Assembly: GCF_000004825.1 (NCBI RefSeq)
Contig: NW_008805070.1
Location: 1,240,001 to 1,304,000, forward strand
Length of the DNA stretch: 64,000 nucleotides
Source of the DNA: Heterostelium album PN500
Taxonomy: Eukaryota; Evosea; Eumycetozoa; Acytosteliales; Acytosteliaceae
Direction: 5' to 3'
Shown here: positions 1-64,000 of the stretch, one piece after another
Layout of the letters: each line of letters starts with the position of its first letter
Numbering within the stretch: position 1 is the first letter of the stretch
Made by a program: the position numbers and the translations under genes
The notes under the pieces: model-generated
Databases searched by the model: none
Told to the model about the DNA's origin: nothing
What the model saw: the letters and a program-made list of their open reading frames with translations, nothing else

Positions 1-1416
1 TATACTCCATGCAGTAAGAATTACACCATGACAAGCACCAACATTCTTAGAACCAAACAAATCACAGAGTAAAGCAGGAATCATTCCGAAACCTGCACCA
101 TAACAAGCAGTTAGTAACCATATTACAACTATGAATGCCACGTATTCATGTTCTCTTGTTAGGGTTGGAAGTAATCCAACAATGATTGCTTGACAGGTAA
201 GAGTGAATATAAAAATAACCTTTCTACCTATTAAATCCGATGTAGTTGCAAATGCTAGTCTACCAAATAGATTGAAACCTCCATTGACCGATACAACCAT
301 GGAAGCAGTACTCTTTGACTGACCGAAAATATCTTGAATCATATTCGATAAACGTGAGATTGCAACCAAACCAAACAGGCAATTAGCGAAGAACATAATA
401 TAAATCAATATGAATTCCTTGCTTGTCAAAGCTTGAATTAATGTATATTTCCTTCTTTGTGTTGTCGATTGACCTAAGTGTTGCTGTTGCTGTTGATGAA
501 CTTGTTGTTGTTTTTCATCAACTATCACTATATCTGTTTCCTTTTTATCCTCCTTTTCATTCTCTCCTTCTGTCGGTATCTTTTCCTTCGATGGTATCTC
601 TAATATTTCTATATCTGGATTATTGGCAGATTCCTCTGTGATTATTTGTCCATTCTCATCTACAAGTTCTCTATCTGAGTTCATTCCATTTACAATGTAT
701 CCAGGTGGAGGAACTCTAATAAGTAGACATTGTGACAGGATTATCGTTAAGAAAATACAACCAAGTATTACAAAGTTCAGAGATAGACCAACTTTTTCAA
801 TGATTGGCAATGGAATCTGACCAAATGCAATACTACCAGCACCAAATCCACAAACTGCAAAACCAGAAGACAGACCTCGATGATCTGGAAACCATTTCTG
901 TAGTGTGGAGACTGGGGATATGTATGTTAAACCAAGTCCGAATCCTCCGAGAATACCATATCCAATATAGATTAACCACATCAGTTTAAGATGAATACCA
1001 AGAGCTGTTACTAAATGACCAACTGAAAAGAATAAACCACCAAAGAAGATACCCATCTTCGGACCATTACGCTCAAGCCAGGTTCCCATTGTGGCAACAG
1101 AAAAACCAAATACACCAACTGCAATGTAAAATGTTATTGGCCCCTTTCCTTCATTCTCATTTCCATTCACCTCTTTGTCAATTGGTTTATTATAAATTGA
1201 CCATGAATAAAGCGAACCGATACATAGTTGAATTAAAACTGCCGATGGAAATAGAAACCATCTATTAAAAGGTATACACCCCAATACATATTTCTCTCTC
1301 TCAATTTGTTCTTCACTTCTTTTATATTCATTATTTGTAAAATGATATTTTATCAAACCCAAAAACCAATTCCCAGTGAATCGTTTTCTTTTTTCCACTT
1401 CTGTTGGTATTGACAT
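1..1416 (-). CDS. OFA-family MFS transporter (3' end outside window)
   Basis: A single open frame runs from the ATG at 1416 to the window edge (472 codons, no stop), so the C-terminus is missing. It reads as a major facilitator of the oxalate/formate antiporter-like (OFA) group. Residues 65-75 read CIGSLYSWSIY, the family hallmark at the end of helix 1. A glycine-rich helix (GYGILGGFGLGLTYISP) follows near residue 140, and the late motif LFGSKNVGACHGVILTAWS lies near the window edge. The central cytoplasmic loop (about residues 255-310) is acidic and carries a short poly-Q run, as in many dictyostelid proteins. Such carriers move small carboxylates across the plasma or an organelle membrane; the substrate here cannot be told. 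No intron is visible in the part seen. Confidence 0.85.
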   Translation of the reverse strand, partial: MSIPTEVEKRKRFTGNWFLGLIKYHFTNNEYKRSEEQIEREKYVLGCIPFNRWFLFPSAVLIQLCIGSLYSWSIYNKPIDKEVNGNENEGKGPITFYIAVGVFGFSVATMGTWLERNGPKMGIFFGGLFFSVGHLVTALGIHLKLMWLIYIGYGILGGFGLGLTYISPVSTLQKWFPDHRGLSSGFAVCGFGAGSIAFGQIPLPIIEKVGLSLNFVILGCIFLTIILSQCLLIRVPPPGYIVNGMNSDRELVDENGQIITEESANNPDIEILEIPSKEKIPTEGENEKEDKKETDIVIVDEKQQQVHQQQQQHLGQSTTQRRKYTLIQALTSKEFILIYIMFFANCLFGLVAISRLSNMIQDIFGQSKSTASMVVSVNGGFNLFGRLAFATTSDLIGRKVIFIFTLTCQAIIVGLLPTLTREHEYVAFIVVIWLLTACYGAGFGMIPALLCDLFGSKNVGACHGVILTAWSI

Positions 1417-2237
1417 TTTCTATTTGTAATTATTAAATAATTTTAGTAATAAGAATAAAATGTTAATTTAAAAACCAAATCCAAGTTTATAAATAAATAA
1501 ACAGCAACCAAATTAATTTAAATAAAATAAATAAATAAATAAAATTAACTTACTAAAATTATAAATTTATAATAAATAAATTACAACATTAGTAATATAA
1601 TACATATTTTATATTTATTTATTATTTTTTATGTAACATGGTAAGATTATTATAATTAATTTCTTTTGAATTGATATTTCATATTTAACAAACTAAAGCC
1701 CAATCACCATCCTATCTTTGGTTTGTTTTTTATTAAATTTTATCTTGTTGTAGTTGTTGGTGGTGTTGTGTTTGATTATTAATTATAATTATATATACTA
1801 CCAATTAAAAAATTATCAGTAATCATATATGCTATTGTTGTTGGTGTTTTTATTGTTTCACACATCACATTTATTTCACACAGAGATACATTTTAGTGTT
1901 TTTATTAATTTTTAAACAAAATTTCAACCAATTAAAAATTAACACAAGTATATCTAATGTGTTATTCGAAAAATGACTTAGAAGCTGAAATAAAGTATAA
2001 TTTGAATAAAATTTTTAGTATTGCTGTTGTTCATCAACACTCAACTACTGTTAGATCTATTCTATCTTAACACTACTCTCAACTTATTAATTAATTATAA
2101 CTATAAACTATAATAATAATAATAATAATATTTTATTGGGTATTTTTCCCGGCCTGTGTGGGAATGTATATATAATATAAAACCCGAACTAGCCGGTTAA
2201 TATAAATACCTCCAATTTGTTGGCTGATCATGTTTTG

Positions 2238-2270
<33 letters not shown>

Positions 2271-2796
2271 GTTTTTAACAACTCTACTTGTTCCAAGAGA
2301 CTTGACGTGTTTGGCCAAATTACTTGTCAAGGCTGTGTTTGTTCTATCAAGTTGGTGGGTGGTCGAAAAAACCAATAAAGATAGCTAGATCTAATCGATT
2401 ATCGTTGGATTTTAAATAGAGATAAAGTTATGTCATCAATCTGTTTATCATTATTTAACTTTAAAAATTCATCTTCACTATTAATAAATACTGATTGAAC
2501 TAGAATGTAAACTCATTGTCCAAATTTATTTAAATGTAAAATGAATGATCATAAAAAAATTATTCTCATTTAATTTTAAAATTTACTCTTACCTCATTAA
2601 AATGAAAAAGAAAAAAACCGTCTTTCAAAAAATTAAACTTTTATTAAACAACCTATTGGATGAGATTGAGAATATAAAGTTCATGTATCTTATATATTTA
2701 TCAATATCTTTTATTATTGTATCTTTCCACCAATAATATCATTTACGATTACTTGTAATACATCATGTAAAATATACTTTTATTTATTATATATTT
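1417..2796. other. AT-rich intergenic stretch with a repeat copy and a 31-A tract
   Basis: There is no convincing gene here. It holds one copy of a dispersed ~44 bp repeat (2023-2066) and, at about 2140-2268, a GC-richer block ending in a run of 31 A. That block could be a decayed short retroelement. The small frames across it are low-complexity. Confidence 0.6.
2023..2066 (+). repeat. Dispersed repeat, copy 1
   Basis: The sequence around GTTCATCAACACTCAACTAC recurs nearly unchanged at 11548-11590. A shorter copy lies in inverted orientation at 47310-47345, each time close to other repeat debris or a tRNA gene. Confidence 0.7.
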
Positions 2797-5785
2797 TTAA
2801 TCAGTTATTCTTTTGAATTTATAAAGTTTATCATTCATAGGTCGAAACTTTCCAATATTAACCAAGTTGTCTGATAAAAGTGATTGATTTAACATTGGAA
2901 TATAGATATCATTTCCATTGAATCCATTGTAAATTAATTTTACTATTTTAATTTGTTGTCCTTTTTCTTGATTTAATATATCGAAAACTTGATTTAACTC
3001 GGTTACTAATGAAATGGGTTCAATCTTGTTATCATTTTTTACAAAAATATTATATTGGATAGTCAATTTCCATATGTTTGGATTCAGATTAATGAATCCA
3101 ATGAAGAACTCGAGATTTAGAGTTTGATCGAGTTTGATCGATCTTAGTTTCGGCGAAGTCTGAAAGATATGTGTCATACAGTCAAAATTATTACATCTAG
3201 TTAATGTAAAGTCTTCTCTGACTTGTATCTTTCTAAGATTGGAAAGAATTATGTTCTTGGGGGGTTCTGAATCAAAATAACAAGATGTGATCAGAGAGTG
3301 TTGATCAGGATTGTCGATGGCGATATCTGTTGTTGAAGCAGATGCTGAGATGTTGACATTGGGACAGGATTTTCTTAGCTCCAAAAGAGCTGATATTTCT
3401 TCATTCACCAAAATTGAGCGTAAATTTGAAAAAATAAATTCCACCGAAACCAATTGATCTTTGTTAGTGGCATCCAACATTCTTTGAAAATGAGTATTTG
3501 TTCCGAATAACGATCTTCTGAATTTAAGGAATTTCAAATTCATAAAGATCGGTGTTTCAGGAATAGAATATCCAAATTCAAAATGTCTATATGATTCTAG
3601 ATTGTCAAGACATTCCGTTTTGAAAGCATAGGGAATATATTTAAGTTCAGTGTCATCCAAGTGAGGAGGTGGTTTCTTGAATAAGCAAAACTGTGAACCA
3701 ATATGTTCGAGTCTGCTTGAAATTCGGATGGTCACGTTTGGAATATTGGTAAAGAGAGAAGAACAACAGTTGAAGAAAATTTTGGAAACCATTGAAAGCT
3801 GAACCTTAGATTTCGTATCCAAGTATTTATCAAAGAGTAACATTGAAATGATATGCTTTAGAACCACATAATTTAAAGTTGGTGTGGGTTTGGTGGTATT
3901 GCAATCTAAATAACATTGTTGAACTGGTGATTTCTGATTTTCTGGAAAGAATCGATTGATATATGAAAAAGATCTTTGATATACTATGATGTTGAAAACT
4001 ATTTGGTGATTTATCTTTTTGAATATTTTGTTGATTAAAGTTGGATCGTGATTGTGTATCCTATCAAACAATTTGAAGCCAATTGAAGCGAATGGATCGC
4101 AAATAACAAAATCTATGGCGAATTTAGAATACAACAACTCTAAAAATATAACGATATTGTCAATACTCTCGATTTCCATGAGAAATTTCATCGAACCAAT
4201 TTCCTTAGCATGCACAATTTTTGATATTGTTGTCCAATATCAAGCTGGTTGTAGTTGTACATGGCAAAGAGAGAGCAAATTTACAATATTTGAAAGTACG
4301 ACAAAATCTGGTTTGAAAGATCTGCAAATGCTTATGGTCTGTAAAGAATCCTGAAACCATTCTGAGGAATTTCATTCGATCGGAAAAAAGATATCCATAT
4401 TCTTGGACATAGCTATTCGAAAATTGAAGAAACTCTAGTTTGAACGGTGTAAGAACACTTTGAATTAATTCGCGATCTAATGATTCCATGAGAATGAGTG
4501 AATTAACCAATACTCTAAATATAACTGGTTCTTTAACTCGTTGATAAAAATACAACAATATCTTGGACAATGAACTGCCAGAGTGATTAATGTAGAGTTT
4601 CCTTGAAAATAATCTTTTACATTTATCAAAATATAATATAATATCCACATCATTCGATTTGATATATTCCAAAATATGATGAAAAAGATTGGAAGGCATT
4701 TCAATGGCTCTCACTCTGTAGATGTCGAAAATAAGCAATGATTCCAAATTCCTTATTCCAACGTGTAATGGAAATTGACGAATCATCATCTCTCCAAACT
4801 CTGATGTTTCCAATCGTTGAACAATAGAATCGACATTAACATCTCTGATAAAGTATGAATTCATTTTAAACAATGAACCAACTAGTATCTTCTTGTTTGA
4901 ACTGCTCGATAAAAACAAATCTATTAGAGCACTTTGTTTGACTTTTACTTTTTTCTTCAAGTAGTGTTGGTATTCTTCTTTGACTTTCTCCTGAGGATTG
5001 AGCCATCCAACATGAATCAAAATATTAAAGAATGTAAGATATTCATTTGATTGTGAATCATCGTCGTTACCCAACATACTTGAATGAATATTAAGTTAGT
5101 TTATAACACTACTGTTGTCAATAGAAAGTAAGTAACTTACCGGAATATGTATTTATCGTTTTTATATATTTGTTCGAGTAAACTAGCATTGACATTCAGT
5201 ATATACCATAATAATATTGTCTTGTTTTGAATTGACAGATTTGAAATACTATTTTTGTTGTTATGATCATCCTCGATACTCTTAAAAAAATAAGATTCAA
5301 TATTGAGTGATATGTTTAACAATGAAAAACGTCGAATGGAGTTGATTGAATTTTCGATCTCTATGCTCTTGAAAAAGATATACAGATATACATCCAGAAC
5401 ATCAGGTTGCTCACAGAATGAAAGTAAGTAACTGATGCAATAGAAATCGTTGAAAAGTGGTGAATTCAGTGCGTTAGAGATAAATGTTTGATTGATTGAT
5501 GTCTTATCAGTTTTAATTTGGCTGAAATATTCTGATATACATTGTTTAACATCATCAAACTGATTGATATCATTCGTAATATCATTATCACTGAGTAATA
5601 CCTATTTAAATATACATATATTACAATGTTAATATTCTGCATGTAATCATAAAAAAACGATCTCGAAAATCCAGTATAATACCTTTATAAAAGAAGAAAT
5701 CAATGAGAATTCATTTTCTTGATTGAAATCATCTTGGTTTAAAGCACAAAAATGTCTTTTTTAAAAATTGCTTAACTTTTGACAT
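2797..5785 (-). pseudogene. F-box-like dictyostelid family gene, frameshifted (left duplication arm)
   Basis: This has three exons by comparison with its twin at 51934-54897: 5683-5785, 5141-5601 and 2797-5078. Both introns have GT/AG borders and lie at the same places as in the twin. The protein would be near 950 residues. A segment in the last third (leucine-rich, with LSMVSKIFFNCCSSL) resembles an F-box, followed by LRR-like text, so a ubiquitin-ligase adaptor is possible but unproven. There are two breaks relative to the twin. One extra T in the T-run of exon 1 (about 5745-5750) shifts the frame. One extra A in the A-run near 4218-4222 splits exon 3 into frames 4205-5077 and 2797-4215. 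The rest is open, so decay is recent or the indels are homopolymer sequencing errors. Confidence 0.75.
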
Positions 5786-5878
5786 AAAATTAATATGTAA
5801 GATATTTCAAACACAATGTTAATGATAACTAAGAATACTGATTGTTTTACAATATATTTTTTGAAGATATTCCCCTTC

Positions 5879-5903
5879 ATTCCCTCATTCCCTCATTCCC
5901 TCA
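5879..5903 (+). repeat. ATTCCCTC minisatellite, three units
   Basis: Three 8 bp units lie just upstream of the left duplication arm's gene. The right arm has six units in inverted orientation (51802-51850). Confidence 0.85.
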
Positions 5904-6064
5904 CCAAAAAATAAAAATAAAATAAAAATAAATAAAAATATGAATCCTAGAAGCGTGGGGCATACCGAAAGTGTTTTTTTATTTATTATTTATTATTTTT
6001 ATTCTTTATTATTATTGAATATTTTTATTTTTTTATTATTATTTTTTGTATTGCTATTTGATTC

Positions 6065-6170
6065 GTGTCAGTTGTAGTGCTTCTCGGTATGAGAATAAAG
6101 GATTGCAACGATTCGAAGTAGATAACATCCAACAATATCCTATTATCTTGGTGATGATCATCACTGGTAT
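6065..6170 (-). pseudogene. Fragment of a SAP/F-box-like paralogue
   Basis: About 105 bp closely match the F-box-like segment of the neighbouring genes (7985-8095 and about 9805-9915), including the tract reading TTGGTGATGATCATCACTGG. Nothing before or after it aligns, so it is a relic of a third family member. The rest of 5786-6943 is AT-rich apart from the inverted-repeat arm listed separately. Confidence 0.75.
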
Positions 6171-6370
6171 TATTTGTTGTGTTATGATTCATTATTGATT
6201 GGTTGTGTATGTTGTCATATTTTGGATAATGTGCTTAAATCAAATAGAAGAAGATGAAGTAAAAATACAAAATTTATTTATTTTTTATTTAATAAAATCA
6301 AGAACTAATCAAGCTTTTACCAAACGACAATAAAATGTATTTTTTTTTTTTAAAATGATAAGCTTGTTAA

Positions 6371-6679
6371 ATATTACAAACCTCTAAAATGGTTTATTCT
6401 CTTGAAAAACAAAAAAAAAATTAATAAACTGTGCATTTTGATTTCAAAAAAAAAAAAAATAAAAGTTCAATACTTAATGGGTAAACGCACAAACCAAATT
6501 TGCCCGAAGTCTTTCCAAGACCGGGGTATAAGAATATTGACTTTGTTCTCTCGGCTGGATACTTAAGTTGGCCTGGCTTCCCACGATCCAAGTATACAGC
6601 AGCAATTTCCAGCAGAAACTCTCTTACATAAATATAGATAATAAATTATCTTTGCATACGAGATGGTTTGAGTTTGGGT
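6371..6679 (-). repeat. Inverted-repeat arm A, possible ncRNA gene
   Basis: Read on the minus strand, this ~309 bp block aligns almost end to end with 10607-10905 on the plus strand. Both copies start with ACCCAAACTCAAAC about 50 bp before TTTCTGCTGGAAATTGCTG. Both contain a self-complementary stretch GTCTTGGAAAGAC and a pair ATACTT/AAGTAT, and both end with GAGGTTTGTAATAT. There is no shared open frame. The upstream block loosely recalls the DUSE promoter element of dictyostelid small RNAs, so a structured RNA gene is possible. I could not match it to U1-U6, U3, SRP or RNase P RNA. Confidence 0.5.
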
Positions 6680-6943
6680 GCATCTATTTATGTTTAATTT
6701 ATTTATTTTTAAAAAAAAAATAGAAAGTAGAAATATAAAAAAACGTTAGATAAAAATTAAACAAATAAATAATAATAAATAATAGTTTTTTGGTACTTAA
6801 AATGATATGATACTTTGATCCATATCTAATGTAACATCATACGAATATTCTGTCAGTTCAACATGTTGTTTTTTAAATAAATAAAAAAATCCAACACTCA
6901 AATTTTAATATTTTTCTTCTGTTTTTTGATGGAATGAAACAAA

Positions 6944-8506
6944 TTAAATTTTAATTTTATTAAAAACCATTGATCGATGTCGATAGTCACCAATGAAATA
7001 GGTATTTGAATATTGATATCCAATATCATTCAAATAGTTGTTTGGATCAAATTCATTTGTTTTGGTTCGAATGATGATTCGTGACAGTGTTGGTGGTAGT
7101 GTGTAGTTTTGGAGTACGTTATTGAATGCTTGTCCATCGGATTGTTGATGAAATTCTAAATCCTTGATAGTGACAACACACTTTAACTGAATTATGATTG
7201 GTATCCAAACATCGATTTTACATTTCAAATAAACTGAAAGATGTGTGATATTCGATAGCGTGAGGAATTTAATATGGTTTTCGTTGATTTGCTCTCCATT
7301 GTATGGTTCATATGATATCTTTTGAAGATTGGGAAGTTCAAAGCTGCTGAATGACGCTTTCAAAAGTACTCTTGAAAGTTTTTTGATTCTAGAGTGACTG
7401 GCGTGAGGAATAGTATCGATATCGAGGTTCTTTACTTTGATTGATTCCAGTAGCGGTAAAGAACTACATAATGAATAGATAGTGTCATCTGGGTACCCAA
7501 AAACATTAATAATGTTTATCTTTTTTAGTGAACTGATTGCACAAATTACTTGGAGCTCCGAGGGATCTAGAGAGAGGTGATTATATTCGAGCTTGAGTGA
7601 TTGAAGATTGGCTAAAAATTTAATATCAGATATGCTCTTAGCTTTAAGAACCCTGAGATTAGATTCTTTATAGAGAGATATCTTTTCAACGGTTGATAAA
7701 ATATGTTGGAGATGAGCAGACTGTACTTCCATTAAATATCCAAAGGTTATTGTGCTGCATTGAATTTTTACGATATGTTTGATTGGACACCATGCATTGG
7801 TAAGTCGAACAATTTGAGCTTCTCTCTCTGTTGCGTTACGAAATTCAGATTTTCTGTATTCATATGAAACTTCAAGTATTAGTTACAGCAAATTTGAAAG
7901 TATATGTTTAGTTTGTTCTTACGGTGCTTGAATACGAAGTTTGACACTGTTAAACATCTGACCTACAATTCCAAAGAATTGTTTGTCAATTTGTGTCAGT
8001 TTTAGTGCTTCTCGGTATGAGAATAAAGGACTATGGCGATTCGTCGATAACTGCCAACAATATCTAAGTATCTTGGTGATGATCATCACTGGAAGTTTGT
8101 ATTCAACATGACCTCTGTGGAACTTAATCGTTGGATTATCATCGACCAATTTCTTTTGCAATTGATATTGTGCTTCTTTAATATCGATTGCCTGTAAAAG
8201 AAGCATATCTATACCAGTAGAATGATGTTGTTTTACATTATTATCTGAACAGAACTTATAGAGTTGATCTCGATCCAACAATGAAAGTTCATTTCTAAAT
8301 GAAATCAATCGATAATGTTTCTCTCTTTTGTCTATTAACAGTTGGAGCAGAGTTGATTTAGTTGAACTTGTTTTCACCTTGATTCCATTGATGACACATA
8401 GCTGATAGATTTGAACCTTCAATAGCTTTGATAACTCATCTATATTACATGTAAGTATATCGCTAAATTTGTTTAAATAAGAAATATTTGTTTCTTTCTT
8501 ATTCAT
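6944..8506 (-). CDS. SAP and F-box-like domain protein
   Basis: Two exons, 7923-8506 and 6944-7853, join across a 69 bp intron to give 497 residues. The N-terminus holds SAP-like helix-extended-helix text (LSKLLKVQIYQLCVINGIK, about residues 25-60), then a second similar unit near residue 75. Around residues 145-190 is an F-box-like segment starting LPVMIITKILRYC. The C-terminal half is leucine-rich without a clean repeat (LPLLESIKVKNL). Similar SAP/F-box combinations are lineage-expanded in dictyostelids. The likely role is substrate recognition for an SCF ligase, which is inference. It lies head-to-tail with a broken paralogue at 8757-10311 and inside a ~300 bp inverted repeat. Confidence 0.75.
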
Positions 8507-8756
8507 TATTGATTGTCTGTTTGATTTATTATAATATTAATGATTATATTCTATGTAGTAATTAACTGTACATTTGAAAACTATGTTTTTGTTAATATAG
8601 AAATATATTCGATTATTGTTTCATTATAATCGAGATAGAAAATTGTAGAAATATAGATAATATATGAATAAATAATAAGCCATTAATCTTAATCGATATT
8701 TAATTAACACACTAAAAAAATCGAATTTAATAAACACAAAGATTTGAGGTGTGTTT

Positions 8757-10311
8757 TTACTTTAAATTTTTATTAAAAATTATTTTTTTAGTTTTCATGA
8801 ATTCAAATCTATCATTTGTCCATAGAATATGTTGACTCGAGTAATGATAACCCATTTCAATCAAATAGTTGTTTATTTCCAATTCAGTGCTGACATGGAT
8901 GATGATTCGAGATAGTGTTGCTGGCAGTGCTATGTTTTTAAGTTCATTACTCATCAATTGACCATATGATGTAATATGAAATGTTTGATCCTCGAGTGTG
9001 ACCAAACATTTTAATTGCTCCAAGATTGGTACCCAATATTTTATATATGAAATCAAATAAACCGATAGATATGTGATATTCGCAAAAGAGAACTGGTTGA
9101 ACAATTTATGATTCTCTGGGTTGTCTGTGAACGATATCTTTTGAAGATTCGGAAATTCAAAGCTTTTACTATTATCGTCCTGCTTTAAACTGATACCTAA
9201 AAGTTTTTTGATGTACGTCGCTCTTCGGCCTGCAATACAAGTGACATTCAGGTTTTTAGCTTTGATTGTTTCGAGCAACGGTAAACTACAAAGTAGAGTA
9301 AAAGCTTCGTGTGGACGATTAATGAATGATTGTATTAGATCTACCTTCCTAAGCGAATTGATTATGCGTAATGCTTTGATATGTGGCAAATCCAATGATA
9401 AATCAATGAGAGTAAGAGATTGGAGATTGGTCATACACAAAAGTTTCTCGATGTACATTACTCTTAGATTGCCTTTATTGTTATAATCATAATGAATTTG
9501 TAGTTTCTCAACCCTCGACAAGATATATGTTAAATGTGTAGAAATGTTTCCCATTAACGATCCAAACAAGGAAAGATTGAAATCAAGCTTGACAATATGT
9601 TTGATTGGACACCATATATTAGTTAATCTATGAATTTGAGGGTATATCACCAATGGTTGTCTCGATTGTAAGAATGAATAAAGTTAATAACAATAAACAA
9701 GAAAGTATAGATACATTATATCTTAAACTTCTTACTTTTGATAAGATTGATGAATTCTAACATTGTTAAACATCAGACTGACAATTCCAAAGAATTGTTT
9801 GTTGATTAATGTCAGTTGTAGAGCTTCTCGGTAAAGGGGGAACGGAGAGTTGTGTTTCGAAGTAGATAGTATCCAACAATATCTAAGTATCTTGGTGATG
9901 ATCATCACTGGAAGATTGTATTCGACATGACCTCTGTGGAACTTATTCGATGGATTATCATCGACCAATTTCTTTTGTAATTCATATTGTGCTTCTTTAA
10001 TATTGAAGAAGACATTCTTTCCTAGTATTCTCGAACACTTTTACATTATTCACTAAACAGAACCTTTCGAGTTGATCTCGATTCAACAATGAAAGTTCAT
10101 TTCTAAATGAAACCAATGCATTTCGTTTATCTCTGGTGTCTATTATCAGTTTGATAATAGTTGATTTCCTTGCACTTTTAATCGCCTTGATACTATTGAT
10201 GATACATAGCTGAATGAGTTGATCCTTCAACAGTTTTGATAACTCATCTGAACTGCAAGTACGTATATCGATTGCAGATGGCTGTATATTGCTTTTTTCT
10301 TTCTTTTTCAT
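8757..10311 (-). pseudogene. SAP/F-box-like paralogue with an internal deletion
   Basis: It has the same structure as 6944-8506: exon 1 at 9736-10311 and exon 2 at 8757-9660, with canonical splice sites and intron position kept. Near 9990-9998 about 11 bp present in the sister gene are missing. This puts a stop after the first 104 codons, and the frame resumes at 9968. The SAP-like N-terminus, F-box-like segment (LPVMIITKILRYCW) and leucine-rich tail are all still readable, so loss of function is recent. A short cryptic intron could in principle bridge the lesion, but I see no good splice sites. Confidence 0.7.
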
Positions 10312-10547
10312 AACAATTTAATTTAAAAATAGTATAGATAATACTTGAAAAAATAATAGCTTGTAAAATTAGTAGATCTAAAAAAACTAATTATTTAAGT
10401 TAATATAAATATATAGAGTAAAGAACATTGTTTAACTTCACAGTAAATTTGAGTGGTTGACAAATTTGTTTCCCTCTTAATTAAAAAATTGAACTTTTAA
10501 GTTTTCACTTTTTTTATTTTAATATTTTTACATATTAATTTTTGTCT

Positions 10548-10604
10548 TTTTCACTTTTTTTTCAAAAAACTACATACTAATTTTTTAAAAAAAAAAAAGT
10601 GAAA
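10548..10604. mobile_element. Short palindromic (MITE-like) element, copy 1
   Basis: It begins TTTTCACTTTTTTTT and ends with the complement AAAAAAAGTGAAA around a core containing AAAAAACTAC and ACTAATTTTT. The same ends and core recur at 57660-57739. The rest of 10312-10547 is plain AT-rich DNA. Confidence 0.45.
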
Positions 10605-10606
10605 TA

Positions 10607-10905
10607 ACCCAAACTCAAACTAACTCGTGTGGAAAGATAATTATTATCTATATTTCTGTAAGACAGTTTCTGCTGGAAATTGCTGTTGTATACTTGGATC
10701 TTGGGAAGCCTGGCCAACTTAAGTATCCAACCGAGAAAACAAAGTCAATATCATTATACCCCGGTCTTGGAAAGACTTCGACAAACTTTGGTTTCTGCGT
10801 TTACGCAGTAAGTATTAAATATTATTTTTTTGAAAACAAAAAGCACAGTTTATTAATTTTTTTTTGTTTTTCAAGTGAATAAACCATTTTAGAGGTTTGT
10901 AATAT
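10607..10905 (+). repeat. Inverted-repeat arm B, possible ncRNA gene
   Basis: This is the plus-strand partner of 6371-6679. It keeps the ACCCAAACTCAAAC block, the TTTCTGCTGG start, the GTCTTGGAAAGAC hairpin and the tail. It also has a second perfect hairpin, CTGCG-TTTA-CGCAG, near 10796-10809. The two arms flank the SAP/F-box gene pair in mirror orientation. Confidence 0.5.
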
Positions 10906-11176
10906 ATTCTTATTAAAACCAAAAAAAAAAATTAAATTCTCTGTTGCCAAATGGGTTATTTTTATTTCTTTTGTTATTTTTGAAATTTTTGAAAATCAAT
11001 AGCCCATTAAAATTATTTTTTTAGTTGCTATCAATGATCCATTTTAAAATTTTGTTTTGAGTGGGATTATTGTATTGGGTGATTCTATGATGATAGTAGG
11101 GTAGGTCGTGGACAGTAGGTTGACCTTCTTTAGTTGTCTCAGAGTTGTATGTACCAAAGGCACCATTGATTCTACA

Positions 11177-11216
11177 TTATGCCATACCGCACCATCTCCA
11201 AAACAAATTCTTCATC
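11177..11216 (+). promoter_or_regulatory. Upstream motif shared with tRNA-Ala
   Basis: The 20-mer TTATGCCATACCGCACCATC (positions -44 to -25) and CTTCATC (-11 to -5) precede tRNA-Cys. The same two blocks lie at nearly the same distances upstream of tRNA-Ala at 60777-60849. This could be a pol III upstream element or the remnant of a tRNA-targeting mobile element. Confidence 0.6.
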
Positions 11217-11220
11217 GAAA

Positions 11221-11292
11221 GGTGACATAGCTCAGTGGTAGAGTAGAGGACTGCAAATCCTTTGGTCGACGGTTCAATCCCGCCTGTTACCT
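11221..11292 (+). tRNA. tRNA-Cys (GCA)
   Basis: A complete cloverleaf can be drawn. The acceptor pairs GGTGACA with TGTTACC (one G-T) with discriminator T. The D arm is GCTCAGTGGTAGAGT, the anticodon loop CTGCAAA gives anticodon GCA, and the T arm is GACGGTTCAATCCCGCC. It has no intron and no encoded CCA. The flanks are repeat-rich. Confidence 0.93.
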
Positions 11293-11348
11293 TCTAAAAA
11301 CAATTTAAATTTTCCGGTGTCCGGATGCGGTAAGAAAATAAGATAGTG

Positions 11349-11513
11349 TAACCAATGGGTTTTCCCACTATGCCAAAAGGGAAGTTAACTAATTATCATC
11401 TGCTCCACAAGCATCACACAGATGAACCTTCTTAAAGATAGATACCAATTAACCAATGGATTTTCCCGCTATGCCAAAAGGGAAGTTAACTAATTATGAT
11501 CTGCTCCAAAAGC
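11349..11513 (+). repeat. Tandem pair of a ~65 bp dispersed repeat
   Basis: Two copies (11349-11413 and 11451-11513), ~102 bp apart, share AACCAATGG-TTTTCCC and AAGGGAAGTTAACTAATTAT followed by CTGCTCCA-AAGC. TTCCC and GGGAA can pair into a hairpin. A third copy at 47367-47424 is the target of a SINE insertion. Confidence 0.75.
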
Positions 11514-11547
11514 TTAAATCCTTCCTACTACGTGCCACCACTTTATA

Positions 11548-11590
11548 CTGTTGTTCATCAACACTCAACTACTGTTAGATCTATTCTATC
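11548..11590 (+). repeat. Dispersed repeat, copy 2
   Basis: Near-identical to 2023-2066. It lies directly after the tandem pair downstream of tRNA-Cys. Between it and the next gene (11591-11727) there is only AT-rich DNA. Confidence 0.7.
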
Positions 11591-11727
11591 CTAATATTGC
11601 TCAACAGTTGTCTGATAAAACATGTTCATGATTCAACGATTCAGAGACTTCAATTGTGTCAACCTATAATTAAGAATAAAAAAAAAGAAGAAAAAAAGTT
11701 TTTTTATTTCAATCGAAATATTTTTAT

Positions 11728-13563
11728 TTATTTATAACTTGGTTTTAATCTATAGTCATTAAGTATCTTCTGATCCTCTGGTGTCATTTGAGTTTTCAAA
11801 TAGTCATACATTTTTTTTTGCTGTGGTGTACAGAAACAGTAGTTGGTATACCACGCATAAGCAAAGAATTTATTTTCATCCATTCTGAAATATTGATCAA
11901 CAGAATAAATGAATTGGTATTCCGGAGTACCATTCTTGAATTCATCAATGAGTTTCACAACAATCGGAACTAATGCTTTGACCAGAGATGTCACAACAAG
12001 AATTGCGGACAAAATTATTATCACAGGTCCAGCCCATGGAGCTACGGCAAACAAACCTATTACCAAGAGTGCCACGCTAGCCGATAGTTCTATGGTTGAA
12101 AGCGCCAACATACCCCAACTCTGTTGTTTGGCGGCATTAAAGCAATCAGCAGCAGCTAATCCAATGGTTACAACGAGCAGAACCGGGGTCACATATTTAG
12201 AAATGTAGATGAAAAACTTGCCAGTGAATTTCGTTGCGTTGGTGAGCATCTTGGCAACTGTAGCGGTTTTGTTGTAGACAGTGTAGCTGGATATCCTTTG
12301 ACCAATAAAAATAAAAATATTGGTGTTGAACAAACTACTACCCACTACATTGACAAGATCAACGATTGTCAAACCAGCACCTGACCAAAACAATGTCTTT
12401 TCGAAAACATCCATCTTGTTGTAGTTAAGCAATCCATAACCAATCGTAAGGATTTGACAACCAAGCATTAGACCATTGGAAAACTTGTAGAAATTAACAT
12501 CATTCTTCAACTGTGTAAATGCAGGGTTGTTTGCAAATCCTTTGGTTTTACTGAGTTCAAATATGTAACGAGTGCTATCCAATGTGTACATGTGTTTATC
12601 GCTGATGTTTCCAAGTTCAATGGTAGCTTTCTGAGCAACAGAGAAGAACGCCTGTGATAGTTTCTGAGATAAAGTTATAACACTGCCTTGATAGAGTGCC
12701 TTTAATCTTTTCACAGTTTCAAGGAATTCATTTTTCGATGATTCGGTTTTCTTGATAAAATATTGGATGGTCTCCTCGTAGATCTTCTGGGTGACGGGTG
12801 TCTGCTTGATATCCTGTGAAGCATAGAGTGCCAACAACGCATTGTTATACAATCCAATGATTTCAGAAGAGAGAGCAAATGTTGGATCCAGTAAATCCAA
12901 CTTGGATTTGAGCTCAGCGAATGCAGTTGAATCCAGAGGGCTACGTTTGGCTTCACTTGATTTGTTGGTAGTGTACGCTGTAGAGACATACCTTTGAACC
13001 ATGGCGGGTGTCTTCAAGTAGGATCTAACGTTTGGAATGACTTTCTGGGCATTATAGATGAACGGAAGAAACCCTGGACAGGTGTCTCTGAGTGCAAAGT
13101 AGTAGAGTCGCATGGTGAGAGTGCTTAGGAGAGAATCTCTGTTCATTGCCTTCATCTCTTGTTCGACTCTATCGCCACGAATCGGTGTTGGATAACGGGT
13201 ACTATTCTTTTCCTTGAAAAGCATTTGAAGCAAGAACAGTTTCGAATACTTTTCAAAGAATGATTTGAATGATGAATTGCAATTGGTCTTTTGAATCATC
13301 TCTAGCGAAGGAGCATTTTGGTTTCCAATTACTGCACGACCAAGTGGTGGTAAATAGTAGTTGATAAGACTTAAAAAATATTCATCTGACTTTTGCTTGA
13401 CAACATCAAATCCATTTATAAAAGTTGAATTACTTAAATAAATATTTGCTTGGAAAACAGATTCTGCAAAATTGCCCAAATCTTTATTTGGATAAAAACT
13501 TTTGATTTCAGCTTGTCTCCATTCTACAAAAGGTTGAATGAAACTACTTGATGATGTAGTCAT
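11728..13563 (-). CDS. Unrecognised intronless protein with hydrophobic helical C-terminal half
   Basis: One uninterrupted frame gives 611 residues. The N-terminal ~340 residues are soluble-looking and helical, with Lys/Gln-rich stretches. From about 355 to 540 there are several strongly hydrophobic segments, e.g. GLTIVDLVNVVGSSLF, TPVLLVVTIGLAAADCF and the long block around ALLVIGLFAVAPWAGP. A polar tail of ~70 residues follows (RMDENKFFAYAWYTNYCF). There is no signal peptide and no family I recognise. The order, a long soluble helical part then a glycine-rich hydrophobic hairpin, is reminiscent of helical membrane-inserting proteins, but that is only a resemblance. Lack of introns contrasts with the neighbours. 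Confidence 0.75.
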   Translation of the reverse strand: MTTSSSSFIQPFVEWRQAEIKSFYPNKDLGNFAESVFQANIYLSNSTFINGFDVVKQKSDEYFLSLINYYLPPLGRAVIGNQNAPSLEMIQKTNCNSSFKSFFEKYSKLFLLQMLFKEKNSTRYPTPIRGDRVEQEMKAMNRDSLLSTLTMRLYYFALRDTCPGFLPFIYNAQKVIPNVRSYLKTPAMVQRYVSTAYTTNKSSEAKRSPLDSTAFAELKSKLDLLDPTFALSSEIIGLYNNALLALYASQDIKQTPVTQKIYEETIQYFIKKTESSKNEFLETVKRLKALYQGSVITLSQKLSQAFFSVAQKATIELGNISDKHMYTLDSTRYIFELSKTKGFANNPAFTQLKNDVNFYKFSNGLMLGCQILTIGYGLLNYNKMDVFEKTLFWSGAGLTIVDLVNVVGSSLFNTNIFIFIGQRISSYTVYNKTATVAKMLTNATKFTGKFFIYISKYVTPVLLVVTIGLAAADCFNAAKQQSWGMLALSTIELSASVALLVIGLFAVAPWAGPVIIILSAILVVTSLVKALVPIVVKLIDEFKNGTPEYQFIYSVDQYFRMDENKFFAYAWYTNYCFCTPQQKKMYDYLKTQMTPEDQKILNDYRLKPSYK

Positions 13564-13870
13564 TGTTATTTAACTGTTTTGCTAATGACAAATAAAATAC
13601 TGTTTGGAAACTATTGCAAATAGTTTAAATAGTTTGGTTACTGATTAAAAAAAAATCAAAAAACTTCAGATGATAATCATTTTTTTTTTATTCAACGAAT
13701 TCATGATCGTCAAACAATGTTTTGTTGAAAAATTCGCTAATAAAAAAATCGAAGCGAACATGTTCAAAGGATCGATCTGAATTGGATCACTCGTTCAACA
13801 TACACAATTTTCTTTTTTTTTTTTTTTTCAAATAAAGTGAAAAATATCATATTTTTTTATTATAATTATT
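13564..13870. other. Intergenic, AT-rich
   Basis: This separates two minus-strand genes. It holds homopolymer T runs and nothing gene-like. Confidence 0.6.
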
Positions 13871-16800
13871 TTATTCTGAATCTTCTACATCAATTAAATG
13901 TTGAACTGTTGAATAAATATCTTTAGAGAACTCACTGTTATTGATTTTGATATTGATTTTATAACGATTGATATTATATGTTCCAGCCCTTAGGAAGCAA
14001 ACGCTGAGAGGAAGCTCTTGCGATTGTAGTGGTGCAAGTTCAATGTTGTAACGCGTGATTCCAGTCCAAAAGTATTGCGATGTAAGTTGACTGGTGACAT
14101 CTAGGTTTTCATGTGGTAAAAGTGTATCGATACATAGTTGGAGTGTGTGAGTTGGCGAGCAATTCGAGAGTTGCAATTTAAGTGGTGTTGTACAGATTGA
14201 GTTCTTTTGGAAGTCGTGTTGAATTGAAAGTGGCGACTGTAACTGATGACGCAGAGGAGCTTGGAATCTAAGGGATGGGTCGACGTACATCAATGACTTG
14301 CCGGTGGGCGACGTAGTATTGCGCCAAGATCCCCATGGTGTAGCGAGCGTTGTGTCGTTAAAGTGTGTCGGTAGGAATGAAATGGAGGTTGCATTCAACA
14401 CTCCCATTCTTGGAGTTGGTTTACCACCGGTTGATGGAATGGTTGCAATAGTGTTGGCTAGGGTAGTCGATGTTGGTGCTGTTGTTGATGATGTTGTTGG
14501 AACAAGTTTCTGTGAAGGTGATGAGGGTACCGACTCCCAGAACAACATGAGATCCAAGAGATTCTGATGCTCGCCAAGCGTAAACTCACTTGAAATTGGT
14601 GATTTCAAAGAGAGTGATTCTCTCGATGATTGTATATTGCTGTTGGCAGTACCAACGTTGCTGGCTGTCATATGATTTGAGTTGTGTCCACCAGAGCCAC
14701 CAGGAGCAGCTCCACCCATACTCAATGCACCCTGGAAATAATCGTGATGTGACATCTTCTCGTATTCCAAAAATTGGAAAACAGGGAATGATGAAGAGTC
14801 ATACATTGGTTCATTCTTATCGAACGATATATTGGTGATGGCTAACTGTTGTTGTTGTTGCTGTTGTTGGTTAACATTTTGTTGTTGCTCTGCAGTTGGA
14901 CTTATTCCAAAGAATAAATTGGTGAATTGACCTGGATGCAATGTTAGAATCGAATTGTTTGGTACGTCTTCTTTGTAGGAGAGTGGAGTGATCTTCCAGT
15001 GCTGGGAAATCGATGAAATCTGTTTCAAATAAAAGACGTCACCACCACCACCGATAATTGGATTGTCAACTTCGATTCCCAGCAAGTAGTTGTTGAGATT
15101 GGTCGATGATTGCTGTGAGAATGTTGAGATACGAAGTGATGCTTTCACATCGAAATCGGTTTGACATCTAGCGAGACGATACTTCAAATCAGAGTTACCT
15201 GCTTCCGACTCATAGTATACCAAGCATCTCAGATTGTATCTTCCAACGACCAAACCACGTACCCACAAAGGAACAGTCACAGTTGCACCAGGTGGTAATT
15301 CAATATTCAATAAAATCGATGAATCCAATGTACTCAATATACTGGCATCTGAAAAATATTTAAAAAGTTAATAACATTATACTAAAAACAAAGTTCTTTT
15401 TTTTTTACAGTTAACATACCATTATTATTTGATCCAAAACAACAAAGAGTTGGATGACTTAGTCTTACTCTTACATTTTTCAAACCCATCTTATTACTAC
15501 AGTTTTTAAGTTGTAATTTTGCTTGTTTCATTTCACCATGACTAAGAGCAGCCGGGAATTCAATAAACTGTGTTTCCAATCTTGGCATTGGTGAAGTAAC
15601 ACTAAAAGTTAAAGTTAAATTTGGTTCATAAACAACTGATTCTCTTTGTTGTCTTGTTCTATTGGAAAAATAAATAAAAAATAATATTAATATAAAGTCA
15701 AAAGTTATATGTTAATCTTTTTTTTTTTTGTTTTTTACATACTTGTTTAATCTCTTTTGTTTTAAATTGAATTGTCTTTTACCCCAAACGGAACCACACA
15801 TACATAGACCAAGTCCTTTGATAATGAGTTGACCCTGTTTGAGTGGGATGATCGATAGAACCAATTTCTTTGTTTCACTTGGTCCAAGAAGGAGATCGAT
15901 CGATTCCACTTTGAATGGTGTCTGACCATTGTCCATTGCGGCAAGAGCATCGTCGTCGAGTGGCGACATATTGGATTCTTCCTCTTGTGTCTGCGAATTC
16001 TTAAAGGTGGCAACCAAGTGTACACGGTTGAATTGCAGTGGAACCTGCAGAGGATTTCTAATTTCACATTCGACTGTGATCGGTTCCTCAACGACGATGG
16101 TTCTCTCTTTCTCTGCCTCTTGGAATTGATCTTTTCGCCACAAATCGAATCCCTGTAGCACCGGTTTTGTAATGATAGATGCCTCTTTCTTGAACGCCTC
16201 TTCCATCTCTTGCCAAACCAACTGATTCAACTCTGTCGAGTAATCAGAGAGGAACACTTGGGTGCGGTCGTTGTTGATCAACGGCAACGGCAACTCACCG
16301 ATATAGTTGTCCTTGGCAGTGGATTTCGAGATGAAAAGGAACTCACGAATGATCGAGTTTTGCGATTGGAAAGACTGACAGTTCTTCTCGAGCAGTTTGT
16401 TGACAAACAGAATCGAGTCGCTGGTGTGTCCTTGGAAGAACGAGTAACGCACCAACGCCAGATGGAGATGGTCGTCGATGTAGTTCCAATCGCGACCTTC
16501 GTACACGCCATAGGAGAATCCGTAGCAGCGCAATGCGTGTTTGCGCTTCGATGCCTCGGCGTACTTGTCACCGGCAAGCACCAAACGCATACATGCCTTT
16601 CTGAACGACGGTGCCGGGTATTGCAACAAACAGAAACCGGCCTGCTCCAACAACACCGCAGCACAGAAAGGATCAATCTCTCGCTCGGCAATCGATTTGT
16701 AGAGATCGGCCAACAACTTGTAGCTAGACTTTCGTTTCAATATCTCACCTTGTATCATCGCTGCACGAACCGATGCTGCATTCAATCCCGATCTCGTATA

Positions 16801-18337
16801 ATTATTGATAGCTGTTTCAAACTGTGATTCAGTTTCTTTATTCAACATAAAATTACATATTCCAATCATTTCCTATATATATTAAAGTTTAATTTAATTA
16901 ATAAACCATTTTAGATAAAGAAGCTAAATTATCTTTTCTATCTTACATAGGTAGCAGCATAATGATTTGGTGTCTTTTCGGCACTGAATTCCTTTAGTAG
17001 TGTTTTGTAATTCGATAATGCATTCTCATAGTCTTGCAAGAGGAAATAGAGATCTGATAATCTACGTTGACAAGATTCAACGGAAACAGCCGACGTTGCT
17101 TCATCCTCATTCTTCTTATATCCAATTCTCAATTTCATCTTTGAGAAGAAACTCTTTTTATTTGCAACAATCTATATTATAATTATTTCAATATAAGCAT
17201 AGATAGATAGATCTATTAGTAACTTGATCTGGCGCCAATAACAATTATTACTTATACATACAGTATCATTTAATTCCAATATAGATTTCTCAATGAAATT
17301 TGGAATGTGTTTCATTGTTAGATCACTGACGATCGTGTAGAGAGGGTTGCTGTTGTTGGCGGTCGACGGTTCGTAGGTGAGACCACCATCGTCTTCTTTC
17401 GGTGAGATACGCAAGAGGTAAGAGTTGGTAGCACCGAACGTGTTCTTCATCTCTGATAGACGTCGTTCCGATTCGACCTCAGAGTTCTCTGGATGCACGA
17501 GAATATAGATCTTTGGTATGTTTGCATCGGCGTTGTACTGCTGGAAGATGGCAGGTGGTTTCGCACTGTCAAACATCTTCACCAACAAACCGATTGGATT
17601 CGAATCTTCACTCGATACGATCAACATCACTGCAATCGGATGTGAGAATGTCTCCAACTCTGGACTATGACATGATTTCAAGTAATGATGTCTATATTTC
17701 TCGAACCAAGGTGTTGGATCTTGACAAACTAATAAATATATATAAAATAACAACATATTAATAATTAGTTAGTTAGTTAGTTATAAACAATATTACTAAT
17801 ACAACTAATTATTACCTTTATGAAAATAAGGAACATCTTGTTTTGTTCTAATCTTAAAGTTTGAACAATATTCATCGGTTGCCATTGCATCTACTGAAGT
17901 CGAGGTGTCGGTGATCGACTGTGTAAAACTGGCGGGTTCAAGATGTTGCAACGTAATGAAATTCAACTTTAATTCGTTCAATTCATAGTATGATTCACCT
18001 ACTTTTACTGATACTACAAGTTTTGTTGTTTGTTTGTTTGTTTGTTAGTTTGATTTGAATGTGTTAATGTTAATAAGGTATATTTATATAAATATTGATT
18101 GTTGGTTCAGTAAATTGAAATATTACTACCTTTACGCTTATCATTAACATATTGATTCAAAATATCGGTAAAAGAGTTACCGGTGGTAGTTGACATCTTT
18201 TGAAATAGTTTCGTTACTGTAGGTGATGTTATCACCAAGACAGATGGTGCAACCCATGATTGAATAGATAATCTTAGATCTTTATAAATAGCTGTATTCT
18301 CTTTTGGTACATTTCCACTATTAAAACTGTTATTCAT
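13871..18337 (-). CDS. trappc8: TRAPPC8 / Trs85-like TRAPP subunit
   Basis: Seven exons (18130-18337, 17816-18013, 17262-17719, 16947-17171, 15743-16872, 15420-15658, 13871-15348) join in frame to 1311 residues. TRAPPC8 is the defining subunit of the TRAPPIII tethering and Rab1 GEF complex in ER-Golgi traffic and autophagy. The N-terminus (SVLVITSPTVTKLFQKM) is the conserved start of the family. A helical-repeat region follows (RRLSDLYFLLQDYENALSNYK, EMIGICNFML). The C-terminal third is beta-rich with Ig-like strands and a polyQ loop (about 955-962). All introns are 70-120 bp with GT/AG borders and fall between conserved blocks. The length matches the ~1300-1400 residues of the family. Subfamily assignment is from sequence memory only. 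Confidence 0.85.
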
Positions 18338-18651
18338 TATTTTTTAATAACTGTAATCTAAATTATATAACAGTATCTATCTCTATTAATAACAACAAAA
18401 TCGAATATTGATTGTTTATATCCTGATACTAAACACTTTGAATTAAACAATCAATAAACTAACATAAATATATAATAACTTATAACTAATAACTAATAAC
18501 TAATTTATATTGTGATTAAATAATCTTCTTTTTTAATATTCTTTTAAACCAATGATTGTACAAAAAATTTAAAAAAAAATAATAATTTTGTTTTTTTAAA
18601 AAAAAAAAAAAAAAAAAAAGTGATCACATTTGGAAAAGTAATAATAATGGT
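18338..18651. other. Intergenic with poly-A tract
   Basis: AT-rich spacer between two minus-strand genes, with ~21 A near 18598-18619. No gene seen. Confidence 0.6.
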
Positions 18652-19413
18652 TTACATTATAATACAGGATTGTTCTTTATTAGTTTCGTTTTGTGTACAT
18701 TTATTTTTACATTCTTCATTTGATAAAGAAGAAGAAGAAGAAGATCCACATTCTTTATTATCAGTAATAGTACAGCACGGTGTTGATTGTTGTTCTTCAC
18801 AACTTAATATATTTGTATTTGTACTTGTATATCTTGACATCATATCATTTAATAATAGTTGAAAGATTGTATTGATATTGTTCGTTTCTTGATAGCTATG
18901 ATCCGTATTCATTGATATCTTGTGTTTAATACCGTTTTCTCCACACCATTGATCTACTCTCGCGATTATTTCTGATGATTCTTGATGATTTTCAAAATCT
19001 ATTAAATCTGATTTATTTCCAATGATTGCTATTGGTGTTAATATTGTTGTTGTTGATGAATTATAAATAGTTGTTGTTGTTTCTTTATGTTTATTATTAT
19101 TATAATGGTGATCGATTATCTTTTTATAAAAGTTAAACATTATATCCACTGATTTTGAATTAGTTACGTCGTATACCAATACAAATGCATCAATGACATC
19201 AAAGAATTTATATTTGCCATTGTCGACAATGTCACATGTTAGTAAGCCAAGTGATTTCCTATAAGTAACATCATTCATTTGAAATTCGACCATCGCATAA
19301 TTGATTGGCAATTTATCTTTATTCTTATTAGATAGATATCTATCTCTAATCGATTTCTTTCCTACATTTGATTTCCCTGCTATTGAAATTGTTAAACTTT
19401 GTTTATTATGCAT
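18652..19413 (-). CDS. Divergent Ras-like small GTPase with CAAX end
   Basis: 253 residues are counted from the ATG at 19413, chosen because it places the P-loop at the usual distance; an in-frame ATG at 19446 adds 11 residues. The P-loop reads GKSNVGKKS (13-21), with Lys where Ser/Thr normally follows GK. The switch II DxxG region is not canonical (DIVDNGKYKFFD). The guanine-specificity motif GNKSDL is intact. An Asn/Thr-rich insert precedes it, and a Ser/Glu/Cys-rich tail ends in CIIM, a prenylation box. Catalysis is therefore doubtful while membrane anchoring looks kept. It could be a pseudo-GTPase or a fast-evolving Ras/Rab-like protein. Confidence 0.7.
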   Translation of the reverse strand: MHNKQSLTISIAGKSNVGKKSIRDRYLSNKNKDKLPINYAMVEFQMNDVTYRKSLGLLTCDIVDNGKYKFFDVIDAFVLVYDVTNSKSVDIMFNFYKKIIDHHYNNNKHKETTTTIYNSSTTTILTPIAIIGNKSDLIDFENHQESSEIIARVDQWCGENGIKHKISMNTDHSYQETNNINTIFQLLLNDMMSRYTSTNTNILSCEEQQSTPCCTITDNKECGSSSSSSLSNEECKNKCTQNETNKEQSCIIM

Positions 19414-19663
19414 CTTTAGCAGGGAAAAAAAATAACAAATAAACAAAAAATTTCAATTTTCAGAAAAAAAACTAAGTGATAGATGTTCCAAAACTCTATT
19501 AAATAAAAAGTAAAATTTATTGATCTTTTTAAATAAATATACTATCTATTTAATTTATTAAAGAAAATTAAAAATACTTTTTATTACCATTTATGATTTT
19601 TTGATCAAAAAAAAAAAGATATGAATTTGTAAACTGTTCAAAATTTATGGTGCAGGACTCTCA

Positions 19664-19908
19664 TTATGCTGTATCATAAAGACCATATTCATGAATATCC
19701 AAAGAACCAACAGGTCCCTCTACAGATCCTTCAGTATAATCCAAGATTTCTAAATTTAAAATAAATACATTAATTTATATTAAAAAAAAAACAAATTAAA
19801 TAGAAATTTATAGTTACGGAAATGAGCTGTATCAAGAATATTTTCTCCTCTAATGAAAAAGAAAGTCAAATAGAGAGTGAATAAAAAAAATAGAAATTTA
19901 ATGTTCAT
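19664..19908 (-). CDS. Predicted 58-residue secreted peptide precursor
   Basis: Two exons, 19818-19908 and 19664-19749, are joined by a 68 bp AT-rich intron (GTAACT...TTTAG) and give 58 residues. Residues 1-21 form a clear signal peptide (MNIKFLFFLFTLYLTFFFIR). The rest is short and acidic, containing EGSVEGPVGSLDIHEYGLYD, with no cysteines and a stop right after GLYDTA. I know no family. Support comes from the signal peptide, canonical splice sites and a compact frame that closes exactly. The alternative is a chance arrangement in AT-rich DNA. Confidence 0.5.
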
Positions 19909-20460
19909 ATTTTTAGCTCATTTAAAGTAATATGATTAAATGGAAACAAAGTAAATGAATGGAAAACATCGTTATTACTTCTTTAAATAGTTTATGAGAA
20001 GTAGCTTTCTAAAAAAGATATAAATTGATTCAAAAGTTGTAAAAACCGAAAATTATGTTATCAACTAAATTAAATCTATAATATAATTTGGTATAATAAA
20101 AACATTCATTTTTTATTAGTTTGATAATATCACCTTATTTTTGAGATTTTTGTATATTTCCTGTTAAAAAAGATATTATTTTATAAATCAGAATCTCAGA
20201 AAATTAATTCAATATTTTCTACTCGTGAATAATTGTATAAAAATTTTATAATAGATTATTAAAAAATTATAGTTATTATCGATTTTATTAGTTAAATTAT
20301 ATATATCAGTTGGAGAAGTTGTATTTTTTAAATATTTTATTTCTGTGTAATTATTTTTTATTTACAAAAAAGTAACCTTGTCATAAAGTGTTACGTGAGT
20401 CCGTTTTTAATTTATATTGATTAAATAAATTAAATGTGAAATTGTATAGTGGAAAATAAT

Positions 20461-20671
20461 TTACCAAATGCACCAAGCAATGTTGTTAGTTGATTGTTGG
20501 ATCAATGTGTTATTTGGAGTAGTTTGTTGTTGAATTTGGGTCTTTTGATTTAAAAGATTGGAAGATGAAGTTTGGGAGGTTAACGAAGCAAGGTTTTCTA
20601 ATTAAAATAAAAACTAGTTAGTGATTTAATAAAAACAAGAATTATTTTAATTTAAACATACTGATCAACAT
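20461..20671 (-). CDS. Predicted 48-residue small protein with a 10 nt first exon
   Basis: Exon 1 is only 10 nt (20662-20671: ATG TTG ATC A). The intron of 64 bp starts GTATGT and ends TTAG, and exon 2 is 20461-20597. The protein is Ser/Gln/Asn/Thr-rich and ends NNIAWCIW. A tiny first exon followed by one intron recalls other dictyostelid small-protein genes, though I do not recognise the family. Upstream (20700-20820 on this strand) is a T-rich leader preceded by a TATAAATA box. The spacer 19909-20460 is AT-rich with nothing else seen. Confidence 0.5.
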
Positions 20672-23645
20672 TTTAAGTCTTTAAAATTAATTAATATATT
20701 AAATTGTTATATATATTGTTTTTTTTTTTTTAAAAAAAGTTTTTTAGTTTTCTTGGTTTCTTGAATATTTTATTTGATTTGGTATTAAATTTGTTTGAAA
20801 ATAGCAGTATTTATAAGGAGAACTCTGAAAGTGAATTCTGAAACTTTAACATTGTTTGCATTCAACATTATACCAAAAATCATTGAATCTTAGATCAAGT
20901 TAAAGTATCCACCCAAACCATTATACCATTACAAATATAGAAATGGATATATCAATTGTTACTGTTGTGATTATACAAGAAAAAATAAACAAGAGGTGAA
21001 GTTGTAGAGAAAATTCAATAGTTCTCAATTGAGTGTAGTTGTTTTTAAATTTAGAAAATGTAGTAGTAGAAATTCCTGAGTAGTAGGAATGCACATTAAA
21101 CAGTGTAAAGACAACCCGCCACACACCCATCACACCACTGGTGTACACACAGCACATAAACATATATAGAACGATATATATTAAATATCATTCATCATCT
21201 TCTTTTGAAAGAGTGAAGATAATATATATATAAATATCATATTGTGTAATGATAGTTGAGTTGAGAGTATCCGGTGGAGAAATACTTACATACACTTACT
21301 TGGATTGGTATCTAATGAATTATTCATTAAAATTAATTTGATTAGTTAATTAGTGGTGGTGATCGTGGTTGTTGTGTTGAAGTTTATAGTTATGGTTACT
21401 GTTTGGGATGATTTTAAAGTGGAGTAATAAGATGATTTTAGTGGGAGTCGATTGTTGGTTTTTTTTTTTCGAATTGTTGTTGTTTTGTTGTACTTGCTTT
21501 TGGTAGTTGATGAACATAATTGAGTTGCAATGTTTCAAACCATAAACATACATTTAATGTAGTTGGTTTGATGATCATCATGAATATCATCACATCAACA
21601 TCATTACACCTTTAATAAATAAATTAGCAACCAACATCTCTCTCCTTTACATCTTTATTGGTACCAATAAAGAGGTTAATAAAAATAGATTTCTAGAGTT
21701 TGTGGTACACACCTGATCTAATAGATTAACTTTAATGGTAAGAGCATAGTTTGAGTTTTATATGTATGTGTGTGGTGTGAGATAGTGTACTCTATATGTG
21801 GGTGAGTGATTTGTATGCGTGTGTGGTGTAAATTAGTTTAAGGTAAGTTGTCAGTGGTTGATTGGTTGTTATACTGCTGGGGTTGATTTGATCCTGAAAG
21901 GATAGCGTTTTAACGCTAATAGTAGTTTAATATTTAGTATTGAAATATACACATTGTTGTTGTATCAATCAAAATTAATAACAAATTTTAAAAAAAAAAC
22001 CAAATCTGTTATTCCATACTCTCTCAACACACAATCTATCCACTTTTATAAATATATATCTCCATTTTAAATAAATTATTGGTATAAAATTATCTATTGA
22101 TTTAATTGATTTAAACGAATTCTTTTATAATTTATTGGATTTTTTGATTGATTTGATTCTTTTGGTGAAATTTTTGGTTGTGGTGGGTGCGCATCTTTGT
22201 AGTATGAATTGGCATTTCATGTATGATGATCATCATTGGCTTATATTAAGAATATTACGCCCATCAATTGATTAAAAAACAATAATTAGTATATTAGCAA
22301 AGTAAGGTGATGCATACACGTGGAATACTAATTTATATCCCAATATATAAAATAAAGAACCAACCATTCCTTTTTGTTAGTAGTAGATAAACTAAAGCAA
22401 CTAGTTTAGTGCCCCACATTTTCAAATCTATCAGAGCTGTTGTTGATGTTGTTGTTAAGTTGTTATTATTTTTTCTGTTGTTGTTGTTATTGTTATTGTT
22501 GTTTTTCAATCTATATCCGGTTGCTAAGAAGTTTAAATCTATATCTTGGTATTTCGGTTATTATTTTTTTTAAATATAACTATATATATTAAATGAGGTA
22601 GCTACCTTACTTTTTATCTATATTAACTCCACAACTTACTTTGTCATCATCATCCAAACTTATTTTGGTAATAAAGTTTGAGTATATCCAATTTAAATTG
22701 GTATTAGTATTTATGTTTATTAATTAGGTTGTTTATAGTTAATCTAATTTAAAATTAACAACAACAGAAAACCTCAAGTAAATCAAGTAGTTTAAACTAC
22801 TAATTTTCTTCTTTTAATAATTCACTCTTTATCTAATCTATAAGTAGTGGAAACATAGAGAGAGAAGAGAGTGGTCGTGGGTCACCCCTCTTTTGAACTT
22901 TGAAAGAGTTATACATTAATTTTCAAACATTTTAATTAATATATTTTTTGAGGTGAGATGTGTGAATAGATATATTAGAGATATAAGTATTGTTATAACT
23001 ATTCAATTTTCACCACTAAAAAAAACAACCTTTACCATATTAAACGACCATGTTAACTTCATGTTGAGGTCATCAAATTGATAAGATTAACTTTTTTTAA
23101 TCTAACATTCGATCATGGTAATAAAAATCGTTTCCATTTATTAAAAAATACATCATCTTCCTCATCCTCATTCTAAACAATATATTCCATTCCTCATTAT
23201 TTAATTTGATGTAGTTGCAATGTACATAATATTTACATTATATTGTTCATTTTCTGAAAAAAATAAAAATAAAAAAAGATGATTAACTGAAATTAAACTA
23301 ATTTATATGTTGGAATAAAACTATGTATTAATTAATCTATATTTGTTCAAGGGTATACAATGAATAAATACAACGATCAAAGAAGATCAAAAAAAAAAAA
23401 AAAGATTTTTTTGAATTTTCTTTTTTTTTTTTTTTTTTAATTTTTTTTTTTTAAATTTGAATTATCAACAGTTAGATCGATTTTTTTGAATTCAACAACA
23501 ACAAGTCAGTTATAATTTTGTTTTATATCGTATCATAATGGTTTATTAAATTTAATTTGTTGGACATCTATACATTACAATATTTAATCAACAACAACAA
23601 CAACAACAACAAAAATATAATATAATATAATATAGTCGAAAAGTC
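20672..23645. other. Long intergenic region before TBL1
   Basis: About 3 kb with no supported gene. It contains GT-rich stretches (about 21350-21860), two adjacent small hairpins at about 21890-21920 (ATCCT-gaa-AGGAT and AGCGTTTTAACGCT), and long A/T homopolymers near 23393-23450. It is probably regulatory DNA for the two divergent neighbours. Confidence 0.5.
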
Positions 23646-25863
23646 ATGTCTTCAATGAGTATAAAAAGTGATGAAGTAAATTTCTTAATATACAAATATC
23701 TACAAGAATCTGGTAAGATAGTCTTTAATATTAAGATTACATTACATTAATATTTATTAATACATTCAATTTACTTTTTATTATCATCGTTCTTTCAATC
23801 AATCAATGATCACTTTCTTATAAACACTCTAAATGGTTACTGTGAATTGCTCTTCGTTCATTCATTATAAACACATTCAAATTTGAATCATATGATCTCT
23901 ACCTTTTGATTCAAATTCATTTTAAAATATATAGGATTTCATCATTCTGCTTTTACTTTCTTTAATGAAAGCTGTGTAGCGAAATCAGAGATTGTCAATG
24001 TATCCGATGATATACCACATGGTTCACTGATATCGGTGCTACAAAAAGGTATTCAATATATAGAGGTTGAAACACATCTTCAAGAGGATGGCACCGAACT
24101 GAATTGCAATGAACCATTCTCATTGGTGTCACAACACGTCTGTCAAATCATAAAGAAAGAAGGAAAGAACAAGAAACAACAACAACAATCTGATAAATCT
24201 GCTGCCGCTGCTGCTGCTGACAAAGATGTCGTAATGACACCGGTCTCATCATCGCAAATCAAGAAGGAATCATCAAAAACATCGAACGACTCTACTCCCT
24301 CCAATAACAACAACAACAGCAACAACACCAAAGAGAAATCTAAAGATAAAAAAGATAAAGATAAAGATAAAGACAAAGATATAAAGATGAAAGATACACC
24401 AAATAGTAGTAAGTTATTATTATTATTATTTATATAAAGTTTGTTATTATTCTAACAAAAACTCTGTTGTTTTTTTCTATCTTTTAGAAAAAGATAAAGA
24501 AAAGAAAGATAAAGATTCATCTAGTACAACTTTGTCATCGAGTGCATCGACAACGGCTACTGCTACACCGGCACCACCTGTAACAGCAGAGATACCCGAG
24601 TCAGATGTAACCATTCTAAGAGGACATAAGAATGAAGTGTTTATTTGTTCGTGGAACCCAACAAGTTCATTATTGGCATCGGGTAGTGGTGACAGTACTG
24701 CTCGTATCTGGGCATTACCCACTGACGTACCAGTCTCTTCGAAACAACCGATAAACTCTATTGTCTTGAATCACTTTAACGTACAATCACCAAAAACAAT
24801 TGATGTTACAACTTTAGATTGGAATGTAAGTTATTGATTATTCATTATTTTGTTTATTGTTGATAATAATAATAATAATAATATTTATAAATATTCATTG
24901 TTTTGCTATTATTATATTTACAGTTGGATGGATCATTGTTGGCAACGGGTTCATATGATGGTGTTGCAAGAGTATGGACTGCCAAAGGTGACTTGATGCA
25001 TGTACTATCACAACATCAAGCACCGATCTTCTCGCTAAAGTGGAATAAGAAGGGTGACTACTTGCTGAGTGGCTCGGTCGACAAGACTTCCATCGTTTGG
25101 GACATCAAGAGCGGTTCTGTCTTGCAGCAGTTTGAATTCCACTCTGCACCGACACTCGACATCGACTGGCGAAACAACACGCAGTTTGCATCGTGTAGTA
25201 CCGATCGACTCATTCATCTCTGTGAGATCGGAAAGAACCGTCCAATCAAGACGTTCCAGGGTCACGACGATGAAATCAACGCAATCAAATGGGATCCATC
25301 CGGTACACTCCTAGCAAGTTGCTCCGATGATACCACCGCGAAAATCTGGAACCTGAAGAACGACGATTGCGTACACAATCTAAAGCAACACACCAAAGAG
25401 ATTTACACAATTAAATGGAGTCCCACCGGTCCTGGCTCTGCAAATCCCAACAAAGATCTTGTATTGGCAAGTGCATCGTTCGACAGTACAGTCAAACTTT
25501 GGGATGTAGAAGTTGGTGCTTGTATACATAATTTTACAAAACATACGTATGTCTATTTATTCTTATTTTTTTTTGTAATCAAATTTCATATTTCTCATAC
25601 TAATTTCATTTGTTTAACAACCAACATATTAAAAAAAATAAAGTGATCCTGTATATACAGTATCATTCAGTCCAAATGGAGAATACTTGGCAAGTGGATC
25701 GTTCGATAAGTGTTTGTACATATGGTCTGTCAAAGATGGTTCTTTGGTGAGAACGCACAGAGGTAGTGGAGGTATTTTCGATGTCTGCTGGAATAGTACA
25801 GGTGATAAGTTATCAACATGTTTTTCGAACAGCACTGTTTGTGTTATGGATATAAGAATGTAG
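23646..25863 (+). CDS. tbl1: TBL1/Ebi-like WD40 corepressor subunit
   Basis: Five exons (23646-23712, 23935-24408, 24488-24825, 24924-25546, 25644-25863) give 573 residues. The N-terminus has a LisH motif ([14 protein letters not shown], residues 11-24) and the TBL1-type segment [14 protein letters not shown] Lys/Asp/Ala-rich linker (about 110-200) follows, then a WD40 propeller starting [16 protein letters not shown]. Repeats such as [28 protein letters not shown] and [15 protein letters not shown] are textbook. TBL1 proteins scaffold histone-deacetylase corepressor (NCoR/SMRT or Set3-like) complexes in the nucleus. Length and domain order fit the family. Confidence 0.92.
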
Positions 25864-26484
25864 ATTGTAATAAATTAAATAATAAATAATAAACACAAAC
25901 AAACAAACAAATAATAATAATAATACAGTTCAAGTTCATCAAATGTCTTCTAAACAAACCAACAAACATACAAATAATTATTATTACAACCATCAAAAAA
26001 CATCGTATTGTGAGAAAAAGAATGACAACTTCTTAGAACTGAATTTTTTTTTTGAAGAAATTGTTTTTTTTTTTTTTTAGCAATGTGGACTTTGGGTATG
26101 GTGGTACATGAAGTAACTTCTGATGTATTGAGGGAACGAAATACAAGTTTGTTTTAAAAATTATTTTATTTATCACCTATACTAAAAAAATAAATTGCAA
26201 TAACAATCATATATTTTGCACAATCAATCAATAACTATCACTGCAGTAACATATTTAAATCTAAAATATTAAAATTTTTTGCAAAGTTTATTAAAAAACT
26301 TTTTTTTGACTAGATTAATTTTTAATTCGATTAAAGGTTTCTATTATTAAGTTTTGTTTATTTATTTATTTGTTGTTTTATATTTTGTTTATAATAGATT
26401 ATATATTTTTATTATTGAAAGGTTAGATTGTAAAGATAAAATAAATATTATAGATTTTTCGATTAGATTAGATTATAGTTAGAG
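25864..26484. other. Intergenic between two plus-strand genes
   Basis: 3' region of TBL1 and promoter of the kinase gene; AT-rich with T runs. No gene seen. Confidence 0.6.
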
Positions 26485-29188
26485 ATGTCAGAGGACGCTA
26501 CGCAGGCATGTACATTGGCTGTTGAGCTCGATGATGACCTTGGTGCAGGAAAAAAGACTGGATGGGCTGTTTTGAAATCATTGAATCCTGCATATCCCGA
26601 TTTTGCACTGTGCGACAATGAAATCGTCATTGGTAGACAACCAAGTAGTACAATACATTTCAATGATATGAATATATCTGGAACGTAAGTTTAAACTCAA
26701 TATCATATAGCAATCAAACAATCTATCTATCAAATCATCAATCAATCAATCAATCAATATTATATCAATCAAATCATCAGACAAACAATCATATAAATCT
26801 TTTCTTAATTCCTTCTTTTCTTTTCTTTACTTTTCTTCATTCTATTCTCTTTTCAATCAAATTTGATTGATATACCATACTATTTGATGAGTTTCAAAGT
26901 GTTAACGACATTCTCTAAAATCAAATCAAACGATTATTATTATTATTATTATTCAATAGACATTGCTCAATAAAGAAAGAAGGTGACGATGGTGATGATC
27001 AGCATGGACCAATCATTGCATTCCTCTATGACAAGAGTACAAACGGTACTTATGTCGATGGTATGAAGGTTGGTAAGGGTAACCGTTTCTTATTATCAAG
27101 TGGACAAGAAATCGGTTTGGTTTTAAGTAAAAAACAAGGTCAAGGTAATAAATATTTTTATAAACAACATTGTTTGATTAGTTCATTTCATTTGTTAACT
27201 TACTTAAATTACCAATTCAAATTGAAATATATATATAATATTATAGAGAAAATAGCATTCATCTATCAAACATGTGAAAAGGAAGATGATGAAGAAGGTG
27301 GTCCACAAAAGAAATATCATATCGGTGAGACATTGGGTGCAGGTAACTTTGCAACCGTAAAGTTGGCAGTCGACAAAAAGACAGGTGCGAAATTCGCAAT
27401 AAAGATAGTCGATAAGAAGAAATACTTTATGAACTCATCATCCAGAAAAGATGCTCTCATGGATGAAGTCAACATCCTCACCCAACTCAACCATCAGAAT
27501 ATCATTCACATTCAAGAGGTATTCAACACAGAGAAGACTTTATATCTTGTTTTAGAATTGTAAATATCATATCACCATCACTGAATATTCATACATTTTA
27601 ATATATATATACTAATTAATTTCTATCATCTTAAATCAATCAATCGATCAATTGATAGAGTCGAATGTGGAGAATTATTAAATGATATATTGACATGTTC
27701 ATGTTATAAAGAGGACAAAGCAAAGAAGTTTTTCAAACAGATTGTCAATGCAGTTAAATATCTACATGATCAGGGTATTGCACATCGTGATCTCAAACCA
27801 GAGAACATTCTGTTGAAGTATAGAAAGGAGGATATGCCCGACGCAATAAAACTGAGTGATTTCGGTCTATCGCGCTCCATCAGCGAAGGTAGTTTCATGA
27901 AGACAATGTGTGGTACTCCACAATACCTTGCTCCTGAGATCCTGACGAATTCAAGTGTCGGTGGTTATGGTAAAGAGGTTGATTGTTGGAGTATGGGTGC
28001 AATTCTATATGTAATGTAAGTCAATGAAAATAACAACGATAATCCAATCAATCAAACTAATTTTATTTTGTTTGTTTGTTATTTAAAGGTTATGTGGATA
28101 TCCACCATTTGATGACAGTCAAGATGTATCGATTTTCGAACAGATACGAAATGCAGTCTTTGAATTCCCTGACGAAGATTGGTCTCAGATTTCTCCAGAA
28201 GCTAAAGATCTCATAAAGAGATTGCTATGTGTAAATCCAATGAAACGTTATTCATGCGATCAAATTTTGGATCACCCGTGGTATAATCTTGTAAGTGTTT
28301 TATCAAAACAATATTGATAGTTTTTAGTGTATTAAATTTTTTACCTACAATTACAGAGCAAATCACTGGAATCATTACTTGAAAAAGAGAATGAAAATGA
28401 CAGATATTTAGGAAAGAGAAAATCAGAGGATGGATTGATGAATGGAGTCAGTAAATCAGCATCTACCGACGATGTTGTTGGTAGTACTTCAACAGACAGT
28501 CCAACCAACACTTTGAAGAAATCAAAGAGTTCGAGCAATGTACAATCTACAACAACATCATCATCATCATCATCAACTTCATCACCACCAACAACAACAA
28601 TTCCTCCACAATCAAATTCTTTTAATAATAGTAATAATAATAGTAATAATAAAAATAGTAGTAGTAGTAGTAGTAGTTTTAATAATAAAAGTATAACGGT
28701 AACAAATAACAACAAAGATAATAATATTATTAATATTGATACCACTGCCAAAGATGATTCCGATACAGACGAAGAAATGGATAACTCGAGGATGGATCAA
28801 GATTTGAAACCTATTTCACCGATCAAACAAAGGACATCGTCCAATCTCTCAGCAATGAGCACTTCCTCTGGTGACATCAGCAGCAATGGTAATTTAAGTG
28901 ATGGAGGTTCACCGATTTCTGCAAGTCCCAAAGGATCACCAAAATTTGCAGTCCCAGCACCAAAACCAGCAACTCCACAAAAAGAATTACCAATGTGCAT
29001 GTATGGGTATGTATTATTCAAATCAATCAAACCAAGTGCTCATATAATTATGAGAACAATTTGTTTTATATGAAATGAATTCATTATTAATTATTCATCA
29101 TCATTATTATTTATTTTTTTACAGTGATAGATGTTATAGAAAGAACCCCGCTCATTTCAAGGAATATCGACATCCAAATAAACAATAA
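26485..29188 (+). CDS. Chk2/Rad53-like kinase: FHA + kinase + PBZ finger
   Basis: Seven exons (26485-26684, 26960-27144, 27247-27559, 27659-28015, 28089-28290, 28357-29006, 29125-29188) give 656 residues. An FHA domain (about 46-122) shows GRQPSS and STNGTYVDG. The Ser/Thr kinase domain has a glycine loop at 157-165, Lys181, HRDLKPEN with Asp277, DFG at 300-302 and an activation loop ending CGTPQYLAPE, so it should be active. A long Ser/Asn/Pro-rich linker follows. The last 24 residues form a PBZ poly(ADP-ribose)-binding finger, C633-x5-C639-x6-H646-x5-H652, split by the last intron. This is the checkpoint-kinase architecture in which poly(ADP-ribose) and phospho-peptide binding direct the kinase to DNA damage. 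PBZ-bearing FHA kinases are known from dictyostelids. Confidence 0.92.
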
Positions 29189-31156
29189 CATGTTATTTAA
29201 TTTATTATGATATTTTTTTTCAAAAACAACAAACAAAAGTGATCATTTTCCTGAGATAGATTTTATTTATTTATATATGAAGTGCACAGATAAAAACCTA
29301 AATATAACAAAATCTGTCGATTACAATATTTTAATAACCCACCAAGCGCCAAAAACAAAAAAAAAATATATAACAAATTACTTGATTTGAATAGCCCCTT
29401 GGGGTTTAATTTATAAATAAATATGGGCATTTTTTTTATAACAAATATATTATTAAGTTAAACGAAAAAAAAAAAACTCAAGCATTTAAAAGTCTGATAA
29501 TCATATTGAGAAACAAAAAAAAAAAAAAACAAAAATTCTAGAATATAAAATGAAGGTATTGACAATAACATCCATTAATTGCTCGGATGAATGCTTGATG
29601 TAATCATTCTACTATTATGACACAATCAAAGAAATGTTATATATACAGATAAATAAATAATGTAGGTTGTTGATAGTCTGCATGAGTATATTTATAGTTG
29701 GTATTAAAATTGAAAACAAGTTACCGTTTTGGAAAGCTTGTTTTTTCATTACATGTATCCATTTTAATCATTACAAGTATTGATGATCAAGATTAGTGGA
29801 TACGACTGTGAAGGCATTGATAGAAAATCAAAAAAAAAAAAAGTAGATTGGTGATCATCATCATGTTAACTGCCCCTCATTTACCCCTCAACTAACCACC
29901 AACCCACCCACATTCTTAATAAAAGGTGAGTGCATATCCATTAGAACGATGGAGGAGTGGACAGTAAACCATAATAAATATAAATAAATCATGGATGATG
30001 TGAAGGTAAGAGTAATCATATGTTAAATCGTGAAACATGTAATTGATCAATTTACAATAGAGTACTGCTGTTAAACAAGACATATAGAATTCATCACTCA
30101 CCAATGTTATGTTTTTAATTCTAAATGAATAATTAATGATTGTGTTATGTTTGGCTGTATGTTTTTTAAATCACTATTTTTTTTTTCAATCATAGAATTT
30201 TATGAATGAATTGTCCTTTCAATGCAATATAATACATATAACATGGTTGTGTTAATTAAAATTTTAAAAATAATTTTCAATTTTTGTTGTTGTTCATTGA
30301 TAACCGTGTTGGTTATTTTAACAAATTTAAATGATGTGGTGCATCACAACATTATTGTTAAGTTATATATGTCGTTGGTAATTTTATTTTTAATTTAACA
30401 GCAGTGGTGGTGTGGTGAGTTGATGGGTAGTTCACTCACCAATCTGGATTCCAGGTGTGTTTAAAATGAAAATGATAACCACTTGTATTAGAAATCAGTG
30501 ATTTTATATTGTGGTTTTTTTTTACGATAGAATAATTGATATTCTCTACTATTAATTTTGAAATAAACAAAATAAAACTTGAGGATAGATATAAAAGTGA
30601 TGAAATAATAATAATTTATGTTATATTAATATTGAAAGATAGGGAGTAAACAAAATTTGGTTTATATGATATTACTCATATTGGTATGAGGATTCAACTT
30701 GAAATAATTGGATGTGGTTTAAATATTTGCTACCTATGTCAATTTGTTTGGTTGTGTTATTTATATGTGTTGATTTCAGTAATAATATTGGTGAATAATT
30801 TAAGGTTTTAAAAAAATTACATAGTCGGTATTGACATCGTTGATCGAACCTTTTTGTTCTCTAAAGAAAACACTACCTTTTACATATTATCATACCCTAT
30901 TTTCGGCTCCATTTTTGAAATCCAACAGCTACTACAACAATTTGTTCTCACATAGTGTAAATATTTTTGAACTAATATCATTCTCTATATAAATATAATC
31001 TTTCTCTACTATTTTTTTGCAACATCATTTAGAGTGTAAATCTAAAACAACATTTATTTATCTATTTGTTTTTTGTTTTGTAAATAATCCTAAATTGATA
31101 CTTAAATTTTTACTTTTAATCAATTTTATACTCTAAAACTCATATATTTTGATAAA
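29189..31156. other. Long intergenic region
   Basis: About 2 kb of AT-rich DNA with homopolymers, in the same orientation as both neighbours. Short frames here are unlike coding sequence. TCACTCACCAAT recurs (about 30092 and 30434), possibly regulatory. Confidence 0.55.
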
Positions 31157-32612
31157 ATGGATCCACACTTCCAATTTGGTCATACCAATGGTCAAACCGC
31201 TGCACATTTCTCAAATCCTTATAATAATCTTTGTTTTCAAAAAACAAAAGATGAAAGATCATTGTCTGTTACATCACCAATGTTATCACAAAATGATATC
31301 AGACATTCTTTTATCCCAGTACCCCAATTAATTTTAAATGAATCTAAATCTACTGGACAAACTCCTTCATCCAATAGTATTTACCATTTTAATTCTGAAC
31401 CAAAATGTCAGACCAAATTTACAAGTTCCAAAAACAAAAAGTTTACTCCTGACCTCCAGTCTTCCCCTATCTCCAGAAATCCCAGAAACACCAAACCCGA
31501 AGCCGTGTTTGATAGTGATAGTTCGACTGACTCCCCAATTTCATCACCTACAAATACCCACCAACAATCTTCTCCAGATATGTTAAGCTCTTCATCTCCT
31601 TCAGTTAATCCTCAAACCTCAGGAAAACGTATCGCATGTGATTTGGCATATTGTAAAATGTGTATAGAAGGAAGCCCTAATATTTTAGTAAAAAATCCTA
31701 CTTGGGCTATTATAATGAGAGTTGTATTTTATACACTTGGAGAAAATTATAAAGGCAAAGAGTTTTTTAATCTCAAAACTGAAGTTTATAATTTTATGAC
31801 TTCACATTGGAATACACTTTGTATAAATAGAAAAAGTAATATAATTTATTTTTATTTATTAAAATACTTATTAATATAAAAATTTTTATTTTATTTTATT
31901 TAGAATCAGATAATTGGAAGAAGCAGATCCAAGATATGCTAAGTCATAGTAAAGGTCTCTTTGAATCTGGAATGGATCATTTTAGACAAAATGGGTTCTG
32001 GAAATTAAAGGTGAATGTCAATCCATGGTTATTGGAAAAGAAAAAAAACTCAAGGAAAGGAGGAGACAAAAGAAAAAAAGGTGAAGAAGATGAATTAGAA
32101 GAAGTAAGAAAAAGTATGTAAATAATAATTTTATAGAATCAAACTATAGTTTTTAATTATTTTATTTTATAGGTCAAAAATATTTGGACGCAAGACAAGA
32201 ATTAGTTAAGGAAATGAAAGAACTTAAAGAACAATTGGAAAGGATCCAACAGAGTATAATCAAGATTGTAGCACACAAAAGCAATCAACTTTGTGAGAGC
32301 AAGATACAGTCGATTTTGAATATGTACGTCAACATCCAGCAACATATTGAAGAGAAACAACTACAATTGTCCAATTTAAATGGACCGAGTTACCAGGTTC
32401 CAGAGGAATCGATTTCATCAGCTCAATCAACACCAATCTCTTCTTTGGCATCACCACATTTTGCGAGCAACTCGATACCCAATCCAATCACCGAAACTCT
32501 GTCATATCCTCAGTTTACACAGCCACAACCAAAACAACAACAACAACAAGAAAATCAACAATCACATCCACAACAACAATTAATGGCAATCAATAGATTG
32601 GTAGATAATTAA
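31157..32612 (+). CDS. Forkhead-like winged-helix protein, dictyostelid type
   Basis: Three exons (31157-31835, 31904-32113, 32173-32612) give 442 residues. Residues 1-165 are Ser/Pro/Thr-rich. The conserved-looking core (about 175-265) starts PTWAIIMRVVFYTLG and continues through VYNFMTSHWNTLC to WKKQIQDMLSH and NGFWKLKVN. Its spacing matches a forkhead winged helix, where W-x3-I-x3-LS and GFWxL close helix 3 and wing 1. A basic patch (KKKNSRKGGDKRKKG) could be a nuclear signal. A coiled coil (about 300-350) and a Q-rich tail follow. The likely role is DNA binding. The assignment rests on pattern spacing only; another winged-helix family is possible. Confidence 0.6.
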
Positions 32613-32677
32613 AATAAAATAAAATAAAAAAACAAATGTTTGAAAATCATATATAACTTTAAAGTGGTTTGATTCTA

Positions 32678-33718
32678 TTATTTCTTGTTAAGTTTGTTTA
32701 ATAACATATTTGCTGTAAGTGATACTGATTGTCCAATCTATTTTAAATAATAAAAAAAATTAATTTTATAAATCTATCGTTAATTATAATATTATTATAT
32801 TTACATCATTCTTAAACTTTAATACATTGATCATATCATCAACACGATCATCAACAAAACGCCATGTACTGACAAATTCTGGAGTGGTATCATTTAACAT
32901 ATATAATTCTGAAGAAGTGTATAAAGCAGCTAACAATCCTCTCTTTGTATACCATTCAAACTATTTAAAAATAAAATGTTAGTTATACGAATAGTAGTAA
33001 TAGTAGTTTACTTTTTTCTAATTTTTTGATCAATATTTACATCGGTTGATCTATCATCCACCAAGTGCCATATTTCATCGACAAGACCAGCCATCGATGG
33101 TGCTGACGATATAATATTTCTTGGATGAGCCAAAACTTGCATTGCTTCTGCCCAACGGTTGATGTATGGTGCGATCATTGATAGTCTCATTTTGATGGCT
33201 AGTTTGACACGCTCACGCTGAGTTAGAGCACTGAGAATCTCTGGTGTGAGTTTCTCGCTCAACTGACGATTACACTTTGTAACAAAGTAGTATGCAAGAT
33301 CATAACCACCATTTTCAAACATCGAGTGTAGTGTAGGTTCGTATCCCAAGTCAGTGCATGCCTTTGAGATAGCGGTTTCGCTCCAACCATAGAGTGCTAC
33401 ATTCTTCAAAGCACCATCTAAAATCAATGCTTTGAATTCATCGATAGTTTCATCTACTTTATTATTATTATTTGTTTGTTGATGTTGCTGAGTTGTTGTT
33501 GAATCTGTATTAATATTATCATTTAATTTACTACAATAGTTTCTAATGTTTTGATATTCAACATTATGATTATTATTATTTCTGATATTTAAAGTTAAAT
33601 TTGATCTAGAATTATTCATACTAGATAAAGTAACTATATTTCTAATATTTCTACATTGATAACTATTATTATTATTTAATAATAATCTTATTGATCTACT
33701 ACAACTATTTCTTATCAT
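32678..33718 (-). CDS. coq9: COQ9-like mitochondrial ubiquinone biosynthesis protein
   Basis: Three exons (33041-33718, 32805-32960, 32678-32737) give 297 residues. I placed the first donor at GTAAATATT after codon 226. That makes the junction read STD-FEWYTKR, as in COQ9 (human STDFNWYTRR), rather than reading on to the next stop. The N-terminal ~80 residues are Arg/Asn/Ser-rich and lack acids, fitting a mitochondrial presequence. The core shows GWSETAISKACTDLGY, RLSMIAPYINRWAEAM and DEIWHLVDDRSTD, then TWRFVDDRVDDM. COQ9 is a TetR-fold lipid-binding partner of COQ7 in the matrix-side CoQ complex. The final 19-residue exon is the least certain. Confidence 0.87.
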
Positions 33719-33942
33719 TTTTATCTTTATGATGATAAAATTTTAAATAAATAAAAAAAAAAAAAAACTTTGTGAATGATGATCAAGTTTTTTTTTTTTG
33801 GTAAAGACAACACACCAATTACGTATCTGATTTTAAATTAATATTACAAAAATCTTTATGTTTTTATTTTTATTTTTTGAAAAGATAAATATATTTTTTA
33901 GTAAAGTAATGATGATGATCACAGTTGTTGTTTTGTTAAAAT

Positions 33943-35945
33943 TTATTGAGCAGTGAGTTCACCCAGTTTAGCTTGAAGAATTTCATTCTTACGACACTCT
34001 TCTTGGAATTCTTTGGTGAATTTGTAGTAGTTTCTCTCTTGTTCGACCAATTGTAGATATTGATCAGAGAGAGAACTGTGTTTCGATCGTTCGTTTGCTC
34101 TCTTTGAATCTGCTTTGTCGAGTACCTGTTGGATACCGTCGATGATGTTATCCATCGATTTGATAAACATCTCCTTGTTTGAAGTCGATGACATTGCAAC
34201 ATTATACTTGGTCTGTATCGATTGGAGAATGGAAAGCTCGTTATCAAGCAACTGACGTTTGTCATCGAGTGTGTTGTATGTAGTGTAGTACTGACGTGTC
34301 TCTGTCAACTTGGCATCGGACTGCTCCGACAACTCCACAAACTGACGCTGGTACTGCAAGAGTTCCGCACGACTTGGCAGTTCGTCGATGTGACGCTGCA
34401 GCAGCGAAATGTCTCTGTTCTTCTTGTTGAGTAGTTGTTTGAGTTTCTGAAGCTTCTCGACGTCGGCATCGAAAGCGGCGTTGATCTGAGATTTACGTTC
34501 GGTGTCTTCCTCGTCAATGTCGTCGCCCTTGACAAGCTCTGCAATCTTTTGTTTGTATTCTGCCATCTGACGCTTGCAACTCTCCTTGAACTTTGCCTCC
34601 TGAGCAATCAGAGTCTCGTTGAGCAACACCAAGCCACGCAGCGCTTTCAACATCTTTGTGTTCTCTGGTGTTTCGAGTGCGTCGAGTTTCTCTGTTTCCA
34701 AGACGATTCGCGCGTTGAATGCAACACGCTTGTTGGCATCGTTTTGCATCTCTTCGAGTCGCTCTGCAAGCTCACGGTGCTCGGCAGCCAAACGCTTCAA
34801 CTCCTCCTTCTTTTGTTGTATCTGTTTCTCGAGTGCCGACACCTTTTGGCGATGAAGTTTCTCGCCGCCAAACATCTTTCCACCGGATTCTCCGGAGCCC
34901 TCGGCATGACGATCGCTCAAATCCTGTATTTCGTCGGATGGCAAATAGTTCTTTAGTACGCTACCACTGACTTTTCCACTGCCATCGCCTTCGACACCCT
35001 TCATTCCCTTCATCATCTGGTGAATTCGCTTCTCTTCCTCTTCGTGGTCGTCTGGCTCGGCGTTGGCAGCGGCGCCTTTGCCACCGAGTGCTGCCTCCAA
35101 CTTTTGACTGGCAGCCGACTTGTCCGATGCCTGTTGACGTGAGACACGGTGAAGTTTGCCATACTCCAAAAGTGTTTGTTGTGGTGTAGGATTGGCGAGT
35201 TGAGCACGCTTGAACTTTCTGGTTGGTTTATAACGATTCTCTACATTCTCCACGAAATTACAAGACAACTCCAAATTGGTAGCGGTTTCAACGTCAGCCG
35301 GTGTCTTGAAATCCTTATTGAACATCGATTGCGAGTACATTCTCAAAAGATCACCTGTTTCCTCACGTGTCTCGATAACCTTGGCAATCAGCCATCTAAT
35401 AATCGGGAACAAATTGATATAATTGAGACCTTGAATCTGTTGTGCCTGTAGTGGGAATGGACATTTCATTCTATTCAACGCTTTAATTAACTCTTCAGAT
35501 AACGCACTAATGTATAGTGGTGTGTATAAAGCAGGTATTAATATATACATATAAAAGTAATCATGAATGAATGAATGAAACAGTGTCTGACTACTTACAT
35601 CTTTTGACGAATATTTGAATTCTCTTGGAAGAAAAGATCACCATCGACATCCATATTCGAAGCGGTGATTGACCATGCCATACCACCTACAACCTTATCG
35701 AATGGTGACAAACCTTGAATTCTAGCACGAAAGTAACCACCGGTCACCAAAAGTTCGATGATCTCTTGAAATTTCTGTTCAGACTCTGTGTCTTCCATCT
35801 GTGACAACTCACCCTCACGTGCATTCGCTATCTTTCCTGGAGTGATAGTGCCACGCTTTGTGAAAGCACTCAAATCTCCACTACTCGATTCAGAATCTCC
35901 AAAGAAGATACTTTTTCTCTTATTTTTTATATCATCAAAGTTCAT
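33943..35945 (-). CDS. ccdc93: CCDC93-like CCC-complex subunit
   Basis: Two exons, 35599-35945 and 33943-35506, give 636 residues. The splice junction restores NSNIRQKIALSEEL, matching the human NSTIGQKIALTEK. Residues ~55-110 carry the family hallmark [20 protein letters not shown] and VVGGMAWSI, followed by [18 protein letters not shown] and the IETREETGD segment; together these form an NN-CH-like domain. From about 280 onwards the protein is coiled coil. CCDC93 with CCDC22 and COMMD proteins forms the CCC complex, which works with Retriever and WASH in endosomal recycling. It is well conserved and probably single-copy. Confidence 0.93.
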
Positions 35946-36752
35946 TTTTTTTATTTTATCTTCTTTCTCTCTTCTCTAGATCTATTTTTATTTTTACAAC
36001 TAACTAACAAACAAACAAACTTTGAAATACTACAAATATATATAATATATAATAAATAAAAAGAGAAATAAATAAATATAAATTAATTTTAAAAAATGCA
36101 CCATTTGCAAAACATAAAAATCAAGTGGTGTTCTTTTTTTGTCAAAAAAATTTTGCCAAAAGTTTTCTGATGATTTTTCATTGCCATTAACATCATTTAA
36201 TTCACAATTGTGTGTGTGTTTGTTTGTTTATTTGTGTTTCCTTATAAACAAGAAGCACGTTATTAAATCACTATATAATAAGATTAAAAATTACATCAGA
36301 TTTTGTTATTTTTAAAACTAGGCAATAATTGATTTTTCAAGATTGCGCGTAATCATTGAAAATAATAAATAGTTTAACGCTATTTTAATATTTTAATCGA
36401 AATTTTGAAATGTGTCACTCCATCTCAATGAAAACAACTACATCATAGATTGAAAACAACATCAACTATCATCTTATCTTTTGCAAATTTGTTAGATACA
36501 TCAATGATAAAATGCCATTTGTTTTAAATTTAATAAATTATTTTTTAAAAAAATAGAGTATTTAAATAAGTTCATTTTTGTATAATTATTATCAATTCTA
36601 GAATTCTAGGTTAGTATTTCATTGTTTAATTAAAGAAAGATAATTATGGATCAATTTGATCCTAAAAATAATACATATATATAAACAATAATTAAAGGAA
36701 ACTAATAAAAATTATTTCTTTTGTTTTTCTATTTTTATTTTTAGATTTTAAA
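35946..36752. promoter_or_regulatory. Divergent promoter region between CCDC93 and homeobox genes
   Basis: AT-rich, with no gene. A 12-codon upstream ORF (36646-36684, starting MDQFDPKNN) precedes the homeobox start. TTTTTATTTTTAG just before that ATG could be the acceptor of a leader intron, in which case the short ORF may be spliced out. Confidence 0.4.
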
Positions 36753-37361
36753 ATGGACAGTTCAAATTATGTTCAAACTCAATTACAACAACAAGGTACT
36801 GTGAACCAAAATCATATGAAGATGAATGAATCTGAATTACTATCAATTTTGTGTAATTCCATATGGGATAGTGTTCATGTTGATAAGAATTACTTTGAGA
36901 GCAATGGACAGCCGGATATCAATATTTTCATTTCTCTATTTCATCAGGTGTTTGGCTCACTAGATAATCAACCGGATCTTGTGGAGTACATCAGCAAGTA
37001 TATTGAAGTCATGAAGGAATTGCATAACCTCTCGAGAGTCCATTTCGAAGGCGTTCAAATGTATTACAAACGATATGTCTCCGTTTTGAAGAACAGCTCT
37101 TTCCAGCCATGTGATCTCAACTCACTGCGTTCCAAAGCAAAGAAAAACAGCAACCTCTCGAAAGATGCAACAAGTGTACTCAAGGAGTGGTTCATTAATA
37201 ATCTAGTCAAACCATACCCAACTCAATCAGAGAAAGAAGAGCTTGCCTCTCAATCCGGACTCACTGTTGCTCAAGTCTCCAATTGGTTCATCAATTCACG
37301 TCGCCGTAATCTAGATCGTCTTAGAAAACAATATAATGTTGTAGTATCCGATAAGAAATAG
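36753..37361 (+). CDS. TALE-class homeobox protein
   Basis: A single exon gives 202 residues. The homeodomain occupies about 133-195 and has the TALE three-residue extension (PYP at 154-156). Helix 3 reads [11 protein letters not shown] (175-185), with Asn at the key 51 position and Ile at position 50. Residues ~25-110 are helical ([26 protein letters not shown]), in the place where KNOX/MEIS-type dimerisation regions lie. It is a nuclear DNA-binding regulator, probably needing a partner. It is short for a TALE protein but complete: the ATG, an in-frame Q-rich start and the stop are clear. Confidence 0.9.
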
Positions 37362-37457
37362 CTTCTTATTTCCATATATAAATACATATAAATTACATAT
37401 TTATTACAATTAAAAAAGTTAAAAAAAAAAAAACAGATTTAAAAATAAATATATTTA

Positions 37458-39177
37458 TTATTTAAATCTATTATTGATAATTTCAATGATTTGCTTTTGG
37501 AAATTATCCATATTTATAAATCCACCTTCTATATCTGATTTTCCACCTAACATTAAAATGCTTTGATAATTTGGATTTATATTGTCATTTTCATCATTAT
37601 TGTTACTATTGTTATTTTGTTGAATATCTATTCTTCTTATGTCAAAACTATATACATTTGAGAGTCTATGAAATTGTACAACTATTGTTTCAATTGTTGC
37701 AGGTAAGCTATTGATTGTATTGTTCAAAAAATATTCAATGTTGATTGTAAGTCTCTTTACACTTGCTGGAATGACATTCGATGGAATACTTTCACAGTTA
37801 CCTCCAAGTCTTAATATTTCCACAGAGTCTGGTATCGAACCAACTTGCAATGAATGTATTATGTTATCACTTAAAGTCAGGTCTTTAACTGTGTTTGGTA
37901 TCATCCCTGGAGATATCTTTTGCAAACTTGAAAATCCAATAACCAAATTTAACAGATTATCTGGAAAATGATAATAATAATCATCTTTTTGTTCTTCATT
38001 TACATTATTATCATTATTATTACTACTATTATTATTATTATTTTGATTTATAAATGAATCTAATTCACATGTTCCCAAATCTAAATATTGTATTGATGAT
38101 GGAAGTTGACCGGTGAGTTTGAAATCGTCACTGTACAATCCTAGTTGGTAATCGATTACAGTGTTTGGTATGTTGCTTAGGTTAATGTTGGTATTTTGTC
38201 GGTAGAGTGCAATGTTTCTAATGTTTGTCAGTGACTTTATGTGTTTGAGCCAGGTGCTAGGTATACCACTGAGTGTCAGTAAGGTAGGTGGTAGCACGGC
38301 GTCGTCGATGTTGCTATCTCGACAAAAGAACTCGAGTGTCTCCAAACCATTCGGTAGTACACCACGTAGGAACTTCTTGTTGTAGTATCTCAACTTTAGT
38401 ACCTTTAGGCTGGGAGGTAGCACACCTGGTCGCAACAGCTTTGTAAATCCACATTTAAACTCAAGATGCCGCAGATTCACTGGAAGACAACCGACTTCCA
38501 ACTCCTCATTGAAAGCTTCACTAAAGTGAATCGTGGTAACATTGCTGGGAATCGATCCAGCCTTCAACCTAACATTACACCTAAATTCCAATGTATCGGC
38601 ATTCGAACTAGCTATTCTCTCATAGAGAACACAAGATTCGAATACTCTTTTATTGACACAACACAATGAAAATACAACATTCGATACATTTTCATTTATA
38701 ACAATTTCATTTATATTATTAATTTCTAATATAATATTATAGGTTAATATTATTTATTATTTTATAAAATTTATTCTTTTTAATTACAAACATACCACAG
38801 TTATAATAATAATCTATATTATTATTATTATTTAGTTGATTGATTTCCTTTGTAAAACCTATGAATAATGTACAATTTGATTTTAGATCTCTTGAGTGCT
38901 CTACGATATTCTTGTATGATTTCAAGTGATAACATTCCAGTTTACTGAAATCAGTGAGTGTTTGAGATAGACCATCACATTTGAACCATAAATATTTATC
39001 TCTATGATCATATAGTCTCCGACAAACCAAGCTGAAGCACAACCTATCTATATTATCATTCAGTTCTACCGTTATTTTTGTCAATATTAAATGTGGTAGA
39101 TGTACTAATGGATGTTTATCATTGTCAATATTTCTACTACTACTACTACTTTCACGATTATTAATAATTTCTGTCAT
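37458..39177 (-). CDS. F-box-like / FNIP-repeat protein
   Basis: Two exons, 38796-39177 and 37458-38725, join in frame to 549 residues. The N-terminus has an F-box-like stretch (LPHLILTKITVELNDNIDRL then CFSLVCRRLYDHRDKY, about residues 26-65). The rest is a ladder of FNIP-type repeats of ~22 residues, for example GVLPPSLKVLKLRYYNKKFL and GSIPDSVEILRLGG, with two poly-Asn loops. Such proteins are hugely expanded in dictyostelids and are thought to be SCF substrate receptors. The intron after residue 127 is shared by the other FNIP genes here. The gene looks intact. Confidence 0.85.
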
Positions 39178-39566
39178 TAAAAAAATAAAGTGATGATCAT
39201 AATTTTGTAAGCTTAAGAGAATCTAAAAATCTTTTTTGATCATAAACCCCCGAAATTTTCACCCCTGTTAACTTTAATTTCTAACCCTTCTATTTTTGAT
39301 AATTTATTTTTATAAATTTAAAAAGTTTTTAGATTCTCTTTAAAGATCACAGTTTGCATGAACGAAATTGGTTGTTGATTGGGTTCGGAACTTTATCATC
39401 AAATTTTTTTTGTAAAAATTCACTTTTAGAAAGCTTTGGTCTCAAAAGCCATTTTCTACCACGTGTTTAGTTTTTTGACTAGGTGTTCAGTTTTTGTTTG
39501 TAATAAGGTTATTCAAATCACATGTCAAGTAATAATAACATTATTCCTAAAAAATAATAGTAAATA
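39178..39566. other. Divergent intergenic region
   Basis: It lies between an FNIP gene (minus) and the TM9 array (plus). AT-rich; contains an imperfect inverted pair AGAGAATCTAAAAA / TTTTTAGATTCTCT (about 39218-39342). No gene. Confidence 0.55.
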
Positions 39567-41830
39567 ATGAAAAACAACACCATTTGGCTGATAGCTATTG
39601 TTATAACAGTGTTATTTATCTATAATAACGATGCATTGAATCGTAGAATTTTTAAGATCTATAAAGAAGGAGATAGCTTGCAAATCGTTGTAAACAAATT
39701 GAAATCAAAAAGCAATATCTTTACTTTTGTATTATAATAGTTTACCATGTAGTTCAGAGCAACTGCGATATCAATTAACTCAATCACATCGATCTTTGGG
39801 TCAAATTTTAAATGGTGATAAAGCACAAATCACTCCATATAGTGTAAATTATTAATCATTTTTTATTTTATAAATTAGATTTAAGATATTGGCTAATTGT
39901 TTTTTTTTTTTTTTTGATTAGTTTAAATTTTTAGAAACGTCTACGACCAGAGTAATAAATAATGAAACTGACAATTGTAGTCCTTACACTGAGAAATATG
40001 CAACAGAAACATTGAAAAGGTTCATCCAGAATGATTACTTTTATGAGTTTCAAGTGGGTGGTCTCATTGCATATTATCAAAACTGGAATGGTCGAACATT
40101 CAATGCTATTGCAATTGGATCACACGATGGAGAGGAAGTCTATTTCAACAATCATTTATCATTCACAATCTTCTATAACAATCTTGGAGATGATGAATAC
40201 ACAATCGTTGGATTTAAAGCTCAACCAATGTCCATTCAATACAATGAGCAAGCCTTCTTTAAGTACCGGGAGCTGGAGGAAGAGACCTACACTTTACCGT
40301 TAGGTGAAAATCAATTTATGTTACAAACATATTCTATCACGTTTGAAGAAGTGGCATATATTACATGGGAGCATCGTTGGGACAAATTGGTACTAAATTT
40401 TCTACCAAAAATTATCAGTAGTGTCTTATGTATAGTTGGTTTGACAGGTTATTTGGGGGTAGGTCTCATTGTCTACAACATGACCATCAAGATACTAGTT
40501 AATGCACAATCTCTAGATGATTTATCGAACGAAGTTATCTATAATTATTTGCCTCCATTTATAAGAAGCAGAATGACTTCAAGATATTTTAGCTATCAAA
40601 AGATGGCAATTTCCATTCAGAATATAAGAAATGACGTTTTCAGAACACCAGAGAATCCGATGCTCTTGTCAAGTTTGGTTGGTGGCGGACTCCAATTGTT
40701 TGTCACAGGATTAATGACCTTGCTTATTTCAATCATTTCACCACCATATATAAAGAGCGGATCTCTTCATACCAATCTTTTATGTTGCTATTTATTCACA
40801 GGGTAACTATTAAATCAAATATGATTTGAACTTCATATTCTTACATGTTAAAAAACTAATACCAAAATAGAATTATTTCAGGATATGCATCGAAAAGAGT
40901 TTATCAATCAATGAATGCAAAGGTTAATTTATTAAATTTTGATATTAAATTCACGGCTTTGGTAAGTAAATACTTTAAATAAATAAAATTAGTTATTAAT
41001 TATTTATATTATTTTTTAAAAATATAAAAGATATCATTTTTAATTCCAGGTATTCTTTTTTCATATTATATCATGATTATTGGATCATTATCAAATTCGG
41101 TTGGTGCAACTACCTCAATATATCCAAGAGATATTATTTATTGTATTTTTATTTGGATATTTGTTCATACACCAATGGTATACTTTGGAACTTTGATTGC
41201 CAACAAACACCCATATTCACACACTCCAATTCAACCTTCAGTATCACCACATGTTTACCCACCAATAAGAACAGGTCTATCGATGCTAACCAATATTACA
41301 TTTGGTTTCTCATCGATTCTCTTTGGTAGTTTTCTGTTTATACATTCGGACTTATCCAACTATAAAAGATTTCAATTCTATGACGCCTACCACTACTTGT
41401 TAGCCGAATATTTAATAACTACATTATTTATGATGGTCATATCCATGTGCTATACTCTAATGTATTTTGCCTTTGAGGTATGTGTCAGAAGACAATCATT
41501 TCTTCTTTTATCAAATTAACTAACTAATATCTGCTTCTTTTTAAAATGTAGTTACACAACTGGAATTGGAGATCATATAAAATGAATTGTACAACATTCA
41601 TTTTTATTAGTTTTTTCCAATATTTCTTTACAGTGTATGTTTGTAAAGTATCTTTTATTGATCCAACTTCAAAATACTATTATTTCTTCATTACACTTTT
41701 CAGAGCGATGATCATATATTTTATCAACAGTTCTATTTCATATCTTTCATCGTATATTCTCGTGAGATATTTATATAGTCAAAATAACTTTGGTGGCAAA
41801 CCTCTCTTAAAATTTGTAATTAATAGTTAA
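39567..41830 (+). pseudogene. TM9SF-like gene, array copy 1, frameshifted in exon 1
   Basis: Five exons at positions matching copies 2 and 3 (39567-39843, 39922-40802, 40871-40961, 41031-41477, 41552-41830) encode a nonaspanin-like protein of ~657 residues. It has a signal peptide, a luminal domain and multiple membrane segments. One extra base near 39728 in exon 1 brings in-frame TAA and TAG; past it the correct frame resumes. The YYDLPFC motif of the family is also degraded to YYNSLPC. All splice sites and the other exons are open, so this is either a young pseudogene or one sequencing error. TM9SF (Phg1) proteins sort membrane proteins in the secretory and endosomal route and affect adhesion and phagocytosis in Dictyostelium. 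Confidence 0.75.
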
Positions 41831-41937
41831 ATAAAGATTTATTATTTCGGAATAATGTTGATCAGTTTTGGGAATAAAAATGAAAATCAAAAAAGGTGAG
41901 TCATTCAAACATCATGATGACACACCTTTTTTTTTTT

Positions 41938-42000
41938 TGTGATTTGTTTCGGAAAATTTGGACTAACAAAAAACCAAATCCCTCATTTGTATCTTTTGAT
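41938..42000 (+). promoter_or_regulatory. Promoter block shared by TM9 copies 2 and 3
   Basis: The segment containing GGACTAACAAAAAACCAAAT lies ~40-100 bp before the copy 2 ATG. It recurs almost unchanged before copy 3 (44727-44785) but not before copy 1. Confidence 0.6.
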
Positions 42001-42039
42001 TAAAAAACAATCGTTCATTAATTAATTAAACTGTTATAA

Positions 42040-44356
42040 ATGAAATCAAATAATAATATTTATATTATTGTTTTAGTTATAGTATTGTTTATTATAACAA
42101 ACGATGCTTTACAATTAGAGAAAAAAAAAATATACAAAATAGGAGATCCTCTGCCGATCTATGTGAACAAGTTGATTTCTCAAGACAAAATCTTCTCTTA
42201 TTCATACTATGATTTACCATTTTGTAAACCTGAAAGCGGTAGTTTATCATCTCATGAAACTATTGGTCAAGTTTTAAATGGTGAAAGAAAACAACTCACT
42301 CCTTATAATGTATGTTTTATTTAGAATATTGTAAAGAAAAAAATAGAGAATATTAACAAAAAACATTCTTTTTTTTTTTTTTAAGGGTAACTCTTTTTCA
42401 ACCAGATATATCAACTTATCTAGAGATCAACAAATACTCTGGTTGTGATATCTTTAGTTATCGAAATACCACCGATAAGTTGGCAGATTTTATCAAAGCG
42501 GGTTACTATATGGAGATGGAAATCGATGATCTTGTTGCCTATACCATCTCGTATGGTGGAAATGGAAAATCCAATGCAATTAGCTTAGGAAATTATTGGA
42601 CTGATCAAATCACCAATCAAAAACATTTAACAATCAACAACTATTTGTCATTCACCATTCAGTATAACAAAGTTAGCGAAGATGAGTATACTATAGTTGG
42701 ATTCCGTGTTGAACCATACACCAGTCAATTCAACTTGCAAAACTATCTTGATAACGGTATTATCAGCGCTAATGGCACCTTCCAATATCTAGATAGTGAC
42801 AAAGAGTTTCTTTTGTACACCTACTCGGTCACCTTTGAGCAGAGCGATGTCACATGGGAACATCGATGGGATCAACTGATTGACCATGAACTTACCAGTG
42901 TATTTGTTGGTGCTAGTACAATCAAGATTATTATGATCATCCAAGTCTTTATCTTTGTAGGCATTGTACTATATAAGCAAATAAAGAAAATTTTAGATGC
43001 ACAGACGTTGGAAGAACTATCGAACGATGTTGTCTACAAGAAAGTGCCGCTTTGGTGGAAAAAAAGACTGAATTCCAGAACGTTTGACTATCAAAAGATT
43101 GCAATTTCATTACAAGCTGTAAGACATGATGTTTTCAGAACACCAAAGAATCCGATGATCTTGTCAAGTTTGGTTGGTGGTGGATTCCAATTGTTCATCA
43201 CAGTATTAATCACTTTGATATTATCGAATATCATACCACCATATTCAAACAGTGGATCTCTTCATTCCAATCTTTTGTATTGTTATTTATTCACTGGGTA
43301 AATATAACAATCAAAACAATCATATGACAAACTTGATCAACTGACATTTCATTCGACTAAAAAAAATTAATTATACCAAAATAGTATTATTTCAGGATAT
43401 GCATCGAAAAGAGTTTATCAATCAATGAATGCAAAGAATAATGGATTAAAATTTGATATTAAATTCTCATTCTTAGTAAGTATTAATATTTTTAATGAAT
43501 CATTTTTAGTACTTAATTTATTAATTATTCTTTAATTTTATAGATATCATTTTTAATTCCAGGTATTCTATTTTCATACTATATCTTGTTTATGTTGTCT
43601 GTTTCAAATTCAGTTGGAGCAACAAACACACCATCCTTTAAAAACATGGTTGTTTGTTTTGTAATATGGATATTTGTTCATACACCAATGGTATTCATTG
43701 GATTGTTTATTGCCAACAAACAATCACATCCTGAGATACCAATTCAACCTTCAGCATCACCACATATCTATCCTTCAAGTAAGTTAGGAGTTACGTTGTT
43801 TGCAATCGTGTTTTTCGGACTCTCAAATACCTTGGATTATAATGCCCAGTTTATTACCTACGACTATGCCAACTACTCAAGATTTACCTATTTCGATATT
43901 TACAGCTATGTATCAACTGAATATATATTTTCAGCTCTCTTTGTTGGTTCCGTTGCTATCATTTACACTTTACGATTCCTTACATATGAGGTAATGTATT
44001 GAATTGTTGGATTTACTTTTTGAAAAAATATTAATCTTACTATTTGTTATTATTTTTAATTTTTAAAGGTACACAATTGGAATTGGAGAGTATATGAAAT
44101 GAACACTGGAACCATAGTATTCTTTTTTATTTCTCAATACATCTTCTCTAGTTTATATCATATTTCATTTGATGATTCCACATCAAAATTCTATTATTTC
44201 GCAGTAACAGGATTCAGATCATTAATCATTTATTTCCTCAATAGTTCCATCTCTTATCTTTCATCTTATCTATTTGTAAGAGTTTTATACAGTAAAAAAT
44301 ATCTTGGTGGTAAACCTCTTTTCAGAGAAGAGAGTATGTCTTTAATTATTGCTTAA
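42040..44356 (+). CDS. TM9SF-like protein, array copy 2 (damaged exon-2 acceptor)
   Basis: Exons are 42040-42309, ~42387-43297, 43385-43475, 43544-43990 and 44069-44356. They read as a signal peptide, a luminal domain with YYDLPFCKPESG, a linker, then TM helices including SFLIPGILFSYYIL and the closing helices. The protein would be ~668 residues and lacks the long acidic motifs of standard TM9SF, so it is a divergent lineage-specific form. The exon 2 acceptor reads TTAAG-G-GTAACT: using the only AG gives a +1 shift relative to copy 3, where TTTTAG directly precedes GTAACA. Unless a non-standard acceptor is used, translation would stop soon after exon 1. All other junctions are canonical. Confidence 0.7.
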
Positions 44357-44439
44357 CTATAAAAATTTTAAAATAAACTTTTTATTTTCAAATATTTATA
44401 AATAATATATATAAAATGGCTCTTTATTTAATGCAAAAG

Positions 44440-44575
44440 ATCAAAAATACTATTATTTCATCAAAACACTATTCAGAGCAATGATTATTCGATTTAATCA
44501 ACAGTTATCTTTCATTGTCCAATATTGATTGTCTTTTTATAGTCAAAAAAATATTGGTGGCAAACCTCTCTTAAG
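44440..44575 (+). pseudogene. Relic of a TM9SF last exon
   Basis: This stretch matches the final exon of copy 1 (41660-41812), e.g. AAATACTATTATTTC, TTCAGAGCAATGATT and GGTGGCAAACCTCTCTTA. It carries deletions and no open frame. It lies between copies 2 and 3 and shows that the array once had a further member of copy 1 type. Confidence 0.75.
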
Positions 44576-44821
44576 ATAAGTGATTAAAATTAATAAAAAT
44601 ATAAATTGTTAAAGGGGCTTTAACTAATATGAGCTTCAGATGACTCTTCAGATTTAAAAAGCTTTGACCAAGAAGTCAACAATATTTTTGTTAATTTTTT
44701 GAGAATTATAATTTATTTTTTTTTTGTGATTTGTTTCGGGAAATTTGGACTAACAAAAAACCAAATCCCTCATTTGATCAAAAAACATAATCACTAAACA
44801 TTTTATACATAATTGTTATAA

Positions 44822-47131
44822 ATGAAATCAAATAATAATATTTATATTATTGTTTTAGTTATAGTATTGTTTATTATAACAAACGATGCTTTACAATTAG
44901 AGAAAAAAAAAACATACAAAATAGGAGATCCTCTGCCGATCTATGTGAACAAGTTGATTTCGCAAGACAAAATCTTCTCTTATTCATACTATGATTTACC
45001 ATTTTGTAAACCTGAAAACGGTAGTTTATCGTCTCATGAAACTATCGGTCAAGTTTTAAATGGTGAAAGAAAACAACTCACTCCTTATAATGTATGTTTT
45101 ATTTAGAAATTATTTGTTATAAGTGTTAATTTATAATTAACTTATTATTTTATTTTTAGGTAACATTTTTGCAACCAACATCAGGTTATCAAGAGATCAA
45201 TAAATACTCTGGTTGTGATATCTTTAGTTATCGAGATACCAACGATAAGCTGTCAGAGTTTATCAAAGAGAGATACTATATTGAGATGGAAATCGATGAT
45301 CTTGTTGCCTACACTTGGAGTGGGGTTGCAAACTACAATGCAATCAATATCGGAAATTACTGGTTCGATCGAGCAAGTAATCAGGAAATATTGACAATCA
45401 ACAACTATTTATATTTCACAATTCAGTATAACAAAGTTAGCGAAGATGAGTATACAATCGTTGGACTCCGTGTTTTACCACAGAGCAGACAATTCAACTT
45501 GCAAAACTATCTTGATAACGGTATTATCAGCTCTAATGGCAGCAACCAATATCTAGATAGTGACAAAGAGTTTCTGTTGTACACTTACGCGGTCGCCTTT
45601 GAGGAGAGCAATGTCACATGGGAACATCGATGGGATCAGCTGATTGACCATGAACATACCAGTGTGTTAGTTGGTGCTAGTACAATCAAGATTATTTTGT
45701 TTATCTATATCTTTATCTTGACAGGTATTGCAATATATATGCAAATAAAGCGAATTCTAAGTGCACAGACGTTGGAAGAACTATCGAACGATGTTGTCTA
45801 CAAGAAAGTGCCGCTTTGTTTGAGAAAAAGAATGACCTCCAGAATGTTTGACTATCAAAAGATTGCAATTTCATTACAAGCTGTAAGACATGATGTTTTC
45901 AGAACACCAAAGAATCCGATGATCTTGTCAAGTTTGGTTGGTGGTGGATTCCAATTGTTCATCACAGTATTAATCACTTTGATATTATCGAATATCATAC
46001 CACCATATTCAAACAGTGGATCTCTTCATTCCAATCTTTTGTATTGTTATTTATTCACTGGGTAAATATAACAATCATAATTATCAATTTACATACTTTT
46101 CAACTAACATTTTTATTCCACGAAAACTTAATTATACCAAAATAGTATTATTTCAGGATATGCATCGAAAAGAGTTTATCAATCAATGAATGCAAAGAAT
46201 AATGGATTAAAATTTGATATTCAATTCTCATTCTTAGTAAGTATTAATATTTTTAATGAATCATTTTTAGTGTTTGATTTATTAAAAAGTCACTTATTAA
46301 CATGAGATTTTATAGATATCATTTTTAATTCCAGGTATTATATTTTCATACTATATCTTGTTTATGTTGTCTGTTTCAAATTCAGTTGGAGCAACAAACA
46401 CACCATCCTTTAAAAACATGGTTGTTTGTTTTGTAATATGGATATTTGTTCATACACCAATGGTATTCATTGGATTGTTTATTGCCAACAAACAATCACA
46501 TCCTGAGATACCAATTCAACCTTCAGCATCACCACATATCTATCCTTCAAGTAAATTAGGAATTACATTCTTAGTAATCGTGTTATTCGGACTCACCAAT
46601 ACCTTAGAATTTAACGCTCAGTTTATTACCTACGACTATGCCAACTACTCACGATTTACCTATTTCGATATTTACAGCTATGTATCAACTGAATATATAT
46701 TTTCAGCTCTCTTTGTTGGTTCCGTTGCTCTCAATTACACTTTACTATTCCTTTCATATGAGGTAATGTATTGAATTGTTGGATTTACTTTTTGAAAAAG
46801 ATCTTTTACTCTTACTGTTATCATCTTTTTATTTTAAAATTAGATTCACAATTGGAATTGGAGAGTATATGAAATGAACACTGGAACAATAGTATTCTTT
46901 ATCCTATATCAGTACTTCTTCTCTAGTTTATATCATATTTCATTTGATGATTCCACATCAAAATTCTATTATTTCGCAGTAACAGGATTCAGATCGTTAA
47001 TCATTTATTTCCTCAATAGTTCCATCTCTTATCTTTCATCTTATCTATTTGTAAGAGTTTTATACAGTAAAAAATATCTTGGTGGTAAACCTCTTTTCAG
47101 AGAAGAGAGTATGTCTTTAATTATTGCTTAA
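44822..47131 (+). CDS. TM9SF-like protein, array copy 3 (intact)
   Basis: Five exons (44822-45091, 45160-46061, 46146-46236, 46316-46762, 46844-47131) give 665 residues with every junction GT/AG. The exon 3 acceptor at AAAATAG (46144-46145) is chosen because it continues as IISGYASKRVYQ, matching the TM9 GYxSxRxYK motif; the later CAG would break the frame. It has a signal peptide (IVLVIVLFIITNDALQ), a luminal domain with YYDLPFCKPENG, and about nine membrane segments including ILFSYYILFML and FIWIFVHTPMVF-like text. Likely location is Golgi/endosomal membranes, with a role in membrane-protein sorting. Exon 1 and the second half are almost identical to copy 2, while the middle of exon 2 is not. 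Confidence 0.85.
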
Positions 47132-47309
47132 CCAACCCTACAAAATATCATTTTAACATATACAAAAAAAAGAAATTGGTCAACTTACTTTCAACCTCGA
47201 TATATTAGGAATGTATATTCAAATGATATTTTAGAGGGAAGAATTTTTAAATAAAACTTTGAATATTTCAAAATATTGTTTTAAATTCAAGTCGTTATAA
47301 ATACTTAAA

Positions 47310-47424
47310 CTGGTTGAGTGTTGATGAACAGTGTGAAGTGGTGGTTGGTTTGATAAAATGTAACCTATGGGTTTTCCCTCTATGTAGTAAGGGAAGTTAA
47401 CTAATTATGATGTTCCACAAGCAT
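47310..47424. repeat. Dispersed repeats, copies 3, target of the SINE
   Basis: 47310-47345 is an inverted copy of the repeat at 11548. 47367-47424 is a copy of the hairpin repeat at 11349 (GGGTTTTCCC, AAGGGAAGTTAACTAATTAT). The latter is split by the SINE inserted at 47425. The stretch 47132-47309 is AT-rich spacer. Confidence 0.7.
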
Positions 47425-47645
47425 TTTTTTTTTTTTTTTTTTTTTTAGGTCCATTGCACTAAGGAGGTGTTTTTTATCACCTCCTCACGAGTTGGTGTCA
47501 ATGTATTGCCCCATGGGCTCCTAGGACATCAGTTTTATTATATACGTTCCGGTAGCGGGGAAACTTAGTCATTACCGAGCCTCGAACCCGGGTCGAAGTA
47601 CTGAAGGCCCACGAATGAACCATTTCACTAACTACGTCCTTCGAC
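47425..47645 (-). mobile_element. tRNA-derived SINE with poly-A tail and 16 bp TSDs
   Basis: Read on the minus strand, this ~221 bp element begins with a tRNA-like head: A-box-like TAGTTAGTGAAATGG and B box GGTTCGAGGC inside a paired T arm CCGGG-TTCGAGG-CTCGG. A unique body follows, with a strong hairpin GGAGGTGATAAAAAACACCTCC (printed here as arms GGAGGTG and CACCTCC), and it ends in ~22 A. The direct repeat GATGTTCCACAAGCAT flanks it exactly (47409-47424 and 47646-47661). This is the classic outcome of LINE-driven retroposition of a pol III transcript. It has no coding capacity. It lies ~65 bp past the 3' end of the tRNA-Val-like gene. Confidence 0.85.
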
Positions 47646-47710
47646 GATGTTCCACAAGCATAAAACCAAATCTTATTGCGCGCATGTAGGGTTTTATCAA
47701 ACAAAATATA

Positions 47711-47784
47711 TATCAAGAATGGGAATCGAACCCATGACCCAAACCGTGTTAAGGTTTTGTGATAACCAACTACACCATCCTGAC
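47711..47784 (-). tRNA. tRNA-Val-like (AAC), possibly degenerate
   Basis: A cloverleaf folds: acceptor GTCAGGA/TCTTGAT (weak, with two G-T pairs, one at the terminal position), D arm GTG-TAGTTGGTTAT-CAC, anticodon arm AAACC-TTAACAC-GGTTT with anticodon AAC, and T arm ATGGG-TTCGATT-CCCAT. The A and B boxes are sound. The acceptor stem is poor for a valine tRNA, so this may be a decaying gene copy. Confidence 0.7.
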
Positions 47785-47950
47785 GTTGAAAAATTATTTT
47801 CTAGAAATAACAACTCATCCAAACAAATAATAACTTTTAAATTACACCTACCCATCAAAGATTCTAACTTATACAACAATTTTTTAATAATATGGAAATC
47901 CAGAAAAATAAAAAATAAAAATAAAAATAAAAATAAATAATAAAAACTCA

Positions 47951-48048
47951 CCAATGAATAAATATGGTTGGAACCAAGAAGACGGGTCGTTGTCTTTCTC
48001 TAACTGCCAGATCCATGTCAAGAGTACTCACGCAAGACTAAAACCGAA
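47951..48048. repeat. Inverted repeat, left arm
   Basis: About 95 bp containing GACGGGTCGTTGTCTTTC and CAGATCCATGTCAAGAGTAC reappears inverted at 49094-49186. The arms bracket the LINE relic. Confidence 0.8.
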
Positions 48049-48230
48049 GATGTTTCAAGACAGATTGTGATGCCCATATGCTCCTCGACAGCAACAAACG
48101 TGGATGCAACACAGAACTTCTAACTACAGCCACCAGAGTTCGACCTTGGAGTATCCCATCAACTAAAGACTAGAAATAACACATATTGTAAAAAAGCCTA
48201 CGGGCAATCTGATTGAATACACAAGGAAAT

Positions 48231-48701
48231 AAAATATTCTGGAATCACCTAGGTGACCAGCTTTAATACCATCCTGACTTTGGTAAGAATGAACCAGAAA
48301 CAACATCCCACATCTTGTTGAGATGCACCGCTACTAGTCAACACCGAAACTCACTCTTAAACTTTTATACAACCAAATTAAACAATATAATCCCACCTAA
48401 TCACAAATTAACAATCATAAACAATACAAATACCAATCACACAATCAACGATAAAGTATTTTTGATAAATCATTTAATAACACTCATTGGAACTGTTCCA
48501 TCTAATCTAATCAAAACACTTGAATCATTCAAAATCCCAACAAAACTAATCAAATTAACAATCAAAGAAATACTTGGAACAACTAATACCAAAAACCACA
48601 AAATAATTAAAGAAAGAGTGAGAGTAAGTATTGCACAGGCTAACATCAATACAGATGATCCAACTGTACAATTAAATATATTCAACTCACAATCTTCATA
48701 A
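48231..48701 (+). pseudogene. Non-LTR retrotransposon relic (RT C-terminal zinc-knuckle region)
   Basis: The frame reads IFWNHLGDQL, a stop, then FGKNEPETTSHILLRC. This is the ETxxHLxxxC zinc-binding signature found after reverse transcriptase in LINE ORF2 proteins. An A/C-rich open frame of ~125 residues follows with no further known motif. The strand is strikingly G-poor and C-rich like the LINE at 60886, but the proteins differ, so it is a second family. The RT core and 5' part are absent. A microsatellite of AAT units (48738-48808) follows and may be the decayed 3' tail. Confidence 0.65.
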
Positions 48702-48737
48702 ACTACTACCAAATAAACAAAAAAACAACAAAACAAA

Positions 48738-48808
48738 AAAAAATAATAATAATAATAATAATAATAAAAATAATAATAAAAATAATAATAATAACAATAA
48801 TAATAATA
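48738..48808 (+). repeat. AAT/AAC microsatellite
   Basis: Long run of AATAAT units with interruptions, after the LINE relic. The spacer 48809-49093 has a GC-richer unique segment but no gene I can support. Confidence 0.8.
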
Positions 48809-49093
48809 TCAAAATCAAAAATATAGACATCCCTGTCGTCTAGTTCTCAACTAAGAGTTGTATAAACAAAGGAGGGTAATGCCAAAGGTAGTTTGATTGG
48901 AAGGACTCAAGATGGACGATTAGAACAAACGGGTCACAACCTAACTAAGATCCCTGCAGCTAAGCTCGCCTGTCATACAAGAGAACCCAATTAATTTTAT
49001 TTATCAAATCTTAATCCAACCAACACAAACTATTAAGGAAAATAAAAAGGATCACTCCTTGGAGTGATCTCCAACTTAACACCATCCTGACTT

Positions 49094-49186
49094 TGGGCTT
49101 TAGTCTTTCGTGAGTACTCTTGACATGGATCTGGCAGTTTGCGAAAGACAACGACCCGTATTCTCCAACCATATTTATGCATTGGT
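49094..49186. repeat. Inverted repeat, right arm
   Basis: Reverse complement of 47951-48048. The sequence ACCATCCTGACTTTGG just before it (49081-49096) also occurs in direct orientation at 48268-48283 inside the LINE relic, pointing to nested rearranged copies. Confidence 0.8.
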
Positions 49187-49295
49187 CCGATTTTTTTGTG
49201 TGTTTTTATTTTTATAAGTGTAATTCTCGTAAGAAATAAAAAGAGTCAAAGGAAATAAATCATTGATAATTATTGAATTGTCAATCAGAATTAAT

Positions 49296-50856
49296 TTACA
49301 ACCAATTAAAAATGAATTTATTAATATTTGAATAATGAACTATTGAACCAATTTGTTTCTGTTCATTGTGTGCTTCCATAATTAAATATTCGGTTGTCAA
49401 TCTTCTGAATTGATAGTGAGTTCCCAAGTTTTTAATAATAATCGTTTGAATGGTTTGTGGTATTGTTTGGATAGGATTTGGATGTAAGTACAATGTAGAG
49501 ATGTAAATCGTTCGAACAGAGGTGGGAATCACATCGATTGGTACATTTTGATAGTAGGTATCAAAGTCAATTGATTCAACTGAAGCTGGTATCGATCGGT
49601 CGGTCAGTGGATGTGCATAGTGAGCGCTTAGTATCAGCTTATTGAGTTGGTTGCAACCTTTGGCAAATAGCTGTTCACAAGTGACAAAGAGATCGCCATT
49701 GAAACTCTCGGGAATCTTGAAACTTCGGATATTCGGTGGTAGCACTAGCTGACGAGCATCCGTTATCTCTAGGCACTCTAAATGATGTAATCTTAGATCC
49801 TCCAGATACAGTAACTCCTGTAAGATAGCTTTACTCTTTAGTCTGAGTGTGCCCCATGGAATTACAAGAGTCTCAAGCTTTGATGGAAACAAGCCATGCA
49901 CCAACTCAACGGTATCGCTACTGTAGTCCAACTTGAGTGTTAGGTGTCGAACACACTCTGGAATATCGCCAACCTTGAGTGTGTAGTTTGATAGATAGAG
50001 AACCATTGAGGTGATCGTTGTTGTAGATTTAAAGTAATTTAACCATCTTGAATGAATGACTACACTGCTCAGCTGTGGTGGCAATGGCAAAGATTCGTTG
50101 ATTTCCATCTCGGTGGACGACAGTTTAAGCTCCAGTAGCTTGGGTGGTAATGCAACGGGATTGTTTGTCAAGTAACGACCAGATATCTCGAGGTATGTCA
50201 ATGATTGCGGTAAGCAATCTGGTTGTACTTGTGGGCTCCCCAGTGAAACATAATAGAGCCGCTCCAACTCCTCTGGCAACAGCTTCATATTCACGTTGAA
50301 CGATCCAATCTTCAAAGTCTTTATACAATTTGGGAATCGTTGAAAATTTAGTTCGACATTGTTGGTCAACAATAACTTTGTAACATTTGATTTCTTTAGC
50401 TTCTCAATAAAAGACTCTTCTAATCTACATAGGTTTGCTTTCTTTTCGAATCTAATATAATCGATAGTTTGATCTATATCGACATTATCGATATCGATTT
50501 CATCTTTTTGATTATTAAATTTTAATTAGAATTGGTTTTTGTTTACAGAGTGTTTCATACAGATTTAATATCTACCTACCTGTTAGATTTAATGTTGTTT
50601 TACCGGATATTGATTTTAAGGCTTGTTCTATAAATGAACGTAAGTAGAATTCGTTAAAACTATGCTTATTCAGATGAAATGAATCATCGTAATCAAAATT
50701 GAACAATAGATATTTATCTCTTCTACTAAACAAACTCTTACAGGTCAAACTAAAACAAATCCTATCTAAATTATTATCAAGTTGATTGATTATTTTTAAT
50801 AATAAAAAATTACACAAATTTACAAATTTATTTTTATTATTTTTATTTGGTAACAT
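49296..50856 (-). CDS. F-box-like / FNIP-LRR-type protein
   Basis: Two exons, 50580-50856 and 49296-50503, join in phase 1 to 494 residues. F-box-like start: FLLLKIINQLDNNLDRICFS and LTCKSLFSRRDKYL (about residues 17-50). The remainder is FNIP-like repeats, e.g. CLPQSLTYLEISGRYLTNNP, ALPPKLLELKLSS and SIPASVESIDFDTYYQNVPI. Intron position (after about residue 92) corresponds to that of the FNIP genes at 37458 and 55073. The likely role is as an SCF receptor. Intact. Confidence 0.82.
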
Positions 50857-51801
50857 TTTATTTTATTGAAATTTCAAGGTAGATAAAAAAGTGATTTAAG
50901 ATATTTATACTGTTCATTTTTTTTGTTACAGATGACATTGAAATTACTTGTTTCTATCTTCTGGAACACCAAGATTTAAAAAATCTTTATCACCCTAAAC
51001 AGGAAAGGAAAGTCAAAAAAAACAAAAATATTTTTTTTAAACAAAAAAAAAAAATTAAAATTATTAAAAACTGGATCTTTTGAAATGAAAAATTTATTAT
51101 TATATATATTAATGTTAATTAAATCATAGAATCTGTAGAATCCGTATTAATGGTTGTGAAAGACAATATAGCGCAGTTGCAGGTTCTAGCTAGGGTAGAG
51201 ATCATGAAAAAGTTAAATTCGATGTAATGTCCATCGATATTAGTGGTGCAACCTTAATTGATTGTTATTATGGAAAGATGAAACTCACTGGAATGCAATT
51301 GATCAAGTATACAAATATCAATGACGCCGAAACAATCAAACAACTAAATACTTTTACATTGGTTTGGTATTATAAGAAAACTCTTTTAATGATGATTAAA
51401 TAGGTATACGGATCTTATCTAACTTTTATTATAATAGCCAAATGATGATAATAATTACTTCTCAAAACCAGAGAACAGACCAAACCCATCTCAGCTTGGT
51501 GTTTAAAGAATAATTTAAATTCAATCTTATTCTTTTTATTTTGTTCACTTACAAATAATATTTCAAACAAATAAAGTTTCCAATTTACTTTCTTGGATAC
51601 CACTTTGTTATCATTAATATTAGTAAAGAATTTCTGGTGCCTTTTTTTTTTTAATTCTTCATTTTAGTTTTTTACTTGCCAAACTTGCCTGAGGGATATG
51701 ACCTGAGAAATTATTTTTTTTTTAAAATCTTTTGACTAGGTTTTTTAAATTAATCTCATAATATTATTTTATTTTATTTTATTTTTATTTTTATTTTTTG
51801 G
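50857..51801. other. Intergenic with possible gene remnants
   Basis: AT-rich. A 58-codon frame on plus (51227-51403, MSIDISGATLIDCYYGKMKL...) and, on minus, an acceptor followed by GDKDFLNLGVPEDRNK-stop (about 50961-51010) look coding-like but lack partner exons. They may be debris of lost genes. Confidence 0.35.
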
Positions 51802-51850
51802 TGAGGGAATGAGGGAATGAGGGAATGAGGGAATGAGGGAATGAGGGAAT
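51802..51850 (-). repeat. ATTCCCTC minisatellite, six units
   Basis: Same 8 bp unit as at 5879-5903, inverted and with twice as many copies. It sits at the equivalent place near the outer end of the right duplication arm. Confidence 0.85.
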
Positions 51851-51933
51851 ATCTTCAAAAAATATATTGTAAAACAATCAGTATTCTTAGTTATCATTAA
51901 CATTGTGTTTGAAATATCTTACATATTAATTTT

Positions 51934-54897
51934 ATGTCAAAAGTTAAGCAATTTTTAAAAAAGACATTTTGTGCTTTAAACCAAGATGATTTCAATCAAG
52001 AAAATGAATTCTCATTGATTTCTTCTTTTATAAAGGTATTATACTGGATTTTCGAGATAGTTTTTTTATGATTAAATGCAGAATATTAACATTGTAATAT
52101 ATGTATATTTAAATAGGTACTACTCAGTGATAATGATATTACGAATGATATCAATCAGTTTGATGATGTTAAACAATGTATATCAGAATATTTCAGCCAA
52201 ATTAAAACTGATAAGACATCAATCAATCAAACATTTATCTCTAACGCACTGAATTCACCACTTTTCAACGATTTCTATTGCATCAGTTACTTACTTTCAT
52301 TCTGTGAGCAACCTGATGTTCTGGATGTATATCTGTATATCTTTTTCAAGAGCATAGAGATCGAAAATTCAATCAACTCCATTCGACGTTTTTCATTGTT
52401 AAACATATCACTCGATATTGAATCTTATTTTTTTAAGAGTATCGAGGATGAACACAACAACAAAAATAGTATTTCAAATCTGTCAATTCAAAACAAGACA
52501 CTATTATTATGGTATATACTGAATGTCAATGCTAGTTTACTCGAACAAATATATAAAAACGATAAATACATATTCCGGTAAGTTACTTACTTTCTATTGA
52601 CAACAGTAGTGTTATAAACTAACTTAATATTCATTCAAGTATGTTGGTTAACGACGATGATTCACAATCAAATGAATTTCTTACATTCTTTAATATTTTG
52701 ATTCATGTTGGATGGCTCAATCCTCAGGAGAAAGTCAAAGAAGAACACCAACACTACTTGAAGAAAAGTAAAAGTCAAACAAAGTGCTCTAATAGATTTG
52801 TTTTTATCGAGCAGTTCAAACAAGAAGATACTAGTTGGTTCATTGTTTAAAATGAATTCATACTTTATCAGAGATGTTAATGTCGATTCTATTGTTCAAC
52901 GATTGGAAACATCAGAGTTTGGAGAGATGATGATTCGTCAATTTCCATTACACGTTGGAATAAGGAATTTGGAATCATTGCTTATTTTCGACATCTACAG
53001 AGTAAGAGCCATTGAAATGCCCTCCAATCTTTTTCATCATATTTTGGAATATATCAAATCGAATGATGTGGATATTAGAAGATTATTGTCAGGGAAACTC
53101 TACATTAATCACTCTGGCAGTTCATTGTCCAAGATGTTGTTGTATTTTTATCAACGAGTTAAAGAACCAGCTATATTTAGAGTATTGGTTAAATCACTCA
53201 TTCTCATGGAATCATTAGATCGCGAATTCATTCAAAGTGTTCTTACACCGTTCAAACTAGAGTTTCTTCAATTTTCGAATAGCTATGTCCGAGAATTTGT
53301 ATATCTTTTTCCCTATCGAATGAAATTCCTCAGAATGGTTTCAGGATTCTTTACAGACCATAAACATTTGCAGACGATCTTTCAAACCAGATTTTGTCGT
53401 ACTTTCAAATTTTGTAAATCTGCTCTCTCTTTGCCATGTACAACTACAACCAGCTTGATATTGGACAACAATATCAAAATTGTGCATGCTAAGGAAATTG
53501 GTTCGATGAAATTTCTCATAGAAATCGAGAGTATTGACAATATCGTTATATTTTTAGAGTTGTTGTATTCTAAATTCGCCATAGATTTTGTTATTTGCGA
53601 TCCATTCGCTTCATTTGGCTTCAAATTGTTTGATAGGATACACAATCACGATCCAACTTTAATCAACAAAATATTCAAAAAGATAAATCACCAAATAGTT
53701 TTCAACATCATAGTATATCAAAGATCTTTTTCATATATCAATCGATTCTTTCCAGATAATCAGAAATCACCAGTTCAACAATGTTATTTAGATTGCAATA
53801 CCACCAAACCCACACCAACTTTAAATTATATGGTTCTAAAGCATATCATTTCAATGTTACTCTTTGATAAATACTTGGATACGAAATCTAAGGTTCAGCT
53901 TTCAATGGTTTCCAAAATTTTCTTCAACTGTTGTTCTTCTCTCTTTACCAATATTCCAAACGTGACCATCCGAATTTCAAGCAGACTCGAATATATTGGT
54001 TCACAGTTTTGCTTATTCAAGAAACCACCTCCTCACTTGGATGACACTGAACTTAAATATATTCCCTATGCTTTCAAAACGGAATGTCTTGACAATCTAG
54101 AATCATATAGACATTTTGGATTTGGATGTTCTATTCCTGAAACATCGATCTTTATGAATTTGAAATTCCTTAAATTCAAAAGATCGGTACACGGAACAAA
54201 TACTCATTTTCAAAGAATGTTGGATGCCACTAACAAAGATCAATTGGTTTCGGTGGAATTTATTTCAAATGTAAGCACAATGTTGGTGAGTGAAGAAATG
54301 TCATCTCTTTTGGAGCTCAGAAAATCCAGTCCCAATGTCAACATCTCAGCATCTGTTTCAACAACTTCTATCGCCATAGACAATCCTGATCAACACTCTC
54401 TGATCACATCTTGTTTTTTTAATTCAGAACCCCCCAAGAACATAATTCTTTCCAATCTTAGAAAGATAGAAGTCAGTGAATACTTTACATTAACTAGATG
54501 TAATAATTTTGACTGTATGACACATATCTTTCAGACTTCGCCGAAACTAAGATCGATCAAACTCGATCAAACTCTAAATCTCGAGTTCTTCATTGGATTC
54601 ATTAATCTGAATCCAAACATATGGAAATTGACTATCCAATATCGTATTATTGTGAGTGATGATAACAAGATTGAACCCATTTCATTAATAACCCAGTTAA
54701 ATCAAGTTTTCGATATATTAAATCAAGAAAAAGGACAACAAATTAAAATAGTAAAATTAATTTACAATGGATTCAATGGAAATGATATCTATATTCCAAT
54801 GTTAAATCAATCACTTTTATCAGACAACTTGGTTAATATTGGAAAGTTTCGACCTATGAATGATAAACTTTATAAATTCAAAAGAATAACAGATTAA
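51934..54897 (+). pseudogene. F-box-like family gene, frameshifted (right duplication arm)
   Basis: Three exons: 51934-52035, 52117-52577, 52640-54897, mirror image of 2797-5785 with the same intron positions and sizes. Exons 1 and 2 are open, unlike in the left copy, where exon 1 is shifted. In exon 3 two A are missing from the A-run near 52767 (GAAGAAAAGTAAAAG versus GAAGAAAAAAGTAAAAG). The product then stops at 52850, while a 699-codon frame continues from 52798. In total ~985 residues would be encoded, with an F-box-like segment (LSMVSKIFFNCCSSL) and leucine-rich C-terminus. Each copy is intact exactly where the other is broken. Confidence 0.75.
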
Positions 54898-55072
54898 TAA
54901 TAATAAAATTATTAAAAAATTTTATTTTAATTAATATTAATTTGGACATACAAAATTCATCATCTTTATAAATATTTTACAAATGAAATAAATTTTTAAA
55001 AAAAATGAGTTAAAAAAAAAATCTAAAAACTGATTAGTTTCTCCTTTTATTTTTTTTTTGAAATCTCCACAA

Positions 55073-56812
55073 ATGAAAGATAATAATAATAAAAATAATA
55101 TATTTATAAATCTATCATATCCTTTACTATCAAAGATATTAGGAAGTTTGACAAATCATTTGGATCAGCTTTGTTTTAGTTTAGTATGTAAGAGATGGTA
55201 TGATAATAGAGATCAATACTTTACATTTCAACCAGTGTTTGTAAATCGTCAGATTCATCAAGAAATAGGAAATGACGATCAAATAAGAGACTATTTCACG
55301 TCAAAGTGTTATTTAAACTCTTATAAACATCTATATAGAAAATCAATTGATTTCTCAAAGAAATCTTTATATCAATTAGAAGTTTATAATGATGGTATGT
55401 GAAAAATGATAATAATCATCTTCAATGATAACTATTTTATTAATTAAACCAATTATATTGTAATAATAATAATAGTTAATAAGAGTTTAGATGATGTAGA
55501 TATAACAGAGGTAGTTGGATCATTGATCTTTAAAAGAGTAGCCAATAAGATTGTCGATCAGTCTTTTACAACTAGATTGATGAAATCGAATGTAGAATCA
55601 ATTGAATTCATTGGATGCAGAGATATAGAGTTTCAAATCGATCGAATGCCCGAATCAATTAAACTACTACGATTGTGTGGTCAAGATTTGAAGATACTAC
55701 CGGAATCGTTGGAATCACTTATGATTAGTGCATCCGATCATCTAAAGATAGACTTGACAAGTTACAAGTCACTCACGTTTTTGGGTGTTGAAGACCCACG
55801 AATGAAAACAACTCAGCCTATTAAACTACCACCAAATCTACGTAGCTTGGAATGCCATTCTCGAGAGGTACAGTTTGACTTTGGTGCTAGCAGTGATGAT
55901 GTAGTAGCTACTACATCATTGCCAGAGAGTCTCTACAAGATAAAGATAAGACCAAATATGATAAGACAGTTTAAACATTCAAATGTTACCAAGATTGTAT
56001 TGTTTATCAACGCCAATGACGTAGAGATAAGTAGAAGTAACCAACAACCACTCTTTAGTTGCGACGATTTCCCAGAGGAACTGGAACGATTAAGTTTATA
56101 TGTAAATGATATATCAATAACTAAAGAGATGTTACCGAGACACATCAAACAACTAAAGATATTCGGTGAGAATACGATCGAGTTGGATGCATTCACCTTG
56201 ATGGATAGAGTGGAACGTATTTACATGTTGGACATTCACAATGAAAAGACATTACCAACACTACCTGCGACTCTCAAAAAGTTTGTTATTCCCTCAAACT
56301 TTGACAGTGGTGTCATTGGACAAGATGTAAAACTACCACTTGGACTGGAGTATCTCGATCTAGGAACGTCGTATGACCAACCATTGATTGCAGGCTCGAT
56401 ACCAGATACCGTAAACCATTTCAGATTCAGCCAGGTTTACAATCAAAAGCTGTTGGTTGGATCATTGCCCAGCTCATTAGAGACACTCAATTTCTTTATG
56501 TACAGTCGAAAGATTTCAGAAGGAACCATTCCAAGGTCAGTTAGATCGGTTTGCACAACAAAGTCATTCTACAGAAAGAACTCAATACAATCATTGCCTG
56601 ATAGCGTCACTTCAATTGAGATTGCATTGGATTTGGATAACTATGATATTAGAAGAATCGACTCTACTCATTATCTAGTGATTGGAACAGATTCCGAAGG
56701 TCTTTGTCAATATGGAATCCTGGATCACACATCACTCGATAAACTTGTTCGTTGCTCAAAAGAAGAGGATGTTCAAGCAAGAGTATTAAGAGAGTTGTCG
56801 TTGAATAGATAA
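55073..56812 (+). CDS. F-box-like / FNIP-repeat protein
   Basis: Two exons, 55073-55394 and 55476-56812, join in phase 1 to 552 residues. I start at the first ATG (55073); no in-frame ATG precedes it. F-box-like segment: LSYPLLSKILGSLTNHLDQL then CFSLVCKRWYDNRDQY (about residues 14-49). FNIP-like repeats follow, e.g. GSIPDTVNHFRFSQVYNQKL and GSLPSSLETLNFFM. The C-terminus is Glu/Arg-rich and helical. Closest in plan to the genes at 37458 and 49296. It looks intact and transcribed away from the duplication arm. Confidence 0.83.
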
Positions 56813-56849
56813 ATAATTAGCAGTGCGCTATTTGTTGTTTAACATTTAA

Positions 56850-57640
56850 CCCTCGAAGGAGCAAAATTTTTAGTTTTATATATAAAAAAAAAGTAAAAAA
56901 CACTGTTTTTGATATTTGACTTGAATAAAATAGACTTCATATTTGAAATCTACATGAGATTTGGAATAAAATGATATTAAATAGAAAAAGTTATTATTTT
57001 CTCTTACGGTTTATCATTTTTGTGTAATTGTCAAATTTCAGCCAGAACCAGGCTTATTACAGCTATAGGTTCTATTTGCTCCTAATTGTTTTACAAACTC
57101 TAATTTGAAATCATATAGGTAGTATAGACCTTATTGTGTTGAATTGAGTTGGAATGAGTTGGAATGGTTGATTTTTTGTTTGCGTGGAGGTGAAGTTTCC
57201 AAGCATTGATAATGGAGCATTCAAATAGATACCAGAAAATAGAGAGATATCAACGACGGGAATGATGTAAGAAGCCAAATTCTTTTACTAATTTATCATT
57301 ATTATCTACAAAACCCATATTCAATCTGTATTGGACCATAACTTTGGGTAGTTTGATTGATTCGATTGTGGAGGACTGTCTGTGAGAGGCTTTTATCTTC
57401 TGGGACCGAGTGGATAGGTAATTTGATTCTTGGATTGAATCGTACTTGGATGATAAAAATATAACATCTTTAGTATCTCATATGCGCAAAAGGAATATAT
57501 TGGTATTATTTTGATCCTCTTGATTTTGAATGATTGTAGTGAGAGATCTGGTCATACTTTTTCTGTAATTTGTCTTTTACAAGTGTGTATGGAATCGACA
57601 CTCTATTTATATTCATAGTACCAGTCAAGTATACTTGATA
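56850..57640 (-). mobile_element. piggyBac-type DNA transposon relic
   Basis: On the minus strand, degraded transposase text can be read in two frames. About 57636-57500 gives YLTGTMNINRVSIPYTL (family TGTxRxNRKxxP). About 57500-57110 gives DTKDVIFLSSKY, KLPKVMVQYRLNMGFVDNND (family KPxxVxDYNxxMGGVDxxDQ), HHSRR with TGA where Trp is expected, then FWYLFECSIINAWKL (family LLDxxxxNAW). At 56846 the sequence TTAACCCTCGAAGGAGC shows a TTAA target followed by CCCT, as expected of a piggyBac terminus. The N-terminal half and other end are missing. Inactive. Confidence 0.75.
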
Positions 57641-57659
57641 TTTGAAATAATTTTGGTAA

Positions 57660-57739
57660 TTTTCACTTTTTTTTGAACATTATAATACCCAAAAAACTAC
57701 AGAAAACTAATACTAATTTTTAAAAATAAAAAGTGAAAA
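57660..57739. mobile_element. Short palindromic (MITE-like) element, copy 2
   Basis: Ends TTTCACTTTTTTTT and AAAAAGTGAAAA with the core AAAAAACTAC and ACTAATTTTTAAAAA, as at 10548-10604. The remaining spacer to 58032 is AT-rich promoter DNA. Confidence 0.45.
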
Positions 57740-58032
57740 AGCCTCAATAAAAATTAAAATATCTTTTTTAATAATAATATTATTGACTTTTCTATTATTT
57801 ATTTGTTTGTTTTTTACTTCTATAAGGAACATTATTTATTAAATGTATCATAATGTGAACTGTCAATCATTTGTTTATTTTTTTTATAAGATAGGTGATA
57901 ATTTATATTCCTCACTAATCATAATTCTCTCTTCATAGTTATAGTTGTACAGATAGAAGGAATCCATACACACAAATATCTTCAAGAGCTGGTACACACT
58001 GAACCAAATAACGAGTCTCCTACACTCTTGTC

Positions 58033-59354
58033 ATGGCAAATACAGGCGTATTTGGAGGCCATGATACTTCTACTCATTTGAAGAGATCAAATCAAGGCAG
58101 TGATGGCACTGTTCAAAAGAAACAAAGAGGTGATCATCAAGCAATACCGATGACTCAGCAACTGTACTCTTCCTCCTCCTCCTCTTCCTATTCAAATCAA
58201 GAGCATGCACACACTGAACCATATATCGACTCTCTTGCGATCTCCTCACCAACAAATCAGTCTCTACCCTACTATCCAGAGTCAGAATCTGATCCCATTC
58301 TAGAACAGGAAGTGCTTGATGCAGTCAACAGGATCAGAGGTTGGTCCAACAAAATAGATTATTTGAGACAAGTATGACTTCAATTGTATTGCAGAGGAAA
58401 TATATCACTAACATCCTCATCTATATCCAGGTAGGATATGTTCCCGATGGAGGAGTTGAACTTGGACCCATCAATCATAATACTTTTATAGCAAGAAGAC
58501 AAAAGGATGGAGTGAGATCTGAGTTCAAGTCGAGGATATGGTTTAGAGATGGAAGGGCATGGATCTATGAAGTACCCTCAATGGCGCATTCATGCACTGT
58601 CAATGCGATCACGGATATCATTCGGTATCAAACATTCCCAAACCAACATTTGTTGCACACCGGAGGAGCTGCGACATTGATCCTCCAACCAGGACATTCA
58701 AATGCTGAGCCAGACCAATCTTTGCGACCTCTTCGACCCAAAGTCCCCAACAATCATTCGGCAGATGGTCATGGAAATCCTTACCCAACATTGGTCATCG
58801 AAGCAGCCAAGTCTCAATCACTTCCAGTGTTACATCAAAAGTGCCTCGACTATTTCATGGATCGTGTTGCTGCTGTGCTTCCTGCTCCTGGTGTCCCTGC
58901 GGTGGCTGCAATACCAAGCACAATCAGGATCGTTATTGGTGTCAAGATCTATCCCAGAAACAATGGAGACTTTGCGATGCTTGTTTCGTACTATCAGAAT
59001 GGTGCAGCAGCAAATCCTGTCAGGATCATCTCTTGTGGGACGACACATTTGGATGTCACCAATACAATCCAAAGACACTTGCCTCCCATATCTCCACCTG
59101 GATATGCTGCTCCTCAAGGCTATGAAGGTGTCATGCCTCCAGTTGGGCCTCCTCCACCTGTAGCCAATCCAGCCAATCCCCTCAACCTTCAAAATCCTTG
59201 TAATGCACTTGGTCTTCCACTTTACCAACTCCAGATACCAACTGTTGAACTGTTCAATGGAGCACCACCTTTGCCACCAGGTGTCATTATTCCTCCATTC
59301 TACGCTGTAGACCTGCATTCCATCCAACAAATTGCCAACGAAAATCTCCCGTGA
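58033..59354 (+). CDS. Putative PD-(D/E)XK nuclease-fold protein (Uma2/Crinkler-like)
   Basis: Two exons, 58033-58371 and 58395-59354, join in phase 0 across a 23 bp intron (GTATGA...TTGCAG) to 432 residues; the intron is very short and the model there is tentative. Residues ~45-60 are poly-Ser. The core has a pattern like restriction-nuclease-fold proteins: AHSCTVNAITDII, GGAATLIL, EPDQSLRP (Asp220), then PTLVIEAAKSQS (Glu249, Lys252) with LHQKCLDYF and a following beta strand. The C-terminal ~110 residues are Pro-rich. Codons are clearly more C- and G-rich than in neighbours, suggesting a different history, perhaps horizontal transfer or mobility. Function is inferred from fold pattern only. 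Confidence 0.6.
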
Positions 59355-59985
59355 TGAAGCATCCAACTCTCGCAGAGCACTTTGATCCTCTAGTCTCCAA
59401 CAACAATCCAATAAAGACAATGTATATATTCCTCATCCAAACCATCCCTCCAATTCTATCTCTCATCTCAATACAATCACTCTCCATTCTCACCTCCAAT
59501 TGTGATTGATCACAATGATTCAATGATTGTTTATTATCAGACTTAAAGGTGAGATGATTCAAATTCTTTTATTGATTAGTGTTGGAATAGTACGACAGGT
59601 GAGAGTTCAATAACAGAATTAGTTCTATTGCTTTTTTGTTTTTAAAAAAAATAATCGAAATATTAATATATAACTATAAATCAGATAAAGAAACATAGTT
59701 TAGCTTTGTTTCATTTTTATTTTTGTTTTCGTTTTAGTTTTTGTTTTAGTTTTTGTTAATTAAAATAAATATTATAATTAGAGAAAATAAAATAATAATC
59801 TATATACTTTCTTTTTTTTTAAAAGTTTGTTCAATTAGTTTTAGTATAATATTTTATAGAAATAGAATAGAATACACTTGTAACAAACAAAGAAAGGGAT
59901 AGATAACATCATTATTATTATTGTTGATCTTTAGTGATTTAGAATATAATATAATATTATTTATATATATTTATTCAGGTAAGGT
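59355..59985. other. Intergenic
   Basis: C-rich 3' region of the preceding gene to about 59510, then AT-rich promoter-like DNA. No gene seen. Confidence 0.6.
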
Positions 59986-60759
59986 ATGTATAACAACAGC
60001 AACAACAATAGTCAATCAACAATGAATACAGCACAACAACCACAACAACAACAAGTATCGTCTGGGTCACCTACCAACATAATGGATCCGAATGCAATGG
60101 CAGCCTACTGGGCAAATCTACACCAACAACAAATGCAACAACAGATGACCATTCAGCAACAACAACAACAACAACAACAAACGCAGCAACAACAACAGAT
60201 GAACATTCCACAACAACAACAAACGCAACAACAAATACAACAACTACAAATGAATAATATACAGCAACAACAAATGGATCCGAATTACTTTTATCAATAT
60301 TACTATATGCAGAATACACCTTATTACCAACATTTTTATAATCAATCGAATAATACAAATGTTACTTTACCTACAACAACCACGACAACTACAACAACAG
60401 GACAACAACAACTACAACTACAACAACCAATGTTTAACAATAACTTTGATAATCAACAACAAATTATGCAACAAATGAATAGTTTACATCTGCTGCAGCA
60501 ACAACAACAACAACAGCAACCACAACAACCACTATCACAGCAACAACAACCAATAAAAATTTCAATGGTACCGAATAAAACGAATACGATCGTTCCTCCA
60601 CCGGTATTCAAACCCAAGTCGAAAAATACCGATAGCGTAGCAGTAGGTGGCACCAACTCGAGCTCGGCAACACCAAATACAGCGGTGGGAGAGTACAGCA
60701 AGCACAACAGGGCTAGCCAGACAGTTGAGATCACTGCAAACTTTCGCTTGCGGGGTTGA
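59986..60759 (+). CDS. Gln/Asn-rich low-complexity protein (maybe truncated)
   Basis: 257 codons, over a third Gln, with Asn, Thr and Tyr patches (YYYMQNTPYYQHFYNQ), i.e. prion-like composition. Only the last ~60 residues are of normal complexity (PPPVFKPKSKNTDSVAV), and no domain follows. The frame ends 18 bp before the tRNA-Ala gene. In amoebae such Q-rich text is often the N-terminus of a larger protein, so this may be a fragment cut off by a rearrangement next to the tRNA and LINE. ATTCAG directly before the ATG could be a leader-intron acceptor. Confidence 0.5.
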   Translation: MYNNSNNNSQSTMNTAQQPQQQQVSSGSPTNIMDPNAMAAYWANLHQQQMQQQMTIQQQQQQQQQTQQQQQMNIPQQQQTQQQIQQLQMNNIQQQQMDPNYFYQYYYMQNTPYYQHFYNQSNNTNVTLPTTTTTTTTTGQQQLQLQQPMFNNNFDNQQQIMQQMNSLHLLQQQQQQQQPQQPLSQQQQPIKISMVPNKTNTIVPPPVFKPKSKNTDSVAVGGTNSSSATPNTAVGEYSKHNRASQTVEITANFRLRG

Positions 60760-60776
60760 AGTTATAAAATAACTTT

Positions 60777-60849
60777 TGGACTAGAAGGGTATCGATCCCT
60801 TTACCTCTCGCATGCTAAGCGAGCGCTCTACCATCTGAGCTACAAGCCC
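60777..60849 (-). tRNA. tRNA-Ala (AGC)
   Basis: A full cloverleaf can be drawn: acceptor GGGCTTG/CTAGTCC with the alanine identity pair G3-T70 and one T-T mismatch, discriminator A, D arm GCTCAGATGGTAGAGC, anticodon arm CTCGC-TTAGCAT-GCGAG with anticodon AGC, and T arm AAGGG-ATCGATA-CCCTT. No intron. Confidence 0.93.
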
Positions 60850-60852
60850 TTT

Positions 60853-60885
60853 GATGAAGGCTGTTGTGCCGATGGTGCGGTATGG
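60853..60885 (-). promoter_or_regulatory. Upstream motif of tRNA-Ala, interrupted by LINE
   Basis: GATGAAG (60853-60859) and GATGGTGCGGTATGG (60871-60885) lie 4 and 22 bp from the tRNA 5' end. With CATAA after the LINE (62224-62228) they rebuild the complement of the 20-mer upstream of tRNA-Cys. Confidence 0.6.
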
Positions 60886-62216
60886 TTACCCAATCTCCAC
60901 CGAACCAGAAAGATACCTTGGCATCCACTTCAGTGACAACGGCTTAGTGTCAAAAACAGATCAGCTGCTCAATTCTATCAGATTCCTTCTATTCACATGG
61001 AAAAACAAAATCAGAACGCTAAGAAGCAAGGTCACCGTTCTCAAATCCTACATCTTATCGAAACTCAACTTCCACCTTTACATAGACGGATTCACGCCAC
61101 AAAACAACACCACGCTCCAATCACTCACAAACTGGTTCATCTTCTCGACAAACAGCAATCTAGACACAGATACCAAATACAAAAACCGAATGCGAATCGA
61201 AAGAGCTTCTCTCAGCTGGGAAGAAGGAGGCATTGGCCTCTGGAACATGCCGGTAAGAGAACTCGCTCAAAAAGCATGGATCTCTAACCACTTCCTCTCA
61301 ATCAAAGACAATTCCAACCACGACATGCTCAACTTCTGGCGAAACTACCTCACTGGGCACATGTCACCATCTCCCTTGTTCACCAAATGCCAAAACGCTT
61401 GGAAAAAGCTTGCCAACGAGCATGGCCACAACCCCCCACCTCAACCAACCAATCACAGTAACACCCAACACAATAATCCCACTCAAAACCATATACAGAA
61501 CATTCATAAGAATGAACTCTGACAAAAAACCAACCCCAACCACAAAAGGACAGGAAATCCTCATCAGCAAAGGATTCTCCCTCCCGGACACCTTCACCAC
61601 CATAGCCAAGATCAAAGACCAAAAAGGGCGAGACACTCTTTTCAAACTCTTCGCTAGATGTCACTGCTTACCATTCGTATTCACAGGTCTCCCACCGATC
61701 AAGATCACCGAGCACCACCTCTTCAAATGCAAAATACTCAACACCTACAAACCCATCATAAAACGGATCATACACATATTTACCGGGGAAACTCTCGACT
61801 GGGAGTTCGACATCCTCAAGATGACAAGCAAAAACGAGCTACATCAAAACGTAATTGCTATCGTACTGCACCAGGTTTGGTTTCTTCACTGCAAACTCGC
61901 GCACAACTCCCTCATCACACCCACCACCTTCTATCACGCAACAACCAACAACATTAACAAACTAGCTAAACTAGAATACCACAAACTAATCAGAAAATCA
62001 AAACAAGACTTCGGTCGAAACAACTCAAACATTCAAACATATCAATCAAAATGGCTGAAGAAGCTAGACGACTTCAAACTCATCTGGAACCACCAAACCT
62101 GGAACTTCCCAACGCCATCACACCTCATCAGCAAATAAACAAATAAAAATAAAATCCATTTGAGTATTCTTCAAGATATGAGAATACTTTAAAAAAAAAA
62201 AAAAAAAAAAAAAAAA
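60886..62216 (+). mobile_element. 5'-truncated non-LTR retrotransposon (LINE) next to tRNA-Ala
   Basis: The remaining ORF2 part reads RYLGIHFSDNG, KVTVLKSYILSKLNFHLY and LSWEEGGIGLWNMPVRELAQ, the thumb and post-RT region of LINE reverse transcriptases. A zinc-knuckle region follows: FARCHCLPFVF and TEHHLFKC. The frame shifts once, probably at the C-run near 61432-61438, between frames ending 61522 and 62138. The element ends with 26 A (62191-62216) and is bracketed by the 7 bp repeat GGTATGG (60879-60885 and 62217-62223). The strand is A/C-rich and G-poor. Insertion ~36 bp upstream of a tRNA start matches the habit of Dictyostelium TRE5-type elements, though the family is not settled. Confidence 0.85.
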
Positions 62217-62337
62217 GGTATGGCATAAGGTATCTGGTCAATCCTTATGCCGATAAGCATACATACGTCAGTGGTATATACCTCCTTTCATTACAGCTGT
62301 TTCCAATTTTTAAAGTTTAGAGTTTTCCATTAAAGTT

Positions 62338-62568
62338 TTAATACATCAAGAAATACTTCCCATATTCAACCATGAACTGATCATGTTCAATCTTAGAATG
62401 GTAGTACTCACTATATGTGACAAATTCATAGAAATGGCCACCTTCTGGTACAACAAACTCATCAACATAAACAACTAAGAGTGGGCACTCATATACCAAC
62501 AGAATATCAAACAAATCATCGACAACTTCAACAAAGACTGGTATACGCAACAGTAAACTTATCACCAC
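62338..62568 (-). CDS. Possible terminal exon of an unknown gene
   Basis: A 76-codon frame with balanced composition (VEVVDDLFDILLVYECPLLV, GGHFYEFVTYSEYYHSK), ending in a stop at 62338. AATTAG at 62571-62576 on this strand could be its acceptor. No upstream exon or family is recognised. It may be a relic. Confidence 0.3.
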   Translation of the reverse strand: MVISLLLRIPVFVEVVDDLFDILLVYECPLLVVYVDEFVVPEGGHFYEFVTYSEYYHSKIEHDQFMVEYGKYFLMY

Positions 62569-62679
62569 TAATTTACCTGATTACCTAGAACATCACATTA
62601 CAGCTTAAAACTTACAGCTCTTTCTATTACCTTTATTTTTATTATTATCAATTTAAATGACAGCACCAGGCAGTGGTAC

Positions 62680-63162
62680 TGCTACACGTAATCGAACAGC
62701 TTTCTGCCACCCCTACTCTCTCCGATTGTTTTGGTCATCCAATAAGAGATCGAACGTAGTGGTAAAACATAGAACAGATACCATATTCCCGCCTTTAAAT
62801 CTCATCTTATATATTGTACAAAAAGAGATTGTAATGTCGATGGAAGCCATTCGAACTCCTTGCTAAGTCGAAACTTTTCGAGTGTCTCTGGTAATCCTTT
62901 GAAATCGATCTTTTATAGTGATGGCTCTGGAGTACTCTCTATGACCAATGACCTCAGAGTAGACGGTAGCAAAGAAGCTTCCAGTGGACGATTCAACAAC
63001 TCTATCGATATGTAGTATTTTTACTACTTTTATATGCTTTATATTGGTTGGAAGTCTATTGAATTCGAATAAAAATTGATCACCAATGTGAAGTGTATTG
63101 ACATTGGAGTTGGTCAATGAATTTAGAAATTCATTGGTTAAAGCTCTATTCCAATATCTCAA
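62680..63162 (-). pseudogene. FNIP-repeat gene relic
   Basis: On the minus strand FNIP-like text appears in shifting frames: VNTLHIGDQFLFEFNRLPTN near 63110, then GLPETLEKFRLSKEFEWLPS and TLQSLFVQYIR near 62885-62800. There is no F-box part and there are several frame breaks. Derived from the same family as the genes at 37458, 49296 and 55073. Confidence 0.65.
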
Positions 63163-63486
63163 TCTTGTAAATATTGAATGAGTTAGTTACTATTTTTTTT
63201 TATCAGATTTTTATAAAATAATAGTAAAAATAACTACACATAAACTACACAAAGCAATTTCTGATCAGTAAATATCGATTTAATAAATAAGATTATGAAT
63301 GTAATATATTCTAATGAAAAAAAATAAGTTAGTTGTTTGGTGATTCATCAAAGCCCCACATTGCAAAAACCACACATGAAACCAAAACAATCAATAAATT
63401 AATTCTTGGAAGGTGATTTGTTTATTTTTAATTTATAAAGAGATAATTTGATCAAAGCTTTATAAAAATAAAATAAAAAAATAGTT
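63163..63486. other. Intergenic
   Basis: AT-rich promoter region of the rhomboid gene; nothing else seen. Confidence 0.6.
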
Positions 63487-64000
63487 ATGTCTATTGTGGA
63501 GAAAACAAAACATTGGTTAGCATCGATACCTCTATCAACTAGATTCTACTTTCTGCTGTGTATGTTGGTGTTTGCTTTGACATCGACTGGCCGTATCTAT
63601 CTCAATACACTATGTAGCTCACCAACCAATATATTAGATCTAAACTTTAGTAAATGTATGTCTATTCTTAAAGTTTCAAAGGCGATTGCGCGTTTGTCGG
63701 AAGTTAACTGACCAATCTAATGAATGATCATTGTAGTTTATACTTTAGTGGCGAGTGCTTTCACTCACTCTGGTATACTTCATATACTATTTAATATGTC
63801 TAGTTTTATTCAATTGAAATCACTAGAGAGTACCAAGTTTGGAACGCTTTTACACTTTTACCTGATACTTTTATTCAGTGTACTGGTTTCTCTCATGTCA
63901 TTTGCCATTGCATTCCTCATATCGTATCCACCACTAAACTACATGAATTCACTCTACACTTGTTCAGTTGGTTTATCGGGTGTCATTTTTGCTCTACTCG
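63487..64000 (+). CDS. Rhomboid-family intramembrane protease (3' end outside window)
   Basis: Exon 1 (63487-63649) and exon 2 (63737 to window edge) join in phase 1. Exon 1 gives a first membrane helix (FYFLLCMLVFALTS). Exon 2 gives HSGILHILFNMSSF, the L1/TM2 rhomboid motif (HxxxxHxxxNM), two hydrophobic helices, and GLSGVIFALL, which contains the GxSG catalytic serine. The second catalytic residue (His) should lie beyond the window. Organisation resembles the eukaryotic RHBDD/RBL branch, which cleaves membrane proteins in ER/Golgi, or inactive relatives with a UBA domain; the missing C-terminus would decide. Confidence 0.85.

Follow-up and report, generated by a model that had tools for sequence, protein, structure and literature searches.

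A tRNA-derived SINE located mainly behind Pol III-type genes in a social amoeba and probably moved by a TRE3-like LINE

The stretch of Heterostelium album PN500 DNA analysed here (64,000 nucleotides, C9:1240001-1304000; the window) contains a short, A-tailed element that lies close to a tRNA gene, and the locus raises the question of what this element is, how it moves and why it is found where it is. A first-pass annotation had read it as a tRNA-derived SINE with a 16-bp target-site duplication, and that reading stood up to examination. The element, here called SINE-1, is a full-length copy of 199 nt that ends in 22 A residues and is flanked by a perfect 16-bp duplication. The A box, B box, hairpin and tail that had been listed are all present and read on the minus strand; the orientation of the element and its targeting are additions made here. 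The features of the locus are as follows.

47425..47645, minus strand: SINE-1 element, 199 nt plus 22 A (one of 23 genome matches, at 100% to itself; perfect duplication at both ends)
47646..47661, minus strand: target-site duplication, 5' copy in element orientation (sequence comparison)
47409..47424, minus strand: target-site duplication, 3' copy in element orientation (sequence comparison)
47620..47630, minus strand (read 47630-47620): A box TAGTGAAATGG (sequence and tRNA-Gly alignment)
47578..47588, minus strand (read 47588-47578): B box GGTTCGAGGCT, one mismatch to the consensus GGTTCGANNCC (sequence)
47460..47487, minus strand: 3' hairpin TGAGGAGGTG-ATAAAAAA-CACCTCCTTA, 10 bp (folding and shuffles)
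47425..47446, minus strand: A tail, 22 nt (sequence)
47711..47784, minus strand: tRNA-Val(AAC), presumed target gene (65 bp upstream of SINE-1, same strand)
47359..47424, minus strand: short repeat with SINE-1 at its edge (related copies at 11347-11414 and 11450-11513, 3' of tRNA-Cys)

The sequence GATGTTCCACAAGCAT occurs at 47409-47424 and again at 47646-47661, the two copies being 100% identical. The duplication is not a product of chance, since about 0.2% of 506 mismatched flank pairings matched its score and the element recurs elsewhere in the genome. On the minus strand the body of SINE-1 runs from 47645 to 47447, and the run of 22 T residues at 47425-47446 forms the tail. The hairpin has a predicted energy of -15.7 kcal/mol that was equalled by none of 200 shuffles. 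Internal Pol III promoter boxes (A and B) can be read directly in the tRNA-like head, as can a T-arm-like stretch, CCGGG-TTCGAGG-CTCGG. Among the 18 tRNAs tried, tRNA-Gly and tRNA-Glu aligned best to the head, and in each case none of 300 shuffles did as well; the Rfam tRNA model gave no match to the head even at E<=10. Taken together, the two boxes, the T-arm-like stretch and the tRNA-Gly and tRNA-Glu alignments support the derivation of the head from a tRNA.

The neighbouring gene, described in the first-pass annotation as tRNA-like, proved to be a normal tRNA-Val(AAC) gene with SINE-1 on its 3' side. The same annotation placed the element inside another repeat, and this was correct in part: positions 47359-47424 do match a short repeat, but the match stops with the duplication and the DNA on the tRNA side is, by eye, unlike that beside the two other window copies, so SINE-1 is at the edge of the repeat. 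The repeat itself is about 65 bp long (47359-47424, 11347-11414, 11450-11513) and has 13 genome matches; at least two further copies share a strand with a listed tRNA gene and follow it by 77-80 bp. With a loose pattern scored without a chance control, 19 of 23 tRNA genes are followed, 15-35 bp downstream, by the start of a TGCGCGCA or CCGCATGCGG-like motif (at about 11320 and 47685 in the window). The window also holds an inverted repeat on the 5' side of tRNA-Val (47921-48048 and 49093-49215; 85% identity over 128 bp, about 1 kb apart), which may be a DNA transposon, and a 3.2-kb inverted repeat (2768-5940 and 51765-54929) with 96% identity.

The 32.9-Mb genome (39 contigs) served as the search space for further copies, and the 23 matches to the window element represent 21 distinct insertions when L009 and L019, and likewise L020 and L023, are read as the halves of single copies that have been interrupted by LINE pieces. 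Six copies (L001, L002, L003, L004, L006 and L011) are 98-100% identical in local alignment, L009 and L019 have identities to the window copy of 99% and 96%, and L012 is 78-91% identical to other SINE-1 copies. When this older copy was used as the genome query it yielded 19 matches and no further insertion. Eight of the 21 insertions have a target-site duplication of their own, 11-19 bp in length. Seven were found by script, with swapped flanks equalling their scores in 0.2-3% of 506 pairings, and the eighth, the 12-bp CCTTTTGACTCT around L009+L019, was read from the flanks. Two of the copies with duplications, L006 and L011, are truncated at the 5' end, a combination that is a signature of target-primed reverse transcription. 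A tails are visible at SINE-1 copies, and both the variable duplications and the A tails that the first-pass annotation had said to look for are therefore present; short remnants lack both tail and duplication, the tailless ones being L018, L020, L021 and L022 (matched bases: 69 in L018, 42 in L020 with 31 more in its other half, and 33 in L022). In L004 the sequence GCAATGGACC that precedes the A tail has been replaced by its reverse complement, GGTCCATTGC.

Comparison of the flanks at 17 loci revealed no block common to the DNA around SINE-1, and duplication of whole loci, which would leave flanking DNA shared beyond the duplications, was rejected on these grounds. The pieces that do recur are the tRNA-Lys gene of L004 and L013, the tRNA-Glu gene of L006 and L007 with about 30-40 bp on each side, LINE pieces and other repeats, together with a 91-bp stretch (82% identical) in the flanks of L005 and L006 that lies at different distances from SINE-1. 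These results confirm that SINE-1 is a real and recently active family of short retroposons in a social amoeba.

We scanned all 23 loci with ARAGORN and Rfam; with split copies joined, these are 21 loci (66 kb) that hold 17 Pol III-type genes. Twelve of the 21 insertions begin 19-79 bp downstream of such a gene and on its strand. The targets are seven tRNA genes at 56-79 bp (tRNA-Val 65, Leu 77, Lys 57, Glu 79, Sec 79, Gly 56 and an intron tRNA 71 bp), one RNase P RNA gene at 50 bp (99.7 bits in Rfam) and four Class I RNA genes at 42, 19, 37 and 60 bp; the Class I matches at L015 (38.2 bits) and L022 (32.0) are below the Rfam cut-off of 41.5, and three of the 12 counted insertions (L018, L020 and L022) are short tailless remnants. 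A thirteenth insertion, L021, is separated from a Class I gene by 157 bp that include a LINE-A fragment. The zone used for the test, 150 bp on the same strand, was set once the data had been seen; with the 17 genes as trials and 12 of them inside it the binomial tail is 1.9e-16, and with the same post hoc zone it is 1.6e-14 for the 13 genes at or over the Rfam cut-off (10 in the zone) and 1.5e-10 for tRNA genes alone (7 of 9). For the remaining eight insertions (L003, L005, L007, L008, L012, L013, L016 and L017) no Pol III gene was recognised in the zone, and an Rfam search of these loci to E<=1 found none on that strand in the 150 bp upstream. One of the eight is L003, a young, full-length copy flanked by a duplication; L007 and L013 have an opposite-strand tRNA gene 205 and 697 bp upstream, and L016 is within the 3' region of a LINE-B.

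A coordinate table built from 63 listed tRNA genes, those scored out of 1916 first-look candidates, is too thinly filled to be used for SINE-1, with one of 21 insertions within 150 bp of an upstream same-strand gene and, at 2 kb, one same-strand and two opposite-strand cases. The Class I RNA family (RF01414, a Dictyostelium family in Rfam) has 12 matches in the genome, 11 of them over the cut-off, and none in 14 control genomes, all of which are prokaryotic. We infer that Class I RNAs are made by Pol III, and the positions of SINE-1 are indirect evidence that their genes are Pol III units.

Three LINE families were selected from a search for RVT_1 domains (40 matches). LINE-A and LINE-B combine an endonuclease-like domain with a reverse transcriptase, both over the Pfam cut-offs; LINE-C has a reverse transcriptase and an endonuclease match of 18.5 bits, which is under the cut-off. 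Copies of all three are found, as is SINE-1, behind Pol III-type genes. For LINE-A, 37 matches to the 3' end were obtained and 30 loci were cut out and scanned with ARAGORN and Rfam; in six of the 24 copies whose 5' end is included, a Pol III-type gene precedes the element by 24-95 bp on its own strand (L059, L061, L064, L065 as seen through L031, L075 and L077; distances by hand). Seven LINE-B regions were fetched: two of the five taken blind to tRNA content have a same-strand tRNA gene upstream, the last two of the seven having been chosen for their tRNA gene. The LINE-C regions were chosen for a nearby tRNA and serve as illustration outside the counts. When the 63 listed tRNA genes are taken as reference and small overlapping pieces are left aside, nine of 40 LINE-C ends have a gene upstream on their own strand within 2 kb (none in each of the three other positions), as do five of 40 LINE-B ends (one upstream opposite, none downstream) and four of 36 LINE-A ends (none upstream opposite, one downstream on each strand). 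Three copies behind tRNA genes have mixed 5' ends, in which LINE-C is joined to a LINE-B piece (L100), a LINE-A piece (L102) or a 21-nt SINE-2 piece (L104); either template switching or nested insertion could account for them.

The comparison of the SINE-1 3' end with LINE 3' ends that the first-pass annotation had recommended did not identify a partner. The last 69 nt before the A tail aligned to LINE-A, LINE-B and LINE-C no better than did 1168, 1576 and 224 of 2000 shuffles, respectively, and a genome search with the SINE-1 3' end found SINE copies only (16 of 16). The best of the three matches, to LINE-C, consists of ACAC-AACT and an AGGT..ACCT stem and, with 224 of 2000 shuffles as good, is not put forward as a link; insertion distance was set aside as a guide too because the ranges overlap too far. 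With no significant LINE tail on SINE-1, its LINE partner stays putative; SINE-1 may rely on the A tail alone, or its LINE may have been lost.

A second tRNA-headed element, SINE-2, was found behind SINE-1 in L002. It is about 425-430 nt long, has a tRNA-like head and an A tail like those of SINE-1, and gave 15 genome matches. Seven of these matches were fetched, L096 being already known to lie near a tRNA gene, and each of the seven follows a tRNA gene of its own strand at a distance of 82-136 bp, compared with 56-79 bp for SINE-1; L069 is similar, at 85 bp. Of the ten head-bearing copies recovered (L091-L097, L069, L002 and L059), eight are directly behind a tRNA gene, with L002 and L059 second in line behind another element. 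Pieces that lack a full head (L053, L067, L071, L072 and L076) were left out of this count; the one in L076 begins about 102 bp behind tRNA-Met. Unlike SINE-1, SINE-2 has a LINE-C tail: its 3' end matches that of LINE-C with a score of 61 that none of 2000 shuffles reached, and the first hairpin has paired changes between the two (GCAGGT/ACCTGC versus GTAGGG/CTCTAC). On sequence grounds SINE-2 and LINE-C look like a classical SINE/LINE pair, and their common tail suggests that a SINE here can be carried by a LINE associated with tRNA genes.

We consider it highly probable that SINE-1 is a tRNA-derived SINE moved by a TRE3-like LINE that is aimed at the 3' side of Pol III genes. The head of SINE-1 would carry an internal Pol III promoter from which an RNA ending in an A tract is made, and a TRE3-like LINE would reverse-transcribe this RNA in trans. 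The LINE machinery, drawn by a presumed contact to the 3' side of Pol III genes, would for that reason bring SINE-1 to positions downstream of them, where it would land by target-primed reverse transcription, 19-79 bp away and on the same strand.

The cue that guides the machinery can be read in two ways, both of them compatible with the identification of SINE-1 as a SINE. One holds that the B box, with TFIIIC, is recognised, as has been proposed for TRE3 in D. discoideum, where PMC5911963 places the target downstream of a B box that may be internal or external. A B box at 0-1 mismatch is indeed present in five of the seven tRNA targets, and we give this reading a somewhat less than even chance. 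The boxes of the tRNA-Sec and intron tRNA targets have two mismatches and were equalled in 9 and 12 of 60 shuffles, and the non-tRNA targets argue against it: in 150 bp of upstream sequence plus gene and spacer, the best B box at the RNase P locus has two mismatches (23 of 60 shuffles as good) and those at the five Class I loci, L021 included, have 3-4 (26-60 of 60 as good). The RNase P insertion is 381 bp from the start of the gene and 50 bp from its end. Because the RNase P and Class I targets have no recognisable B box, these six loci, two of which have sub-threshold gene matches, suggest that the cue is the 3' side of the Pol III unit and not a fixed distance from a B box. Non-tRNA targets of this kind give direct access to the question whether TRE3-like machinery recognises B box/TFIIIC, TFIIIB or a polymerase that is terminating.

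A broader and more doubtful proposal, which we offer tentatively, is that the LINEs and SINEs of this genome form a guild attracted to the 3' end of whichever Pol III unit is active (tRNA, RNase P RNA or Class I RNA), with or without a B box, and that SINE copies, which would be Pol III units too, then serve as landing pads in their turn. One LINE-A, flanked by a 14-bp duplication, has apparently inserted about 48 bp behind the SINE-1 copy L007 on the same strand (L007/L033; C16, ~178700-183500), and a LINE-C end lies inside the SINE-1 copy L019. If the proposal were true, the family would renew its own safe haven.

Selection in place of targeting could also produce the pattern, if SINE-1 inserted anywhere and copies survived mainly in the gene-poor pockets behind Pol III genes. 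The compact genome is in keeping with this, as are the eight insertions lacking a recognised gene in the zone, but survival alone would be expected to leave copies on both strands and over a wider spread, whereas the 13 Pol III genes found upstream of a SINE-1 copy at no more than 160 bp all share its strand, and the seven tRNA genes among them fall in the 56-79 bp band; we regard this explanation as improbable. That SINE-1 is no SINE at all, being instead a LINE derivative with an internal deletion or a host gene resembling a tRNA that was duplicated along with its locus, is scarcely credible in spite of the missing LINE tail and the failure of the Rfam tRNA model, for none of 16 LINE/RT loci resembles its 200-nt body (best E 4.6), its flanks are not shared as blocks and its duplications differ from locus to locus.

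SINE-1 thus belongs to a known kind. In general, tRNA-derived SINEs have a tRNA-like head with A and B boxes, an unrelated body, an A tail, variable duplications and 5' truncation, and SINE-1 shares all of these features. The usual SINE is widely dispersed, whereas SINE-1 is concentrated behind Pol III-type genes, and to our knowledge SINEs with a defined insertion site are few. The Entamoeba element EhSINE, which is not known to be tRNA-derived and is mobilised by EhLINE, resembles SINE-1 as a short non-autonomous element in an amoebozoan. Our searches of openly accessible papers turned up no described dictyostelid SINE family. PMC4683709 tabulates the SINEs counted by RepeatMasker, 88 for D. 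discoideum and 57 for D. purpureum, and names no family there. PMC5006619 surveyed the 3 kb on either side of tRNA genes from P. pallidum and four further species, and its text as consulted makes no mention of a SINE.

The closest parallel, judged from published descriptions, is with TRE3, the dictyostelid non-LTR LINEs treated in PMC5911963 and PMC5006619, which share with SINE-1 an A tail and a position downstream of tRNA genes. The TRE3 type of targeting (downstream of tRNA genes, same orientation, about 40-150 bp) is seen at the seven SINE-1 tRNA-gene loci, although eight of the 21 insertions have no recognised gene. TRE3 elements are LINEs with ORFs; SINE-1 has its own Pol III boxes and at 199 nt plus tail is too short to encode an endonuclease and reverse transcriptase, in contrast to LINE-A and LINE-B. 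Unlike TRE3, it is also found behind RNase P RNA and Class I RNA genes. What is new in SINE-1 is the association with Pol III genes, non-tRNA targets included. Finding a SINE mostly behind Pol III genes in so dense a protist genome suggests that the safe-haven targeting of a LINE can pass to non-autonomous elements.
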